From the IMG/VR virus record IMGVR_UViG_3300042535_000010, positions 1 through 54,718 of that record: a stretch of DNA of 54,718 bases. One strand, written 5' to 3'. Below the pieces are notes generated by a model. That model ran no database searches and was not told where the DNA came from. It saw only the letters and a list, made by a program, of their open reading frames with translations. This DNA comes from a virus. Position numbers and translations under genes: made by a program. The first letter of the stretch is position 1; each line of letters starts with the position of its first letter. This document shows, one piece after another, positions 1 to 54,718 of this stretch.

Positions 1-181
1 TCGAGCGGTTGAAGGCTTCGCGCGCCGGATTTGAGGGCCGCCTTGCCGCAGCGCAGCTGGAGATCGAGCGGCTGAAGGCGGAGATCAAGCGCCCGGAGGC
101 GGAGCCTGCAGCAGCACACAACCCCTATGATCTATACGATCGTGCAGAGGATGGACGACGTATACCCCGCACAGGTGGCGA
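1..181 (+). repeat. Direct repeat of 51241-51421
   Basis: Near-identical to 51241-51421; the one difference noticed by eye is t at 128 against c at the matching base. After about 181 the copies continue as homologous but clearly diverged genes (182-658 and 51422-51907), and after those genes they are unrelated. Confidence 0.95.
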
Positions 182-185
182 ATGA
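1..185 (+). CDS. C-terminal fragment of coiled-coil protein (5' truncated)
   Basis: The reading frame is open from the window edge (first whole codon at 3) to TGA at 183-185. It is the C-terminal 60 residues of the coiled-coil protein encoded whole at 50637-51425: two EIERLKA-type heptads, then a tail ending RIPRTGGE. DNA identity to 51241-51425 is almost complete. The stop overlaps the next start as ATGA, the same junction as at 51422. This is therefore a second copy of that gene cut by the window edge, or the same locus in a variant genome. Function unknown. Confidence 0.8.
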   Translation, partial: ERLKASRAGFEGRLAAAQLEIERLKAEIKRPEAEPAAAHNPYDLYDRAEDGRRIPRTGGE

Positions 186-658
186 CCCTATTCGAAGCAA
201 TCAACTCACCCGGAACCGGCGCCAGCATGCGCCGCGCGCTCAAGGTCTTGGCCAAGGAGTGGCGGAGAAGGGGCGGGCCAGAAACGGACGACGTGCGGCT
301 TGCGTACTACACCTGTAACATGGATGACCAAGTGTACGACAGCTGCCGCACGGAGCGCCGTGCACGACTCGTCAAGTACATGCCCCCGAGCCTGCTCCAA
401 AGACAGCTCAAGAAGCTCGGCGCGTGCGAGGAGTCCATCGCCTGGGCGGGGCAGTTCTCGACTGCGCGCCAGGCCTGGGAGGCATGCGAGGACGAGTTCG
501 AGATGTTGTCGTGGCTGCTACGCTTCGGGGGCGTCCGGCTGCGCGAGGAGGGCTACTACGCGCTTAGGGGCACTTGCATCAACTCACCCGAGGCCTGCGC
601 GGCCATCCGCCGCGTGGTACCGTTCGAGCGCTTGAGGGGTTTGAGCCATGGTCGCTAA
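182..658 (+). CDS. Conserved phage protein, paralog of 51422-51907
   Basis: A 158-residue protein of unknown function. Its ends match the protein at 51422-51907 closely: an N-terminal GTGASMRRALKVLAKEW stretch and a C-terminal segment of about 90 residues. The middle (residues about 33-60) is unrelated. This looks like one gene family with a variable centre. It starts with ATG overlapping the previous stop (ATGA). Basic N-terminus; no membrane segment. Confidence 0.75.
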   Translation: MTLFEAINSPGTGASMRRALKVLAKEWRRRGGPETDDVRLAYYTCNMDDQVYDSCRTERRARLVKYMPPSLLQRQLKKLGACEESIAWAGQFSTARQAWEACEDEFEMLSWLLRFGGVRLREEGYYALRGTCINSPEACAAIRRVVPFERLRGLSHGR

Positions 659-806
659 ATGCCCATTACATCCCAAGTACAAGGCGATTCTCAAGCCGAG
701 GTCGAAACGGCCGGGCTGTATCTGCCAGGCCATCTACGAGCGGAAACAGATGCGCCCTAATGGCGCCATCGGCGGCGCCAAGCTATCGAACGGGAGCAGA
801 CCATGA
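648..806 (+). CDS. Small cysteine-containing protein (52 aa)
   Basis: Starts MVAKCPLHPKYKAIL and has Cys5 plus a Cys24-x-Cys26 pair in a basic context, possibly a small zinc-binding peptide. The start lies inside the previous gene's end and the stop overlaps the next ATG (ATGA), so it fits a translationally coupled series. No family recognised. Confidence 0.55.
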   Translation: MVAKCPLHPKYKAILKPRSKRPGCICQAIYERKQMRPNGAIGGAKLSNGSRP

Positions 807-967
807 CCACTTTTTCTACCAAAGCCGATATCCTGCGCGCGCTGGCGGATGGTAAGACTGTGGTGCGCGGGCACAAGGTCAAGCGCGCGGGCTACCCAGC
901 GGCGTTCGCCATGACCTCGTTCTCACACGCCGACTTCATCGCCAAGGATTGGTGCCATGCTGAGTGA
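803..967 (+). CDS. Small hypothetical protein (54 aa)
   Basis: Begins MTTFSTKADILRALADGKTV and is mixed alpha/beta in appearance. It overlaps its upstream neighbour by ATGA and its downstream neighbour by 11 bases. The codon pattern (G/C at third positions) supports translation. No function can be assigned. Confidence 0.55.
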   Translation: MTTFSTKADILRALADGKTVVRGHKVKRAGYPAAFAMTSFSHADFIAKDWCHAE

Positions 968-1097
968 TATCGAATCCATCTGCATCCGCTCAAACGAGGC
1001 CTGGGTGCGATTCGGCTGCGGGCCGCTGTGGCTCCTGCTCTTAGGAGACGCCATGGGCAACATCGTGCTCGCGTGCCAGGAGGCCGCCTATGATTAG
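957..1097 (+). CDS. Small hypothetical protein (46 aa)
   Basis: Begins MLSDIESICIRSNEAW and contains a short hydrophobic run (GPLWLLLLG) that may touch the membrane. Coupled by overlap to genes on both sides. No recognised family. Confidence 0.5.
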   Translation: MLSDIESICIRSNEAWVRFGCGPLWLLLLGDAMGNIVLACQEAAYD

Positions 1098-1266
1098 GGC
1101 CTGGCTATGGTCCTGGGGCGGGCTCCTGGTGCGCGGAGACGAGCACCTCTGGGTGCATGCGTCGGGGGTGATCATCGGGCACGGCTATCCCTCGGTGCCC
1201 GGAGAGGGCTACGTCGTGCCCGAGAGCGTCTGGCTTGACGTGCTGGGCCGAGCGAAGGAGGGTTGA
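1090..1266 (+). CDS. Small hypothetical protein (58 aa)
   Basis: Tryptophan-rich N-terminus (MIRAWLWSWGGLLVRG) followed by a beta-rich portion. Overlaps the preceding gene by 8 bases. Its end carries the AAGGAGG ribosome binding site of the next gene. Function unknown. Confidence 0.55.
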   Translation: MIRAWLWSWGGLLVRGDEHLWVHASGVIIGHGYPSVPGEGYVVPESVWLDVLGRAKEG

Positions 1267-1268
1267 GC

Positions 1269-1595
1269 ATGGAAGTACGACGACACAACAAGCGCTGGGA
1301 GGCCGGCATCTCAAGCCCCGCTAGGGACGGGGGCTACATCTGGATCACGTTCGGTAGCATGCGCAAGCCAACCAAGGCAGAGCTGGCCGAGGTCGAGACC
1401 CAGCTATGGGACCAGGTCTCGAGCGACTTCGAGGCCCAGATCCTGGAGCTGCAGAAGCGAGCGCAGGTATGGCGGGAGTCCAGACCTGACGCGTGCAGCG
1501 CGTGCGGAGGGACAGGCGCCATCAAGCACTACGTCAGGAGCCTGACCCAGGACCTGACGTGTCAGCGCTGCTGGGGGACGGGGCAGGCACCGTGA
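1269..1595 (+). CDS. Zinc-finger protein with DnaJ-like CxxCxGxG motifs
   Basis: 108 residues. The N-terminal half is a small charged domain. The C-terminus has two CxxC knuckles, CSACGGTG near residue 76 and CQRCWGTG near 98, the pattern of the DnaJ cysteine-rich zinc domain, but no J domain is present. ATG at 1269 is chosen because AAGGAGG sits 7 bases upstream; an in-frame TTG at 1263 is the alternative. Likely a small nucleic-acid- or protein-binding zinc protein. Confidence 0.7.
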   Translation: MEVRRHNKRWEAGISSPARDGGYIWITFGSMRKPTKAELAEVETQLWDQVSSDFEAQILELQKRAQVWRESRPDACSACGGTGAIKHYVRSLTQDLTCQRCWGTGQAP

Positions 1596-1681
1596 TATGC
1601 CTCGATCTCGGAACGGGCCGGGGTCAAGGTCTGGCGCGTCAAATGACCATACATGTAGTGTCACGTCACGTAGGGCGATCT

Positions 1682-2143
1682 ATGGCAACTCAGCACACAT
1701 CAACACACATACCGACCATGACACCGTTCACTGTCACAGTCGATGCTGACGAGAAGAACCGGATCGCGGCCGCGACCTACTTCTTGACCGAGTACGAGGT
1801 CACGGGCTACATGGGCCCCTCGCAATGGGACGGGGGCACGCTCCATCTCCGGGGCTCGGCGGCGAGGGCGGAACTCGACCTAGCCCTAGCTTGGCCATTG
1901 ACCTACCCTCTGGCCGTCTACGGCACGCTCAAGAGCGGGGGCGAGAACCATCACCTGCTCGAGGGCCCGTGCCTTGGCGAGGCTACAGCGGGCGGCATGG
2001 TCGTGCTCGAGAACCATCTCTATACCGGGCTCGGCGCAGTGGCCCTCGAGCTCTACCCGTTCCAGGACCTGGACCTGTTCGAGGAAGGGTACACGCGCAC
2101 ACTCATACGTACATCTGCAGGCAGGGCCTGGGTCTACGTGTAA
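1682..2143 (+). CDS. Gamma-glutamylcyclotransferase-like protein
   Basis: The C-terminal half carries AVYGTLKSGGENHHLL, the substrate-loop motif (YGTL) of the gamma-glutamylcyclotransferase/AIG2 fold, and LDLFEEGYTRTLI, matching the later 'LDxxEGxxYxR' strand of the family. Members cyclise gamma-glutamyl amines; phage versions are unexplained. The N-terminal about 60 residues are extra. The start is uncertain: GTG 1592 overlaps the previous stop, ATG 1643 and ATG 1718 are also in frame, and 1682 is preceded by a weak -10-like TAGGGC. Confidence 0.65.
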   Translation: MATQHTSTHIPTMTPFTVTVDADEKNRIAAATYFLTEYEVTGYMGPSQWDGGTLHLRGSAARAELDLALAWPLTYPLAVYGTLKSGGENHHLLEGPCLGEATAGGMVVLENHLYTGLGAVALELYPFQDLDLFEEGYTRTLIRTSAGRAWVYV

Positions 2144-2268
2144 GTCGCGGCGCCGGGCTCTACAGGGTCGCCACGGACGTGTAAGGCGCCAGACCCGCTG
2201 AGGTGCCTCGGCGCCGCGTTGACACATCTGACGCGAGGTCGCCGAAAAGGCAGGGAACGAGATCAAGG

Positions 2269-2384
2269 GGGAGGGTATAGTATGCCTATCACTACTTTCT
2301 CTCTCCCCTAGACTTTAGACCTATGTGTATATAGAGTAAAGGATGTATATGTGATTATGGTTTCAGGGGGTTACACGTTCCGGC
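2269..2384. promoter_or_regulatory. AT-rich conserved noncoding element, copy 1
   Basis: About 116 bases that align end to end with 26345-26460. Shared blocks include ACCTATGTGTAT, TAGAGTAAAG, GTATATGTG and TACACGTTCCGGC in the same order and spacing. Both copies lie in large intergenic gaps at the head of gene blocks. It may be a regulatory or replication element, or encode a small RNA. Confidence 0.7.
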
Positions 2385-2489
2385 TCACTCAAGGGCTATC
2401 TGTCAACCTGTAGACGCCAGGCCCGCCCTAGTGGGGCCACGCATCCCTAACCCTAGGTGTCGTTTCCTGTTACTATCAGCCGTTCACAG

Positions 2490-2504
2490 TGCTACACTAG
2501 GGAC
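2490..2504 (+). promoter_or_regulatory. Extended -10 promoter for leaderless 2505 gene
   Basis: TGC-TACACT followed by six bases and then ATG at 2505. The predicted transcription start coincides with the start codon. Confidence 0.75.
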
Positions 2505-2855
2505 ATGAACGAGTTACTATCAACCGTTAGGGCCGCGATCAAGAACCTGCAGCAGCTCGAGGCCGCGCTGACGCAGCCCGTACTGGACCCGCTTCCTCTC
2601 CCTCTGTCGTCCGCCGCTGCCGCCTTGGTCGGGACAGAGATGCTAGCCCAGGCCATCTTGGCCCTCGACCCTCCCGACGTGCTGCGCATGCGGGAGCTAG
2701 CGGCACACATGGACCTGCCGCATCCCCAGTCGAGCCGAATGCTGGGCAAGGCACTACGCCGACTACAGTACGCGCGCGTGCACACAGGCGTTGAGCGTAT
2801 CTGGGTCCTACGCGGTGCACAGGTGTCCGAGCCTAAGCGCTGGGTCAGGGAGTAA
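2505..2855 (+). CDS. Putative winged-helix DNA-binding protein
   Basis: 116 residues. The C-terminal half (ARVHTGVERIWVL) resembles the C-terminal end of this phage's own primase-helicase (RRVHTGTARVWL), a winged-helix-like ending. The N-terminus starts MNELLSTVRAAIKNLQQLE and looks helical. ATG 2505 is preferred over the upstream ATG 2457 because it lies six bases after a TACACT -10 box. Possibly a regulator or a replication accessory protein; function inferred only. Confidence 0.65.
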   Translation: MNELLSTVRAAIKNLQQLEAALTQPVLDPLPLPLSSAAAALVGTEMLAQAILALDPPDVLRMRELAAHMDLPHPQSSRMLGKALRRLQYARVHTGVERIWVLRGAQVSEPKRWVRE

Positions 2856-2866
2856 GGTCAGACGTG

Positions 2867-2881
2867 TGCTAGACTAGGCGC
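2867..2881 (+). promoter_or_regulatory. Extended -10 promoter for tape measure gene
   Basis: TGC-TAGACT plus six bases before ATG 2882. No -35-like hexamer is visible at the usual distance. The surrounding GTGCTAGACTAGGCGC is partly palindromic. Confidence 0.8.
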
Positions 2882-4378
2882 ATGACCGTGATTTCCGAGC
2901 TCGTCTCGATTCTGACCCTGAAAACGGATAAGTCGAGTTTCAAGGAAGGTGAGACACAACTCACCAACTTTGCGCGCACGGCCCAAGCTGCGATCGGGTT
3001 CGACCTGTTCGGCAAGCTGAGCTCGAGTCTCCTGTCCTACGTGGAGCAGGCGGACCAGCTCGACGACACGTCCAAGGCCCTGGGCATCAGCGCGCAGCAG
3101 CTGCAGGCGCTCGGGTACGCGGCCAAGCTGAGCGGGTCCGACGTCAATGACATGATCGGGGCCTTGGGCCGGCTCAACAACGAGGTCGGCGCAGCGGCCG
3201 CGGGCGTGGGCGCGCAGACGGTCTTGTTCGCCAAGCTGGGCGTGGACGTATCCAAGGGCATGAAGCCCATGGCCGAGCTCCTGCCCGAGATCGCGGACGG
3301 GATCAGCAAGCTCCCGACGCACGCCGAGCGCGCGGCAGCGACCGTGCAGTTGTTCGGGCGCGGGGCTCGCGCCCTCGTCCCGTTCCTCGAGCAGGGGCGC
3401 GAGGGCATCAAGGCCCTGACCGACGAGTTCGAAGCGCTAGGCGGCGGCTTCACCGACGAGTTCATCGAGCGCGCGGCCAAGGTGCAGGACGAGCTCGATC
3501 GCGTGCACTACATTCAGCAGCGGGTCGCGAGCACGATGCTGTCCTCGGTCTTGCCGCCGTTCACGACCTTCCTGCAGGTGGCAGAGAAGGGCACGAACGC
3601 GACCATGAAGATGCTCGAGGGCACCGAGTTCCTGGGCGCTGCGCTCGCCACCACGACGGCGCTCGCGCTCGCTCAGGCCGCGGCCTTGGGCTTGTCCTCG
3701 AGCAAGGTCGGGCAGTTCATGCGGCTTGGCGCGGCCTTGGGCGTGGTCGCCCTGGCGGCAGACGACGTCAAGAGCTTCCTCGAGGGCGGGGACTCGGCCT
3801 TGGGCCAGATGCTGGAGCGCGCTGGTCTGATGAAGACTGCCATGGCCCTGGTCAAGGACGAGGTCGCGGGCCTGGACGAGCTCTTGAACCCCAAGAACAC
3901 GAACAAAAAGAGCTGGTTCGAGGATATCAAGGAGCAGAACATCGAGATCGGGCGCGCGATGCAGGAGCAGGTCAGGCTCCAGCGCGAGGTCGAGAAGCTG
4001 CGCGCGCAAGGCGGAGGCGCGGACTACTTCAAGGCTCTCAAGGCGCTAGAGGACGCGGACAAGCGCGTGCGCTACCTGCAGGCGAGCCCCGACGACAGGA
4101 ACGCGTTCACGGGCGACGCAGGGCGCCTGCAGCGCGCGAACAAGCGCGGGCTCGACGCCGAGGTGCAACAGCGCGTCTACGGGCGCGTGGGTGCGGACGT
4201 GCTACAGACCGAGGCCGGGGCAACCGGCGTGTCCTCGGTCCTGAACATGAACATCGAGAAGATCGAGGCCAATGACCCGGCCGACATGGCGCGGCAGATG
4301 AAGAACATCGCCAAGGACGCGCACGCTCAGCAGACCGAGGAGCTCCGGCGCGGGCTGGCGGGCAGGGTCAGGCCCTAG
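2882..4378 (+). CDS. Tail tape measure protein
   Basis: 498 residues, mostly helical. The N-terminal region starts MTVISELVSILTLKTDKSSF. A repetitive Ala/Leu-rich midsection (residues about 60-170) includes QALGYAAKLSGSDVNDMIGALGRLNNE, typical of tape measures. A hydrophobic patch lies near residues 255-300 and a charged coiled coil near 345-400. The tape measure sets tail length and exits during DNA injection; this short one implies a short tail. It has its own promoter and heads the tail genes to its right, far from sheath and tube at 39.6-41.4 kb. Confidence 0.88.
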   Translation: MTVISELVSILTLKTDKSSFKEGETQLTNFARTAQAAIGFDLFGKLSSSLLSYVEQADQLDDTSKALGISAQQLQALGYAAKLSGSDVNDMIGALGRLNNEVGAAAAGVGAQTVLFAKLGVDVSKGMKPMAELLPEIADGISKLPTHAERAAATVQLFGRGARALVPFLEQGREGIKALTDEFEALGGGFTDEFIERAAKVQDELDRVHYIQQRVASTMLSSVLPPFTTFLQVAEKGTNATMKMLEGTEFLGAALATTTALALAQAAALGLSSSKVGQFMRLGAALGVVALAADDVKSFLEGGDSALGQMLERAGLMKTAMALVKDEVAGLDELLNPKNTNKKSWFEDIKEQNIEIGRAMQEQVRLQREVEKLRAQGGGADYFKALKALEDADKRVRYLQASPDDRNAFTGDAGRLQRANKRGLDAEVQQRVYGRVGADVLQTEAGATGVSSVLNMNIEKIEANDPADMARQMKNIAKDAHAQQTEELRRGLAGRVRP

Positions 4379-4644
4379 AGCGTGTCAATGCGAGCGCGCA
4401 CGTCCGAGATGAAAGCCTCAAAGGCGGCGTCGACCAGGTGTGCGCGTGTGGGCATGGCTGCCACCACGGCCGTGCTAGTAGTATAGCGCAGGGTCTCGTG
4501 AGCTAGCGCGCACGTGCCTGCGATCTTGGTCTTGATCCCGGCGAGCGCGAGAGGCGCAGCGGCCTTAGCCTCGGGCTTGGTCGAGCCTGTGTAGAGGGCC
4601 TGTGCGCAGCGCGTGAGGAGGGTCGAGTATTCGCCTGCGGTCAT
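4375..4644 (-). CDS. Hypothetical protein on antisense strand (89 aa)
   Basis: Begins MTAGEYSTLLTRCAQALYTG and is alanine-rich and helical. The start at 4644 rather than 4719 is chosen because TGC-TACATC lies seven bases upstream on the minus strand. Its last bases overlap the tape measure stop, tail to tail. Function unknown. Confidence 0.6.
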   Translation of the reverse strand: MTAGEYSTLLTRCAQALYTGSTKPEAKAAAPLALAGIKTKIAGTCALAHETLRYTTSTAVVAAMPTRAHLVDAAFEAFISDVRARIDTL

Positions 4645-4660
4645 GTGCCTAGATGTAGCA
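4645..4660 (-). promoter_or_regulatory. Leaderless promoter, minus strand
   Basis: On the minus strand TGC-TACATC precedes ATG 4644 by seven bases. The site is a quasi-palindrome (GTGC...GCAC), as at other phage promoters here. Confidence 0.6.
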
Positions 4661-4728
4661 CAAACCTTGCAGAAGTGAAATGGCCTTTCGCCTTGCACAG
4701 GCAGCGCGAGCCGGGCCATGCTCTAGAC

Positions 4729-5220
4729 ATGATGTACTCACACGTTGACGCGCTCCTGGTTCGAACCACTCAGGCCGCGCGGCGTTTCTTCGGCTCGCGC
4801 GCGAACGCGCCCTGGAACGTGGTCAAGGCCGCGGATGCCCTCGGCAACCTGCGCCTGGCCCAGGACGAGGACCAGCACGATCGGAACTATGCGCGTGTGC
4901 AGGTGAAGCGCACGGACTTTGGGTTTCCGGGAGGCATGAAGTGCCCCGCCGAGAAGGGCGGCTCCTGCACCTGCTCTGGCGGCTGCGCGCGGGCTAAGTG
5001 GCCGAGTTGGTCAGGGCCGGGTCATGATCTGGGCATGCTGAAGCAAACACTGTGGCACCTGGCCCAATCCGCGATCGCGAGACGGGCGCGTAACCACGAG
5101 TGGACCCGGATCCATCTCGAGAGCGCGGGCCGCTGGGCGGCTTGGGAACTGAACCAAGACCCGACCCGAGACGTCACTGCAGAGCTGACCCGAGCATTCC
5201 AGAGGAGGATCGTCAAGTGA
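4729..5220 (+). CDS. Hypothetical protein, possible internal start at 5035
   Basis: 163 residues beginning MMYSHVDALLVRTTQAARRF. It contains a cysteine cluster near residues 68-84 and an ALGNLRLAQDEDQHD stretch echoed in the next gene (AIGNIDLAEDEDERD), so the two look related. A CATGCT box lies six bases before ATG 4729. A second in-frame ATG at 5035 also has a CATGAT box six bases upstream, so a 61-residue C-terminal product may be made separately. Confidence 0.6.
   Translation: MMYSHVDALLVRTTQAARRFFGSRANAPWNVVKAADALGNLRLAQDEDQHDRNYARVQVKRTDFGFPGGMKCPAEKGGSCTCSGGCARAKWPSWSGPGHDLGMLKQTLWHLAQSAIARRARNHEWTRIHLESAGRWAAWELNQDPTRDVTAELTRAFQRRIVK
5023..5034 (+). promoter_or_regulatory. Possible internal leaderless promoter
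   Basis: CATGAT followed by CTGGGC and an in-frame ATG at 5035. Nearly the same string precedes ATG 11985 (minus) and ATG 6851 (minus). Confidence 0.45.
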
Positions 5221-5471
5221 AACACGCCGAGTTGATCGAGGACATGGTCACGGACGCGATCGAGTACTACTGGCCGGGCTGGAGCGACGCGCACGCCGAC
5301 GTGGCAGCCGCCGCCGAGGCGATCGGAAACATCGATCTGGCCGAGGATGAGGACGAGCGAGACTGGCGGATGTCGGCGTTCTGGGGCCTGCGCAGCGCCG
5401 TCGAACGCGCGCTCTGGTCCGAGCGCATAGGCTGCGCCGCGCCTTGCCCGGCCTGCGGCTACGTCACCTGA
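5217..5471 (+). CDS. Hypothetical protein (84 aa) with C-terminal Cys pair
   Basis: GTG start overlapping the previous stop (GTGA), with GAGGAGG about 9 bases upstream. It starts MKHAELIEDMVTDAIEYYW, has an acidic middle shared with the upstream gene, and ends in CPACGY, one zinc knuckle. Likely a paralog of the upstream gene; no function known. Confidence 0.65.
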   Translation: MKHAELIEDMVTDAIEYYWPGWSDAHADVAAAAEAIGNIDLAEDEDERDWRMSAFWGLRSAVERALWSERIGCAAPCPACGYVT

Positions 5472-5544
5472 CCGTGTACGGCGGCCCCTGACAAATCGAA
5501 GCCCTCGCCCTAAAGCCTGGCCGCGACCGTCCGTACTCCTGGGC

Positions 5545-5715
5545 ATGTTCAAGCAGTCCACCACGAACACCGCCCTTGAGATCGCGCTCCTGGCCATTGC
5601 CGAGGGTGCGAGCCCGGAGATGGCCGAGATCGCGGCAGCGGACCGCGTCGCGCCCACGTTCGTGTCGGGCGAGGACTACCAGGGCGAGGATCTGTTCGGC
5701 GACCTGGCCGCGTGA
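5545..5715 (+). CDS. Small hypothetical protein (56 aa)
   Basis: Begins MFKQSTTNTALEIALLAIAE and continues acidic to its end. TACTCC lies five bases before ATG, a poor match to the leaderless promoter pattern. It sits just before the structural genes; function unknown. Confidence 0.5.
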   Translation: MFKQSTTNTALEIALLAIAEGASPEMAEIAAADRVAPTFVSGEDYQGEDLFGDLAA

Positions 5716-5727
5716 TATCCTGCCTAC
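5713..5727 (+). promoter_or_regulatory. Extended -10 promoter, leaderless
   Basis: TGA-TATCCT plus six bases before ATG 5728. The TG overlaps the stop codon of the preceding gene. Confidence 0.75.
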
Positions 5728-5979
5728 ATGGCAGACTATTTCGTGTTCAACCGTACCAATCCCCAACCCAGCACACACCGGGCAGGCGTGCGCATCTCGA
5801 CCGGAGCCGCTGACGAGGTCTCGGACGTGGTCACCAAGTACGCCGCGACTCACCCCGTGGCTGCTGGCGACGTGCTCGAGGTCGTGAGCGCGGGCTCGTT
5901 CCAGGCGCGCACCGCCGCGGCAACGATCTCGTTCTCGCCCGCGAGCCCCGCTACCGTGCTCCCTCCCGTAGGCTCCTGA
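5728..5979 (+). CDS. Small probable virion or accessory protein (83 aa)
   Basis: Begins MADYFVFNRTNPQPSTHRAG. It is beta-rich, with serine/alanine and proline at the C-terminus. Single gene between two leaderless promoters within the tail region, so a small structural role is plausible but unproven. Confidence 0.6.
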   Translation: MADYFVFNRTNPQPSTHRAGVRISTGAADEVSDVVTKYAATHPVAAGDVLEVVSAGSFQARTAAATISFSPASPATVLPPVGS

Positions 5980-6026
5980 CCCTGCCGCGCGCCTGGCCTT
6001 CCTGTGGCCCGGCTAAAGCGCGAGCA

Positions 6027-6040
6027 TGCTACACTAGGCC
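6027..6040 (+). promoter_or_regulatory. Extended -10 promoter, leaderless
   Basis: TGC-TACACT and five bases before ATG 6041. Confidence 0.75.
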
Positions 6041-6790
6041 ATGGCCACGAAGCTGACCTGGGGTAGTTTCTTTCTCACCTTTGATGCAGTCCTGCGCGAG
6101 GTGCATACACTGAACCAGGAAGTGACCGAGCATCCGGTAGAGCAGGGCGCCGCGCTTGTGGATCACATCCGGCCGCTTCCGCTCGAGATCGCGCTCGAGG
6201 GCGTGATCAGCAACTCGCCCGTGTACCTGCCCCTGGATCATGCCGACGGCGTGAGCTGGCAGGCGCGCGAGGTCGAGGTCGAGCCCCAGACTCTGGCGGA
6301 TATCGTCGCGCGCAACCGGGGCTCGGCCGGAGTGTCCGGGGCATTCAACCCGATCGCGTCCCAGCTCGCGGCCTCGGCGGCGCAGCTCATCACGATACCC
6401 GGTCCCAAGGGGCGCGTATACGGCCCGAGCCAGCCCCTACAGAGAGAGCAGGCGGTCTACGCGACCCTGTCCGACCTGCGAGGCAAGGGCGAGCTCCTGA
6501 CCCTGTACACCGGCCTGGCCACGATCGAGCGGCTCGCGCTCGCGAGCGTGACGTGCTCGCGCGACGCCAGCGGAGGACTGCAGATCCAGATGACCCTGCG
6601 GCAGGTGCGCCTGGCCACGGTCGACGCCTTGCCCGAGACCAAGCCCCTGGTGACGGTCAAGGCCGCGCCGAAGAAGCGCGTGGCGGCGACCGAGAAAGCG
6701 CCCGAGGCCACGAACCGGGCGAGCCTGGGCTTCAAGGTCGGGGACAAGGCCGGGGCCTGGTCGCACAAGGGCGAGCTGGTCACGGATTGA
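6041..6790 (+). CDS. Dit-like / baseplate tail protein
   Basis: 249 residues beginning MATKLTWGSFFLTFDAVLRE. The ordering 'HPVEQGAALVDHIRPLPLEIALEGVISN' (residues about 30-60) is the strand pattern of Dit-like baseplate proteins of simple contractile tails, which join tube and baseplate. A Lys/Ala-rich stretch (about 200-225) precedes the end. It follows the tape measure and precedes fibre genes, the expected place for a tail-tip component. Confidence 0.65.
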   Translation: MATKLTWGSFFLTFDAVLREVHTLNQEVTEHPVEQGAALVDHIRPLPLEIALEGVISNSPVYLPLDHADGVSWQAREVEVEPQTLADIVARNRGSAGVSGAFNPIASQLAASAAQLITIPGPKGRVYGPSQPLQREQAVYATLSDLRGKGELLTLYTGLATIERLALASVTCSRDASGGLQIQMTLRQVRLATVDALPETKPLVTVKAAPKKRVAATEKAPEATNRASLGFKVGDKAGAWSHKGELVTD

Positions 6791-6851
6791 AGACGAGCCC
6801 AAGCCCGAGGGCAAGCTCAACCGCGGCGGTCAGGATTAGGATCGTGAGCAT
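6780..6851 (-). CDS. 23-residue membrane peptide (antisense)
   Basis: Begins MLTILILTAAVELALGLGL, one hydrophobic helix. A CACGAT box lies six bases before the start on the minus strand. It is short and overlaps the 3' end of the plus-strand tail gene, so support is limited. Confidence 0.4.
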   Translation of the reverse strand: MLTILILTAAVELALGLGLVFNP

Positions 6852-6865
6852 GCCCAGATCGTGAC

Positions 6866-6949
6866 CTAGAGCAGGGGCGCGATCAAGGCGTGCCAGAGAA
6901 TCACGGCGGCGACGTATGTGACGCACAGACCGAATACCAGCTTGTCCAT
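6866..6949 (-). CDS. 27-residue membrane peptide (antisense)
   Basis: Begins MDKLVFGLCVTYVAAVILWH, a single membrane-spanning helix. TATGGT sits exactly six bases before the ATG, a strong match to the leaderless promoter rule, and the promoter is back to back with that of the 6984 gene. Possibly a holin-like or other membrane micropeptide. Confidence 0.55.
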   Translation of the reverse strand: MDKLVFGLCVTYVAAVILWHALIAPLL

Positions 6950-6983
6950 ACCCCGACCATACCCCGCGTGCTAGACTAGCGCA
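6950..6983. promoter_or_regulatory. Divergent leaderless promoter pair
   Basis: Minus strand: TATGGT (6956-6961) six bases before ATG 6949. Plus strand: TGC-TAGACT (hexamer 6972-6977) six bases before ATG 6984. Two start codons only 34 bases apart face opposite ways. Confidence 0.7.
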
Positions 6984-7319
6984 ATGGCCAAAACGTTCGA
7001 TCTGTACCCCGAGCCTACCCGGATCAGGATCCTGGCCGGCACGACGCTTCGGTTGAACTGTCGGCCTAAATACGATACGGGCGCACAGGTCGACCTGACC
7101 TCGGCCACGTTCGAGACCTCGATTTTCGCCCGGACCGGGACGGCCCCGGCCGTGACCACGTTCGCCACCTCGCTCCTGAGCGACGGTCGTGTGCAGCTCG
7201 CCCTCACCGCGGCCGAGACCGACTTGATCCCCGGCTCGTGGGGGATATCGGCCACGGCGACGATCGGCTCGGTCGTGTTCGCGCTCCTGCGCGGCGACCT
7301 GACAGTGGTGGAACCATGA
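6984..7319 (+). CDS. Baseplate/fibre-adaptor protein (BppU N-terminus-like)
   Basis: 111 residues, all-beta in appearance, beginning [20 protein letters not shown]. It reads like the Ig-like N-terminal module of baseplate upper proteins that anchor receptor-binding fibres (strand-rich, with '[14 protein letters not shown]'). It overlaps the collagen-like fibre gene (ATGA), consistent with an adaptor for that fibre. Assignment by pattern and neighbourhood. Confidence 0.55.
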
Positions 7320-8434
7320 GTGATATCGAGATCTTTACTACGCTCACGTCCGAGCTCTCGGTCGACGTCGCGCTCGGCGGCACGCCCGGGGCGACCGGGC
7401 CTCAGGGTCCGGCCGGTGCCGCAGGTGCGACTGGTGCTCAAGGCCCGCAGGGGGTTCAGGGCCCTGCGGGCGCGACCGGACCTCAGGGTCCTGCAGGTGC
7501 CGACGGTGCTGCGGGCGCGACCGGACCTCAGGGTCCTGCAGGTGCCGACGGTGCTGCGGGTGCGACAGGGCCGCAAGGGCCGACCGGCGCGACCGGACCT
7601 CAAGGCCCCGCAGGTGCCACCGGACCTCAAGGGCCGACCGGCGCGACCGGAGCCACAGGCGCGACAGGACCTGCGGGATCGTCCGGGAGCTCGAACGTCT
7701 ACCTAACCCCTCCTGTGGTCGCAGACTCTCTGGACGACGAGTTCACCGCGTACGCGGGTTGGACGATGTACGGACTGAACGATGCCTCCGTTCTGACCGA
7801 CGATGGGGACGGATCCACTAACCCGTGGACGTCGCCGGCCGCAGTGCACTTTCGACGCCGGACCCTCGATTCGCAACTGTTCCTGCAGTTTCCTAATGCG
7901 ACCAAGTCCTACATTTTGTACAAAGCTGTGACAGTGGCGGATACCTCCCTGTTCTGGCTACGCTGTGCGGTATCTGCGCAGTGGGATAATAACGCCTCCG
8001 GCAACTCAGTGGATGTAGGGTTCGGTCTGTGGAAGGACAACGGATCTGGGCTTCCGGCCAGCGCCGACGCACTTGTGGTGGAGTGGCGCAACCTATCAAG
8101 CACAGGCCGACAGATCGGGCTAATGGAACCACCTGGAAGCACTCGCGTGCAGTCCGGTCAGGCGCTGCAGAAAGGTGTGTCAGCCCCTGACATCGGCGGA
8201 TTTTTCGTCTCGACGGCCGGTGTCACTGGCGGGGCCAACTCGGTCTGGCGCCCGTTCTTTCATTCCTCGCACACCGGAGAGACGTGGCACGTCAGCGGCG
8301 CAGCGCGCAGCGTGACCGGATACACGCGAGTGTGGCTGGTCCTGCGCTTCGACTGCACCGTCGCACAAATCTCGCCTATCGTCACGATCGACTTCGTTAG
8401 ACGCAAGGTCGGCGCGTCGGCGTGGATTGTCTAG
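7316..8434 (+). CDS. Collagen-like tail fibre
   Basis: 372 residues. After a 20-residue N-terminus ([15 protein letters not shown]...) come about 100 residues of G-x-y triplets, mainly [19 protein letters not shown] variants, which form a trimeric collagen-like rod. A globular beta-rich C-terminal domain of about 240 residues follows, probably the receptor-binding head. ATG 7316 overlaps the upstream stop. The rod is encoded by near-repetitive GC-rich DNA prone to length change. Confidence 0.85.
7390..7680 (+). repeat. Collagen-type G-x-y coding repeats
   Basis: Tandem 9-, 18- and 54-base units encoding [15 protein letters not shown] and related triplets. Two long units at about 7477-7580 are almost identical, suggesting recent unit duplication. 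Confidence 0.8.
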
Positions 8435-8592
8435 GCCTCGACCTGACACAGCGTCAGTCCACTGCTTAGTATCCGGATCGGGCTCACCACTAGCCAGCCG
8501 TGGCCGTTGACCAGGTACGCGCGCGCGTCCTCGTGTGTGCCGCACGCAGCTAGGGCGTGCATGCGCGTCAGCGCGATGTAGACGAACGACAT
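8431..8592 (-). CDS. Small hypothetical protein, last gene of minus operon
   Basis: 53 residues starting [20 protein letters not shown]. The start lies within the end of the upstream gene (overlap 25 bases) and the stop overlaps the fibre gene tail to tail. Function unknown. Confidence 0.5.
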
Positions 8593-8786
8593 GGTAATAG
8601 CTCGGGATACATGAGAGTGAACGCGTCCTCGTCTGTGTGATCGAAGTAGGCCTCGATCTCGCCATCGGCCCAGGCGGCCCATAAGACACGACATGGTGGT
8701 AGGACATCAGCCCAGCTTCTCCAGCCATCGTAGGGTCGGCCACCGATGTTTTGCACGTACATCTCGAACGCTTCTTTTCCGGTCAT
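8568..8786 (-). CDS. Hypothetical protein (72 aa)
   Basis: Begins MTGKEAFEMYVQNIGGRPYD, with a tryptophan-rich middle (WRSWADVLPPCRVLWAAW) and an acidic stretch. TGT-TAGGAC lies six bases before its ATG, so it may have its own leaderless promoter besides sitting in the operon. Confidence 0.6.
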   Translation of the reverse strand: MTGKEAFEMYVQNIGGRPYDGWRSWADVLPPCRVLWAAWADGEIEAYFDHTDEDAFTLMYPELLPCRSSTSR

Positions 8787-9010
8787 GGTTTAGTCCTAAC
8801 ACGAGATTCGGGGGTGCAGCAAGGACACTCCCGCGTACATGCGACCAGAAGCCAGCCTAAGGGCAGGCCAAAGAGAGCCCACGCCTCTGGCGCGCCGAGT
8901 AGACAGCCCAAGAACGCGGCAGGGCAGGCGAGCAGACACAAGAGCCCGATCAGGCCCATGCGCCCGTTTGACAAGTATCCGACAAGTAGGCAAACGCCTG
9001 CCATTATCAT
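8783..9010 (-). CDS. Membrane protein (75 aa)
   Basis: Two hydrophobic segments (about residues 2-15 and 18-55, rich in Leu/Gly/Ala) and a Cys-rich C-terminus (CTRECPCC). ATG overlaps the upstream stop (ATGA). Function unknown; a small inner-membrane protein. Confidence 0.6.
   Translation of the reverse strand: MIMAGVCLLVGYLSNGRMGLIGLLCLLACPAAFLGCLLGAPEAWALFGLPLGWLLVACTRECPCCTPESRVRTKP
8787..8801 (-). promoter_or_regulatory. Leaderless promoter, minus strand
   Basis: TGT-TAGGAC plus six bases before ATG 8786 on the minus strand. Confidence 0.55.
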
Positions 9011-9171
9011 GGTGTCGCCTCGTGCAGTGCCTTGAGGTATCGCTGCACTAGCGCGTCGAATACCTCATCCGAGATCTCGCGCAGACCCGCGCGGTACGCG
9101 GCCTCGTGATACTGAATCAGTTCGCGCATTGCCTCTAAGGATTCCGCAGGCTTACGCCGTGGTTGTTTCAT
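9007..9171 (-). CDS. Small protein resembling DNA ligase (NAD+) Ia domain
   Basis: 54 residues starting MKQPRRKPAESLEAMRELIQ. The segment 'YHEAAYRAGLREISDEVFDAL' has the shape of the N-terminal Ia helix pair of LigA ('YHxxYYxxxxPEISDxEYDAL'), which binds the nicotinamide half of NAD+. No adenylation domain is present, so it cannot be a ligase. Start chosen by the ATGA overlap with the upstream gene. Confidence 0.55.
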   Translation of the reverse strand: MKQPRRKPAESLEAMRELIQYHEAAYRAGLREISDEVFDALVQRYLKALHEATP

Positions 9172-9437
9172 GGCTTGAGCCTCCATCGGGTCTTGACCCA
9201 GGGCCCAGGATGATCCTTCTCCCAGCCCGGGAATGGGGTGGTCCATCGTTCGTAGAGCGTGCTCCAGAACTGGACCGCGATCCCCTGCGCGACCAGGCTC
9301 CGGGCCTGGGTCACGCTGAAGCCGATCGCCATCGTCGGGATCGTGTCCCGGACGTAGTTCTTGCAGTCACGCGCGCCTCGGCAGGCAAAGCCCGTGAACA
9401 AGGGCTCGCCCTCGCCGCCGCAGAGTGGACACTTCAT
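9168..9437 (-). CDS. Zinc-finger protein (89 aa)
   Basis: Begins MKCPLCGGEGEPLFTGFACR. The CxxC pair at residues 3-6 and CRGARDC near 19-25 form a zinc ribbon, followed by an alpha/beta domain containing 'QARSLVAQGIAVQFWSTL'. ATGA overlap with upstream and downstream genes. Possible DNA- or RNA-binding accessory protein. Confidence 0.65.
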   Translation of the reverse strand: MKCPLCGGEGEPLFTGFACRGARDCKNYVRDTIPTMAIGFSVTQARSLVAQGIAVQFWSTLYERWTTPFPGWEKDHPGPWVKTRWRLKP

Positions 9438-9517
9438 ACGGCCCCGCACATTCTGGCCAGCGCCAAGACAAGGAGCACGAACACCAGCGCGCCGAGCGTG
9501 AAGTCAAACGAGGTCAT
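9434..9517 (-). CDS. 27-residue single-span membrane peptide
   Basis: Begins MTSFDFTLGALVFVLLVLAL. Start and stop both overlap neighbours by ATGA, which supports it despite its size. Topology: short N-terminus, one helix, basic end. Confidence 0.6.
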   Translation of the reverse strand: MTSFDFTLGALVFVLLVLALARMCGAV

Positions 9518-9732
9518 ACTGCCCCCTGCAGAGTCTCGACCATGGCCTTGAGCTCGGCCTCGGCGGCGCGCTTGGCAGCCGCCGCAGTCGTGTAGCCCAT
9601 CGAGAGCCAGACCGTGGTACCGCGCACCTGCGCGTACGCGACCCAGAGCGTGCTCGACCCCTGCGGGTGCACACGGGCTGCATCCCCTAGCAGCCACCAC
9701 TGTCCGGCTCGTTTCCATTTCTTGCTTAGCAT
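9514..9732 (-). CDS. Hypothetical protein (72 aa)
   Basis: Begins [21 protein letters not shown] beta-rich N-terminal half is followed by an alanine-rich helix (AAAAKRAAEAELKAM); the layout resembles small AP2/integrase-N-type DNA-binding folds, but no motif is decisive. The start overlaps the upstream stop. Confidence 0.6.
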   Translation of the reverse strand: MLSKKWKRAGQWWLLGDAARVHPQGSSTLWVAYAQVRGTTVWLSMGYTTAAAAKRAAEAELKAMVETLQGAV

Positions 9733-9857
9733 CTCGACACCGCCTGCTTGTGGTTCTCGGCCAGCTCGCGCCGCCATCCCGCGCCGTGGCGGCGGATCAC
9801 GATCTCTCGCCACGCGGCGAGCGCGGCGACCAGGAGACAGGTCTCAGAATAGGTCAT
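9726..9857 (-). CDS. Small hypothetical protein (43 aa)
   Basis: Begins [20 protein letters not shown] and has a basic C-terminus ([16 protein letters not shown]). ATGA overlap with the pentapeptide-repeat gene upstream supports translation coupling. Confidence 0.55.
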
Positions 9858-10537
9858 CGGTATTCCTCCGCCTCGACGCGGGTCATAAAGAAATGTATGC
9901 CATGCGTACACTCGACCCTGATGTCGTCGTCGAACTTGTCCGCGGTCACCACAGATCCCACCGCACTATAGTCCAGTTCACCCTTCGTAGGTGACTTACC
10001 ACCCGCATCCATCACAATCACGTGGCTCGCGCGGCACTTACGCCCGACAAGCGAGCTTGTGCGGACTGCGTCTGCGGGGACCTGCACCCGGATAACACCT
10101 GTCGTGGTTTTCTTCCACGCCACGAACTCGCCCTCGCTCGGCACGATCTGAAAGTGCGGCAACTTCGCTCCAGTGAGGTTCGCGCCGCTGAGGTTCGCGC
10201 CGCTGGGGTTCGCGCCGCTGAGGTTCGCGCCGCTGAGGTTCGCGCCGCTGAGGTCCGCGCTGCGGAGGTTCGCGCTGCGGAGGTTCGCGCTGCGGAGGTC
10301 CGCGCCGCTGAGGCTCGCGCCGCTGAGGCTCGCGCCGCTGAGGCTCGCGCTGCGGAGGTCCGCGCTGCGGAGGTCCGCGCTGCGGAGGTCCGCGCTGCGG
10401 AGGTCCGCGCCGCTGAGGTCCGCGCTGCGGAGGGCCGCGCCGCTGAGGGCCGCGCCGATGAGGGCCGCGCCGCGGAGGTTTTCGGTCGGGATCGTGAGAA
10501 GTACAACACCCTGGTGATTTCTGATTTCGACAGGCAT
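9854..10537 (-). CDS. Pentapeptide-repeat protein with DUF5758-like C-terminus
   Basis: 227 residues. Residues about 20-125 are pentapeptides (A[DN]L-S/R-x type: [15 protein letters not shown]), forming a right-handed square beta-helix. Residues about 130-227 match the DUF5758-type domain that follows such repeats in phages ('[21 protein letters not shown] ... [14 protein letters not shown]'). Some pentapeptide proteins mimic DNA and protect or inhibit gyrase; that is not shown here. It is the first gene of a nine-gene minus operon. Confidence 0.85.
10171..10480. repeat. 15-bp tandem repeats encoding pentapeptides
   Basis: About twenty tandem 15-base units of the form GAGGTTCGCGCCGCT with point variation, within the 10537 minus-strand gene. 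The unit variants fall into blocks (CGCTGAGG and TGCGGAGG types), a sign of unit duplication. All six frames stay open here, so ORFs in other frames are artefacts. Confidence 0.9.
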
Positions 10538-10574
10538 GCCCTAGTTCTGCCGCACGGCCTGGTCCCAGTCAACG

Positions 10575-10590
10575 TGCTATACTCCGATTC
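10575..10590 (+). promoter_or_regulatory. Extended -10 promoter, leaderless
   Basis: TGC-TATACT plus seven bases before ATG 10591, one of the best -10 matches in the window. Confidence 0.75.
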
Positions 10591-10905
10591 ATGCTCGTGA
10601 TCCCCACACCGGAGCTGACCGACTACCAGGACCTGTACGAGGTCGAGGCCAGGCTCGGGAGCAATGACTACCTCCTGCGCCTGGCCTGGGACGGCTCTCG
10701 CTGGTTCATTGACGTGCTCCTTAGCGACACGCTGGAGCCCCTGACCGAGGGCGCGCCCCTGACCCTGTGGCGTCCCGTGCTGGTCTACTGCACGCACGCC
10801 AGCCGCCCTGCGGGCGAGATCATGCTCATCTCCTCGACCGAGGACACGACCGAGGCTCAGCGCGCCGACCTAGGCGCACGCTGTGTGCTGGTGTATGTTG
10901 CCTGA
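10591..10905 (+). CDS. Baseplate central plug-like protein (Pam3 gp18-like)
   Basis: 104 residues. The strand pattern 'YEVEARLGSNDYLLRLAWDGSRWFIDVL' and the ending 'RADLGARCVLVYVA' match the small plug proteins of simple contractile tails, such as that of cyanophage Pam3, which close the tube tip. It lies directly before the hub gene, overlapping it by 11 bases, as expected for baseplate assembly partners. Confidence 0.7.
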   Translation: MLVIPTPELTDYQDLYEVEARLGSNDYLLRLAWDGSRWFIDVLLSDTLEPLTEGAPLTLWRPVLVYCTHASRPAGEIMLISSTEDTTEAQRADLGARCVLVYVA

Positions 10906-11707
10906 GCGCTCTATCTCACTCCACATCGGGGGCCTGATCGCGAACGAGCTCGACTGCACGTTCTCGGTCCAGGCCGACCTGTCGGATAAGCCCAACGTCG
11001 CGAGCATCCAGGTGTTTGGCGCGAGCGAGGCCACGCGCGCGGCATGGAGCGCGAGCGCGGCCGGGGTCGAGGTCCGGCTGCAGGCCGGGTACCGGGGCCA
11101 GAAGCTGGCCGATATCTTTCGCGGAAAGCTGCGTGATATCAATCACAAGCACGAGCACGCGGAGTGGGTCACGACCATCAGCTCTGGTGATGGCGACGAG
11201 GCGAGCGCCACGGTGGCCTTCAATCTGAGCCAGGGGTCGAGCATCCAGGCCGCAGTCGCGCGCGTCGCGCGAGACCTGAACCTGGCCACCAAGGACAACA
11301 AGACCCTGGCCGGGATCACGCTCGCGAATGGGGCCGCGCTGTTCGGTAAGTCCATGTCCGAGCTCGGGCGCATCACCGCTCAGTACGGCATGCGCCCGAC
11401 CATCCAGAGCGGCGAGCTGGTGGTCGTGCAGGACGGCAAGGCGCTGCCGGGTCGCTTCGTGGACGTCACGACCGGGCTCGTGGGCGCGCCCGAGGTCACG
11501 ACCACGGCTGTGAGCGTGAAGGGCCAGCCCCAGAAAAAGAAGCAGCGCCAGCTCAAGATCACGCACCTCATGACCGCCGACATCCGGCCAGGTTACCTGC
11601 TTGAGGTCGGGACCGAAGGCAGGTGGCTCGTCAAGCAGGTGACCTGGAGCGGGAGCACGTTCGGGAATGACTGGTATGTCACGGCCCTCTGCGTGCCCCC
11701 GGTCTAG
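10895..11707 (+). CDS. Baseplate hub protein (gp44/gpD/XkdQ-like)
   Basis: 270 residues starting MLPERSISLHIGGL. Central features are 'VEVRLQAGYRGQKLADIFRGKL' (about 60-80), typical of hub proteins that form a trimeric tube-like ring, and late beta strands 'DIRPGYLLEVGTEGRWLVKQV'. It joins the tube to the spike. ATG 10895 is preferred to the upstream codon 10883 because of spacing to the preceding gene. No lysozyme domain. Confidence 0.75.
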   Translation: MLPERSISLHIGGLIANELDCTFSVQADLSDKPNVASIQVFGASEATRAAWSASAAGVEVRLQAGYRGQKLADIFRGKLRDINHKHEHAEWVTTISSGDGDEASATVAFNLSQGSSIQAAVARVARDLNLATKDNKTLAGITLANGAALFGKSMSELGRITAQYGMRPTIQSGELVVVQDGKALPGRFVDVTTGLVGAPEVTTTAVSVKGQPQKKKQRQLKITHLMTADIRPGYLLEVGTEGRWLVKQVTWSGSTFGNDWYVTALCVPPV

Positions 11708-11985
11708 AGCGAGGTCAGGTGAGCCAGCTCAGCCTTGCGTATGGCGTGCGCCTCTGGGCGAGCATACCAGCGAGCGCGTTCTGCGATCAGGTGACCATGG
11801 TGGAAAGCATCTACACAACCCTCTGTCGTGTGTCCGCGCTTGTCGACGCGCGCGTAAGGGTCACACGCGCGGCGTGCGCACGTGGGGCAGTGCGTGCCCG
11901 GATTCCCCGCTGCGGCGCGGATTGCGTTGATCTTGGCCGAAACCGAGGCTTGTTGCGTCGCCGGAACTTTGCGTGCGTTGCTCAT
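11704..11985 (-). CDS. Zinc-binding hypothetical protein (93 aa)
   Basis: Begins MSNARKVPATQQASVSAK. 'HCPTCARRACDP' and 'GHTTEGCVDAFHHGH' supply a plausible four-ligand zinc site near residues 32-62. CATGAT lies six bases before the ATG on the minus strand (leaderless pattern). It ends tail to tail with the hub gene. Function unknown. Confidence 0.6.
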   Translation of the reverse strand: MSNARKVPATQQASVSAKINAIRAAAGNPGTHCPTCARRACDPYARVDKRGHTTEGCVDAFHHGHLIAERARWYARPEAHAIRKAELAHLTSL

Positions 11986-11997
11986 ACCCAGATCATG
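11986..11997 (-). promoter_or_regulatory. Leaderless promoter, minus strand
   Basis: CATGAT followed by CTGGGT and ATG 11985; same string type as at 5023. Confidence 0.5.
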
Positions 11998-12038
11998 AAC
12001 GCGGCCGGTCGATCGCGCAAACCGGCCGCGTTCGTTTT
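11997..12038 (+). terminator. Strong hairpin with T-run
   Basis: Perfect 13-bp stem GAACGCGGCCGGT/ACCGGCCGCGTTC around an 11-base loop, followed by GTTTTG on the plus strand. It would stop plus-strand readthrough from the hub gene before it invades the minus-strand block. On the minus strand the same stem lies just after the lipoprotein gene. Confidence 0.8.
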
Positions 12039-12039
12039 G

Positions 12040-12510
12040 TCAGTACAGGTCGGTCTCTGCGTACCAGATCCAAGAGTGCTTGACCCAGCACCGTTTCCCG
12101 CCGTCGTAGCTGAACGTGCGCAGGTCACCCGCAAGCAGCGGACCCAGCGCGACGTTCGAGACGATGGTCTTGTTCTCGACCCAGATCACACCGCGGCCTG
12201 TGTAGGGGTCCACCCGTGACGTGTATGTGAACCAGCCCGGGACCCTGCAGCGGGCGCACGCCCAGCCGCCCGTGCACTGGCGCCCGTAGTAGTCGATCCC
12301 GTAGGTGCAGTCAGAGGTCTCGCCTACGAAGCACTTGAGTGCGTTCAGCGTGTCGTAGCCACGAGTCTTCAGCGTGGGCCAGGTCATGGCTCCAGAGAGC
12401 GCCTCTACGCGCGCTGTCACGCCCCCGTCCTCATCCCCCGTATCAGGCGCGCGCGGCTCGGTGTCCAGTGAGCACGCGGTCAGTAGCACACACAAAAATA
12501 GATGTCGCAT
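12040..12510 (-). CDS. Phage-encoded lipoprotein (156 aa)
   Basis: Signal peptide MRHLFLCVLLTACSLD with a lipobox (LLTAC, lipidated Cys13). An acidic linker and a Cys/Trp/Tyr-rich extracytoplasmic domain follow, with several Cys that could form disulfides. It should be anchored in the cell envelope facing the periplasm or surface. Its position in an accessory minus-strand block, away from the lysis genes, fits a superinfection-exclusion or envelope-altering lipoprotein. Start supported by GGAGG eight bases upstream. Confidence 0.75.
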   Translation of the reverse strand: MRHLFLCVLLTACSLDTEPRAPDTGDEDGGVTARVEALSGAMTWPTLKTRGYDTLNALKCFVGETSDCTYGIDYYGRQCTGGWACARCRVPGWFTYTSRVDPYTGRGVIWVENKTIVSNVALGPLLAGDLRTFSYDGGKRCWVKHSWIWYAETDLY

Positions 12511-12743
12511 GTCAGCCTCCGTTGTGAATAAAGATGCGATCTTAGACCGGGCCGAGGTACGCCAGGTGTCGCTAGTATCAGGTTAGATGCACATGTGTGC
12601 GAAGCGCTTGCGCATGTTGCCTCCAGCGTGTGTAGGTTGCCGTCCGAGGTCTCTACTATGAGCTGAGACCCCTGCACGTCCAGGACCAGGACCCAGCCAT
12701 TGACCGCGCCCTGGACCTTGATGATGTCGCCTACCTCGGGCAT
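12480..12743 (-). CDS. Small beta-barrel-like protein (87 aa)
   Basis: Begins MPEVGDIIKVQGAVNGWVLV; residues about 1-45 look like a small KOW/SH3-type barrel ('VLDVQGSQLIVETSDGNLHTL'). The rest is poorly coding in character, so the true product may be mainly the N-terminal part. Overlaps the upstream gene by 13 bases. Confidence 0.5.
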   Translation of the reverse strand: MPEVGDIIKVQGAVNGWVLVLDVQGSQLIVETSDGNLHTLEATCASASHTCASNLILATPGVPRPGLRSHLYSQRRLTCDIYFCVCY

Positions 12744-12910
12744 CGGAGCCGGATCACTTCGCCGATGCTGAGGAAACCGGCGCGGCTGCGGAACATGTCG
12801 GCAGCGACGTCGTATCGGACGCGACAGACGAGCACGCGGACGCGACGCCGCTGCTTGTTCCAGCGCTTACGGTCGCGGCGCAGGCGGCGCGCGGTAGTAG
12901 TCGTTTCCAT
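12731..12910 (-). CDS. Small basic protein (59 aa)
   Basis: Begins METTTTARRLRRDRKRWNKQ and is strongly arginine-rich. A textbook GGAGG site lies 6 bases before ATG 12910. It overlaps the 3' half of the 13080 gene in another frame. Possibly nucleic-acid binding. Confidence 0.55.
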   Translation of the reverse strand: METTTTARRLRRDRKRWNKQRRRVRVLVCRVRYDVAADMFRSRAGFLSIGEVIRLRCPR

Positions 12911-13080
12911 ATTTTACCTCCGTGTAGCTCCAGCTCAACCGAGATCATACCCGCAACCCAGGCCCGGGTCACAACCTCGTAATCCTTGCAGCCCAGCGCG
13001 CGCAGCGCGGGGCCTGCGTACGTGCCCGGATGTTCTGACACGTACGCAGCTAACGCATGCATCTGATGTCCGCGTCTCAT
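12754..13080 (-). CDS. Winged-helix-like small protein
   Basis: 108 residues beginning MRRGHQMHALAAYVSEHPGT. Residues 7-55 (YVSEHPGTYAGPALRALG...VVTRAWVAGMI) share a pattern with the 16171 minus-strand gene (FVERNPGLYMCAAAHHV...VHRAIDAGLV), so the two are likely related winged-helix proteins. The C-terminal half overlaps the 12910 gene in another frame and is Ser/Ala-rich, hence less certain. Confidence 0.5.
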   Translation of the reverse strand: MRRGHQMHALAAYVSEHPGTYAGPALRALGCKDYEVVTRAWVAGMISVELELHGGKIWKRLLPRAACAATVSAGTSSGVASACSSVASDTTSLPTCSAAAPVSSASAK

Positions 13081-13241
13081 AGGCTCACCGCAACCGAGAG
13101 CACACCCTCGGGAATGATGTAGGACCTGAACCAACCGCGCTCGCGGGCGCCACGGAAGCGCGTGCACCGGAACAGGCGCAGCGCTTCCTCACGCTCAATC
13201 GAGACCCAGCCGCAGCGGTCAGTATAGAGTTGGTACTTCAT
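13077..13241 (-). CDS. Small hypothetical protein (54 aa)
   Basis: Begins MKYQLYTDRCGWVSIEREEA. Its ATG overlaps the stop of the frameshift extension of the tail chaperone (ATGA) and its stop overlaps the next ATG in the same way. Basic, compact; function unknown. Confidence 0.55.
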   Translation of the reverse strand: MKYQLYTDRCGWVSIEREEALRLFRCTRFRGARERGWFRSYIIPEGVLSVAVSL

Positions 13242-13459
13242 GATCCAATCCTACGATAGTGCTGCTGCCAGTCAAGCAGACAGTGAGCATCTTCCGCCTG
13301 ATCCCAGCTCCAGAGCCACTGCACCTCATGCACCCCAGACGCGAGCCCGGCCTGAGCAATCCGCGTCCAGTACGCCAGCTCTAGGATTTGCTCTGGGACT
13401 TCTGCGCCGCCGTTGCCGCTGCCTTGGCTGCGCGCAGGGCCGCGGCGCGGGCGAAAAAA
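13238..13459 (-). CDS. -1 frame extension of tail assembly chaperone (T part)
   Basis: From the heptamer TTTTTTC (minus strand, bases 13459-13453) the -1 frame is open to TGA at 13238-13240. It adds 71 residues rich in Trp, Gln and Glu, including ILELAYWTRIAQAGL and EVQWLWSWDQAEDAHCLLDW. The shorter product ends at 13381. A -1 slip at T-TTT-TTC would fuse them into a protein of about 192 residues, the G/GT arrangement known for tail assembly chaperones. No own start codon with a ribosome site is evident for this frame. Confidence 0.6.
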   Translation of the reverse strand, partial: FFRPRRGPARSQGSGNGGAEVPEQILELAYWTRIAQAGLASGVHEVQWLWSWDQAEDAHCLLDWQQHYRRIGS

Positions 13460-13815
13460 CCCTGGAAGTTCCAGGCAATGTGCGCTTCCATGATCTCGAA
13501 CAGGTCGCCTACGTCTGGGCCCACGAACGGGCCCCCGACGCCGGCCGCTGTGGTGACGGGTGCGAAGTGGCCTTCAGGACCGCGCACCTCGGTCTGGGGC
13601 TCGAACGCGCTATAAAACTGCTCGAACAGCTCCGGTGTGAGCGAGGCGCCTACAGCCAGCTCTTGGTTTCCGCCGCCGCCGATGAGCGCGGCGCGGGAGA
13701 TCGTGGCCGTCAGCGTGACGAGCAGCGGGCGCGCGAGCACGGCCGGCAGCGCGGTGATGCGGTAGGTCTTACCGCCTAGGGTCGTGAGAGTCTTCTGGGG
13801 CAGGGTGTTTGCCAT
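13381..13815 (-). CDS. Tail assembly chaperone (TAC-like)
   Basis: 144 residues. 'LGGKTYRITALPAVLARPLLVTLTA' at the start and 'DVGDLFEIMEAHIAWNFQGFF' near residues 100-121 match the phage tail assembly chaperone pattern (YxIxxLP at the start, a hydrophobic ALExNFGxFF near the end). The chaperone coats the tape measure while the tube grows. It is odd to find it antisense and about 11 kb from the tape measure. TAAGGT lies six bases before ATG 13815. A slippery heptamer lies in its codons 119-121. Confidence 0.7.
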   Translation of the reverse strand: MANTLPQKTLTTLGGKTYRITALPAVLARPLLVTLTATISRAALIGGGGNQELAVGASLTPELFEQFYSAFEPQTEVRGPEGHFAPVTTAAGVGGPFVGPDVGDLFEIMEAHIAWNFQGFFARAAALRAAKAAATAAQKSQSKS

Positions 13816-13830
13816 GGTCTATACCTTACA
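13816..13830 (-). promoter_or_regulatory. Leaderless promoter, minus strand
   Basis: TAAGGT followed by ATAGAC and ATG 13815 on the minus strand, preceded by TG. Confidence 0.65.
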
Positions 13831-14511
13831 CACCTGGTAGAGGGTGTCAACTTTCGTGACCTCGGACGTGCCCGAGACCGCGATCCTGCGCGGTATCTCT
13901 AGCACGACCCTGTGTGGTGTAGGGCACGAGAACTCGGAGACATACACGGCGGTGTACTGCGCCCACTCCTGGCAGCGAGCCCAGAAAGACGCATGGTCGA
14001 AGTCTCCGGTGCTGTAGCCTGTGGTCCCCGCGTACGGAGGATCGCAGTAGATGATCCCGTTTATCGGTCCGGGTGTGACATCGAAGAACGAGAGCCTCAC
14101 GATAGGCCAGGAGGCGAGGGCGGCGAGTTGTCGTTGTAGCGCGCGCTTGGTGTATATGTGCTCTAGCTTGCCGGGGTTGTGCTTTGCGTACCCCCCGAAG
14201 TACATACCCCCGAACGAGCACCCGAACCCGGCAAAGCCCTTCATCGGATCCGAGTCCGGCAGCATTTTTGCCTCTCGCCACATGGCCTCGGTCACGTGCT
14301 CTGGCGGGGTCCAGCCTGCCCGAACGGCCTGGTAGAGGGCGATCAAGGCCGGGTGTACGTCGCTGGCGACACCAGGACCGGTCTTGGAAAACTCAGTTGC
14401 CATCGAGAGGCCGCCGCAAAACGCGTCCCAGACCGGGACGTTGCCGACATCGGCTCGAATCGCCTTGACCAGATGTTTCGCCAGCCTGTGTTTCCCGCCC
14501 AGATACTGCAT
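13819..14511 (-). CDS. DNA adenine methylase (Dam/D12 class), copy 1
   Basis: 230 residues. The N-terminal MQYLGGKHRLAKHL and DAFCGGLSM form the AdoMet-binding FxGxG region; IIYCDPPYAGTTGY (about 152-165) is motif IV, DPPY, the catalytic loop for N6-adenine methylation. It is a clear paralog of the 29057 gene. The divergent start shares a 16-base palindromic promoter with the spike gene. Likely protects phage DNA from host restriction or marks it for regulation. Confidence 0.88.
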   Translation of the reverse strand: MQYLGGKHRLAKHLVKAIRADVGNVPVWDAFCGGLSMATEFSKTGPGVASDVHPALIALYQAVRAGWTPPEHVTEAMWREAKMLPDSDPMKGFAGFGCSFGGMYFGGYAKHNPGKLEHIYTKRALQRQLAALASWPIVRLSFFDVTPGPINGIIYCDPPYAGTTGYSTGDFDHASFWARCQEWAQYTAVYVSEFSCPTPHRVVLEIPRRIAVSGTSEVTKVDTLYQVCKV

Positions 14512-14527
14512 GTGCTAGGCTTAGCAC
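14512..14527. promoter_or_regulatory. Shared divergent palindromic promoter
   Basis: The 16 bases GTGCTAGGCTTAGCAC lie between two start codons facing away from each other (14511 minus, 14528 plus). Plus: TGC-TAGGCT, six bases before ATG. Minus: TGC-TAAGCC at the same spacing. Both genes would be leaderless, and only one polymerase could bind at a time. Confidence 0.75.
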
Positions 14528-15208
14528 ATGAACGAGACCTCGCACGTGGATGTTTTCCAGGCCGTGATCACGGACGCGCTCATCGACGTCCACACCGCGC
14601 TGCCGGGGACCGTGACCAGCTACGCGACCCAGACCCAGCGCGCGACCGTGAGCCTGGACATTCCGGTGTACCAGGATTACGCAATGCCGGACCTGCGCGA
14701 CGTCCCGGTCCTGTGGCCGGCCTGCGCGGCTGGGATCCTGCACCTGCCCTTAGCCGCAGGCGACAAGGTCCTGGTTCTGTTCTCGGAGGAGAGCATCGCG
14801 CGCTGGAAGGCGAGCGGAGCCCCAGGACCGAGCGCGGACCCCCGTCGGCACGGGCCGGACGGCGCTGTCGCGCTCCCGATCCGGGTCCAGGCCTCGGCCG
14901 TGCCCGCGAGCGCGGCCGGGCTGATGGCCGCCGAGGTGTGTCTAGCTGATCCGAACCCGAGCTACCACGCGGCCAGGGGAGAGACCGTGGACCAGCAGCT
15001 CGCCAAGGTGACGGCAGACCTGCTCGCGCTCAAGACGGCGCTGATCACATTCATGCAGACGATCGCGCCTCCCGGCCCTCCTGCTCCGGCGCCGGCGCCG
15101 GTTATGAATACCCTGGTAGTCACGGCAACCAGCACATTCCTTTCCACTACAGGGGCGCTCCCGCAGGTGCTACTTCCGGTCTCTGCCACGAAGGTGCGCC
15201 TTACGTAA
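14528..15208 (+). CDS. Baseplate spike protein (Gp138 N-terminal-like)
   Basis: 226 residues. Residues about 10-110 carry the OB-fold-like N-terminal domain of gp138-type spikes ('LPGTVTSYATQTQRATVSLDI ... LPLAAGDKVLVLFSEESIARWKASG'). A proline-rich linker (PPGPPAPAPAP) near 183-195 precedes a beta C-terminus. It forms the puncturing tip below the hub. Confidence 0.75.
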   Translation: MNETSHVDVFQAVITDALIDVHTALPGTVTSYATQTQRATVSLDIPVYQDYAMPDLRDVPVLWPACAAGILHLPLAAGDKVLVLFSEESIARWKASGAPGPSADPRRHGPDGAVALPIRVQASAVPASAAGLMAAEVCLADPNPSYHAARGETVDQQLAKVTADLLALKTALITFMQTIAPPGPPAPAPAPVMNTLVVTATSTFLSTTGALPQVLLPVSATKVRLT

Positions 15209-15213
15209 CGACG

Positions 15214-15228
15214 TGGTATACTTGACGC
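15214..15228 (+). promoter_or_regulatory. Extended -10 promoter, leaderless
   Basis: TGG-TATACT plus six bases before ATG 15229. Confidence 0.75.
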
Positions 15229-15450
15229 ATGCTTGCTCAACTCCCGAAGCTGCCCCCGTGGGCGCACATGCTCCTGCTCGCAGTCTCGGGCGCGCTGAGC
15301 GCCGTGGCTGTGTCTCTGCCCGATCCCTGGAAGGGGATTGTGGGCGGTCTCGGCACCACGGGCTTGACCGTGGCCGGACTGCTGAACCGTAAGGAGGGAG
15401 CGCCTAATGCCGACGCTAACGGACCTGGCCCTACCTCTGCAGGTCAGTAA
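15229..15450 (+). CDS. Small membrane protein, holin candidate (73 aa)
   Basis: Two hydrophobic segments, MLLLAVSGALSAVAVSL and GIVGGLGTTGLTVAGLL, separated by a short PDPW turn, with a charged/polar tail: the topology of small class II holins. It has its own leaderless promoter although it lies between baseplate genes, and overlaps the next gene by 44 bases. The endolysin is far away (47111). Confidence 0.6.
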   Translation: MLAQLPKLPPWAHMLLLAVSGALSAVAVSLPDPWKGIVGGLGTTGLTVAGLLNRKEGAPNADANGPGPTSAGQ

Positions 15451-15856
15451 CGGCCAGCTCGTGTTCCGGGTCGACGGCAACGCCGTAGCCCAGCGCATAG
15501 CCAACCGCGTGCTGACGTTCCGGAACGAGTGGTTTCTAGACGCGAACACAGGTACGCCATACTACGAGCAGATCCTAGGCGCGGTCCCGGACGAGCAAGC
15601 GGCTGCGTCCGTGTTCCGCGCTGTGGTCCAGGCAGACCCCGCGGTGTTGGCGGTGCCTGTCTGCGTCGTGACCTACTCGCTCGCGACCCGCCTGTTCTCG
15701 GTCAGGATCGAGGCCACGATCTCGCTCCCGGGAGACGGCACGGCCGGGGATACCGGCTCGGTCTTGATCACGGTCGGCGGCCTACCTGACGGCGCGATCG
15801 TGATCGATGGTCTGGCGCTGGTCGTGGGTGGGGTCCCGGTCGTGGTGTCACTCTGA
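15407..15856 (+). CDS. Baseplate wedge protein (gp25/W-like)
   Basis: 149 residues starting MPTLTDLALPLQVSNGQLVF. The 'AQRIANRVLTFRNEWFLDANTGTPYYEQILG' segment is diagnostic for gp25/DUF2634-like wedge proteins, which start sheath assembly. AAGGAGG lies about 10 bases before ATG 15407, inside the membrane protein gene. It precedes the J protein as usual for wedge modules. Confidence 0.8.
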   Translation: MPTLTDLALPLQVSNGQLVFRVDGNAVAQRIANRVLTFRNEWFLDANTGTPYYEQILGAVPDEQAAASVFRAVVQADPAVLAVPVCVVTYSLATRLFSVRIEATISLPGDGTAGDTGSVLITVGGLPDGAIVIDGLALVVGGVPVVVSL

Positions 15857-16171
15857 GTCACACGTCTGGCTTGGGCACACGTACCAGGTGCTGAACTGAG
15901 GCGAGCACTTGCTGGGCACCATCTCGTGCCCACAATCGGGGCAGGGATGAGACTCCGGCATGGGGTATAGCCGAACCCCTCGGCTGTCGCGCTCACAGCG
16001 CACTAGCCCGGCGTCAATCGCCCGGTGTACGGTGTTGTAGCCATAGCTCTCGGCCTTCTCGGGCACGGGGCAGGGGTTCACATGGTGCGCAGCCGCGCAC
16101 ATGTAGAGACCGGGGTTGCGCTCGACGAACGACACGACCTGAGACATACGGGGACCGATTCGCTTAGCCAT
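15848..16171 (-). CDS. Winged-helix plus zinc-ribbon protein (antisense)
   Basis: 107 residues starting MAKRIGPRMSQVVSFVERNP. A helix-turn-helix-like N-terminal half precedes a zinc ribbon (CPDCG near residue 83; CPSQTC near 100). AAGGAG lies 8 bases before ATG 16171, one of the few Shine-Dalgarno starts on this strand. It interrupts the baseplate cluster, as an inserted regulatory gene (moron) would. Confidence 0.65.
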   Translation of the reverse strand: MAKRIGPRMSQVVSFVERNPGLYMCAAAHHVNPCPVPEKAESYGYNTVHRAIDAGLVRCERDSRGVRLYPMPESHPCPDCGHEMVPSKCSPQFSTWYVCPSQTCDSE

Positions 16172-16249
16172 CTGAGTTACTCCTTGTTCGCTGACAAAGA
16201 ACAGTCTGGCGTTGAAGGGTCCGGCTCGCAAGCCGGCTGCGTCGATTCA

Positions 16250-16265
16250 TGCTATCCTACCCGAC
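16250..16265 (+). promoter_or_regulatory. Extended -10 promoter, leaderless
   Basis: TGC-TATCCT plus seven bases before ATG 16266. Confidence 0.7.
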
Positions 16266-17444
16266 ATGGGTCTATCACCTACCGGCTTCAGCGTCCGCAC
16301 CCTACAGGAGATCCGAGACAGCCTGGCCGCGGATGCCCGCGCGCGCATTGACCCGACCCTGGACGTGAGCGACAACGCGGCATTCGGCAGGCTGCTTGGG
16401 ATCTGGTCGGAGCGTATCCTGGCGCTGGAGCAGAGCTTGCGCGACGTGTGGCAGAGCTACCGGGTCGAAGGTGCGACCGGGGTGAGCCTCCGCTCGCTCG
16501 GCGCGCTGACCGGCACCCTGCCCGAGGCCGCGAGCTACAGCTCGGTCACCCTTTCATTCACGCTGCAGGCTGGAGTCACGGTCGCGGCTTTGAGCGAGTT
16601 CCGCGTGCCGGGCGACACGGTCACGGTATGGGCGACGCAAGCGACCGTAACCAATAGCGGGGGCTCGCCCCTGGTCGTGACCGTGGCAGCGCTTGCGAAC
16701 GCGACCGGCCCGAAGGCGGCTGCAGCCGGGACCATCACGGAGTTCCTCAGCCCAGTCATTGGCGCTGTCGTGACCAATCCCGCGGATGCAGTGCTAGGCG
16801 CGAATGAAGAGACTGACGCTGAGTTCCGACTTCGCCGCGAGATCGAGCTCCGGGACCAGGGCTCGGCTGCGCTCGAGGCGATCATCTCGGCCGTGTCGAA
16901 GGTCACAGCTGTCGTGACAGTGTCTGGCCGCGAGAACGAGACCGACTCCACGGTGGACAGCTTGCCCGCGCACCATTTCGAGATCGTGATCTGGGACGGC
17001 GGAGGTAGCGCGGACGATGATGCTGTTGCTCAGGCGATCTGGGACAACAAAGCGGCCGGCGTCGGGAGCTACGGCAGCGCGAGTGGTACGGCCGTCAACA
17101 CGCTCGGTCAGGACAAGACCGTGTCGTTCACGCGCGCGAGCGCGCTGCTCGTTTACGCCGCGGTCCAGGTCTCGATCGACACCTCGACATGGACAGACTC
17201 GGGCGCAGCCATCACCGCGATCAAGCAGGCCCTGGTCGACTACGCGGACGGCACCTGGACCATTGGCGACGACATCGCGCGCGCCGCTCTCTACGCGCCG
17301 ATCTTCGCCCTGGGTGGAATCAAGAACGTGACCCAGCTCTCAATCGGCACGAGCGCGAGCCCTAGCGGCACGGCCGATCTCGCTGTCGCGATCACGCAGT
17401 ATCCCCAGCTCGCGACTGCGCGCATCGGAGTGACGATCGTATGA
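16266..17444 (+). CDS. Baseplate J-like protein
   Basis: 392 residues. The N-terminal 'LQEIRDSLAADARARIDPTLDVSD' and 'EETDAEFRLRREIELRDQGSAALEAI' near residues 178-205 are hallmarks of Baseplate_J (gp6-like) wedge proteins. ATG 16266 is preferred to 16212 because TATCCT lies seven bases upstream. Overlaps the next gene (ATGA). Confidence 0.88.
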   Translation: MGLSPTGFSVRTLQEIRDSLAADARARIDPTLDVSDNAAFGRLLGIWSERILALEQSLRDVWQSYRVEGATGVSLRSLGALTGTLPEAASYSSVTLSFTLQAGVTVAALSEFRVPGDTVTVWATQATVTNSGGSPLVVTVAALANATGPKAAAAGTITEFLSPVIGAVVTNPADAVLGANEETDAEFRLRREIELRDQGSAALEAIISAVSKVTAVVTVSGRENETDSTVDSLPAHHFEIVIWDGGGSADDDAVAQAIWDNKAAGVGSYGSASGTAVNTLGQDKTVSFTRASALLVYAAVQVSIDTSTWTDSGAAITAIKQALVDYADGTWTIGDDIARAALYAPIFALGGIKNVTQLSIGTSASPSGTADLAVAITQYPQLATARIGVTIV

Positions 17445-18004
17445 GCACGCATGAGGACCTGGCCGTCGCTCGGCTGCCTGAGCATATGCGGGGCGACGAC
17501 AAGCTGGACGCGCTCGTGCGCGTGCTCGCCGCGCCGATGGATGGACTCCAGGCTGAGTGCACGCTCGTGTCCGAGGCGTACCGGATCGAGACCGCGCTCG
17601 GGGCCCAGCTCGACGCGATCGGCGAATGGGTCGGGCTCACGCGCGAGGGTCGGCCGGACGAGGACTATCGCCTGTGGCTGCAGGCTCAGCTACTAGTGCT
17701 GCGCACGGCAGGCCGGGCACAAGACCTGGAGACGATCCTGACCCTGGTCGCGGGCACGGCAGAGCTGGAGCTGCTCGACTTCGTGGGCTATGTCCAGTTC
17801 TCGGCCGCGCCGCTCCTGCGCGCCGAGCAGGTCTACGCGATCTTGCACCGGGCCAAGGCCGCAGGCGTGCGCATCGGCCTGGTCTACAGCGAGTACGAGG
17901 ACTTGATCTTGTTCGGAACCCCTGCCGAGTATGCATACGACGCCACTGTAGGTATCGGGGACACAGGCACGGTTGGCGGGCGCCTCGCCAGTGTGCTAGC
18001 GTGA
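17441..18004 (+). CDS. Tail protein after J (DUF2612/gpI-like)
   Basis: 187 residues. 'RIETALGAQLDAIGEWVGLTREGRPDEDYRLWL' (about 46-80) is the conserved core of the small baseplate proteins that follow J and connect wedges to fibres. The C-terminal beta part ends with a glycine-rich strand. Stop is followed immediately by the promoter of the SspB-like gene. Confidence 0.8.
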   Translation: MSTHEDLAVARLPEHMRGDDKLDALVRVLAAPMDGLQAECTLVSEAYRIETALGAQLDAIGEWVGLTREGRPDEDYRLWLQAQLLVLRTAGRAQDLETILTLVAGTAELELLDFVGYVQFSAAPLLRAEQVYAILHRAKAAGVRIGLVYSEYEDLILFGTPAEYAYDATVGIGDTGTVGGRLASVLA

Positions 18005-18007
18005 AGC
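17994..18007 (+). promoter_or_regulatory. Extended -10 promoter, leaderless
   Basis: TGC-TAGCGT plus five bases before ATG 18008. The box overlaps the stop codon region of the upstream gene. Confidence 0.65.
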
Positions 18008-18385
18008 ATGGAAAAAGCTAACGTTGTCACGTGGCTGCTCAAGCACAATCGGATCGTGGGTCTGAACCTGAACGCGACCGTGCCTGGGGTCGTGCTGCCT
18101 GTGGACCTCATGACACACGAGCAGGTGGTTCTAGAAATAGGTCTCGACCTTCCAAAACCGATCCACGACCTGTGGATAGACGGCAACGGAATCGCGGGCA
18201 CGCTCTCCTTTGACCGCCCGGTGCATTGCTTGATCCCGTGGGCCGCGTTGCGCGCCGCGTGGGGGAAAGACGGCAGAGGTACGGTCTGGGACGACGTCCC
18301 AGGCCCGAAGCAGTCCGCCGTCGCGGTCCTGGACGGCGGCGCGGAAACGACACCGCCGAAGCGCGGGCACCTGCGATTGTGCTAG
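18008..18385 (+). CDS. SspB-like ClpXP adaptor protein, copy 1
   Basis: 125 residues beginning MEKANVVTWLLKHNRIVGLN. The core 'VVLPVDLMTHEQVVLEIGLDLPKPI' then 'GIAGTLSFDRPVHCLIPWAAL' has the strand order of SspB, which tethers ssrA-tagged proteins to the protease ClpXP. It is a clear paralog of the gene at 54039. The C-terminus (about 100-125) is Pro/Lys-rich, as in the flexible ClpX-binding tail of SspB, but no canonical LRVVK-type motif is evident. Sits alone among tail genes with its own promoter. Confidence 0.65.
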   Translation: MEKANVVTWLLKHNRIVGLNLNATVPGVVLPVDLMTHEQVVLEIGLDLPKPIHDLWIDGNGIAGTLSFDRPVHCLIPWAALRAAWGKDGRGTVWDDVPGPKQSAVAVLDGGAETTPPKRGHLRLC

Positions 18386-18394
18386 ACTAGGCAC
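18380..18394 (+). promoter_or_regulatory. Extended -10 promoter, leaderless
   Basis: TGC-TAGACT plus six bases before ATG 18395; the surrounding GTGCTAGACTAGGCAC is a near-perfect palindrome. Confidence 0.8.
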
Positions 18395-19465
18395 ATGGCA
18401 CGACCTGTCGACTATCCAGACTTCGCCACCTCAGGCACCCGCACAGCACCGCCAGGCCCCGTCACATCCGCGGGCTGGACCCCAGGTAACCGCCTGCCTG
18501 CCGTGTGGATGAACTACCTACAAGGCCTCTGCGGCGACTGGATCCGGCAGCTCGTGCTCGAGTCCGACGGCTCAGCCCGGCTCGCCCCTACGACGCAGAA
18601 CGCGTTCACAGTCTCGGATCCAGACTACGCCCCGATCGACGTCGCGACTGAACCGGGCGCGAACTTATGGCAGTGTGTGCTCAAGATGCACACAGGGCTA
18701 ATCTCAGCCGGCAACAACTGCGACGTCCGGGTGTATGTAGGTAATGGGAGCGAGGGCTACGTCGCGATCGTCGTCAACACCCTGTTTCATCACCCAAGCG
18801 CCAAGTGGCGCAACATGAACACGACGCTGGACTCGCGCGCGTTGTTCATCGGCCCGGGTGGTGTGTCGTTCAAGTTCAAGGCCGCCGCTTCGGCGGCCTG
18901 GACAACCTGGACCGACTACACGAACCTAGATGTAGGTCAGATCACGGCGACCGGGTTCATCGCCGCTACGGGGAATATCACGTCAGGCGGCAACGTCACC
19001 GCCAGCGGATACATGTCCGCGGACTACTACCAGACCCCGAACACGACATTGACCGCGCCAATCCGCCTGGCGAGCGCCCAAGGCAACGTGTCTCGCGTGG
19101 GCGCTACGGGCGCGATCAAGCCTGCGTCTGGAACAGCGGTGATCTACTGGCCTTTCCAGCGCCCCCTCAACTCGACATGGGGCGACATCGTGATCGTGCT
19201 GAACCAGGCGACATCGACCCCGGGCCAGTTTGAACTCATGCGCCGAGACGCGGACGGAGGCGCGGGCGGCGCCCCCGCCGTGGCGATCGACTTCACCGTC
19301 GGGACCGGGACCGGGACCGGGCGCAAGGTTGTGACCCTGGCGACGTCGGGGGGCGAGTATGTCTCGAGCGAGGATTACGAGCTCGTGTGGACCCCGGGTG
19401 CTACCGCAGACGAGGTCGAGCAGATCCAGATGAGCTGGACCGACAGAGGACCGCGAAACGACTAG
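18395..19465 (+). CDS. Tail fibre protein
   Basis: 356 residues starting MARPVDYPDFATSGT. The N-terminal 'GWTPGNRLPAVWMNYL' motif is common in phage fibre anchors. The middle has 'DVGQITATGFIAATGNITSGGNVTASG', a repetitive beta-rod segment, and the C-terminus is a globular beta domain. Probably a receptor-binding fibre beside the larger tailspike downstream. Confidence 0.75.
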   Translation: MARPVDYPDFATSGTRTAPPGPVTSAGWTPGNRLPAVWMNYLQGLCGDWIRQLVLESDGSARLAPTTQNAFTVSDPDYAPIDVATEPGANLWQCVLKMHTGLISAGNNCDVRVYVGNGSEGYVAIVVNTLFHHPSAKWRNMNTTLDSRALFIGPGGVSFKFKAAASAAWTTWTDYTNLDVGQITATGFIAATGNITSGGNVTASGYMSADYYQTPNTTLTAPIRLASAQGNVSRVGATGAIKPASGTAVIYWPFQRPLNSTWGDIVIVLNQATSTPGQFELMRRDADGGAGGAPAVAIDFTVGTGTGTGRKVVTLATSGGEYVSSEDYELVWTPGATADEVEQIQMSWTDRGPRND

Positions 19466-19544
19466 CGATTATCCCGGCAGCTAGCCAATACTGGCCGGTG
19501 AGCAGCATCACACAGAGCCCTGTAATCACTAGCAGATTCGGCAT
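19401..19544 (-). CDS. Small membrane protein (antisense, 47 aa)
   Basis: Begins MPNLLVITGLCVMLLTGQYW and contains one or two hydrophobic segments (residues 2-16, 20-34) with a Ser/Arg tail. TGC-TAGACT lies seven bases upstream on the minus strand, a strong promoter match. It overlaps the end of the fibre gene and lies next to the lipoprotein gene, so a lysis or envelope role is possible. Confidence 0.55.
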   Translation of the reverse strand: MPNLLVITGLCVMLLTGQYWLAAGIIASRFAVLCRSSSSGSARPRLR

Positions 19545-19592
19545 ACATCGAAGTCTAGCATTCGTGAGGCGTTTTTGCTAGGATTGCACACA
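19545..19592. promoter_or_regulatory. Divergent leaderless promoter pair
   Basis: Minus: TGC-TAGACT seven bases before ATG 19544. Plus: TGC-TAGGAT (19579-19584) eight bases before ATG 19593. The two starts are 49 bases apart. Confidence 0.65.
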
Positions 19593-19904
19593 ATGAGATC
19601 CATCACCCTGACCCTTCTTCTCCTGTGTTCCGCCTGCGCGACAGCTCGCGACAGCACGCTGCCTGCGCTCGGTGAGGTGCTACGCAAGGCGCACGTGGCC
19701 CAGGCTGCGGCCGTGGATGGCCGCGCCGCGGCGAGGCACGTGGCTGATCTGCTCTGTCGCGCGCCCCTGCCGGAGACGGCCGCGGTGTGTTCCGAGGCGG
19801 AGCGCGCGTTGCTAATCAGCAAGGACGCGCTCAACATCTCGGCCGACGGCCTGGACGCCGCCAGCAAGATCTACAACGACGTGAATGACGAGGTAGGCAA
19901 GTGA
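19593..19904 (+). CDS. Small lipoprotein, spanin-type candidate
   Basis: 103 residues. MRSITLTLLLLCSACATARD is a lipoprotein signal with lipidation at Cys15 (CSAC). The mature part is helical and alanine-rich with Cys residues near 53 and 64. Envelope lipoproteins of this size in phages are often outer-membrane spanin subunits; no inner-membrane partner is obvious except the small proteins nearby. Confidence 0.65.
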   Translation: MRSITLTLLLLCSACATARDSTLPALGEVLRKAHVAQAAAVDGRAAARHVADLLCRAPLPETAAVCSEAERALLISKDALNISADGLDAASKIYNDVNDEVGK

Positions 19905-20008
19905 AATCCATCCTGGACATCATCGCATCCGCGGCCAAGATCCTCGCCGGGCTGGTCGGCCTGCGACCCGGACCGAAAGTGCCGGAGAAAGCCAAACGCC
20001 CAGAGTAG
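19901..20008 (+). CDS. Small amphipathic protein (35 aa)
   Basis: GTG start overlapping the lipoprotein stop (GTGA). MKSILDIIASAAKILAGLVG is an amphipathic or membrane helix, followed by a Pro/Lys-rich tail. Coupling suggests a joint function with the lipoprotein. Confidence 0.5.
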   Translation: MKSILDIIASAAKILAGLVGLRPGPKVPEKAKRPE

Positions 20009-20026
20009 GCGCAGGGCACGCACTCG

Positions 20027-20041
20027 TGCTACACTAAGCGC
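20027..20041 (+). promoter_or_regulatory. Extended -10 promoter, leaderless
   Basis: TGC-TACACT plus six bases before ATG 20042. Confidence 0.8.
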
Positions 20042-22300
20042 ATGGCACTCTCTTACGAGCTCTCCACGCGCCTAGCTGATTCCTCGATCGAGTACCTGCC
20101 ATCCGGCCAGATCCGGATCCCGCTGGCGGACCAGACCACGATCGACAACGCGGCCGCCGCCCAGGTCTTGGACGCGTGGCGTGTTGAGCGTTTTCTTCTG
20201 CCGGGCGAGGTCCTTAGCGCGAGCACCTGCAACGCGGCGCTGATCGCCGCCGAGGCCGCCGCCTACGCGCGCGCCGGAGACCAGGGTGTCGCGATCTTGG
20301 TACCAGCGGGGACGTACACGCTGAGCCAGACCGTGCGCGTGCGCGGCCGCGGCGGAAACAAGCGAGCCCCCTACATCATTGGGGCTGGTGTCGGCGCGAC
20401 AATCTTCGAGGTGCCCGCGCTCCCGACGGGCGGCACCTACTCCGGAGCCGGCGCGTGCTTCTGGCTGGACGGTAGCTACGCGGCCAACAGCGCTTTCTAC
20501 AACGGGGGTTTGATCGGCATCACCATCAAGATGATGAGCGAGCACGGCGCCATCGGTGTCTACGGCGAGGGGCTGTTGCATTCGAAGCTCTGCGACCTGG
20601 ACGTGATCGGCTATGGCACGGTCAACTACTACTCGGCCGTGAGCGGCCAGACGGGCGCCGCTGCGAGTTGCAGCGCCGCGGACGCGAACGGCGAGCAGAC
20701 ATGGACCGGGCTCACGGGCGTGACTCTGGATTGCGAAGGCCGCGCGCACGTAAGCACGGGCGCGACCACAGGCGCGAACAATGGAACGTTCACTATCACG
20801 CGTTACGTCTCGGCGACCAGCTACAAGGTGTTCAATCCTTCCGGCACGAGCGACGCGAGCAACGGTTCCTTGGGGTGGACAGAGAAATACACGAGCACGG
20901 GCTACAAGTTCCGCGGCGAGTACGTGAACAGCCGCGGCGTCACGATCGCAAACAACCAGGACGTGCGTATGGACAACGTCCGGTCCTATGGCATGGGTGT
21001 AGGGGCGTGGCTGGAGGCGGTCACGCAGTTCTCGATCACGCATTTCAAGATAGAGAACAACGGGCGCAACGTGTGTCTCGGCCACCGTTGTGACCAGCTC
21101 TCGATCACCAGCGCGCTATTTCAAGGCATCGGGACCTACGTGGTGTGGGAGATCCCAGGCAGAACGGGAAACAAGATGGTCACCTTGCGTGACTGCTACC
21201 AAGAGGGCGCAGCTACTGCATGGCTTAAGACGTATCCGCCGATCAGTGGCATGAATGACTACGTCCTTGAAGATTGCGGCCAGGGCAACGCTGCCACATA
21301 CATCGATGCGTCAGGCACGCGTTCGATCATCGTGCGTATGCCTGGCAATCAGGCAGTTCCTTCGACGGCATGGGCCAAGCTCCGCAACGTGGGGCACGCG
21401 TCGTTCACCGGTGGCGTCTTCGAAAGCCCGGCGATCGCGCCAACCAAGTGGGACCTTGATCTAGCATCGCGCGTCGGCTTTAGCGTCAACGGGTCGAGCA
21501 AGAGATATCACGGCAGCCACGGAGTAGAGAAAGGTCTGAACCGCTTCTTGATTGGACGTGGTGACCTGATGGCTGAGGTGTGGGACGGGCGTGCGGTCCG
21601 GAAGCGCACCGTAAATGCAGGCAATCTCGAGGCCTTGGTCGGCATCGTGAACGGCATCACGCTCGGGCCCGTGAACGCGGCCATCTACCCGACCTGGACT
21701 GCGTCGAATGCTGCCTTCAACGGCGCACCCACGTGGAACGTGCTGCCTGGTGCGATCGCCGCCGCGGGGGCGCTCAAGGCGACCATGACGGTCGGCGCAC
21801 TGCCCGTCGGCTCACAGCCGGGCCTGCTCTGCGTGTTCAGGAACCCGAGCGCAGCCGATGCCTCGAACCACTACCAGCGATTTGTCTGGACAGACGGGAC
21901 CAACTCTACGCTGATCGGTATGTCCGACAGCGTGGCCGTGGGGGCGCCGGGCACGGACGATTCTTTCTACTTCTACAATCAGATAGTCGGACAGGTGCTC
22001 GGCCCTCTGTCCAGCACAGACACACAGGCGATTTACGGCGGCGTTTGCCCCGCCGCGGGCGGTACGATTTCGGGCGAGTGTAACACGGCCGATTTTCTCA
22101 CGACGCCGTACGCAAACATGGCAGCGTACGCCAGCGTTGCGGCGGGCACCGTGACCGTGTTCGGCCCGGCAACGCAGCCGATCGACAACGCGATCGAGGT
22201 CGCGTGGTGCGGCGTCACCAAGCGCGGCATGACACGCGGGGAGCTGGAGCAGTTCCTAGATCTGGCGGCGGCCGAGTTCGGCCCCATTGCGCGCTACTAG
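20042..22300 (+). CDS. Tailspike / beta-helix receptor-binding protein
   Basis: 752 residues, the second-largest protein here. 'GDQGVAILVPAGTYTLSQTVRVRG' (about 79-102) is the entry strand of pectate-lyase-like right-handed beta-helices. Alternating short hydrophobic strands run to about residue 470. A C-terminal lectin-like domain (about 530-752) follows. Such spikes often degrade capsule or O-antigen; catalytic residues cannot be named. Converges tail to tail with the HD gene, overlapping 45 bases. Confidence 0.8.
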   Translation: MALSYELSTRLADSSIEYLPSGQIRIPLADQTTIDNAAAAQVLDAWRVERFLLPGEVLSASTCNAALIAAEAAAYARAGDQGVAILVPAGTYTLSQTVRVRGRGGNKRAPYIIGAGVGATIFEVPALPTGGTYSGAGACFWLDGSYAANSAFYNGGLIGITIKMMSEHGAIGVYGEGLLHSKLCDLDVIGYGTVNYYSAVSGQTGAAASCSAADANGEQTWTGLTGVTLDCEGRAHVSTGATTGANNGTFTITRYVSATSYKVFNPSGTSDASNGSLGWTEKYTSTGYKFRGEYVNSRGVTIANNQDVRMDNVRSYGMGVGAWLEAVTQFSITHFKIENNGRNVCLGHRCDQLSITSALFQGIGTYVVWEIPGRTGNKMVTLRDCYQEGAATAWLKTYPPISGMNDYVLEDCGQGNAATYIDASGTRSIIVRMPGNQAVPSTAWAKLRNVGHASFTGGVFESPAIAPTKWDLDLASRVGFSVNGSSKRYHGSHGVEKGLNRFLIGRGDLMAEVWDGRAVRKRTVNAGNLEALVGIVNGITLGPVNAAIYPTWTASNAAFNGAPTWNVLPGAIAAAGALKATMTVGALPVGSQPGLLCVFRNPSAADASNHYQRFVWTDGTNSTLIGMSDSVAVGAPGTDDSFYFYNQIVGQVLGPLSSTDTQAIYGGVCPAAGGTISGECNTADFLTTPYANMAAYASVAAGTVTVFGPATQPIDNAIEVAWCGVTKRGMTRGELEQFLDLAAAEFGPIARY

Positions 22301-22798
22301 CTCGTCGTGCCGGGCCAGGAATAAACCCCTGGCCTGGCGCCAATCCATCTCGCGCATATGCTGCTCGTAGATCGAGTGCAGCCCGCATTTGAGGTGACGA
22401 TACTCCTCTTGCCAGGCACGCTTGTCCGCGACGTGGACGGCAGCGGCGGACGCGGAGTCCAGATACGCCAGCGGGTACCCCAGCTCACGCAGCCGGGCCT
22501 CGATCACATGCTCCATTAGGCGGTATCCTGGGACCTCGCGCTTGATCGGGGTCGGGACGTCGACCAGGAACGCCTCGGCGGCGTCGTGCCAGAGCGCGGC
22601 CAGGGACCAGATTCCCTCGCACATGTGTGACACGAACACCGAGTGTTGCGCCACACTGTATGGGTGCCGCAGGCTGCCCCCACAGCGGTTGATCTGGGCC
22701 AGGCGATTGGCCACGATCTCGACCGACACATCGCGCGGCTGCAGGTCCAGGATGTTGTACAGCCGGCCTGTTTCGTCACTCATGATGATCTTGTCCAT
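22256..22798 (-). CDS. HD-domain phosphohydrolase (YfbR/DatZ-like)
   Basis: 180 residues from ATG 22798. 'HPYSVAQHSVFVSHM' supplies the first metal histidine, 'LWHDAAEAFLVDVPTPIKREV' the HD pair and the conserved EAxxxDxPxPxK loop of YfbR-type 5'-nucleotidases and related dNTP hydrolases. The final Asp is probably in 'YLDSASAA'. It likely trims a deoxynucleotide pool. The start is uncertain (TTG 22831, ATG 22783 also fit), and ATG 22798 lies in a hairpin arm. Last gene of the minus replication operon. Confidence 0.82.
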   Translation of the reverse strand: MDKIIMSDETGRLYNILDLQPRDVSVEIVANRLAQINRCGGSLRHPYSVAQHSVFVSHMCEGIWSLAALWHDAAEAFLVDVPTPIKREVPGYRLMEHVIEARLRELGYPLAYLDSASAAAVHVADKRAWQEEYRHLKCGLHSIYEQHMREMDWRQARGLFLARHDELVARNGAELGRRQI

Positions 22799-22850
22799 CA
22801 AGCAAGGCAGGGCCAGTATCCGAGTTGTCAAGCCGTGCCCTGCTTGATGG
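22795..22850 (-). promoter_or_regulatory. Hairpin enclosing the HD gene start
   Basis: CCATCAAGCA (22795-22804) and TGCTTGATGG (22841-22850) are perfect inverted repeats, with nearby GGGC/GCCC able to extend the stem. On the minus-strand transcript the 3' arm contains the ATG at 22798, so folding would hide that start codon. Confidence 0.55.
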
Positions 22851-22852
22851 GC

Positions 22853-22869
22853 GGCCCCTTACGGGGGCC
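22853..22869. repeat. GC hairpin GGCCCC-TTACG-GGGGCC
   Basis: Six-base perfect stem with a five-base loop between the SSB-like and HD genes. There is no T-run on either side, so it is an RNA structure or weak attenuator rather than a clear terminator. Confidence 0.5.
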
Positions 22870-22913
22870 AGTCGGCCTGGTCGTACCCAGACATGCGCAC
22901 TAGGCGCCGAGTC

Positions 22914-23444
22914 TTACTTGGCGGCCTCGAAGAACTTGTGTGTGAAGTACGCACCGTTGTCGCTGCGTTTCGCCGTGCACTTGACCACGAAGCGTGCGCC
23001 GTCGTACTTGCCCGCGAGCAGGCCCTGGTACACCTGCTGGCAGAGCGCCTCGGCTTGGGCCTCGCGATCGAGGTCGGCCTGCGTGGGCACGTCCGGGTTC
23101 GCGCGAGTGGTAGTGAACACCGGGTGCTCGCTCGCACCTGGCATGAGCGCGACGCAGAGCGCGCGCATGTTGCGGAGAGCGCGGTAGCCTCCGCACTTAG
23201 TCACGTCTGAGTTGTCCCACAAGTTGAAGCCTGTGATCCGGATGCGGTGGATCTTGTTCTCGGTGGGAAAGTCTACAGGCTTGATCTCTACTTTAAGAGT
23301 CCAGCCCGCGTCTTTGCCTTTGTGTCCGGTGACCTTGTACTGCTCGGCCTTGCCGCAGATCACGACCGTGCCCTCGCCCGAGGGCAGGTCCGGGCGTTCG
23401 ACCGGACCTTGCACGTTACCCATGTTCACGTTTTGATTATTCAT
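22914..23444 (-). CDS. SSB/OB-fold-like DNA-binding protein
   Basis: 176 residues starting MNNQNVNMGNVQGPVERPDL. Beta-rich residues 25-75 ('GTVVICGKAEQYKVTGHKGKDAGWTLKVEI') look like an OB-fold, and the helical C-terminal part includes 'DREAQAEALCQQVYQGLLAG'. Placed between the helicase and HD genes in one operon, ATGA-coupled to the helicase, it probably covers single-stranded DNA during replication or recombination. Family assignment is inference. Confidence 0.5.
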   Translation of the reverse strand: MNNQNVNMGNVQGPVERPDLPSGEGTVVICGKAEQYKVTGHKGKDAGWTLKVEIKPVDFPTENKIHRIRITGFNLWDNSDVTKCGGYRALRNMRALCVALMPGASEHPVFTTTRANPDVPTQADLDREAQAEALCQQVYQGLLAGKYDGARFVVKCTAKRSDNGAYFTHKFFEAAK

Positions 23445-25162
23445 CTGATTAGATCCTCGATTTCAGAGACGTCACCACTCCAGTCAGCATACGCTAGTTT
23501 TTTCGGCACGCAAGTCCGACGCTGCGATCCGTAGCTATCGGTAATCGCCTGGCGCAGCGTGTGCAGCTTCGCAGGTGTGTAATAAGGAATCACACAGCGC
23601 ACATCGTGCTTCTGCCCGGGCCGGTGAATGCGCCCGAGCATCTGCTCTACCTTGTCGCCAACGCTGTGCATGCCCAGGCAATACATGCGGTCGAACCAGT
23701 GCTGTAGGTTCAGACCGACCGAGCACGTATCCATAGAGGCGATGCAGGAGCCTCGGTGCTGCTCGATGTTGTTACCCTGGGCGTCGTTACCTTTCTGCCA
23801 AAAGAACGGCAGGCCGGTCAACCTCGCGAGCTCGCGGCCTGTATGTGGGAAGTCGACCCAGCACACGCCCCGGCCCTCGGACTCGTCCCGGAGCCAGGCG
23901 GCAGCATCTTCGAGCGCCGTGCGGTCTACCCAGCGCGCGACCGTGTTCGGGCGAAAGCGCTTGTCCCACTCATCCCACAGCTCGAACAGCCCGTAGTAGG
24001 GTGAGCCTTCGCGTTGCAGCGCTAACTTGACCAGCTCCTCGGACTCGAGCCCGGGGATCTCCCGGCCGATGATATCGGACACCACGATGGCCCAGGCCCT
24101 GCGCGCCTCGCGGTACGCCTCGGGGGCCGGCGGGTCCCACACATAATACCATCCGGTCTCGAGCTGCACGTCGCGCTGATACACCTCGATATCGGACGTG
24201 AGCACATAGCCGTCCGGAGTCTCGCGATAGACCTTGTCGTCTTCTGTGCGCCGCTTCTTATGCATGTGCTCTAGCGCTGCGGCCACGGACAGGGGCGTCG
24301 GGTATTGCCGAACCTCGACCGAGAACCCCATTTCGGGCCTGGTCCCGATCGATGCCACGACCCCGGGCGTGTGCACGAACCGCTGGCCATACGCCTCTTG
24401 CGCGGCCTCGAGATCATCCAGGTCCGAGGGCACGACCCACAGCCCGCGCAGGGGCGAGGGGTCGATTCGCTTGTACTCCGGGATCTTATCCCCTAGCGCG
24501 CCGTGCCACGCGAGCGCCTGGAACAGGTCCAGGGGCATAGGTGAGTGCTCACGCAGGCTGTAGCTGATCATGTGCCAGTAGCTCATAGGCGAGCGCGAGC
24601 CCAGGCTTGCGGACAAGCAGAAGAGCAGCGGGCGGGCGTCGCTCATGAAGTAGCGCAGCTTCTTCCAGGCGGTGTTGCCACTGTCCTGCAGCTCCTGGCA
24701 CTCGTCCAGGATCACCAGGTCGGGGTTGATCTCGGCCAGCGCCGCAGCGCCGTGCTTGCGCTGGAGCTTCTCGTACGAGAGGATCGCGGGCTTGATCAGC
24801 TTCCAGCTCTTGCTATCGGTCTCGAAGTCGCGCTCTGTCTTCTCGAGGATGGAGCCACCGGGCACCACGAGCAGCGGGCGCACGCGGCCCTTGCGCCTGA
24901 ACAGCGTGGCGAGCATGAATGAGAGCAGGGTCTTACCTCCACCTGGGAGGATCGGCGCGATCAGCCCGTCCATGTTCCAGGCATCGACCAGCGCCGCGGC
25001 CTGGACGTCGCGCAGCATTGCGCCCGGCTCCTTGCGGTACTCGGCCGAGATCTGCTCGGCGACGGCGCGGATGCGCGTGTCGGTCTGCCAGGCTCTCGCC
25101 GGCAGGGCGCGGACTCGCTGAAAGTCTAGCGAGTCCGCGCGTACTACTGCGGGCGTGAGCAT
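23441..25162 (-). CDS. SNF2-like superfamily 2 helicase
   Basis: 573 residues. Motif I is 'LPGGGKT' (about 91-97), a GGGKT variant; motif II is 'LDECQ' (about 150-154); 'CLSASLGS' is motif III-like. The C-terminal RecA lobe has 'SVGLNLQHWFDRMYCLG' (motif V) and 'QMLGRIHRPGQK' (motif VI), typical of SNF2/RapA-type ATPases. It would translocate on or remodel DNA in replication or recombination. Start overlaps the nuclease stop (TGATG). Confidence 0.88.
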   Translation of the reverse strand: MLTPAVVRADSLDFQRVRALPARAWQTDTRIRAVAEQISAEYRKEPGAMLRDVQAAALVDAWNMDGLIAPILPGGGKTLLSFMLATLFRRKGRVRPLLVVPGGSILEKTERDFETDSKSWKLIKPAILSYEKLQRKHGAAALAEINPDLVILDECQELQDSGNTAWKKLRYFMSDARPLLFCLSASLGSRSPMSYWHMISYSLREHSPMPLDLFQALAWHGALGDKIPEYKRIDPSPLRGLWVVPSDLDDLEAAQEAYGQRFVHTPGVVASIGTRPEMGFSVEVRQYPTPLSVAAALEHMHKKRRTEDDKVYRETPDGYVLTSDIEVYQRDVQLETGWYYVWDPPAPEAYREARRAWAIVVSDIIGREIPGLESEELVKLALQREGSPYYGLFELWDEWDKRFRPNTVARWVDRTALEDAAAWLRDESEGRGVCWVDFPHTGRELARLTGLPFFWQKGNDAQGNNIEQHRGSCIASMDTCSVGLNLQHWFDRMYCLGMHSVGDKVEQMLGRIHRPGQKHDVRCVIPYYTPAKLHTLRQAITDSYGSQRRTCVPKKLAYADWSGDVSEIEDLIR

Positions 25163-26262
25163 CAGCCGAACGAGACCTTGCCGCCAGCCTTGAGGATGCA
25201 GCGGACCGAGCGACCAAGCTCGGCGTCGAGCAAGTCCTGGCCCAAGGGCGAGTGCTCGGTGTTCATCATCTTGCTGCGTGTCTCGAAGTCCTCAGGCAGC
25301 ACCTTCGCCTTGGTTTGATCGGCGGCGAGGGCAGCCGTGAACGCAGGCTCCGGCAACGTCGGGATCTTGACAGGCTCGGTCACGACCGTGGCCGGGCTCT
25401 CGAGCACAGGGAGTTGCGCGACCTGCGCAACGGCAGGGGTCGAGGCAACAGCCGGGCCGCCGAGCAGGTTGACGGTAGCGGGCGCGGTCACAGCTGCGGG
25501 GTTCTTGAACTGGGCCATCATCGCGAGCAAATCGGGCTGACTCATGATCTCATTCCTCCGGTCACAATATTGTCGAACATCACAGGCACCATACTCGTAA
25601 CACAGGTTCTTGTTCGTGTCCAGCTGACGGGGGTCATCTGCATTCACGATCCGGAGTGCCTTACGCGCGCGGTTGTACAGCTGCGGGCGCCGCGTCTCGA
25701 GCTCCACGCGTGTGAACGTGGCCGTGATTGGCTCCGGAGCGCCGTGCGCGATCCGGTCGTAGGGCGCAGCATCGGCCGACTTCTTTGTCCTGAGATAGAG
25801 CCAGGTGCAGGTCACGCCCTGCTTCTCGGGGTGGCGATCGAGCGCGTCCAGGCAGTATGCCTGTACCTGGGGGTCGGTTAGCATCGCATCCCGGTGCTGC
25901 AGCTTCGGCTTCTGCGTCGACGTCTTGTAGTCGATCACGACCAGCTCCGGGTCTGTCAGCCGGTGATCGTACTTGCCCGAGATCTCGAAGCCGGGTGCGA
26001 ATGGGATCTTGACCCAGCCCTCAGCTGTGCCCTCTCCGGGTTTCGGCAGGTAGGGCATGGCGAGCATGAGCGCAGCCTTGAGCGCGGGGTGCTCGGGCAC
26101 CGTACCGTGGCGTGTCCACTGCTCGAACGCGTCGTGTACCGCGTTGCCAAACTGGCGCCCTCCTGCGTCCTTGTCCTCACCTTTCGGTAGGTGATACACG
26201 AGCCAGCCCCGAACGGGGCACTCGCACTTACTCATCATGCTCGGGCTGGCGCGCTTGAACAT
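25162..26262 (-). CDS. PD-(D/E)XK nuclease (Cas4/RecB-like)
   Basis: 366 residues. 'FGNAVHDAFEQW' is the motif I histidine region; 'ISGKYDHRL' (Asp) and 'VVIDYKTS' (D-x-K core) form the active site; 'LTDPQVQAYCLDAL' is the QxxxY motif. Four cysteines (two near residues 13-15 and two at about 211 and 216 in CYEYGACDVRQYC) could hold an iron-sulfur cluster as in Cas4/AddB. A long low-complexity Ala/Pro/Thr tail (about 245-330) is unusual. First gene of the minus operon, with a leaderless promoter. Confidence 0.85.
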   Translation of the reverse strand: MFKRASPSMMSKCECPVRGWLVYHLPKGEDKDAGGRQFGNAVHDAFEQWTRHGTVPEHPALKAALMLAMPYLPKPGEGTAEGWVKIPFAPGFEISGKYDHRLTDPELVVIDYKTSTQKPKLQHRDAMLTDPQVQAYCLDALDRHPEKQGVTCTWLYLRTKKSADAAPYDRIAHGAPEPITATFTRVELETRRPQLYNRARKALRIVNADDPRQLDTNKNLCYEYGACDVRQYCDRRNEIMSQPDLLAMMAQFKNPAAVTAPATVNLLGGPAVASTPAVAQVAQLPVLESPATVVTEPVKIPTLPEPAFTAALAADQTKAKVLPEDFETRSKMMNTEHSPLGQDLLDAELGRSVRCILKAGGKVSFG

Positions 26263-26277
26263 GCCGCTAGGCTAGCA
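26263..26277 (-). promoter_or_regulatory. Leaderless promoter of minus replication operon
   Basis: TGC-TAGCCT plus six bases before ATG 26262 on the minus strand. Confidence 0.75.
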
Positions 26278-26344
26278 CGCCTGACGCTTTACACAACACA
26301 ACACGTTTTACACTAGGGGTCGGAGCTTATGGGAAACCGATCGA

Positions 26345-26460
26345 GGGAGGGTCATAGTATCACCCTCCATTCAGATCCATTCCCCATGCGCGTGACCTAT
26401 GTGTATTTAGAGTAAAGCCCGTATATGTGCTTTACGAATCAAGGGGCTACACGTTCCGGC
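26345..26460. promoter_or_regulatory. AT-rich conserved noncoding element, copy 2
   Basis: Aligns over its whole length with 2269-2384. Here it lies between the divergent replication operons, which makes a replication origin or a two-way control region plausible. Best-preserved blocks: ACCTATGTGTAT, TTAGAGTAAAG, GTATATGTG and TACACGTTCCGGC. Confidence 0.7.
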
Positions 26461-26512
26461 CGCAGCATCTGGATGTGTGCGACCTGTATTTGCGCCGGAC
26501 CCCCAGGTGCGC

Positions 26513-26524
26513 TACAGTCCCCGC
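26513..26524 (+). promoter_or_regulatory. -10 promoter, leaderless
   Basis: TACAGT plus six bases before ATG 26525. It heads the plus-strand replication operon. Confidence 0.65.
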
Positions 26525-29041
26525 ATGAGCTATGCTGCGTTCCTTCGCGAGTACCCTCACCGGATTGCGCTTCGCGAAATAGGTAACGGATTCAAGGGCA
26601 AGGAGCCGATCGCGAACGGCTGGCAGACCTCGACCTTGACCGAGGACGACGTCCCGGGCCGGTACGGGATCCCGTGTGGGCGCCCGCTGCGCGACGGCTA
26701 CCTGGTCGTGATCGACGTCGACAGCGCGCCAGACCTCGCGATCCTAGAGCAGCGCTACGGCAAGCTGCCCACCACGCTCTCGGTCGCGACCGGGCAGGGC
26801 ACACACCTGTACTTCATCTCGCGCCGCCCCTGCGGCAACAGCACGCCCTGGGACAAGACCATCGCTGTGGATGTGCGCGGGCTTGGCGGCCAGGTCGTAG
26901 GAGCGGGCCAGCAGCACCACAGTGGGGCGCACTACAACGCGAACACGGCTGAGATCGCGTACCTGCCCGAGACCTGGCCCCTGCTCCCGCCCGGCGCGCA
27001 GCGCGAGCGCGGAGCCGTCTCGGCTCTGCCTGTGTCCCCTACGCTCGGCCAGATCAAGATGGCGGCCAGGCTCCTGGCCCCGTCTCAGGCCGCGTGGTTC
27101 GTCGCGCTCGCGTCCGGGCAGGTCATGCCCGGGTTCGAGAAGGGTAAGAAGACGCACGCGACCATGCTGTCGCTCGCGCTCGCGATGGTGGACGTCTGGG
27201 GCCCAGGTCTAGACCTGGAGCCGCTCGAGGACATGCTCTCGGTGAGCTGGCCCTCATACCTGAAGAACCGCGCGGACTTCGCGCGCGCCCTCGCAGGCGC
27301 CGCGGCCTCGTTCCAGGGGCAGCCGCTGCTCGCCGGGCCTATGCCGAAGGTCGAGCTCGCGCCCGCCGCACAGGAGCGAGAGCTGCCCTCTGGATCTGAC
27401 CTGCGCTCGCGAGCGGTCCAGAAAGGCACGCCTAAGGATCGCGCGCTCGTGATCCAGGCCATCGCAAGTGGCCGGCAGGTGGACCCGGGCGAGGCAGCCT
27501 ACGTGCTCCTGTGGGCGTTCCCCGGGCTCGCGCCGGACCAGGCGCAGCAGCTATGCCCAGCCATCGAACTCAGCCACTGCGCAGCCGCTACGCTGCGCCT
27601 GTCCGAGGAGAGCGCCGCGGCGCACCTGGCCGCGACCGAGGCTGAGGAAGCGAAGACGCTCAAGGCCGCGGAGAAGCGAGCGAAAGAGGCCGCGAAGAAA
27701 CAAGCGGCTGAGTCTGCCGCCGCGCGCGCGGCGAAGTTCACGGCCGAGGGCCTGGACCTGCGCCTGGACTCGAAGGGGCGCCCCGTCGACGGCATGGGCA
27801 ACATTGCCAAGATCCTGCGCGCGCGCGTACAGGTTCAGGTTCACGTGCGCGGGCGAGACGCGACCATAGGCTGGGACGGCGAGGCTGCGGAACACATCGG
27901 GCCGACGCACATCGCCGAGCAGATCGACCTCGCGTATGAGATGCCAGTGCGCCCGGGCGTGATCAAGGGCTGGCTTGAGGAAGCGGTGCTGAACACCGCC
28001 AACGAATATGACCCGATCGTGGGCTACCTGCAGGCCGCGAAGTGGGACGGGCGCGCGCGCCTGGACTCGTGGCTTGACGCGTTCGTGGCCCAGCCCACGA
28101 GCTACACGAGAGCCGTGGGCCGGTATCTGATCCTGGCCGCTGTCGCGCGCACGGTCGCACCTGGCTGCCACTTGGGCTACACGCCCGTGCTCATCGGCGA
28201 CGAGGGCACGGGCAAGTCCGGCATGCTGAACGCACTCTGCGCCGGCCTGGACGGGACCCGGTTTGGGCAGCGCAGCCGATTCGCAGGCCAGCCCACGAAC
28301 GGTATGGAGGGCAAGGATCTGATCCTCGCCCGGCACAAGGCCCTGATCTACGAGGACGCAGAGGCGGTGAACCACAGCCAGCGCGAGGCTGAGCAGTCGC
28401 GCGCGGACTTGAGCGCGGAAACGGACCTGGTCCGGCCCCCGTACGCGGCTCGTGCGCTGCTCATCCCGCGTCGGTTCGTGACTGTGATCACGACCAACCA
28501 TAAGCAAATACACGGAGATCGCGAGGGCCGGCGCTATGCCCCGGTGCACCTCAAGCGCTACCTGCTGGCGAACGGCAACCCAGACATCAAGCGCCGCTCG
28601 CGCGAGGTGGGCTCGATGCTGGAACAGCTGCACTCGGAGGCGACCCAGATCTGGGCCGAGGCCGTGGCCGTGTTCGCGGTCGAGGGCCTGCGCGCGCTCG
28701 AGTGTCTGCGTGCTGGCGAGGTCGCGGACCAGCTCGCAGCTGAGCAGAGCGACGCGCGCGAGTCCGGCGAGGAAGACATCGTGGCCGAGAACATCGAGCG
28801 CGCGCTCACGCAGGCGACCGAGGGCAAGGGCCTGCCGCTTGCGGACACCGCAAGCGCGGACCGATACGGGCGCGGGCAGGTGGTGAGCCTGACAGCGCTG
28901 GCCGAGGTCGCGCTAGGAATGAGCAAGGCCGACGCGATGCGAGCCGCGCGCAAGATAGGCAAGGTCATGTCTCGGCTTGGCTGGAGACGTGTGCACACAG
29001 GCACAGCCCGCGTTTGGCTTGCGCCGGGGGTCAAGGCGTGA
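26525..29041 (+). CDS. Primase-polymerase / VapE-like helicase
   Basis: 838 residues. Residues about 1-160 form a bifunctional primase-polymerase domain: 'LVVIDVDSAPD' (metal aspartates), 'VATGQGTHLYF' and 'DVRGLGGQVVGAGQ'. An Ala/Lys-rich coiled linker (about 365-405) follows. The C-terminal half is a VapE/D5-like SF3-type ATPase with Walker A 'IGDEGTGKSG', an acidic 'IYEDAEAV' strand and the sensor 'VITTNH'. It would unwind DNA and make primers. ATG 26525 is chosen over 26477 by the promoter position. Confidence 0.88.
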   Translation: MSYAAFLREYPHRIALREIGNGFKGKEPIANGWQTSTLTEDDVPGRYGIPCGRPLRDGYLVVIDVDSAPDLAILEQRYGKLPTTLSVATGQGTHLYFISRRPCGNSTPWDKTIAVDVRGLGGQVVGAGQQHHSGAHYNANTAEIAYLPETWPLLPPGAQRERGAVSALPVSPTLGQIKMAARLLAPSQAAWFVALASGQVMPGFEKGKKTHATMLSLALAMVDVWGPGLDLEPLEDMLSVSWPSYLKNRADFARALAGAAASFQGQPLLAGPMPKVELAPAAQERELPSGSDLRSRAVQKGTPKDRALVIQAIASGRQVDPGEAAYVLLWAFPGLAPDQAQQLCPAIELSHCAAATLRLSEESAAAHLAATEAEEAKTLKAAEKRAKEAAKKQAAESAAARAAKFTAEGLDLRLDSKGRPVDGMGNIAKILRARVQVQVHVRGRDATIGWDGEAAEHIGPTHIAEQIDLAYEMPVRPGVIKGWLEEAVLNTANEYDPIVGYLQAAKWDGRARLDSWLDAFVAQPTSYTRAVGRYLILAAVARTVAPGCHLGYTPVLIGDEGTGKSGMLNALCAGLDGTRFGQRSRFAGQPTNGMEGKDLILARHKALIYEDAEAVNHSQREAEQSRADLSAETDLVRPPYAARALLIPRRFVTVITTNHKQIHGDREGRRYAPVHLKRYLLANGNPDIKRRSREVGSMLEQLHSEATQIWAEAVAVFAVEGLRALECLRAGEVADQLAAEQSDARESGEEDIVAENIERALTQATEGKGLPLADTASADRYGRGQVVSLTALAEVALGMSKADAMRAARKIGKVMSRLGWRRVHTGTARVWLAPGVKA

Positions 29042-29056
29042 CAGGGTTCTCCCTGT
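29041..29056 (+). promoter_or_regulatory. Hairpin directly before methylase start
   Basis: ACAGGG-TTCT-CCCTGT fills exactly the gap between the primase stop and ATG 29057, leaving no room for a ribosome binding site. It may control translation of the methylase. Confidence 0.5.
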
Positions 29057-29752
29057 ATGCAGTACCTCGGTGGCAAGACACGGATCGCGAAACAGATCGT
29101 AGCGCAACTGCCTGACGCCAAGTGTGTCTGGGAGCCGTTCTGTGGCGGTCTAAACATGACCCTCGAACTCGCGAAACGATATGAGTTCGTGGGTGCGTCG
29201 GACCTACACCCCGGTCCAATCGCGCTTGGTCAGGCGCTCAAGGACGGCTGGCAGCCGCCGATTGAGGTGTCTCGAGAGGACTGGTATGCCGCGAAGCTCC
29301 TGCCCGACACAGACCCGCGCAAGGCGTTCATCGGGTTTGGCTGCAGCTTCGGAGGTAAGTGGTTTGGGGGATACGCAAAGGATGACCCTGCGCACGGTTC
29401 TTATTTTGCTGGCGCCTGTGGTGCATTCTGCGAGCGTCTTAGACCTCTTACGACACGCATCGCGTTCGCACGCCTCGATTTCATGACACAGACCCCACAG
29501 CCCGGAATACCGCTCATCTACTGCGATCCTCCGTATGCAGGCACGACGGGATACGAGACCGGAGATTGGGATCCTGACGCGTTTTGGGCTCGCTGCCGAG
29601 AATGGGTTGCGCAGGGGTCTCGTGTGTTTGTGTCTGAGTATAGCGGCCAGGGGTTACTTGTGTGGGAGGGAAAACCACGCAAGAGCAGCATGAATAAAGG
29701 CGAGACCGGAGCGGTTACTGTGACAGAGCGCCTATACGAGGTCACGCTGTGA
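29057..29752 (+). CDS. DNA adenine methylase (Dam/D12 class), copy 2
   Basis: 231 residues. N-terminal MQYLGGKTRIAKQI and EPFCGGLNM (AdoMet site), then 'LIYCDPPYAGTTGY' (motif IV). Same fold and length as the 14511 gene but only moderately similar, so this is an old duplication or a separate acquisition. It lies in the replication operon and overlaps the polymerase start (GTGA). Probably methylates phage DNA as it is made. Confidence 0.88.
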   Translation: MQYLGGKTRIAKQIVAQLPDAKCVWEPFCGGLNMTLELAKRYEFVGASDLHPGPIALGQALKDGWQPPIEVSREDWYAAKLLPDTDPRKAFIGFGCSFGGKWFGGYAKDDPAHGSYFAGACGAFCERLRPLTTRIAFARLDFMTQTPQPGIPLIYCDPPYAGTTGYETGDWDPDAFWARCREWVAQGSRVFVSEYSGQGLLVWEGKPRKSSMNKGETGAVTVTERLYEVTL

Positions 29753-31848
29753 GAATAGCCTCATTCGACATGGAGTGGCTGGCCGGGCCTGACAAGTACG
29801 GCAGGATCTCTAGCTACTCCCTGGCCACGACCGAGGACGGCGCTAGCTGGACCAAACACATCGGGCTGTACCACGAACTCGAGACCTTGATCCCGACCCT
29901 GTTCGGTGACGAGTCCTGGCTCATCACAGGTACCTACCTGTGCTCGGACATCGGCCAGCTCCTGCATTGGTACCCGCACCACGCTCCTGTCATCTGGCGC
30001 GCACTCAAGGCATGCCGCGTGGTCGGGATCGATATCTGTCAGCTCTTGCTGGACATCCGGGACGGCGAGCTTGAGGAGGACAAGGAAGCCTTCTACAGCC
30101 TGGCCGGGCTCGCGCGTAAGTACAGGCATGAGATGCCTGAGAAAGACAACGGCTGGTGCACGCAGTTCGACTCGCTGCGCGAGATCCCGCCCGACCAGTG
30201 GCCCGAAAGCGCGCGCCGCTACGTACTGGATGACGCCGAGGTCCCGGGTAAGATCCTGCTTCAGATGCTGCAGGGGGACGCGCGCGGGCTACACCGCGCG
30301 GGCATCGAGACCGCCCACCAGGTCTGGCTGTATCAGACCGCGAACGAAGGCGTGCATGTCGACGGCGCGCGGCTCGCTGCGTCTGAGAAGATCGTGGATG
30401 AGTACCGCGAGAGCATCGTCGACAGCCTCACATTGACCCGGGTCGCGACAGCGGATGGCCAGGTACACGAGTTCCAGGACCCAAAAGCCGCGGCCGCGTT
30501 CCAGGCCGAGACCCGGGACAGCGAGCTGTGGCCTGCGCTCGTGCGCGTCGACAAGAAAGGCAAGCGCACCAAGGACAAGAAAGCGACCCAGCTCGCGGTC
30601 TGCCGCGCGTTCGAGGCCATGGGCAAGGTGCCCGCGCTCGCAGACGCAGGTGATGCGCTTGAGAAAGCCGGCCTGCTCGCCGCCGAGGACCGCTGGAAGT
30701 ACGTGAGCACGAACAAGGATCAGTGCCAGCTATCGACCGATCCGTTGCTCGTGACCTACACCGAGTACCTGACCTGCACGGGCGGGGGCGTCGGGGGTCG
30801 GCTGAAGGACCTGCGCGCAGCTTACGAGGCCGGCAGCAAGGTCTACACGAACCTGGCGCCCCTGGTCAGCACCGGGCGCACGAGCTCGCGCAAGGACAGC
30901 AAGGACCACGCTGATAGACGGCACTCGGTCCAACAGCAGAACTGGCACCGTGGCACGGTCAGTTGGGGTGCGAAGAAGATCAACCTGCGTCTGCGCGAGA
31001 TCATGACCCCGCCCCCAGGCTACGTGTTCGTGTGGTTCGACTTTTCCGCAGCGGAGATGCACACGCTGGCGCAGAGCTGCAAGGACCTGGTCGGGTACTC
31101 GAAGCTGGGCGAGCTGCTGAACCATCACGTGGACCCCCACGCATGGTTTGGTGGCATCGCGTTCGAGGGCCTGTACGCGCCGGACGGCGTGTACGGAATC
31201 GAGGCCGACAAGTGGATCGCGGACTACGTCATGAAGTCGCCGCGCAAGAAGGTGGTCCGGGACTCGGCCAAGCCCGTCAACTTCGGCCTGCCCGGCGGCA
31301 TGGGCCCGGACAAGTGGATCGTGTTCGCGCGCGTGCAGTATGACAAGCATTTCGATCGGCCAACCGCGGTGCGCCTGCGCGGTCAGTGGTTCTCGTGCCT
31401 GCCCGAGGTCAAGGAGATGCAGGGGTACACGAACAGCCTGCTGGGTGGGCGCGACGGTTGCGAGATCGTGCTCCCGCGCGGGGGCATCATCGGCGGTGGC
31501 AAGCGCTACACAGCCGCAAACAACTTCTGGTTTCAAGCACCTACAGCAGCCGGCGCAAAAGCCGCCATGCTCGAATGCGCGGCCCAATGCCAGGAGCCCG
31601 GCGCGCCATTGTACGGCTGGAAGCCCTGGAACTTCGTACACGATGAGGGCTGCTTCATAGCGCCGGCCGACCCCGAGATCGTGGACGCTGGAGCGCGCGA
31701 GCTCGTGCGCGTATGTGAGCCCGCGTTCAACTACTACTGCCCGGATTACCCAACGCACATCGAAGTCAGCGCAGGTAACGTCTGGACCAAGGATGATGCG
31801 GCCGGTTACAAAATCGGCTCGAAGAAGATCTGGCACTATGCTACCTAG
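29749..31848 (+). CDS. Family A DNA polymerase with 3'-5' exonuclease
   Basis: 699 residues, GTG start. The exonuclease domain has 'FDMEW' near the start and 'YVLDDAEV' near residue 160 (D-x-E and YxxxD). Polymerase motif A is 'WFDFSAAEMHTLAQ' (about 425-440), motif B 'RDSAKPVNFGLPGGMG' (about 503-520), motif C 'VHDEG' near 625. The usual Tyr of motif B (NFGxxYG) is replaced by Pro-Gly, as in some phage polymerases. Replicative enzyme of the phage. Confidence 0.92.
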   Translation: MRIASFDMEWLAGPDKYGRISSYSLATTEDGASWTKHIGLYHELETLIPTLFGDESWLITGTYLCSDIGQLLHWYPHHAPVIWRALKACRVVGIDICQLLLDIRDGELEEDKEAFYSLAGLARKYRHEMPEKDNGWCTQFDSLREIPPDQWPESARRYVLDDAEVPGKILLQMLQGDARGLHRAGIETAHQVWLYQTANEGVHVDGARLAASEKIVDEYRESIVDSLTLTRVATADGQVHEFQDPKAAAAFQAETRDSELWPALVRVDKKGKRTKDKKATQLAVCRAFEAMGKVPALADAGDALEKAGLLAAEDRWKYVSTNKDQCQLSTDPLLVTYTEYLTCTGGGVGGRLKDLRAAYEAGSKVYTNLAPLVSTGRTSSRKDSKDHADRRHSVQQQNWHRGTVSWGAKKINLRLREIMTPPPGYVFVWFDFSAAEMHTLAQSCKDLVGYSKLGELLNHHVDPHAWFGGIAFEGLYAPDGVYGIEADKWIADYVMKSPRKKVVRDSAKPVNFGLPGGMGPDKWIVFARVQYDKHFDRPTAVRLRGQWFSCLPEVKEMQGYTNSLLGGRDGCEIVLPRGGIIGGGKRYTAANNFWFQAPTAAGAKAAMLECAAQCQEPGAPLYGWKPWNFVHDEGCFIAPADPEIVDAGARELVRVCEPAFNYYCPDYPTHIEVSAGNVWTKDDAAGYKIGSKKIWHYAT

Positions 31849-31854
31849 AGGGAT

Positions 31855-32883
31855 ATGAGCAAGCAAATCACAGAGCTACTGGCGCAGCATGTCGCGAAGG
31901 ACGAGAACCTGCGTGACAACAAGCAGGTACGCGCGCTCCTGCGCGACAACAAACGCCTGCGCGGGGTTATCGCCGCTGCGCATGGAATCCGGACCGAGAA
32001 CGTGGAGGTGCGCGCGTTCAAGAAAGTCTTGAGCACAGGCAAGCGCCGTGCTTGCGCCGTGGTCATGGCCTCCGACTGGCACGTAGGCGAGCGAGTGGAC
32101 CGGAAAAAGGTCGCAGGGATCAACCACTACAACCCCAAGATCGCAGCCTTCCGCGCCGAGCGGTTCTTCTCCGCCATCGTGCACATGATCGAGACCTACA
32201 AACAGTCCAACTGGGACATCCGGGATCTGGTCCTGTGCCTGAACGGAGACCTGATCTCGGGCTTCATTCATGAGGAGCTCAAGGAGAGCAACTTCATGTC
32301 CCCGACCAAGGAGACAGCCTACGCTGAGCGCCTGATCTCTGCCGGGCTCAAGTTCCTGGCCGAGTATCTGCCCGAGGTCAAGATCCACTGCGTGTGTCAG
32401 CCCGGCAACCACGGTCGGACCACACACAAGACCCAGCTCGCGACCTATGTAGAGAACTCGTTCGAGTGGCTGTGCTACTACTACCTGCGTGAGAAAAACC
32501 CACAGTGCACCTGGCAGATTGGCGCCGGCCTGCACTCGGTGTTCGACGCCTACGGCATGCGCGTGCATGTGCACCATGGTGACACGGTCCGCAGCCAGGG
32601 TGGCGTCGGCGGCATCCTCGTGCCTCTGAACAAAGCGCGCCTGGGCTGGGCAAAGAAATACAAGGCGCACATGTCCATGGTCGGACACTTCCACCAATAC
32701 ATGGACCTACCTTCGATCGTGGTGAATGGTTCGCTCATCGGCTACGGCTCCTACGCCGACTCCCTGCCCATGGCCGAGGCCGAGCCCCCGCAGCAGGCCT
32801 TTTTCCTGATCGACGAGAAGCGCGGCAAGTGCCAAAGCACACCGCTCTGGTGCGGCGACCCGAGCGCGGAGAAGACGCTATGA
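31855..32883 (+). CDS. Calcineurin-like metallophosphoesterase
   Basis: 342 residues. The full dinuclear metal set is visible: 'SDWHVG' (about 74), 'NGDLISG' (about 129), 'GNHGR' (about 182), 'HHGD' (about 240) and 'GHFHQ' (about 280). Phage members in replication operons act as SbcD/Mre11-like nucleases or nucleotide phosphatases; which applies here is unclear. It follows the polymerase by 6 bases. Confidence 0.85.
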   Translation: MSKQITELLAQHVAKDENLRDNKQVRALLRDNKRLRGVIAAAHGIRTENVEVRAFKKVLSTGKRRACAVVMASDWHVGERVDRKKVAGINHYNPKIAAFRAERFFSAIVHMIETYKQSNWDIRDLVLCLNGDLISGFIHEELKESNFMSPTKETAYAERLISAGLKFLAEYLPEVKIHCVCQPGNHGRTTHKTQLATYVENSFEWLCYYYLREKNPQCTWQIGAGLHSVFDAYGMRVHVHHGDTVRSQGGVGGILVPLNKARLGWAKKYKAHMSMVGHFHQYMDLPSIVVNGSLIGYGSYADSLPMAEAEPPQQAFFLIDEKRGKCQSTPLWCGDPSAEKTL

Positions 32884-33158
32884 TCTCGCCCGATCTCGTC
32901 AACGCCCTGTTTGAGTGTTGGGGCGCGGTCTGCACCTGGCGCGACGTCGCGGCTCTGCGTCGGTCGCGCCAGGTGTCCGGTGTCCTGGCCTCCAGTCGGC
33001 TTTTCTTCGCCGCCTGGGGCGCCTGGAACCTGTACTTTTACCCCAGCGTCGGCGCGCCCCTGAGCGCGATCGCAGGCGCGGTCATCTTCGTGGGGAACGT
33101 GACCTGGTACACGCTGGCGATGAGGCTCAAATGGCACGATCGAAAACGCTCCAGCTAA
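32880..33158 (+). CDS. Small membrane protein (92 aa)
   Basis: Starts MISPDLVNALFECWGAVCTW and has two hydrophobic spans, 'SRLFFAAWGAWNLYF' and 'SAIAGAVIFVGNVTWYTLAM', ending in a basic cytoplasmic tail. Overlaps both neighbours. Similar small membrane genes often sit in phage replication operons; role unknown. Confidence 0.7.
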   Translation: MISPDLVNALFECWGAVCTWRDVAALRRSRQVSGVLASSRLFFAAWGAWNLYFYPSVGAPLSAIAGAVIFVGNVTWYTLAMRLKWHDRKRSS

Positions 33159-33514
33159 GTGAGAACGGGGATAGCAAACTACTCGTGGCCTACTGTAAGG
33201 CCAAGAGCTATCCTGTGATCCACATCCCGAACGAGATCTTGGGCATCCTCGCCAAGCTCGGTCTGGTCGAACTCGCGGGACACCTGCGCGCTATGGGTGT
33301 AGGACAGCCTGGCTGGCCAGACTACATCATGATCGTGCGTGCGCGAGTGCGATTCATCGAGCTGAAGCGCGAGCACGGCGGCACTGTCAGTCCAGATCAG
33401 GTTCGCATGCTCGACGCCTTGCGCATGGCCGGCGCATCAGCCAAGGTGTGTCGTGGTTTCTTTGAGGCAAAGTCGCAAATAGAGAGGTGGGCAAGTGGCG
33501 AAGAAGAAAGCTAA
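33131..33514 (+). CDS. VRR-NUC domain nuclease
   Basis: 127 residues. 'GWPDYIMIVRARVRFIELKREHGGTVSPDQ' (about 57-86) is the PD...ExK core of the VRR-NUC family followed by the conserved Gln. Stand-alone phage VRR-NUC proteins cleave branched or nicked DNA. Overlaps upstream and downstream genes. Confidence 0.85.
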   Translation: MARSKTLQLSENGDSKLLVAYCKAKSYPVIHIPNEILGILAKLGLVELAGHLRAMGVGQPGWPDYIMIVRARVRFIELKREHGGTVSPDQVRMLDALRMAGASAKVCRGFFEAKSQIERWASGEEES

Positions 33515-34115
33515 AGTCGAGGGTCTGGCCAAGTACCAGGAGCAGGCGCAGCCGTACGTACAGGAGGCGACCGGGATCCTGGCCGCGATCGCTGACGCGC
33601 AGGTAACGTGTCAGGCTGACGTAGACGCCATGACCGCGTTCCGTGCCGCGACCAGGAGCAAGCGCCTGCACGTGACCGAGCTCCGGGACTCGATCTTGGA
33701 TCCCATGACCGCCGCCGTGAAGGCCGTGCGCGGCGTGTTCAATCCCCCGATCGAGACCTACCAGACCGTCGAGTCTCAGCTCGAGGCCAAGATTCAGGCG
33801 CACGTCAAGGCGAGCCAGGCCGCGCTGCTCGCCGCAACCACTACCGAGGAGGTGCTCGCGACGCCCGCGCTCACACTCGCCGCAGGCACGCGCGTCATGC
33901 GCCGGACCGTGGTCGAGATCCAGGACCGTGACGCGTGCATGGAGGCACTCTGCGCGCGCTACCTGGTCTCGCGAGGATACCAGGTCTACAAGGAGGGCAT
34001 GGCCCAGTACGCGCCCGAGGGCTGCCTGCAGCTGGACGAGGTCGCGATTCGGCGCCTGCCCCACGACCAACTCCCGCCCGGCTGCGCCGCGGTGGAGAAG
34101 GAGACAATGTTATGA
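33495..34115 (+). CDS. Helical hypothetical protein of recombination type
   Basis: 206 residues, GTG start. Long helices (residues about 10-125, with 'FRAATRSKRLHVTELRDSIL' and 'IETYQTVESQLEAKIQ') resemble the coiled-coil DUF1351-like proteins often encoded beside phage recombinases and nucleases. The C-terminal third is more globular. No catalytic motif. Confidence 0.55.
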   Translation: MAKKKAKVEGLAKYQEQAQPYVQEATGILAAIADAQVTCQADVDAMTAFRAATRSKRLHVTELRDSILDPMTAAVKAVRGVFNPPIETYQTVESQLEAKIQAHVKASQAALLAATTTEEVLATPALTLAAGTRVMRRTVVEIQDRDACMEALCARYLVSRGYQVYKEGMAQYAPEGCLQLDEVAIRRLPHDQLPPGCAAVEKETML

Positions 34116-34567
34116 CCGAGACCAAGGACACGAACCCTAAGGACGCCCTGGGCTCGACCCGTGCCCCTATCTATCCTCCGCTCCCCGCGCTGACAGCCAT
34201 GATGCTCGCCCTTGCGGAGGGCGCGATCAAGTATGGCTGGTGGAACTGGACGAGCGCTGGCGTGCGCGCGAGCATCTACGTCGCGGCAGCAGCCAGGCAC
34301 CTGTTCAAGTGGTTTTTCGGCCAGGACAAGGACCCGGTCACGGGCGTGCACCATCTCGGCTACGTGATGGCGTGCTGCGCGATCCTGATCGATGCCGAGT
34401 GGCGCGCGAAGCTGGTGGATGATCGCCCGCCCGCGCTCCCTCGAATGGACGAGCTCTTTGCCCAGACCGAAGCCATCCTGAAGAACCTGGCCGCGACGAT
34501 GAAGCCGCAGCCAGGGGTCAGGGACTACACTAACCCTCAGCCAGAGGGCGTGCCACGAACACCCTGA
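34112..34567 (+). CDS. dATP/dGTP diphosphohydrolase-domain protein (DUF5664-like)
   Basis: 151 residues. 'NPKDALGSTRAPIYPPLPA', 'GAIKYGWWNWTSAGVRASIYVAAAARHLFKWFFGQDKDPVTGVHHLGYVMACCAILIDAEW' in pieces gives the family pattern (KYGxxNWR, RHxxxWxxGxDxDPxSGxxHLxH). Enzymes with this domain are annotated as purine-dNTP diphosphohydrolases. With the HD gene at 22256 it suggests control of the dNTP pool. Confidence 0.8.
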   Translation: MTETKDTNPKDALGSTRAPIYPPLPALTAMMLALAEGAIKYGWWNWTSAGVRASIYVAAAARHLFKWFFGQDKDPVTGVHHLGYVMACCAILIDAEWRAKLVDDRPPALPRMDELFAQTEAILKNLAATMKPQPGVRDYTNPQPEGVPRTP

Positions 34568-34593
34568 ACGCATGCTGTGAGCTGATAGGCGCT

Positions 34594-34818
34594 GTGCTGG
34601 CATGGCACAGCGCCTATCTTGCGTGGCGCACGCCTCCTGCCGGGGTCTCGCCCTGGGCGCTGGCGTTCTCCGGCGTCTGGGCGATCGAGTGCGTGCCGTA
34701 CTACTGGGGCCACGGCGACACACTGAGCGCAGGTGTGGCGTGCGTCCGCTGCCTCGGCTGGTTGACGTGGTGCGGGCTATACCACGCGCACAGGCGCCGA
34801 GCGGGACGCGATCAGTAG
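34594..34818 (+). CDS. Small membrane protein (74 aa)
   Basis: GTG start at 34594 is tentative. Two or three hydrophobic segments (about 1-10, 17-34, 46-64) separated by Trp/Pro-rich loops, ending in a basic tail. Last gene of the plus replication operon, overlapping the antisense peptidase gene tail to tail. Confidence 0.5.
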   Translation: MLAWHSAYLAWRTPPAGVSPWALAFSGVWAIECVPYYWGHGDTLSAGVACVRCLGWLTWCGLYHAHRRRAGRDQ

Positions 34819-35283
34819 CCTGATCCGGCCGCCGCACGCGGAGTCGTGTCGGATAGCGCACCGGATCGCGGCCTTGACCTGGCGCGCAGCCGCGTCGAGT
34901 GTGCGCACTTCAGGCAGCGCGTCCAGGTACCCAAGCGCGTACTTGGCTCCGGACCCGAGCGCAGCCGAGCGTGTGCGTACGTTCACAACCCAGCCGTCAT
35001 TGTCGGTCGAGATGAGCTGACCCTTGGTCTGGTCATACACGAGCGCGCTCCAGCCCTCGCGCCTTCGGCGCAGCAGAGCGGGCCTGAGCTCGGCCCAGCT
35101 GTCGTGCTCGTCCGCGGCCGCCAGCACGAGCCCGAGGTGACCGGCGAGCGCGCCGCACATGCGCTCGCCGACGAACCACTTGCGGGCGTTGTCTGCCTCA
35201 ATGACCGACCCCGAGGTGCACCGACTATCGCACCCTATCACACATCCGACTCCAGGAACGCGAACGGCAGCAATGACGGTCAT
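34777..35283 (-). CDS. Proteasome beta-subunit / HslV-like peptidase
   Basis: 168 residues. After removal of Met1 the protein begins TVIAAVRVPGVG, giving an N-terminal Thr nucleophile. The family residues follow: Asp in 'IGCDSRCTSG' (Asp17 position, shifted by one), Lys in 'DNARKW' (Lys33), Ser in 'LGSGAKYALG' (Ser129) and 'IRHDSACGG' (Asp166-type; Cys replaces the usual Ser169). Length fits HslV. No ATPase partner is encoded. Antisense between the replication and head genes. Function in the phage is unknown; degradation of host proteins or prohead maturation are options. Confidence 0.78.
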   Translation of the reverse strand: MTVIAAVRVPGVGCVIGCDSRCTSGSVIEADNARKWFVGERMCGALAGHLGLVLAAADEHDSWAELRPALLRRRREGWSALVYDQTKGQLISTDNDGWVVNVRTRSAALGSGAKYALGYLDALPEVRTLDAAARQVKAAIRCAIRHDSACGGRIRLLIASRSAPVRVV

Positions 35284-35322
35284 GGGGTGTAGTCTGACAC
35301 AGACCATGCTACACTTCCATGT
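35284..35322. promoter_or_regulatory. Divergent leaderless promoter region
   Basis: Plus: TGC-TACACT (hexamer 35310-35315) seven bases before GTG 35323. Minus: CAGACT seven bases before ATG 35283. The two start codons are 39 bases apart. Confidence 0.65.
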
Positions 35323-36369
35323 GTGACCGCCTATCGCTATGATACCATTGGGACTGTTCAGGGCTTCGAGCGCACCTCGCACGGGTTCCTGCGCGTGGAC
35401 GCACGTCTGACCAGGACCGGGGTCCTGCCCTACACCACGAGCTCGGGTGTGCGCCGAGAGCTGCGCCAGGACTCCGAGGTGTTCGCGCCGCAGAGCCTGG
35501 CCACGGCCCGCGCAGGCGTCCCGATCACGGTAGGCCACGTGGCCGCGCTGACCACGCAGAACCTGAGCGCGAAGGTCGGACAGTCCGTGACCGACGCCAC
35601 GCGCGAGGGCCGCTACCTGCGCGCCACGCTCCAGATCGAGGACCCGGCCACGATCGCCAAGGTCGAAGCGGGTGAGCTCCGGGATATTTCCATGGGCTAC
35701 ACCGCGGTCATGCGCTCGGACTCAGGCGCGGGCTACGACGCGATCCAGACCCAGATCCGATACAACCACATCGCCTTGCTGCCGCGCGGACAGGGGCGCG
35801 CCGGAACTGACGTCAGTCTGCGACTAGACACCTCCGAGGATGTGGGCTACACTACGGACATGGCACAGATTCAGATTGGCAGCGAGACATTCGAAGTGCC
35901 CGAGCAGGTGGCCTCGGCCTACAGCTCGGCGCAAGGCCAAGTCGCTGCGCTCGCCGCGCGCGCTGACGCCGCAGAGGCGAAGGTGTCCGAGGTCTCGGCC
36001 CGCGCCGACGCAGCGGACGCGCAGGTCGCGTCGCTCTCGGCTGTGGACCACACGCCCGCCATCGCGCAGGGTGTGACCGATCGCCTCGCGCTTCTCGAGC
36101 GCGTTCGCGCAAGCTTCCCCGCGTTCGCCTACTCCGGTCAGTCAGACGACCAGATCAAGGCCGAAGTCGTGGCCGCCAAGGGCGTGCGCGCTGACGGCAA
36201 GGACTCGGCCTGGATCTCTGGCGCGTTCGAGGCCGTGTGCTCCGCGCCCGTCGTGGCAGCGCCGCCTGCCGCCAGCGAGCAGAAGCTCGACAAGAAGGAT
36301 GAGCCCAAGGGCCCCGACGCAGAGCGCGAGGCGATGATCGCCCGCCGCAACGCAAAGTTTTCGCGCTAA
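35323..36369 (+). CDS. Prohead protease-scaffold fusion (DUF2213-like)
   Basis: 348 residues, GTG start by promoter position. Residues about 1-170 form a head maturation protease: 'VPITVGH' (about 66-72), 'LRDISMGYTAVMRS' and 'YNHIALLPRGQGRAG' carry the conserved His, Ser and late His region. From Met180 begins a helical, Ala/Glu-rich scaffold ('AQVAALAARADAAEAKVSEVSA' in part). An internal promoter lies just before Met180. The arrangement recalls lambda C/Nu3. Confidence 0.85.
   Translation: MTAYRYDTIGTVQGFERTSHGFLRVDARLTRTGVLPYTTSSGVRRELRQDSEVFAPQSLATARAGVPITVGHVAALTTQNLSAKVGQSVTDATREGRYLRATLQIEDPATIAKVEAGELRDISMGYTAVMRSDSGAGYDAIQTQIRYNHIALLPRGQGRAGTDVSLRLDTSEDVGYTTDMAQIQIGSETFEVPEQVASAYSSAQGQVAALAARADAAEAKVSEVSARADAADAQVASLSAVDHTPAIAQGVTDRLALLERVRASFPAFAYSGQSDDQIKAEVVAAKGVRADGKDSAWISGAFEAVCSAPVVAAPPAASEQKLDKKDEPKGPDAEREAMIARRNAKFSR
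35848..35859 (+). promoter_or_regulatory. Internal leaderless promoter for scaffold
   Basis: TACACT followed by ACGGAC and an in-frame ATG at 35860, exactly the spacing of the phage's other leaderless promoters, inside the protease-scaffold gene. Confidence 0.7.
35860..36369 (+). CDS. Capsid scaffold protein, internal in-frame product
   Basis: 169 residues starting MAQIQIGSETFEVPEQVASA. Same frame as the protease gene. Helical core (about 20-65), acidic Pro/Ala/Lys-rich C-terminus ending RRNAKFSR, typical of scaffolds whose basic tail contacts the capsid shell. Making it from its own transcript would supply many scaffold copies per protease. Confidence 0.65.
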   Translation: MAQIQIGSETFEVPEQVASAYSSAQGQVAALAARADAAEAKVSEVSARADAADAQVASLSAVDHTPAIAQGVTDRLALLERVRASFPAFAYSGQSDDQIKAEVVAAKGVRADGKDSAWISGAFEAVCSAPVVAAPPAASEQKLDKKDEPKGPDAEREAMIARRNAKFSR

Positions 36370-36393
36370 CGAGAGACCAAGGAAAACAGACAC

Positions 36394-36891
36394 ATGGCTA
36401 TTCAGACCAGCTTCACCACGTCACACACGGTCGCTCTCGAAGGCGCGATCTGTGACGCCGCGCCTGCGGAATGCAAGGCAGCCGTGGCCTCGGCCGCGGT
36501 CAACATCGGCACGCTCGTCTCGATCGACACGACGCGCCCGACTGGCTACGACACACGCGGCCCCACGCTGGTCGAGAACCCGACCACGTCCGGCGCTGTG
36601 ACCGGCAACCTCGTGTACGGCGTGGTCGTGCGTCCTGACAACCGCCAGGACCAGAGCGCGCTCGCGATCGGCGAAGTGTTCGACGTCCTGTCGCGCGGCC
36701 GAATCTGGGTCAAGGCTGAGGAAGCCGTCGCCGTGGGCGACCCGGTTTTCGCGCGCTACGCAGCGGGCGGCAACGGCGTAGGCGCGCTGGGCATGCAGGC
36801 CGGCACGTCAGAGCGCGCACAGGTGGCGGGCGCCCGTTGGCTCTCGGCCGCGAGCGCGAACGGTCTCGCGATGGTGGAGATCCAAGGCTGA
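36394..36891 (+). CDS. Capsid decoration/cement-like protein
   Basis: 165 residues starting MAIQTSFTTSHTVALEGAIC. Beta-rich throughout; 'GNLVYGVVVRPDNR' and 'VKAEEAVAVGDPVFARYAAGGNGVG' are typical of DUF2190-like small capsid proteins located between scaffold and major capsid genes. AAGGAAA precedes the ATG, so unlike many genes here it uses a Shine-Dalgarno site, consistent with a polycistronic capsid message. Confidence 0.75.
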   Translation: MAIQTSFTTSHTVALEGAICDAAPAECKAAVASAAVNIGTLVSIDTTRPTGYDTRGPTLVENPTTSGAVTGNLVYGVVVRPDNRQDQSALAIGEVFDVLSRGRIWVKAEEAVAVGDPVFARYAAGGNGVGALGMQAGTSERAQVAGARWLSAASANGLAMVEIQG

Positions 36892-36893
36892 TA

Positions 36894-36907
36894 GTGGGGA
36901 CCCCCAC
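36894..36907 (+). repeat. Short hairpin before major capsid gene
   Basis: GTGGG-GACC-CCCAC stem-loop 23 bases before ATG 36931. May protect or tune the capsid message. Confidence 0.45.
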
Positions 36908-36930
36908 GAAAGGTAGATGAGAGAGTTCCC

Positions 36931-37926
36931 ATGTCTAAGCACCTGAAAGCGATCGAAACCCTCCTGGGCCAGACCGAGTCCAAGGCGGACGCGAAGGATA
37001 GCCCCTTCCTCGCCCTGCAACTCGAGCAGCTCGAGACCGAGATCTACAAGACCGAGTATCCCGACCTGATGTTCCGGCAGGTGATGCCGGTCAAGTCGAG
37101 CGGCCTCAACCCCGGCGCTGAGACCTTCGCGTACCGCGTCTACGACTGGTTCGGCGCGGCGAAGTTCATCTCGTCCAAGACCGAGGACCTGCCCTTGGTC
37201 GACTTTGCGGGCGAAAAGTTCGCCGGCAAGTTCGAGCTCCTGGGCGCTGCGTTCAAGGTCAGCCTGGACGAGCTGATGGCCGCTGCCTTCGCGGGCGTGG
37301 CGATCGAGGCCGAGAAGTCGAGCGCGGCAGCCGAGAGCATCGAGCGCAAGCTCGATAGCGTGGCAGCACGCGGCGACGTCGAGGTGGGCTTCAAGGGCTT
37401 CCTGAACCACAGCGACGTGACCATCATCGCGACGCAGACGGCCGAGTCAGTGACCACGTGGGCCGCGAAGCTCGCGCTTGCCAGCGGCAAGGGTCCGACG
37501 CACATCCTGAACGACCTGCACTACGCGGCGCAGAAGATCGTGACCGACAGCAAGGGCAAGATTCGGCCTGACCGCATGGTCATCCCGACCCAGCTCTACG
37601 GCTTGATCGCGACCACGCCGATGAACTCGACGGGTCAGAGCGACGCGACGATCTTGAGCACGTTCCTCAAGACCTCGCCCTTCATCAAGTCCGAGAGCCA
37701 GATCTCGGTGTGGTACCAGGCTGACACCGCATCGGCGGGCGGCACGGGTCGCATCGTGTTCTACAAGGCGGACCGCCGCTACATGGAGTTCTACGAGAGC
37801 CAGCCCCTCAAGGTGCTGCCGGGCCAGCCCAAGGGCCTGTGCGTGACCGTGCCAATGTACGCCAAGTGCGGTGGCCTGGTTTTGCGCATGCCGCCCGCGA
37901 TCCGCTACCTGGACGGCGCCGAGTGA
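36931..37926 (+). CDS. Major capsid protein (DUF2184-like)
   Basis: 331 residues. 'LETEIYKTEYPDLMFRQVMPV' (about 34-54) and the late 'YKADRRYMEFYESQPLKVLPGQ' with 'YAKCGGLVLRMPPAIRYLDG' follow the DUF2184 capsid family pattern (HK97 fold). Location between decoration protein and a strong terminator fits the most expressed structural gene. No protease cleavage site can be named. Confidence 0.88.
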   Translation: MSKHLKAIETLLGQTESKADAKDSPFLALQLEQLETEIYKTEYPDLMFRQVMPVKSSGLNPGAETFAYRVYDWFGAAKFISSKTEDLPLVDFAGEKFAGKFELLGAAFKVSLDELMAAAFAGVAIEAEKSSAAAESIERKLDSVAARGDVEVGFKGFLNHSDVTIIATQTAESVTTWAAKLALASGKGPTHILNDLHYAAQKIVTDSKGKIRPDRMVIPTQLYGLIATTPMNSTGQSDATILSTFLKTSPFIKSESQISVWYQADTASAGGTGRIVFYKADRRYMEFYESQPLKVLPGQPKGLCVTVPMYAKCGGLVLRMPPAIRYLDGAE

Positions 37927-37950
37927 GCCTAGCCTGAGCTAGGACAAAGG

Positions 37951-37984
37951 AGGCCCAGGGCGCTTGCTCTGGGCCTTTTCTTTT
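37951..37984 (+). terminator. Rho-independent terminator after major capsid gene
   Basis: GGCCCAGGGC-GCTT-GCTCTGGGCC stem (one G-T pair) followed by TTTTCTTTT. The next promoter begins at its end. Confidence 0.92.
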
Positions 37985-37998
37985 GCTAGACCACACGT
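37984..37998 (+). promoter_or_regulatory. Extended -10 promoter, leaderless
   Basis: TGC-TAGACC plus six bases before ATG 37999; the TG lies in the last T of the terminator tract. Confidence 0.7.
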
Positions 37999-38382
37999 AT
38001 GGAAATCAAGCTCAACACACGCGGGGGCCTGGAAGTGGACAAGCTAGTGCTTGCCCCGGGCTACAACACGGTCGCTGACGACGTCTGGACCGATGCCGAG
38101 AAACACCCGCTCGTGCAGACCCTGCTCGCGCAGGACGTGCTCGAGATCGCGACCCCGGTCAAGCCCCGGAAGCTGGCGCCCGGCGCCGCGCCCAAGCAGC
38201 TGCGCGGTATCGCGCTGCCCGAGGTCAAGACCCTGATCGCGGAGTGCACGGACCGCGCGCAGCTCTTGGCCTGGCTGCCCACTGACAGCCGCAAGGATGT
38301 GAAGGCCGCGCTCCAGAAGCGCGCCGATGCTCTGTACGAGATCGCGGTCAAGGAGGCAGCCAATGGCGACTCCGACGATTGA
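37999..38382 (+). CDS. Hypothetical head/connector-region protein
   Basis: 127 residues starting MEIKLNTRGGLEVDKLVLAP. A short beta N-terminus ('LAPGYNTVADDVWTDAEKHP') is followed by a helical half with 'DRAQLLAWLPTDSRKDVKAALQKR' that looks like a small helix-extension-helix. It heads the connector genes. Overlaps the next gene by 20 bases. Confidence 0.6.
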   Translation: MEIKLNTRGGLEVDKLVLAPGYNTVADDVWTDAEKHPLVQTLLAQDVLEIATPVKPRKLAPGAAPKQLRGIALPEVKTLIAECTDRAQLLAWLPTDSRKDVKAALQKRADALYEIAVKEAANGDSDD

Positions 38383-38656
38383 GAGATTTGCGAGCTTCTT
38401 CAAGGAGTTCCAATCGGCTGTAGACGCTAGCCCGGACATGGTCCAGGCGCATCTCGACGCCGCCTTGCCTTGCATCTCCGAGAGCTACTTCGAAGGCGCG
38501 TACGAAATGTGCGTCTACTACCAGACCGCGCACAGCCTGAGCCTGAGCCCGTTCGGCACGCAAGCGGCACTCAAGGACGCGCCAGGTGAGACCGTGTACT
38601 CGGCCGCGCTCAAGGTCCATCGCTCGCGCCTGAGCGCGCGCATGCTCCAGCCATGA
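38363..38656 (+). CDS. Head-tail adaptor (DUF4054-like)
   Basis: 97 residues starting MATPTIERFASFFKEFQSAV. All-helical with 'ESYFEGAYEMCVYYQTAHSLSLSP', the 'A..Y..AH.L..SP' pattern of DUF4054 adaptors which bind below the portal. ATG 38363 overlaps the upstream gene. Confidence 0.7.
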   Translation: MATPTIERFASFFKEFQSAVDASPDMVQAHLDAALPCISESYFEGAYEMCVYYQTAHSLSLSPFGTQAALKDAPGETVYSAALKVHRSRLSARMLQP

Positions 38657-39084
38657 AGCTGGAAGTCCGCCACAACCTCGAGGCGCTGAAGCCACCCAAG
38701 GACGCCCACGTAAAAGTGGGCGTCCTGAACGGCGACCAGAAGCCATACCAAGGGCAGGATGTCACGCTCGGTGTGCTCTCGCACATCCTACATGACGGCA
38801 CCGGGACCGCGCCCGCTCGCCCGTTCCTGCGCGCGGCCCTAGCGCGGCCGGAGATGGCGGCGACCTTGACCAAGATCGCGACCCAGGTCGCGCAGGGCAA
38901 GATGACCCAGGCACGCGGGCTCGCGCTACTCGGAGAGTACGCGCGCGGGCTCGTCATCCGGCGCATAGTGGAGCGGGACTACGCGCCGAACGCCCCTAGC
39001 ACGATCGCGGCCAAAGGCTCAGACACGCCTCTGGTAGACGAGGGCATACTCAAGGGTAGCATCACCTACAAGGTAGAACAATGA
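38653..39084 (+). CDS. Neck/tail completion protein (HK97 gp10-like)
   Basis: 143 residues starting MKLEVRHNLEALKPPKDAHV. 'HVKVGVLNGDQ', 'LSHILHDGTGTAPARPFLRAA' (entry typical of gp10-like proteins: xPxRPFLR) and 'TPLVDEGILKGSITYKV' at the end fit the family. ATGA overlaps on both sides show co-translation with the adaptors. Confidence 0.78.
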   Translation: MKLEVRHNLEALKPPKDAHVKVGVLNGDQKPYQGQDVTLGVLSHILHDGTGTAPARPFLRAALARPEMAATLTKIATQVAQGKMTQARGLALLGEYARGLVIRRIVERDYAPNAPSTIAAKGSDTPLVDEGILKGSITYKVEQ

Positions 39085-39623
39085 GCGACCTAAACTCCAT
39101 GGAGAACGCCCTGAAAACGCTCGGCAGCTGGGCAACCGGGATCCCGTGGGAGATCGAGAGCCAGCCTCGGCAGATGCCTCAGCCTCCCGCGTTCGGTATC
39201 TGGGTCGGCCCGGACCAGCTCACCAACGCGGGTCGGGACTACTACAAGGTAGAGCCTGTCACCGGGCGCGCCTCGGTCCATGCCTGGCGCACGTGCGTGG
39301 TCTCGGCCAAGATCGTGACCTACAGCCAGGCGGGGAACAAGCGCGCGCAGTGGCTGATGCAACAGCTGATTATGGCGCTCGCGCTCCCGGACGTGAGCCC
39401 GGCACTGGCCGCCGCTGGGTTGGCCGTCGCGCGCATCGGCGCCGCGCGCAGCTTCGATACGACCGGGGTCACCAAGCGGGTCGAGTCGATTGCGGTGTGC
39501 GACCTGACCCTGAACTGGGTGCCCTCGGCCCTGAGTCCCGCTACGGACTACGGTGTGATCCGCTCGGTGTCAGGGACCATGCTCCTGGACGGCAGTAGCA
39601 GCGCTTGGCAGGTCGGCCCATAA
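39081..39623 (+). CDS. Tail terminator/neck protein (LIC_12616-like)
   Basis: 180 residues. N-terminal helix 'MENALKTLGSWATGIPW', beta strands through the middle ('AWRTCVVSAKIVTYSQAG') and a C-terminal 'LTLNW...YGVIRSVSG' pattern match the neck proteins found just before DUF3383 sheath genes. Confidence 0.7.
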   Translation: MSDLNSMENALKTLGSWATGIPWEIESQPRQMPQPPAFGIWVGPDQLTNAGRDYYKVEPVTGRASVHAWRTCVVSAKIVTYSQAGNKRAQWLMQQLIMALALPDVSPALAAAGLAVARIGAARSFDTTGVTKRVESIAVCDLTLNWVPSALSPATDYGVIRSVSGTMLLDGSSSAWQVGP

Positions 39624-39625
39624 GG

Positions 39626-39656
39626 TGCTACACTCTGTGGCAGGAGACAGCGATAC
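39626..39656 (+). promoter_or_regulatory. Extended -10 promoter with short leader for sheath gene
   Basis: TGC-TACACT (hexamer 39629-39634) lies 22 bases before ATG 39657, and AGGAGA sits between them. Unlike the leaderless genes, this message would carry a short leader with a Shine-Dalgarno site. Confidence 0.7.
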
Positions 39657-40955
39657 ATGTCAGATCTCGATTCCATCGTGCAGGTGAGCATCACCCTGGA
39701 GTCCGCGGCTATCGATGTCGCGGGTTTCGGCGTGCCCCTCGTTCTCGGGCACCACAGCGCCTTTGCGGACGTGGTCAGGAGCTACGAGGCGAGCACGGCG
39801 CTGGCTGACCTGGTCGCCGATGGCATCCCGAGCACGAGCCGGATCTACCAGGCTGTGGCCGCCATCATGAGCGCGACGCCCCGCGTGGCCGAGATCAAGG
39901 TCGGCAAGTCGAGCACGGCCGTGGCCCAGATCACGCATGTGACCCCGAGCTCGGCTGCTAACGATACGGTCTACAGCTGCAAGGTCAACGGCACGGTCGC
40001 GACGTTCACGTCAGACGGCACCGCGCTGCTGGCCGAGATCTGCACCGGCCTCGCCGCGGCAATCGACGCGCTCCCGCTCGTGACCGCGACCAGCGACGGC
40101 ACGAAGGTCATTGTCGCGACCACGCTCGCGGACAGCACGGCGACTATCAACACCCCGGTCATGGTCAAGATCGACGATGCGACCGTGGCGACCGGCCTGG
40201 CCGCTGACCTCGACGCGATCGTGGCCGTGGACGATGGCTGGTATGCCCTCGCGATCGCCAGCTGCGGCAACGCGGACAAGCTCGCGGTCTCGGCATGGGT
40301 CGAGGCCCACACCAAGATCTTCGGCACGACCCTGCAGGGCACGCGCGCTGGCGACGTCTCGGACACGACCGACACGGCGACCACGCTCGGCGCCTACCTG
40401 CGCACGTTCTGGCAATATCACTCGGACCCCAGCGCATTCTCCGCGGAGAAGCTCATGGGCCAGCGCCTGCCCTCGGACCCGAGCTATGGCAAGACCTGGG
40501 CCTTCCGCCAGACAGGCACCGCGCCCGAGAGCCTCTCGACCACGTTCAAGAACGCTGTCAAGTCCAAGGGCGGCAACGTCCTCGAGACCCGCGCGGGCGT
40601 CGCGATCAACATGCCGGGCGTCATGGCCGAGGGCGGCCGATTCGTGGACCAGACCACGCTCATCGACGAGCTGACGGCACGGATCCAGGAGCGGGTCTAC
40701 GCCGCGCTACTGAACGACCTGCCGTACACGAACGAGTCCGCGGACGCGATCTGCGGCGAGATCTTGGGCGAGCTCCAGACGCACGTAGACCGCGGCTCGA
40801 TCGCGGCCTCGCCCAAGCCCACGTGCACGTTCACCCCAGTGGAGAACGTGAGCTCGGTCAACCGCGCTGCTCGTCACCTCCCTGACATCGTGTTCGCCGC
40901 GCAAACCGCGGGCCGCATCCACAGCGTCGCAATCCAGGGCAAGCTCACCGTATGA
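39657..40955 (+). CDS. Contractile tail sheath (DUF3383-like)
   Basis: 432 residues starting MSDLDSIVQVSITLESAAID. 'GFGVPLVLGHHSAF' (about 23-36), 'DGWYALAIASCGNADKLAVSAWVEA' (about 200) and the C-terminal 'AIQGKLTV' are the family pattern. Sheath subunits wrap the tube and contract at infection; this gene defines the phage as contractile-tailed. Overlaps the tube gene (ATGA). Confidence 0.9.
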   Translation: MSDLDSIVQVSITLESAAIDVAGFGVPLVLGHHSAFADVVRSYEASTALADLVADGIPSTSRIYQAVAAIMSATPRVAEIKVGKSSTAVAQITHVTPSSAANDTVYSCKVNGTVATFTSDGTALLAEICTGLAAAIDALPLVTATSDGTKVIVATTLADSTATINTPVMVKIDDATVATGLAADLDAIVAVDDGWYALAIASCGNADKLAVSAWVEAHTKIFGTTLQGTRAGDVSDTTDTATTLGAYLRTFWQYHSDPSAFSAEKLMGQRLPSDPSYGKTWAFRQTGTAPESLSTTFKNAVKSKGGNVLETRAGVAINMPGVMAEGGRFVDQTTLIDELTARIQERVYAALLNDLPYTNESADAICGEILGELQTHVDRGSIAASPKPTCTFTPVENVSSVNRAARHLPDIVFAAQTAGRIHSVAIQGKLTV

Positions 40956-41359
40956 AAAACTACAATCAATCCGACGTGACCCTGTCCTGCGGCGGCGTGC
41001 AACTGCGCGGCTACGCCGAGGGTCAGTTCTGCAAGATCGCCTTCGTGACGCCCCTGTTCAGCGACAAGGCCGGGACCGACGGCGACGTCTCGCGCTCGCA
41101 GTCGGCCGACCGGCGCGCGACCGTCGAGGTCAGCCTGATGCAGACCTCAGACTCAAACGACTACCTCAGCGGCATTGCTGCGCTGGGCGACGCGGGCGTG
41201 TTCTCACTTCTGGTTCGCGACCGTAACGGGCGCTCGCTCTACCAGGCAGCGCAAGCGTGGATCGAGGGCGAGCCCGAGATCATGTTCGATGGTGTGGCCA
41301 CGAGCCGTGTGTGGAAGATCAAGTGCGCGAAGCTGGTCGCCTTCACTGGCGGCAACTGA
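40952..41359 (+). CDS. Tail tube protein (DUF3277-like)
   Basis: 135 residues starting MKNYNQSDVTLSCGGVQLRG. 'YAEGQFCKIAF', 'GDVSRSQSADRRATVEVSLMQTS' and 'VWKIKCAKLVAFTGGN' follow the DUF3277 tube family. A terminator-like hairpin follows the stop, so sheath and tube form one transcript. Confidence 0.85.
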   Translation: MKNYNQSDVTLSCGGVQLRGYAEGQFCKIAFVTPLFSDKAGTDGDVSRSQSADRRATVEVSLMQTSDSNDYLSGIAALGDAGVFSLLVRDRNGRSLYQAAQAWIEGEPEIMFDGVATSRVWKIKCAKLVAFTGGN

Positions 41360-41388
41360 GCGCGTGACAGGACTTTGGGAGGGGCTGG

Positions 41389-41415
41389 CCTGAAAACAGG
41401 CTGGCCCTTTCCTAT
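41389..41415 (+). terminator. Probable terminator after tube gene
   Basis: GGGC-TG-GCCTG-AAAA-CAGGC-TG-GCCC stem with a small internal loop, followed by TTTCCTATT. Confidence 0.7.
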
Positions 41416-41421
41416 TCAGGG

Positions 41422-41436
41422 TGCTAGACCAAGTGT
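41422..41436 (+). promoter_or_regulatory. Extended -10 promoter, leaderless
   Basis: TGC-TAGACC plus six bases before ATG 41437. Confidence 0.7.
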
Positions 41437-41613
41437 ATGGACAGCAGCAGACTAGGGTTCTACTTCCGCGACATCGAGGAAGGGGACGCACAGCCCAGCA
41501 CGAACGAGTGCCCCAAGTGCGGCGACATGCGCCAGGACCCGCGAGAGCCCTACTGCTGCGGGCGCCGCTGCGGATGGATGCCTCGCAAGCGCCGTGAGCG
41601 TGATGAGGATTGA
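41437..41613 (+). CDS. Small zinc-ribbon protein upstream of terminase
   Basis: 58 residues starting MDSSRLGFYFRDIEEGDAQ. CPKCGD near residue 25 and CCGRRC near 40-45 give a four-cysteine zinc ribbon; the tail is basic (PRKRRERD). It overlaps the terminase start by 20 bases and probably shares its message, so a DNA-packaging accessory role is plausible. Confidence 0.65.
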   Translation: MDSSRLGFYFRDIEEGDAQPSTNECPKCGDMRQDPREPYCCGRRCGWMPRKRRERDED

Positions 41614-43003
41614 GCCCCAGGCAGGGTTCCAGACCCGCTTCTCGGGCTGCTCTGCCGACATCGCGGTAGCAGGCTCGGGCGCGGGCGTGGGAAAGACCCA
41701 CATCATGCTCATGGAGGCTGCGCGATGGCACAAGCGCAAGGGATACCAGGGCGTGATCTTCCGCCGTGAGTCGACCGACCTGACAATCGGCGGCGGTCTG
41801 TGGGACGAGGCCTCGAAGATGTATCCGCTCCTGGGCGCGCGCCTCCGCGCGGGTGCGGAGATGGACGCGACTTGGACGTCTGGCGCACGCGTACAGTTCC
41901 GCGGCATGCAGAAGGAATCCGACATGTACGGGTTCCAGGGTGCGCAGTTTGCGTTTGTGGGCTTTGATGAGGCGACGCACTTCACCGAGGCTCAGGTGTG
42001 GTATCTGTGGTCACGCTGTCGCTCGACCTGTGGCGTCAAGCCCTACATGCGCCTGACCTGCAACCCGGATCCGGACTCGTTCTTGTTCCAGTGGGTGCTG
42101 CCTTGGATCGACGTGGAGACCGGCCTGCCGAAGCCCGAGCTCGCGGGCAGGGTCATGTGGATCACTCGCGACGCAGACGACCAGATCAGGCACTTCCTCT
42201 CGGCCGAGGACTGTCAGGCGTTCATGAACCAGCTCGGCCGCAAGGGCCGGCCAATCAGCCTGGCGTTCCTGCCCGGCCGCCTGGACGAGAACCGGCTCGG
42301 GGACCCGGACTACGCCGCGCGGCTCGAGATGATGGATCGGGTCCAGCGCGCGCGCCTGCTCGGCGGCAGCTGGACGGCGCGGTATACCGCGGGGTCGATG
42401 TTCCAGCGAGGCTGGTTCGATGTCCTGGACCAGTGCCCGCCCGCGGACCAGTTCAAGTTCGTGGTGCGTGGCTTCGACCGAGCGGGCTCGGCAGACCCCA
42501 AGGCCGACGCCTCGGGCACGGTCAAGATCGGGCTGCTCAAGAGCGGCGGGCTCGTGTTCATGCACGCGGACCAGCAGAACCTGGAGCCCGGAGCGGTTAC
42601 CGCGTGGCAGGCGCACTACGTCAAGGCCGACGGGCGCGGCACTGTGCAGGCTCTCTGGCAGGACCCCGGACAGGCGGGGAAGGACCAGAACGAGACCCTG
42701 ACCAAGGCGTTGCGCGAGGCGTACCCCGCCGCGGATATCCGACACATCCCGGCTACGAAGGACAAGGTAACCTACGCCTCGATCCTGTCTGCTATGTGTG
42801 ACCCGCAGAGCCGAAAGGCGCCCGCTTACATCGTGCGCGCCCCGTGGAACGAGCAGCTACTTACGGCTATGACCATCTTTCCTAATAAACGGCTGGGCAA
42901 GATAGACCTGATCGACGCAGCGAGCCGCGCAGGTCTAGAGGTGTCGAAGCTCACAACATCCTTCGCCAGCGCGTTTATGGCCGGACTCGGTAGGCAGGGA
43001 TGA
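41594..43003 (+). CDS. terL: Terminase large subunit
   Basis: 469 residues from GTG 41594; ATG 41603 is an alternative. ATPase: 'GSGAGVGKTHIML' (Walker A variant, about 28-40) and 'FAFVGFDEATHF' (Walker B with Glu, about 119-130). Nuclease: 'VVRGFDRAGSADPKADASGTVKIG' (first Asp region) and 'LWQDPGQAGKDQNETL' (second acidic motif). The motor packages DNA through the portal and cuts it. Overlaps the endonuclease VII gene (ATGA). Confidence 0.9.
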   Translation: MSVMRIEPQAGFQTRFSGCSADIAVAGSGAGVGKTHIMLMEAARWHKRKGYQGVIFRRESTDLTIGGGLWDEASKMYPLLGARLRAGAEMDATWTSGARVQFRGMQKESDMYGFQGAQFAFVGFDEATHFTEAQVWYLWSRCRSTCGVKPYMRLTCNPDPDSFLFQWVLPWIDVETGLPKPELAGRVMWITRDADDQIRHFLSAEDCQAFMNQLGRKGRPISLAFLPGRLDENRLGDPDYAARLEMMDRVQRARLLGGSWTARYTAGSMFQRGWFDVLDQCPPADQFKFVVRGFDRAGSADPKADASGTVKIGLLKSGGLVFMHADQQNLEPGAVTAWQAHYVKADGRGTVQALWQDPGQAGKDQNETLTKALREAYPAADIRHIPATKDKVTYASILSAMCDPQSRKAPAYIVRAPWNEQLLTAMTIFPNKRLGKIDLIDAASRAGLEVSKLTTSFASAFMAGLGRQG

Positions 43004-43491
43004 AAGCCTGTAAGCACAGCCAAGTTCCGTGCGCGAAATGTCTGGCGCGACGCCAGTACATGCGCGACTGGAAGGCAGCGAACACCACTCCGGAGAAGAA
43101 AAATCGCTGGGCGGAGGCCGAGGCGCGACGATACCAGGCACGTAAGGACGATCCAGAGTTTCGGGAGTATGTGCGTACTGCCCAGAAACGCAGATACCGG
43201 GAGAACAAGCACGTCCGCGATGCGTCCCGCGCCCAGCAGCTCCGAGCTAAGTTTGGCTTGACACCGGAGCAGGTAGAGGCGATGGCAGAGACGCAGGGTC
43301 AGGCATGCGCATCGTGTGCGCGTCCGTTCAAGACGCCTAAACAACGACATGTAGACCACTGTCACACTACAGGAAAGGTCCGAGGCCTACTGTGTCATGG
43401 CTGCAACACGGGGATCGGATTGTTCCGTGAAGACCCGGACGCACTCCGCGCCGCGATTCAATACCTCGACCGCCACCGGACTTCAGGCTAG
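43000..43491 (+). CDS. Endonuclease VII-like HNH nuclease, copy 1
   Basis: 163 residues. Long basic helical N-terminus with CxxC-type pairs ('CKHSQVPCAKC'), then the domain 'ACASCARPF ... HVDHCHTTGKVRGLLCHGCNTGIGLFRED', the zinc-dependent HNH core of T4 endonuclease VII-type proteins, followed by 'ALRAAIQYL'. ATGA-coupled to the terminase: it may help cut packaged DNA or resolve branches, or be a homing endonuclease. Confidence 0.85.
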   Translation: MKACKHSQVPCAKCLARRQYMRDWKAANTTPEKKNRWAEAEARRYQARKDDPEFREYVRTAQKRRYRENKHVRDASRAQQLRAKFGLTPEQVEAMAETQGQACASCARPFKTPKQRHVDHCHTTGKVRGLLCHGCNTGIGLFREDPDALRAAIQYLDRHRTSG

Positions 43492-43503
43492 GATACATAC
43501 ATC
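43489..43503 (+). promoter_or_regulatory. -10 promoter for portal gene
   Basis: TAGGAT nine bases before ATG 43504, no TG extension. Slightly longer spacing than at the other sites. Confidence 0.5.
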
Positions 43504-45102
43504 ATGAGCATCCTCAAGGACATCAAGACCGCGATCAAGACCGCCGAAGCGCGCTATGACGGCTGGTGGGCCGCGAGCACCGGCCTGGGCGGGACCGCGC
43601 GCCGCGCTGCGTGGCAGCCCGAGTGCTTGGTCTCGCCGGAGGAAGCGTTCTCCTTGTATCATAACAACGACTTGGCCCGGACCATCATCGAGGCCCCGGT
43701 CGAGGCCGCGCTCCGGCAAGGCTGGCACGTAGAGACCGGAGACGCGGACGCAGACAAGCTTTGGCGCGCCAAGGTCGAGGCACTGAACCTGGACGAGCTG
43801 CTAACCAAGGCACTTGTCTATGGGCGAACATGCGGCGGCGGCGGCCTGATCCTCGGGCTTGCGGGCTCGGGAGAGGACATGAGCCAGCCCTCGCCGAAGG
43901 GCGGCGAGCTAAGGAACCTCACGCCCTGGGACCGGCGCCAGGCCACGATCACGAAACATGTCACGGACCCGAACAGCCCGAGCTACGGACTGCCCGAGCT
44001 CGTGCAGCTCCAGCTCGCTGGCCGTGCGTCCCTGACCCTGGTGCACAGAGACCGCCTGGTCCTGTTCGGGGGCGCGCGCACGGGCGAGCAGGAGCGACAG
44101 ATCAATAACTGGTGGGACTACAGCGTCCTGCAGCCAGTCAAGTCCGTGCTCGAGGAGATGGGCCTGGGCTGGGCCAGCGCGAGCCTGCTGCTCCAGACCG
44201 CGTCCCAGCCGGTGTACGGCGTCAAGGACCTGGCCGCGATCCTGGCATCGGCCGAGGGCGAGGAGCGCCTGAGCGCGCGATTCAAGATCATCGCCATGAT
44301 GCGCAGCGTCGCCAAGGCCATGGTGATCGACGCGGACGGCGAGAGCTACACGAACGTGAGTCAGAGCTTCGGCGGCGTGCCCGAGCTGCTGGACCGGCTT
44401 GCGACCCGCGTCGCCGCTGCCGGCCGTATCCCGGTGACGATCCTCATGGGCGAGGCACCGGCCGGACTGAACGCCACGGGCCAGAGCGACCTGGAGACCT
44501 GGTACGCGCAGGCACGCACGATGCAGGCACTGGTCATCCAGCCCGCGATACAGCGCCTGGTGGGGCTCATGGGAGGCGGCGAGGCCGAGGTCTGCATGCA
44601 TGACCCCGACCCCAACCACGCCAGCAAGCAGGCCCAGCTCGCCGCCGTGCGCGCGCAGGCGGACACGGCGTACGTGACGGCGGGGGTGTTCCTCCCGAGC
44701 GAGATCGCGACAGCGCGCACGAGCGGCGAGGAGCCCTACATCCACATTGAGGCGCGCGAGGAAGCTCCGGCCGAGGGCGTGGACCCGATGCAGGAGCAGG
44801 CCGACATCCAGTCCACGGTCCTGAACGGCGCCCAGGTAACGAGCTTGGTCGAGATCGTGACCCAGGTGGCAGCAGGGACGCTACCGCGTGACTCCGCCTC
44901 GGCAATCATCCAGCTCGCCTACCAGGTAGACAAGACACAAGCCGAAGCTATGCTAGGCTCAGCAGGAACCGATGCCTTCACGCCGACGCCCAAGACTCCC
45001 GCCCCTGACCGAGGGCTCGCACGCGACGTACGCCCGGCTCCTGCGGGCGATGATAAGGCGCTGGAAGACGACGGGCCTATGGGCGACTCCGAGCCCGCGT
45101 GA
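43504..45102 (+). CDS. Portal protein (DUF1073-like)
   Basis: 532 residues. 'YDGWWAASTGLGG', 'YHNNDLARTIIEAPVEAALRQGW' (about 59-81), 'GGGGLILGL' (about 115) and 'GEAPAGLNATGQSDLETWYAQAR' (about 318) are DUF1073 portal signatures. The last about 45 residues are low-complexity and are also read in another frame as the start of the minor head protein. Portal forms the dodecameric DNA entry ring. Confidence 0.88.
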   Translation: MSILKDIKTAIKTAEARYDGWWAASTGLGGTARRAAWQPECLVSPEEAFSLYHNNDLARTIIEAPVEAALRQGWHVETGDADADKLWRAKVEALNLDELLTKALVYGRTCGGGGLILGLAGSGEDMSQPSPKGGELRNLTPWDRRQATITKHVTDPNSPSYGLPELVQLQLAGRASLTLVHRDRLVLFGGARTGEQERQINNWWDYSVLQPVKSVLEEMGLGWASASLLLQTASQPVYGVKDLAAILASAEGEERLSARFKIIAMMRSVAKAMVIDADGESYTNVSQSFGGVPELLDRLATRVAAAGRIPVTILMGEAPAGLNATGQSDLETWYAQARTMQALVIQPAIQRLVGLMGGGEAEVCMHDPDPNHASKQAQLAAVRAQADTAYVTAGVFLPSEIATARTSGEEPYIHIEAREEAPAEGVDPMQEQADIQSTVLNGAQVTSLVEIVTQVAAGTLPRDSASAIIQLAYQVDKTQAEAMLGSAGTDAFTPTPKTPAPDRGLARDVRPAPAGDDKALEDDGPMGDSEPA

Positions 45103-45859
45103 AGCCCTGACCGAGGCCGCGAAGCAGCGCAGCCGGGTGCTCGAGACCTGGCTGCGCGCGCGTGGCGTGCGGCTCGACGCAGCGGACGAAACGCCGGGCG
45201 TCGACGATATCATCCGACAAAACGTATCATTGATCTCGAAGCTGAAGCGGACCACGCAAGCGCAGGTAGCCCGGGTCATCCGCCAGGCCAACGCCGAGGC
45301 CTGGACCAGGGACAAGCTCTCCCGCGCGCTGTCGGACCGGTTCGCGATCGCCGAGCGGCACGCGGTCCTGATCGCGCGCGACCAGATCGGGAAGCTGAAC
45401 GGTGCGATCGTCCAGCGCCGCTCGGAGGAACTCGGGATCAAGGGCTACATCTGGGTCACGAGCGCGGACCAGCGCGTGCGTCCGATACATCGCCGGCTGA
45501 ACAACACGAAGCACACCTGGGACAAGCCCCCTGTTGTGAGCCCGGACGGCCGACACGAGCACCCAGGAGGCGACTTCCAGTGTCGCTGCACAGCCGAGCC
45601 TGACTTGTCCGAGATCCTGGACGAGCCCGCACCTAAACCAGAGCGTGGCCCGCTGCCGGCACCGAAGCCCCCGCGCCCAGCACCGGAGCCCGCACAGCTC
45701 AACGTACGGGTCGAGTCCTGGCCCGATCGCCTGAGCTACGCACGCGGGTATCGCGCGGCGCACGGCGGCGTGTTGCCGGACCATGTGCTCTACGCCCTGG
45801 CTCGGGGCCAGACCGAGATCCCTTTCGATGAGGCTGTGCAGGAGCTACAGAATGTCTAG
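44972..45859 (+). CDS. Minor head protein (SPP1 gp7/Mu F-like)
   Basis: 295 residues. 'TRDKLSRALSDRFAIAERHAVLIARDQIGKLNG' and 'GYIWVTSADQRVRPIHRRLNNTKHTWD' followed by 'HPGGDFQCRCTAEPDLSE' are the classic Mu F/gp7 signature (AxxExR; DxRVRxxH...PxxxxxCRC). It overlaps the portal gene out of frame by 131 bases. TGC-TAGGCT lies 14 bases upstream with AGGAA between, giving a possible short-leader promoter. C-terminal Pro-rich linker plus small domain. Confidence 0.85.
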   Translation: MPSRRRPRLPPLTEGSHATYARLLRAMIRRWKTTGLWATPSPREALTEAAKQRSRVLETWLRARGVRLDAADETPGVDDIIRQNVSLISKLKRTTQAQVARVIRQANAEAWTRDKLSRALSDRFAIAERHAVLIARDQIGKLNGAIVQRRSEELGIKGYIWVTSADQRVRPIHRRLNNTKHTWDKPPVVSPDGRHEHPGGDFQCRCTAEPDLSEILDEPAPKPERGPLPAPKPPRPAPEPAQLNVRVESWPDRLSYARGYRAAHGGVLPDHVLYALARGQTEIPFDEAVQELQNV

Positions 45860-46301
45860 AGTCTATCGCCCGTGTGGGCATATTGACGGCGTGTGCGACC
45901 CCTGTAAGCGCGCCCGCAAACGAGAGTATATGCGGCGCTGGAATCAGAATCAGCATGCGAAGGATGCCAAACTCGCATACCGCAATACCCCGGCCCAGCG
46001 AGAACGGAGCAGGGCATGGCACGCATCTCAGGCCCAGCGAGCCGTTCGACTCGGGCGTCGATATCGCGTCCGAGTCTGGTTTCTTGACCTACTCTGGCGC
46101 GCACAGTCTGGACTGTGCGCTATATGCGACAGTACGCTGACGCCGTTCACCCGCGCGGCCATGTGTGTGGATCACGACCACGAGACAGGCGCGGTTCGTG
46201 GCCTGCTGTGTACACGATGTAACACCGGCGTCGGTATGTTTCAGGAGCGACGCGAGAGCCTCGCACGAGCCGCTGACTACCTGGAGAGGTACGGAAAATG
46301 A
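45852..46301 (+). CDS. Endonuclease VII-like HNH nuclease, copy 2
   Basis: 149 residues. N-terminal Cys-rich (RPCGHIDGVCDPC), then 'LCAICDSTL ... MCVDHDHETGAVRGLLCTRCNTGVGMFQER', same core as copy 1 with DHDH in place of DHCH. It overlaps the minor head gene by 8 bases and the terminase-small-like gene by ATGA. Two copies around the portal suggest duplication or separate invasions of the packaging module. Confidence 0.83.
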   Translation: MSRVYRPCGHIDGVCDPCKRARKREYMRRWNQNQHAKDAKLAYRNTPAQRERSRAWHASQAQRAVRLGRRYRVRVWFLDLLWRAQSGLCAICDSTLTPFTRAAMCVDHDHETGAVRGLLCTRCNTGVGMFQERRESLARAADYLERYGK

Positions 46302-46768
46302 ACAAACGAGAAGAGCTGCGCGAGCGTGTGGCTAACGGAGAGGACCGGGAGACGGTCCGCAAGGAGCTTGGGATCTCTAAACAAGTCTGTAAGGAGGCGC
46401 TAGACCACTACAAGGGCACACCCAATTCAGCCCGGGGTGGGCATGTGAGCCCGATCTCGGACGCGCTCGGCTACACGCCCCTGGCCGTCACGCAGGAGAT
46501 GTTCGATGAGCGCGCGCGCACCTCGGCGGCGGCCATCGAGCTGATCTCGCGCAGGCCTGAGCTCAAGCTCCTGCAGCGGAACGAGCGCCTGGCCCTGTGC
46601 GCGCAGATCGCCTCGGGCATTGCGGGCGAGGGGATCGAGTGGAAGGTGCGCCTGGACGCGCTCAAGCTCCTCATGCAGGCATGTGGCGACATGAAGGAAG
46701 GGATCTCGGTCACGGTCTCGGAAACGGTCCAGCTCGTGGTGGTCAGCAATGGTCGCGATTCGGATTGA
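46298..46768 (+). CDS. Putative small terminase subunit
   Basis: 156 residues starting MNKREELRERVANGEDRETV. The N-terminal 'VANGEDRETVRKELGISKQVCKEALDHYKG' is a helix-turn-helix like those of small terminases; a central helical region (about 70-125) would form the oligomer ring; the C-terminal 'ISVTVSETVQLVVVS' is a beta strand tail. Position beside portal and minor head genes agrees. Assignment by architecture. Confidence 0.65.
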   Translation: MNKREELRERVANGEDRETVRKELGISKQVCKEALDHYKGTPNSARGGHVSPISDALGYTPLAVTQEMFDERARTSAAAIELISRRPELKLLQRNERLALCAQIASGIAGEGIEWKVRLDALKLLMQACGDMKEGISVTVSETVQLVVVSNGRDSD

Positions 46769-46770
46769 CG

Positions 46771-46799
46771 AGGTCTAGCGCCAGGGCTAGACCTTAGAC
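46771..46799 (+). promoter_or_regulatory. Hairpin overlapping a leaderless promoter
   Basis: AGGTCTAGC-GCCAGG-GCTAGACCT, a perfect 9-bp stem, whose right arm contains TAGACC, six bases before ATG 46800. One sequence thus looks like both a transcript-end hairpin or operator and the next promoter. Confidence 0.65.
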
Positions 46800-47114
46800 A
46801 TGCGAATCAAGATCGAGTGTGAGACCTTCACAGCCGAGACCTCGGACCTGGAGACCGCTAAGGTGCTAATCACCATGGCTTCTCCGAAACCCAGAGTGTC
46901 GGTCCGAGTGACACTCAAGCCCGGCCTAGGCGCTAAGAAGATCTATGCCATCCGTTGCGTGTGTGAGCACACAGGCGCGACCTTAGGCCAGGCTAAGGAG
47001 ATGGTCGAGGCCGGCTGTTTCTCGGCCGTTCTGCTGCCTAATAGGTCCTCGCAGGACCTCGCGCGCGCCCTGTCCCAAGAGGCCGACTATAACGTCGAGC
47101 TGGAGAGCGTATGA
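46800..47114 (+). CDS. Ribosomal protein L7/L12 C-terminal domain-like
   Basis: 104 residues starting MRIKIECETFTAETSDLETA. Residues about 35-104 follow the L7/L12 C-terminal fold: 'VRVTLKPGLGAKKIYAIRCV' (compare VVLxxxGxxKxxVIKxVR), 'TGATLGQAKEMVEAG' (compare TGLGLKEAKDLVE) and 'LARALSQEADYNVELE'. In ribosomes this domain recruits translation factors; bacterial family members also occur alone. Here it may influence host translation. Leaderless promoter; overlaps the endolysin gene. Confidence 0.72.
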   Translation: MRIKIECETFTAETSDLETAKVLITMASPKPRVSVRVTLKPGLGAKKIYAIRCVCEHTGATLGQAKEMVEAGCFSAVLLPNRSSQDLARALSQEADYNVELESV

Positions 47115-47653
47115 AAACCATCGAGGATGTGTTGATAGCCCACGAAGGCTTGATCCAGTTCCCCTACCTGTGCACTGAGGGCCGAGTCACGATTGGCGTC
47201 GGGTGCACAGTCACGCGCACGCAGCTGACCGCTGACCTGGACTGGGTCGCGCCCGGCTGCTCCCCGGTGCACGCGCGCCTGCTCGCGCTCTCCGGGTACG
47301 ACGCAGTCCTCCACCTGGAGCTGGGCCGGACCCCGGGCTACTACGCGCCGCACACCCGCGCGCGCGCGACCAAGGAGTCCTGCCTGCGGCTCCTCAAGCG
47401 GCGCGTGACCGAGATCGAGAAGCTGATCCAGAGATACGGCTGGGACACGACCAAGATGCCCGAGCCGTGCCGCTTGGTCTGCCTCGACATCGCGTTCCAG
47501 ATCGGGGCCTTCGGCTTGAGCAAATACCGACACCTGAAGATCTGCCTGGATGCCCAGGACTACGTCGCGGCATCGCGCGAGGTCTCGGTCCGGGGCAAGT
47601 TCGAAGCGCGCAACAAGTGGCGCAAGGAGACGATGTGTCTCTCGCAACCCTGA
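47111..47653 (+). CDS. Endolysin (T4-type lysozyme, GH24)
   Basis: 180 residues. Catalytic triad Glu12-Cys21-Thr27 ('HEG', 'YLCTEG', 'RVTIGVG') fits the E-8x-D/C-5x-T rule of GH24 muramidases, with Cys in place of Asp. 'YAPHTRARATKESCLRLLKRRV' and the helical C-terminal part complete the domain. No signal sequence, so it needs a holin to reach the wall. ATGA overlap upstream. Confidence 0.85.
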   Translation: MKTIEDVLIAHEGLIQFPYLCTEGRVTIGVGCTVTRTQLTADLDWVAPGCSPVHARLLALSGYDAVLHLELGRTPGYYAPHTRARATKESCLRLLKRRVTEIEKLIQRYGWDTTKMPEPCRLVCLDIAFQIGAFGLSKYRHLKICLDAQDYVAASREVSVRGKFEARNKWRKETMCLSQP

Positions 47654-48093
47654 TCCCGCGTGGCAGGACCGTGCCCCGGGCATGGGCAGAGATGTGGCCC
47701 GGGTCGACCATGCCGCGCCGCCAGGGTGGCCAGAGCTGGATGCTCCGCTGGGGCGACAAGATGGTCAAGCTCACCGAGTTCCAGAGCGAGCTCGCTGTCG
47801 CTCGCGAGATGCTGCGCGAGCCTGCGCAGGGTGTGGTCCCGGTGCTGGCGGTAGGAGACTGCTGGTACATCATGCCTCGGTGTCAGACGCTGCCGGCATC
47901 GGACCTAGACCTGGACTGTCTGATCAAGTGCCCTGACTGGACCCAAGGCGATTACAATGGCGGCGCACACAACATAGTGACCTACTGCCACGAATATGTG
48001 TGGTGCGACCTACACGAGATGAGACCTCGACCCGCTCGGCTGGCGCGGTGCCTGCCCGAGAACCGGGAGATGATGCAAGATGCGACTATTTGA
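47635..48093 (+). CDS. Hypothetical protein with kinase-like N-lobe pattern
   Basis: 152 residues, GTG start with AAGGAGA 6 bases upstream. 'WMLRWGDKMVKLTEFQSELAVAREML' resembles a kinase VAIK strand and C-helix, and 'VPVLAVGDCWYIMPRC' a hinge; 'CDLHEMRPRPARLA' is weakly like a catalytic loop. If related to kinases it is minimal and may be inactive. Lies between endolysin and cupin genes. Confidence 0.5.
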   Translation: MSLATLIPRGRTVPRAWAEMWPGSTMPRRQGGQSWMLRWGDKMVKLTEFQSELAVAREMLREPAQGVVPVLAVGDCWYIMPRCQTLPASDLDLDCLIKCPDWTQGDYNGGAHNIVTYCHEYVWCDLHEMRPRPARLARCLPENREMMQDATI

Positions 48094-48466
48094 GAAATGC
48101 AAAGACGGCGGCCCGGACTCGAACGTCACGGCCTACGTCCTCTGCGAGTTCAAGAGCCTGTTCTCGGTCATGATCCTGCGCTTCGACGCGGGCAGCCGGG
48201 AGGTCTACCACTCGCACGCGTTCAACTGCTGGAGCCTGGTCCTGTGGGGCCTGCTGACCGAGAAGCACCTGGCTGGCGGCTGGAACTACCACCACGCCGG
48301 GGCGATCATTGGCACGTTCCGCGACACCTTCCACAAGGTGTACTCGATTGGCACCACGTGGGTGTTCACCGTGCGCGGGCCCTGGTCTAAGCTCTGGTTC
48401 GAGGCCGATGACGAGGGCAGGTCCTGGGTGCTCACGAACGGCCGCAAGCGTCGGGAGCTGCCATGA
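48080..48466 (+). CDS. Cupin-like protein
   Basis: 128 residues starting MRLFEKCKDGGPDSNVTAYV. 'GSREVYHSHAFNCWSLVLWG' supplies an HxH metal pair on a beta strand, and 'DTFHKVYSIGTTWVFTVRGP' the later His strand, the double-stranded beta-helix pattern of cupins. Directly followed by a 2-oxoglutarate oxygenase-like gene (ATGA), hinting at a linked modification reaction. Confidence 0.65.
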   Translation: MRLFEKCKDGGPDSNVTAYVLCEFKSLFSVMILRFDAGSREVYHSHAFNCWSLVLWGLLTEKHLAGGWNYHHAGAIIGTFRDTFHKVYSIGTTWVFTVRGPWSKLWFEADDEGRSWVLTNGRKRRELP

Positions 48467-49047
48467 TCTTCACCCAAGCCGACTATCAGATGCTGCACAC
48501 CCTGTTCGACGCTGGCTACAAGGGCTATCGCCCGACCGTGCGCGAGCTGCCTAACGGCGACGGGGTCGTGGATACGGACAAGCGCTATCTCCACGTCGCG
48601 CTCCAATACGACCCGCCGTCCTGGGCGCGCAGCTTCCTCTACCAGGCGCACGACGAGGCGGTCACGTACGCGGAGAAGCTCGGGGTCCCGACCGAGTTCT
48701 GGCCCGATCTCTCGGCGGGCGCGCTGCGCGTGCTCGAGTACCCGATCGGCGCGGGCTCGGCGCTGCATACTGACTTCGACCTACTGACCACGCTCTGCTA
48801 CAGGTCGACGCCCGATGACCTGATCTGCCCCGTGGGAGCACACCTGCACATCGGCGAGATTGGCGAGCTCGTGGGGCTCGGAGAAGCAACCAAGCACTAC
48901 GTCCCGAGCCGGCCCTACGTCCAGCACTCTATCGTCTACTTCGCCCTTCCCTCACACCAGGCTATCCTACCTGGGGGCCAGACCGTAGGGCAGTGGCTCG
49001 CAAATCGGCTTGCCCGCTCGCGGGTCTCAGCTACGCTCGAGTCATGA
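48463..49047 (+). CDS. 2-oxoglutarate/Fe(II)-dependent oxygenase-like
   Basis: 194 residues. 'LEYPIGAGSALHTDFDLLTTLCYR' (about 90-113) has the HxD iron motif, and 'YVQHSIVYFALPSHQAILPGG' near 148-168 supplies the distal His, as in isopenicillin N synthase-type enzymes. A usual downstream Arg for 2-oxoglutarate is not obvious. Substrate unknown: DNA base, protein or small molecule. Confidence 0.7.
   Translation: MIFTQADYQMLHTLFDAGYKGYRPTVRELPNGDGVVDTDKRYLHVALQYDPPSWARSFLYQAHDEAVTYAEKLGVPTEFWPDLSAGALRVLEYPIGAGSALHTDFDLLTTLCYRSTPDDLICPVGAHLHIGEIGELVGLGEATKHYVPSRPYVQHSIVYFALPSHQAILPGGQTVGQWLANRLARSRVSATLES
49032..49043 (+). promoter_or_regulatory. -10 promoter, leaderless
   Basis: TACGCT plus six bases before ATG 49044, inside the end of the oxygenase gene. 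Confidence 0.6.
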
Positions 49048-49157
49048 CGAAGTTCGCAGTAATCCTGGTCGACGGCGCGGTGTTCGAGTTCTACAGTCTC
49101 CAGCGCGCCGTCACCTTCCAGGCACAGAAGAAAGGCTCGGTCCTATGCTACGTGTGA
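49044..49157 (+). CDS. Small hypothetical protein (37 aa)
   Basis: Begins MTKFAVILVDGAVFEFYSLQ, beta-rich then basic. Preceded by a leaderless promoter match and overlapping genes on both sides. Function unknown. Confidence 0.5.
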   Translation: MTKFAVILVDGAVFEFYSLQRAVTFQAQKKGSVLCYV

Positions 49158-49405
49158 TCGAGGATATGGCCCGGGGTTGCGACCCGCGGCTCGTGCGCAG
49201 CGTCTACGGGATCAAGACCATCGAAGCCGCGCTCAAGCTCCTGGTACGGAACCCGACAGCGGCGGGGCGATACCGCAAGGTCGAGGTCAGGGTCGGGGTC
49301 TCTGGCACGTACCGAATCGACCATAACGGCGATGTACACTCACTGCGCCGCGGTAGCTGGCTCAAGGTTTCAGGCTCGCTGAAAGGTATCTATGTCAAGG
49401 TGTAA
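49145..49405 (+). CDS. Hypothetical protein with NUMOD-like ending (86 aa)
   Basis: Begins MLRVIEDMARGCDPRLVRSV; the first half is helical. 'GTYRIDHNGDVHSLRRGSWLKVSGS' resembles the short NUMOD-type beta hairpin ('YxIxxxGxVxSL') that accompanies HNH endonucleases, but no HNH follows. Start chosen by overlap with the 49044 gene. Confidence 0.55.
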   Translation: MLRVIEDMARGCDPRLVRSVYGIKTIEAALKLLVRNPTAAGRYRKVEVRVGVSGTYRIDHNGDVHSLRRGSWLKVSGSLKGIYVKV

Positions 49406-49586
49406 GGGTGTGATACGTTGGTTCAACGGTGTGGCGGGCTACGGCTTTATCGTCTACGAGGGCAAGGACGTGTTCGTCCACCACACGGAGCTCAAGATGT
49501 TCGCGCGTGGCAGCGAGGTGGTCGAGTTCGACCTTCGCGAGGGCCCTAACGGTCTGTTCGCGCTCGAGGTGAGACCATGCCCGTAG
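49392..49586 (+). CDS. Cold-shock domain protein
   Basis: 64 residues. 'GVIRWFNGVAGYGFIVYEGKDVFVHHTEL' contains RNP1-like (GYGFI) and RNP2-like (VFVHH) motifs of CspA-type RNA chaperones, and 'VVEFDLREGPNGLFALEV' completes the five-stranded barrel. It would bind single-stranded RNA or DNA; in a phage it may help translation or antitermination. Overlaps the next gene by 10 bases. Confidence 0.85.
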   Translation: MSRCKGVIRWFNGVAGYGFIVYEGKDVFVHHTELKMFARGSEVVEFDLREGPNGLFALEVRPCP

Positions 49587-50086
49587 TCCAGCATTTAGCC
49601 AAGAGCGCCGAGTGGGGCACGCCCCAGGACGTGATCGAGGCCGCGCGCGAGACCATGGGCTCGATCACGTTCGACCCGTGCAGCTCGGCCGAGGCCAATC
49701 TGCGGGTCCGTGCCGACAGCTGGAGCGACAACGGCCTGGCTGAGGACTGGACGGGTGAGCGCGTGCTCCTGAACCCGCCAGGTGGTCGGGTCAAGCTCGG
49801 AGGCAAGAAGTACGGCCTGCCCTTCCTCTTCTGGACCAAGCTCCGGGACTCACACGTGCGGGGCTGCGTCTATATCGGGTTCACGCTCGAGCACCTCAGA
49901 CACAATGCGGGCATGATCTCGTTCCCGATCTGTATCCCACACAAGCGCCTATGCTTTCATCCGCTCGCTGGTCAGAATGCACCGTCGCCTGGACACGGGA
50001 ACGCGATCGTGTATATTCCAGGGAGTGAGGACCGGACCTCAGAGTTTCTACGGATATTCAAGGAGTTTGGCGATGTACGAGGATGA
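49577..50086 (+). CDS. Phage N6-adenine methyltransferase (Dam-like, NPPG type)
   Basis: 169 residues. 'SAEWGTPQDVIEAARETMGSITFDPCSS' at the start and 'RVLLNPPGGRVKLGGKKYGLPFLFWTKL' (NPPG motif, about 58-85) match the small phage DNA N-6-adenine-methyltransferase family. It is the third adenine methylase here, of a class distinct from the two DPPY enzymes. Confidence 0.85.
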   Translation: MPVVQHLAKSAEWGTPQDVIEAARETMGSITFDPCSSAEANLRVRADSWSDNGLAEDWTGERVLLNPPGGRVKLGGKKYGLPFLFWTKLRDSHVRGCVYIGFTLEHLRHNAGMISFPICIPHKRLCFHPLAGQNAPSPGHGNAIVYIPGSEDRTSEFLRIFKEFGDVRG

Positions 50087-50450
50087 GATCAGGAACTTAC
50101 AGGCGAAGATGACCCGCGGAGACACTGCGCTGGAGACCGCCATCGCGCTCATGCGCGCGGCCCAGCCCAAGGACGAGGCGGCGGAGCGGGAGCACTGCCT
50201 ACGTGTAGTAGACTCCGTTGAGCAGGTAGCCGACACATACACGGACGAGCAGGTGAGGGGCCTCGCAGCAGAACTTATCCTGCGCGAACGCGCCGCCGTG
50301 CGAGCGGAGTGCGCGGCCGAGCTGGCCGTAATGCGCGTCGATGTCACGCACTGGAAGCGTGCTTACTACCTGCTCAAGCGCGAGATCGCGCGCCAGCAGG
50401 CCGCTGAGTCGGACTTCTGCATATGCTGCATCGACGAAGACCAACCATGA
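50073..50450 (+). CDS. Tandem paralog 1 (MYEDEI family)
   Basis: 125 residues starting MYEDEIRNLQAKMTRGDTAL, then TAIALMRAAQPKDEAAEREHC. The N-terminal module recurs in the next two genes. The C-terminus has 'FCICCIDEDQ'. AAGGAG lies 8 bases before ATG. Function unknown. Confidence 0.7.
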   Translation: MYEDEIRNLQAKMTRGDTALETAIALMRAAQPKDEAAEREHCLRVVDSVEQVADTYTDEQVRGLAAELILRERAAVRAECAAELAVMRVDVTHWKRAYYLLKREIARQQAAESDFCICCIDEDQP

Positions 50451-50463
50451 CGGAGGTGAAGTA

Positions 50464-50637
50464 ATGTACGAGAATGAGATCAAGGTGTTAGAGTTGTTGC
50501 GCCCAAACACGGGTGGCATAAATGACAAGGCCCTCGACACCGCCATCGCGCTCATGCGCGCGGCCGATCGAAAGTGCCCCACCTGCAACCACGACAAGAA
50601 CGCTCATCCTGATTGGTGTCATACGGAGGTGAAGTAA
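50464..50637 (+). CDS. Tandem paralog 2, short form with zinc knuckle
   Basis: 57 residues starting MYENEIKVLELLRPNTGG, containing ALDTAIALMRAADRKCPTC and ending with a CPTCNHDKNAHPDWCH zinc site. GGAGGTGAAGTAATG provides a textbook ribosome site. Its N-terminus is shared with its neighbours; the ends differ. Confidence 0.65.
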   Translation: MYENEIKVLELLRPNTGGINDKALDTAIALMRAADRKCPTCNHDKNAHPDWCHTEVK

Positions 50638-51425
50638 TGTACGAGAATGAGATCAACGCCCTGCTGGGCATGGGTGAAACGAAGCACGAACGTGCGGCCC
50701 TCGACACCGCCATCGCGCTCATGCGCGCGGCTTCGGTTCCGCCCCATGACGAGGCGGCGGAGCTGGCGCACTGCGAACGCACAGCAGACGCTATCCCCGG
50801 TGTGGGCTCCTGGGAAACCCGCATCGCGATCCGAGGAGCTATTCTGGGCCAGCGCGCCGCCGTGCGGGCCAAGTGCGCTGCCGAGCCTACGGACGAGGAC
50901 TTGAAGCGCCACATTCGTGACAAGGACCGCTATCGGGAGTTGCTCGGACGTGCGGAGGCCGAGATCGAGCGGCTGAAGAGCCTCAGCGACGGGCTGGCGC
51001 GGGCGGTGGCCACACTCGTGGCAGACAACTCGACGCTACAGACCGAGTTGACCGAGCTAGCGGCCGAGATCGAGCGGCTGAAGGCGCAGCTGTCGGGTGT
51101 CGGGATGCAAGAGTTCCGGCGTCTGGAAGGGCGCCTGCACAACGCTCAGGACGAGATCGAGCGGCTTCGCGAAGTCTGGCGCCTGGCAGAGAAGCAGGTC
51201 GAGACCCTCTTGCGACAGAAATCCGAGCTCCAAATCGAGATCGAGCGGTTGAAGGCTTCGCGCGCCGGATTTGAGGGCCGCCTTGCCGCAGCGCAGCTGG
51301 AGATCGAGCGGCTGAAGGCGGAGATCAAGCGCCCGGAGGCGGAGCCTGCAGCAGCACACAACCCCTACGATCTATACGATCGTGCAGAGGATGGACGACG
51401 TATACCCCGCACAGGTGGCGAATGA
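50637..51425 (+). CDS. Tandem paralog 3, coiled-coil protein
   Basis: 262 residues. The shared N-terminal module (MYENEINALL ... ALDTAIALMRAA ... EAAELAHC) is followed from about residue 100 by a long coiled coil with five EIERLK(A/S) repeats. Strong GGAGGTGAAGTAATG start, overlapping the previous stop by one base. The C-terminal 60 residues are repeated at positions 1-185. Possibly a scaffold-type or regulatory protein. Confidence 0.75.
   Translation: MYENEINALLGMGETKHERAALDTAIALMRAASVPPHDEAAELAHCERTADAIPGVGSWETRIAIRGAILGQRAAVRAKCAAEPTDEDLKRHIRDKDRYRELLGRAEAEIERLKSLSDGLARAVATLVADNSTLQTELTELAAEIERLKAQLSGVGMQEFRRLEGRLHNAQDEIERLREVWRLAEKQVETLLRQKSELQIEIERLKASRAGFEGRLAAAQLEIERLKAEIKRPEAEPAAAHNPYDLYDRAEDGRRIPRTGGE
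50955..51330 (+). repeat. Heptad-coding DNA repeats (GAGATCGAGCGGCTGAAG)
   Basis: Five copies of this 18-base unit with small changes, coding EIERLK. Window position 1 falls inside such a unit, suggesting that repeats disturbed assembly at this point. Confidence 0.8.
51241..51421 (+). repeat. Direct repeat of 1-181
   Basis: Copy of the first 181 bases of the window, embedded in the coiled-coil gene and ending at the ATGA junction with the next gene. Confidence 0.95.
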
Positions 51426-51907
51426 CCCTCTACACAGCGATCAACCAACCAGGAACCGGCGCGAGCATGCGCCGCGCGCTCAAGGTCTTAGCTAAGGAGT
51501 GGCGGAGACGGGGCGTCCTGCCTGACGTAGAGGCCGAGTTGCACGTGAGGCACCTGCACGCGTGCGTAGACGCATCCCCCGAGGCCCAGCGCGCCCGCCA
51601 AGAGACGCACACCTACCTCGTCCAAAACATGCCCCTGAGTCTGCTCCAAAGACAGCTGACCAAGCTCGGCGCGTGCGAGGAGTCCATCGCCTGGGCGGGG
51701 CAGTTCTCAACCGCACGCCAGGCCTGGGAGGCGTGTGCGGACGAGTTCGAGATGTTGTCGTGGCTGCTACGCTTCGGGGGCGTCCGGCTGCGCGAGGAGG
51801 GCTACTACGCGCTTAGGGGCACTTGCATCAACTCACCCGAGGCCTGCGCAGCCATCCGCCGCGTGGTCCCGTTCGAGCGATTGAGAGAACTGTCGAGGGA
51901 AAAATGA
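51422..51907 (+). CDS. Conserved phage protein, paralog of 182-658
   Basis: 161 residues beginning MTLYTAINQPGTGASMRRAL. The last 90 residues are nearly identical to the 182-658 product, with near-identical DNA, while residues about 33-62 are unrelated. This pattern of conserved flanks and variable centre suggests recombination within a gene family. ATGA start overlap. Confidence 0.75.
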   Translation: MTLYTAINQPGTGASMRRALKVLAKEWRRRGVLPDVEAELHVRHLHACVDASPEAQRARQETHTYLVQNMPLSLLQRQLTKLGACEESIAWAGQFSTARQAWEACADEFEMLSWLLRFGGVRLREEGYYALRGTCINSPEACAAIRRVVPFERLRELSREK

Positions 51908-52239
51908 AAACATACAGCGTAACGTACGCGCCGCCCTGGATGCGGACCCCTTCACCGGGATGGCGTGACATGCTACGTGACCTCATCGATCCCGAGATGT
52001 ACCTGACGTGGCGAGAATGGCGCTACGCCAGGTACGTCGAGAAGTTACGGGGCCGGCGCGCGCTGGAACGGTTTCAGGCGGGTTCACCGGGGCCACGAAA
52101 CGCCCCTGCGCCCGTTGCTCTGCGCTACGCCGACCAGTGGGCGGTCTCGCGGCGGTACACCCCTCCCGATACGACGCACCTGTCAAACCGCCTCCTAGAA
52201 ATTGCCCTTGCGGATGCGCGCGAGTTGAGTCAGAAATAG
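51904..52239 (+). CDS. Hypothetical basic protein (111 aa)
   Basis: Begins MKTYSVTYAPPWMRTPSPGW; rich in Arg, Trp and Pro. ATGA overlap upstream. Ends four bases before the recombinase gene. No family recognised. Confidence 0.6.
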   Translation: MKTYSVTYAPPWMRTPSPGWRDMLRDLIDPEMYLTWREWRYARYVEKLRGRRALERFQAGSPGPRNAPAPVALRYADQWAVSRRYTPPDTTHLSNRLLEIALADARELSQK

Positions 52240-52243
52240 TGAC

Positions 52244-53005
52244 ATGGCCGGCTACAAACGACGCCCCCCGCGACTCGACCGCAAGGCTCGGTTCCCCCGC
52301 CGCCCCAAGCTCGAGTCGTCAGAGTGCGCCGTGGGGTACATCCGCGTCTCGACTGACGAGCAGGCCCTCGGCCCCGAGGCCCAGAAGACAGAAATCCTGA
52401 CCTGGTCGGCCGAGAACGACATCCCGATCGCGGCCTGGCACGAGGACCTGGGTGTATCGGGGCGGTCCCCCATGGACCAGCGACCGGCGCTCATGGACGC
52501 CCTGGAGAGCGTCCACAAGAATCACGCGCGGTTCTTGATCGTGGCGGCCCGTGACCGCCTCTCGCGCGACGTGTCCGTGGGGGCCATGCTTGAGTACGAG
52601 TTTTCGCGTAACAAGTGCCGTATTCTGACCGTCCGCGAGGACACCTCCGACGAGACACCCGAGAGTCTGATGATGCGCCGCATGCTGGACGTCATGTCCG
52701 AGTATGAGGTGTCCCTTATTCGCCGCCGCACGAAGGCGGCAATGGCCGCCGCGAAGGCGAACGGAAAACAAGTCGGCCGCCCGGGGATGCTGTCCAGCCA
52801 GTTCGGGCGCGAGATGGTAGCTTTGGTGCATGACCTCTCTGCGGCGGGGTTCCACTCGGCACGGATCTGTAGGTTCATGAACTGGAAGTACGGACGGAGC
52901 CTCTACGGCACTTCTTGGGGGCCGCAGCTCGTGAAGCGCTGCCTCGGGATGCCGCGGCCGCCGGAGTTTCTGGAATTCGCAATAGACAAGGATTGGGAAC
53001 CATGA
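52244..53005 (+). CDS. Serine recombinase (resolvase/invertase family)
   Basis: 253 residues. Catalytic domain: 'VGYIRVSTDEQALGPEAQ' (Ser nucleophile in RVSTDEQ), 'DLGVSGRSPMDQRPAL' and 'ILIVAARDRLSRD'-like 'LIVAARDRLSRD' (the R-x-x-R-x-R region), then helix E 'MSEYEVSLIRRRTKAAMAAAKANGKQVG'. The C-terminal about 75 residues are a helix-turn-helix-type DNA-binding part. Basic N-terminal extension of 26 residues. Too short for a large phage integrase; resolvase or invertase, next to the window's repeats. Confidence 0.88.
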   Translation: MAGYKRRPPRLDRKARFPRRPKLESSECAVGYIRVSTDEQALGPEAQKTEILTWSAENDIPIAAWHEDLGVSGRSPMDQRPALMDALESVHKNHARFLIVAARDRLSRDVSVGAMLEYEFSRNKCRILTVREDTSDETPESLMMRRMLDVMSEYEVSLIRRRTKAAMAAAKANGKQVGRPGMLSSQFGREMVALVHDLSAAGFHSARICRFMNWKYGRSLYGTSWGPQLVKRCLGMPRPPEFLEFAIDKDWEP

Positions 53006-53057
53006 CTCTAGACGCAGGTTTTTCTAACGGCTCCGGCTTGCGCCCGTGAAGGCCCGG

Positions 53058-53073
53058 TGCTAGTATTTCTGAC
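53058..53073 (+). promoter_or_regulatory. Extended -10 promoter, leaderless
   Basis: TGC-TAGTAT plus seven bases before ATG 53074. Confidence 0.7.
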
Positions 53074-53319
53074 ATGGTCAAGTTCGACAAGCTAGCCCTG
53101 GAGATCGTCCCAGAGTACCGCCCCGGCAAGTTCGCCGCGGCCGTGGTGCTCTACCACCGCGGCGCCGAGGTCTACCGCGAGGTCTTCGCCGAGAACCAGA
53201 GGTTCACGCCGCTCATGGCCAAGGTGGTCGAGCAGTGTCGCATCGAAAGTACAAAGATGGCTCGGCACAAGTACGAGGCCGATCCTGTGGAAACTGCCCC
53301 GACAACGAAGGTGGACTAG
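53074..53319 (+). CDS. Hypothetical protein (81 aa)
   Basis: Begins MVKFDKLALEIVPEYRPGKF. A beta-strand half ('FAAAVVLYHRGAEVYREVFA') is followed by a helix with Cys and Lys residues. Leaderless promoter. Unknown function. Confidence 0.65.
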   Translation: MVKFDKLALEIVPEYRPGKFAAAVVLYHRGAEVYREVFAENQRFTPLMAKVVEQCRIESTKMARHKYEADPVETAPTTKVD

Positions 53320-53320
53320 G

Positions 53321-53566
53321 ATGTACCTAGCGATAAGCGTAGCCGCCGTCAGTCTGGCTGTCTGGGACATGTTTCGTCGTTGGGTGGCCTACGACCGCGC
53401 CAACGTGTCCGCCCTGTCAGAAAAACTGACACACCTGGTCGAGTCCAATCGCTTGCAAAAGGCCGCGCTCGAGAACTTTCTCAAGCAAATGGCGGAACTC
53501 GTGTCGTTCACGCAGGAGCGCAAGCGCGAGCTGGAACTTCGCCTGGCGGGAAAGAAGTTGCCGTGA
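53321..53566 (+). CDS. Membrane-anchored coiled-coil protein (81 aa)
   Basis: N-terminal span MYLAISVAAVSLAVWDMFRR, then a charged helical region (residues 28-80) with heptad-like Leu spacing. The i-spanin-like layout (membrane anchor plus periplasmic coiled coil) makes a lysis role possible, but no partner lies adjacent. Overlaps the HNH gene by GTGA. Confidence 0.6.
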   Translation: MYLAISVAAVSLAVWDMFRRWVAYDRANVSALSEKLTHLVESNRLQKAALENFLKQMAELVSFTQERKRELELRLAGKKLP

Positions 53567-54042
53567 CCGGAAGACCTCCGACCTGCGTTCAGACGGCGCT
53601 CGGTCTGTTCATAGACCGCAGCGGCGGAGAACTGTCCTGCTGGCCCTGGACGCAGACAACATTCCGTAATGGTTACGGACGGCTGTCCGTTCGCGGGCGC
53701 TCTCTATTAGCGCATCGCGTTACGTACGAGTTTTACATCGGCGCGATTCCGCACGGGCTCTCTCTTCTACACAGCTGCGACAATCCGATTTGCTGCAATC
53801 CGGCTCACTTACGTCCCGGTACTCCAGCTGACAACATGCAAGATAAAGTCAACCGCGGACGCGCACTCGGCGCGCATCGCGGGAGCCAGCACCACAACGC
53901 GGTGCTCACCGAGACAGACGTAGTCGAAATGCGCAAACTACACGAAGCTGGAGTTACGCAGCGTGCCATTGCCTTGCAATTCGGCGTCAGTTTCAGGCGG
54001 GTCAACAGCGTTGTGCTTCGACGCACCTGGAAGCACGTATGA
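53563..54042 (+). CDS. HNH homing-type endonuclease (HNH_3-like)
   Basis: 159 residues, GTG start. 'CWPWTQTTFRNGYGRLSVRG', 'LLAHRVTYEFYIGAIPHGLSLLHSCDNPICCNPAHLRPGTPADNMQD' in parts gives the AHR...HxCDNPxCxNPxHL motif of the HNH_3 class. The C-terminal 'TETDVVEMRKLHEAGVTQRAIALQFGVS' is a helix-turn-helix that directs DNA binding. Probably a free-standing mobile gene. Confidence 0.87.
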   Translation: MTGRPPTCVQTALGLFIDRSGGELSCWPWTQTTFRNGYGRLSVRGRSLLAHRVTYEFYIGAIPHGLSLLHSCDNPICCNPAHLRPGTPADNMQDKVNRGRALGAHRGSQHHNAVLTETDVVEMRKLHEAGVTQRAIALQFGVSFRRVNSVVLRRTWKHV

Positions 54043-54407
54043 CCCAAATCCTCAGCAAGCTAGAGACAGCCAGATGGATCCTGTCCGCGGACGACCTGTT
54101 CGTCAGCCTGGATCCCCGCGGCGCGGACGTCACGGTCCCGCCCTGGCTCAAGCACCAGCCCGAACTGTGTCTGCAGTTCGGGCTGAACCTGCCAATTCAC
54201 ATCCCTGACATGCATTTGGACGAGACCGGCATCTACGGCACGCTGAGTTTTCAGCGGACGCCGTACACCTGCGCCATCCCATGGAAGGCCGTGTTCAAGA
54301 TGCACACGGGTCAGGGCTTGGGGTTCGCCTGGGGCCTGCCCGAAGAACCCATCAAGACGAAGACGCTCAAGAACGGTTGGAAACTCATAGTTGGTGGTAA
54401 GAAATGA
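54039..54407 (+). CDS. SspB-like ClpXP adaptor protein, copy 2
   Basis: 122 residues starting MTQILSKLETARWILSADDL. 'VTVPPWLKHQPELCLQFGLNL' and 'GIYGTLSFQRTPYTCAIPWKAVFKM' align with the 18008 product and with the strand order of SspB. The C-terminus is Lys-rich and short. ATGA-coupled to the HNH gene and to a membrane peptide gene. Confidence 0.65.
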   Translation: MTQILSKLETARWILSADDLFVSLDPRGADVTVPPWLKHQPELCLQFGLNLPIHIPDMHLDETGIYGTLSFQRTPYTCAIPWKAVFKMHTGQGLGFAWGLPEEPIKTKTLKNGWKLIVGGKK

Positions 54408-54550
54408 CCGACCTCGAAGTCTACTACGCCTCGCGTGAGATTTCACGCCAGCGCGAGTTCTGGATTGCCGTGTCAGAATTTCTGATTCTGGCGACGCTAC
54501 TCATCGAGTGGCAGCTGTTCATCGCTGTGCTGAAAGGTCTGGGCCTGTAA
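54404..54550 (+). CDS. Small membrane protein (48 aa)
   Basis: Begins MTDLEVYYASREISRQREFW; a hydrophobic span 'FLILATLLIEWQLFIAVL' follows. ATGA overlap with the SspB-like gene supports translation. Confidence 0.55.
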   Translation: MTDLEVYYASREISRQREFWIAVSEFLILATLLIEWQLFIAVLKGLGL

Positions 54551-54551
54551 G

Positions 54552-54704
54552 ATGTACATGAAGTTGCTAAGCTGCTACCGCATCCTTCGCGGGCATACAT
54601 CGCTCGCGGCCTGCTACGAACTCGGTTACATCGCCGGGATCGCCGTCGGCGCGCTGCGAGCTTCGGGTGTCAAGGCCACTGCGAAGAAAGTGGAGCTGAA
54701 CTAG
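54552..54704 (+). CDS. Small hypothetical protein (50 aa)
   Basis: Begins MYMKLLSCYRILRGHTSLAA, with a weakly hydrophobic middle (YIAGIAVGALRA) and a Lys-rich tail. One base after the preceding stop. Unknown function. Confidence 0.5.
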   Translation: MYMKLLSCYRILRGHTSLAACYELGYIAGIAVGALRASGVKATAKKVELN

Positions 54705-54718
54705 TGAAGTACCTCATC
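54704..54718 (+). CDS. Start of a gene cut by the window end
   Basis: GTG overlapping the last base of the preceding stop, then four codons (KYLI). The frame is open to the edge, so the sequence continues beyond the window. Confidence 0.35.

Follow-up and report, generated by a model that had tools for sequence, protein, structure and literature searches.

The window analysed here is the whole 54,718-nucleotide stretch of the IMG/VR virus record IMGVR_UViG_3300042535_000010. The record carries terminase, portal, Mu-F-like, head protease, major head protein, tail sheath, baseplate and Dit-like genes. These genes mark it as the DNA of a contractile-tailed phage rather than of a host. A gene for a proteasome-like hydrolase with an N-terminal threonine is flanked on the upstream side by replication genes, DNA polymerase among them, and on the downstream side by the head genes (Table 1). 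It resides on the strand opposite to the head operon, with 40 bp separating it from the head maturation protease gene. Both the gene order and the PHROG_530 match agree with the original prediction, which had placed the gene antisense between the replication and head genes, beside a prohead protease. The same prediction had stated that the gene has no ATPase partner, and this is upheld: neither an AAA_2 (HslU/ClpX-type) nor an AAA ATPase domain was matched in the record, which may be incomplete.

Table 1. Positions of the proteasome-like gene, its predicted catalytic codons, its start-proximal elements and the adjoining genes in the window.
Feature	Position	Strand	Evidence or remark
dATP/dGTP diphosphohydrolase N-terminal-domain protein	34133..34567	+	PF18909, E 2e-20
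Proteasome-like (PHROG_1040 / PF00227) N-terminal-Thr hydrolase gene, 168 aa	34777..35283	-	Profiles, PDB sequence matches, structural model
Asp147-Ser-Ala-Cys150 codons; counterparts of Asp166 and of Ser169 (here Cys)	34834..34845	-	D in 112/139
Gly110-Ser111-Gly112 codons; Ser129 equivalent	34948..34956	-	GSG in 139/131/138 of 139
Gly48 codon; equivalent of oxyanion-hole Gly47	35140..35142	-	Strand 42-48 then helix 50-59 in model; G 96, A 38 of 139
Lys35 codon; Lys33 equivalent	35179..35181	-	K in 139/139
Asp19 codon; Asp17 equivalent	35227..35229	-	D in 137/139
Met-Thr start; predicted nucleophile Thr2, which becomes Thr1 once Met is cleaved off	35278..35283	-	T 129, S 10 of 139
TGTCAGACT, 7 nt before the ATG at 35283	35291..35299	-	7/9 match to TGCTA[GC]ACT
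Alternative in-frame ATG, 8 codons upstream; adds MVCVRLHP and buries the Thr	35305..35307	-	Considered unlikely
Head maturation protease, divergently oriented	35323..36369	+	PHROG_530, E 3.7e-67; Pfam DUF2213
Major head protein	36931-37926		Downstream of the protease

Two other features of the window were recorded. A pentapeptide-repeat protein with A[DN]L[RS][SG] repeats is encoded at 9854-10537 on the minus strand, where a 15-bp tandem array (approximately 10105-10523) is followed by a non-repeat C-terminal domain. The first 636 bases (1-636) recur at 51241-51885 with 94-95% identity, approximately 51.24 kb downstream, and the sequences that follow the two copies differ. Either a gene region is duplicated here, or the contig has gone past a full turn of a genome that is circularly permuted and has entered a variant allele.

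The position of the start codon determines whether the threonine would be exposed. An upstream start that buries this residue had been named as a difficulty for the original prediction, and an in-frame ATG does exist at 35307, but it is disfavoured by the starts of the homologues and by the sequence motif before the gene. Met-Thr is the earliest start available in 103 of 136 homologues, and 128 of the 136 lack any in-frame ATG further upstream, the median distance back to the stop being 11 codons; as the homologue starts were found by searching for the Met-Thr motif, these counts are supportive and not independent. The motif TGCTA[GC]ACT stands shortly ahead of many start codons in this phage. 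Its strict form, GCTA[GC]ACT-N2-9-[AG]TG, is observed 10 times in the window against an expectation of 0.43. The level of match found before the ATG at 35283 is attained by 2.9% of ATGs, whereas the ATG at 35307 has a match of 3/9. A weak Shine–Dalgarno-like sequence before 35307, AAG alone, speaks for the upstream start. The upstream ATG, read as CAT on the plus strand, overlaps the TGCTA[GC]ACT motif of the protease gene, and its presence can presumably be accounted for because it forms part of that motif. We infer that translation begins at the Met-Thr start at 35283, which is better supported than the start at 35307.

Examples of the motif occur at 2867-2884, 6027-6043, 6969-6986, 18380-18397, 20027-20044 and 35307-35325 (+). 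It sits 5-7 nt before many starts, often without a Shine–Dalgarno sequence, a placement that suggests leaderless or very short-leader transcripts. The TGTCAGACT element is possibly an extended -10 box of such a leaderless or short-leader transcript. Inside the head maturation protease gene, in the stretch 35846-36369 (plus strand), an in-frame ATG at 35860 is likewise preceded by an 8/9 match at a distance of 6 nt. The 169-aa C-terminal product from this ATG may be a nested scaffold protein, by analogy with phages that carry protease-scaffold genes.

The product of the proteasome-like gene has the N-terminus MTVIAAV and the translation MTVIAAVRVPGVGCVIGCDSRCTSG... The search against proteasome and HslV profiles that had been proposed as a check has been carried out. 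The protein matches the Pfam Proteasome family PF00227 with 40.3 bits against a curated cut-off of 22.4 (E 3.5e-10) and, along residues 1-160, PHROG_1040, the “peptidase HslV family”, with 64.2 bits (E 2.9e-17). Proteasome beta chains of the PDB are matched by phmmer with E-values down to 1.9e-6. The profiles, the fold and a coding-type GC3 of 0.80 rule out a chance open reading frame. The NCBIfam models give 33.1 bits for the archaeal proteasome beta subunit (cut-off 224), 22.8 bits for the bacterial beta subunit (cut-off 191.9), and 20 and 18.1 bits for HslV (cut-offs 137 and 157.75). As these cut-offs are missed by wide margins, HslV and proteasome beta proper are ruled out. Thus the part of the original prediction that assigned the protein to the proteasome-fold family stands, while its more specific naming as a proteasome beta or HslV-like peptidase applies to the family and not to either type proper. 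No prohead protease family was matched by the protein in the Pfam and PHROG profile searches. The PF00227 match is the only one in the whole record, with no second (alpha) proteasome subunit alongside. The protein is grouped with the phage-borne homologues of the proteasome-like family, with no subgroup assigned.

The predicted structure agrees with this assignment. The final AlphaFold2 model, built from a 36-sequence alignment in the correct register around Gly47, has a pLDDT of 91.7 and a pTM of 0.88. It contains strands at residues 3-9, 13-19, 42-48, 78-84, 89-93, 106-110 and 154-160, and helices at 50-59, 63-72, 113-122 and 129-146. The 50 PDB matches listed by Foldseek are all proteasome chains, with E-values of about 1e-11 and query-normalised TM scores of 0.74-0.85. 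The model and these matches describe an Ntn-hydrolase fold with the beta-sheet core of the proteasome, and the structure prediction that had been suggested as a test has thereby recovered the fold whose absence would have counted against the assignment. An earlier model (pLDDT 81.9, low at 38-60) was discarded, its alignment being three residues out of register near the oxyanion Gly47; this model also matched BFVD phage proteins named as HslV peptidase or proteasome subunit.

Conservation of the catalytic residues was counted in an alignment of 139 non-redundant homologues, with residue numbers that count Met as 1. The catalytic set of Thr1, Asp17, Lys33 and Gly47 is present as T2, D19, K35 and G48. 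The neighbouring R34 was dismissed as the Lys33 equivalent; from K35 to G48 there are 13 residues, the same as in the relatives. The column of Ser169 holds T in 71, S in 41, V in 18 and C in 9 of the 139 homologues, and Cys150 is therefore a minority natural variant. All of the residues listed in the original prediction, namely the Thr1, Asp17, Lys33, Ser129 and Asp166 equivalents and the cysteine in place of Ser169, were located in the translation and the alignment. So little variation in the catalytic set is to be expected in functional hydrolases but not in decoy subunits. Sequence, predicted structure and conservation together bear out the central claim of a phage-encoded proteasome-family protein with an N-terminal threonine, and the protein is a real, probably active and divergent member of a known phage family.

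Phage proteasome-like genes have already been described and annotated (PMC8665760; PHROG_1040), and this copy is a divergent addition to them. Fuchs, Alva and Lupas described the phage proteasome homologues (PPH) in 2021 and found AAH and CPH in phages also (PMC8665760). The PPH are proteins of approximately 140 aa in phages and prophages that lack H2 (PMC8665760). A search of IMG/VR based on a PPH alignment gave at least 496 confirmed relatives. Such genes are carried by phAPEC8, phi92, Medea1 and Aurca01, by Vibrio, Rhizobium and Erythrobacter phages, and by Tunturiibacter, Moorella, Geobacillus, Tenacibaculum and Microbacterium phages. The relatives were reached through weak matches and alignment-based searches; single-sequence scans of viral and genome contigs returned no close relatives of the window protein, and a tblastn search of INPHARED returned nothing below 0.01. 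A scan based on the major head protein found no sister phages. The highest identity of the window protein to any of the aligned homologues (139 proteins) is 33%. In a quick tree its end branch is isolated, with 1.97 changes per column; the nearest rows by path are PPH-like, with no supported set. It scores 49.8 bits with the profile of the PPH-like set, 56.5 bits with a mixed longer set and 26.3 bits with the MTC-type set.

The MTC-type subgroup, which starts M-T-C (e.g., L103, L113 and L182-L184), retains Thr1, Lys33 and GSG. It carries TTSF or a similar sequence at the place of Gly47 and often has no Asp166, and some of its copies lie in contigs of Myxococcota MAGs. These homologues are predicted from sequence to have an altered active site. 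Aeromonas phage 4L372D (L098:2501-3954) has two different proteasome-like genes in tandem, one of the MTC-type and one of the PPH-type, possibly a two-subunit arrangement. Vibrio phage phiTY18 has two PHROG_1040 places.

The surroundings of the homologues were compared using mechanically called open reading frames, by which small genes may be missed. No constant neighbour gene was found across these loci; the neighbours elsewhere include PhoH, DNA primase, ThyX/MazG, HicA-like, WhiB, NinG or terminase genes. A calcineurin-like phosphoesterase gene was considered as a functional clue and set aside: it lies within approximately 1.6 kb in five related loci but 1.9 kb away in the window, and is a common phage gene. 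A WhiB-like-looking gene family is found near the longer phage homologues in up to 15 loci of IMG/VR (L104-L174), often within approximately 500 bp, and in the DSL-LC01 phage an annotated WhiB gene adjoins the HslV-like gene. These WhiB-like neighbours point to actinobacterial phages as carriers of the longer homologues.

The favoured reading, which we hold to be somewhat probable, is that the gene encodes an unfoldase-independent, probably oligomeric Ntn hydrolase with an N-terminal threonine, of the phage-borne group in the neighbourhood of PPH, AAH and BPH (the betaproteobacterial proteasome homolog), which cuts particular host or phage proteins. Translation would start at Met-Thr, and the methionine aminopeptidase of the host would take off the methionine and expose Thr1. 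This residue would act as the nucleophile; Lys33 and Asp17 would activate it, and Gly47 would form the oxyanion hole. By analogy with BPH, the protein would self-assemble into a small homo-oligomer, either a ring or an open ring. During infection it would then cut peptides that are accessible, or certain unfolded or host proteins, with no need of ATP or a dedicated AAA+ unfoldase. The compact middle of the window protein shortens the helical layer, with 75 residues from K33 to GSG against 90 in HslV, and because of this the classical ring contacts may not form.

The lack of a phage ATPase in the record and the ancestry in the HslV family would also fit a peptidase subunit that borrows an AAA+ unfoldase of the host (HslU, ClpX or a proteasome ATPase), so that a phage-supplied HslV redirects host proteolysis. 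This is unlikely, as the helical layer that separates G47 from the strands after it is shorter than in HslV, and BPH, itself a descendant of HslV, has lost HslU binding (PMC5777263). A further proposal, also improbable, is that the window protein stands for a compact subgroup of its own among the phage proteasome homologues, with ends like those of HslV and a reduced middle like that of PPH. It would be a threonine protease or ligase that needs no unfoldase, has a quaternary structure without precedent and acts on specific host targets, e.g., in counter-defence or host takeover.

The name of the family implies neither peptidase activity nor ring assembly, and among its members is connectase, a monomeric protein ligase (PMC8665760). 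A non-proteolytic monomeric Ntn enzyme, a connectase-like ligase or an amidase, could thus be envisaged for a protein whose compact helical layer may not support rings. In the model the early strands are not separated by a large insertion of the connectase type, nor is a specific substrate motif known, which makes this reading quite unlikely. The suggestion that the protein poisons the host, entering HslV or proteasome rings as a subunit that inactivates or retargets them, draws on its homology to ring subunits, its smaller size than the host subunits and the lack of partner genes. It has fared poorly and is considered very unlikely, because the catalytic residues are conserved: a poison could work without catalysis, whereas the family keeps Thr1, Asp17, Lys33 and GSG almost unvaried, and the weak similarity to the HslV profiles (18-20 bits) makes shared interfaces doubtful. 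A proteolytic role in capsid maturation or assembly, also put forward in the original prediction and favoured by the short distance to the head maturation protease gene and by some homologues near head and terminase genes, is highly improbable because the phage has its own dedicated head protease alongside, the gene opposes the head operon, and the homologues lie in varied gene contexts with no constant structural partner.

The phage family of proteasome homologues is known but functionally unexplained. No literature on phage proteasome function or virion proteomics was found, nor was a substrate, assembly or phenotype of any phage member found reported in the literature consulted on phage proteasome homologues. 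These homologues are widespread, as the IMG/VR relatives indicate, and are found in the well-studied E. coli phages phAPEC8 and phi92. Their wide retention across phages is counted in favour of a catalytically competent hydrolase. The window copy is a compact, divergent member with intact catalytic machinery and, as in 17 named phage genomes, no HslU/ClpX-type unfoldase was found with it. This makes it a testable question whether a proteasome subunit acts without an ATPase during infection, and on which proteins, for which the laboratory E. coli phages offer a practical system.

In comparison with the known systems, the spacing of the catalytic residues in the window protein reads as a mosaic, with HslV-like ends and a PPH-like middle. 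Its combination of 33 residues from T1 to K33, 75 from K33 to GSG and 37 from GSG to D166 is absent from the other 138 compared proteins. The window protein resembles PPH in being the product of a phage gene, with the threonine directly after the initiator methionine, no propeptide, the same catalytic set and a short segment from K33 to Ser129 (PPH-like median 74). It differs in its length of 168 aa against approximately 140, in a longer first hairpin (PPH-like median 27 from T1 to K33) and in the H3-H4 segment from GSG to D166, which is a constant 27 residues in 63 PPH-like sequences. Two short helices are also modelled at 50-59 and 63-72, whereas PPH is said to lack H2.

The PHROG_1040 proteins, with examples in phAPEC8 (gp175), phi92 (gp58), Rhizobium RHph_TM21B, Erythrobacter XM05 and Medea1, share the profile match and the same residues, and no AAA_2 match was found in any of the 17 named phage records that carry them (17/17). 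The window protein differs from these in its identity of at most 33% to any aligned homologue. With HslV (ClpQ) it shares the proteasome fold, the N-terminal threonine and similar end segments (32 residues from T1 to K33 and 36 from GSG to D166 in HslV). The spacing match to HslV that had been claimed therefore holds for these two segments but not for K33 to Ser129, where the middle is 15 residues shorter; there is also no hslU in the record.

BPH has no propeptide and no unfoldase partner, and forms an epoxomicin-binding tetradecameric double ring with Thr1 exposed (PMC5777263). Despite this exposed Thr1, it is inert on standard substrates (PMC5777263). BPH is chromosomal and has a long pore loop, unlike the window protein, and likely BPH sequences, beta-proteobacterial and beside arginine-biosynthesis genes, have 190-193 aa and 100-101 residues from K33 to GSG against 75. 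The absence of a propeptide and of an unfoldase partner and the Thr1 catalytic set are common to both, and in these respects BPH provides a mechanistic precedent for the phage protein.
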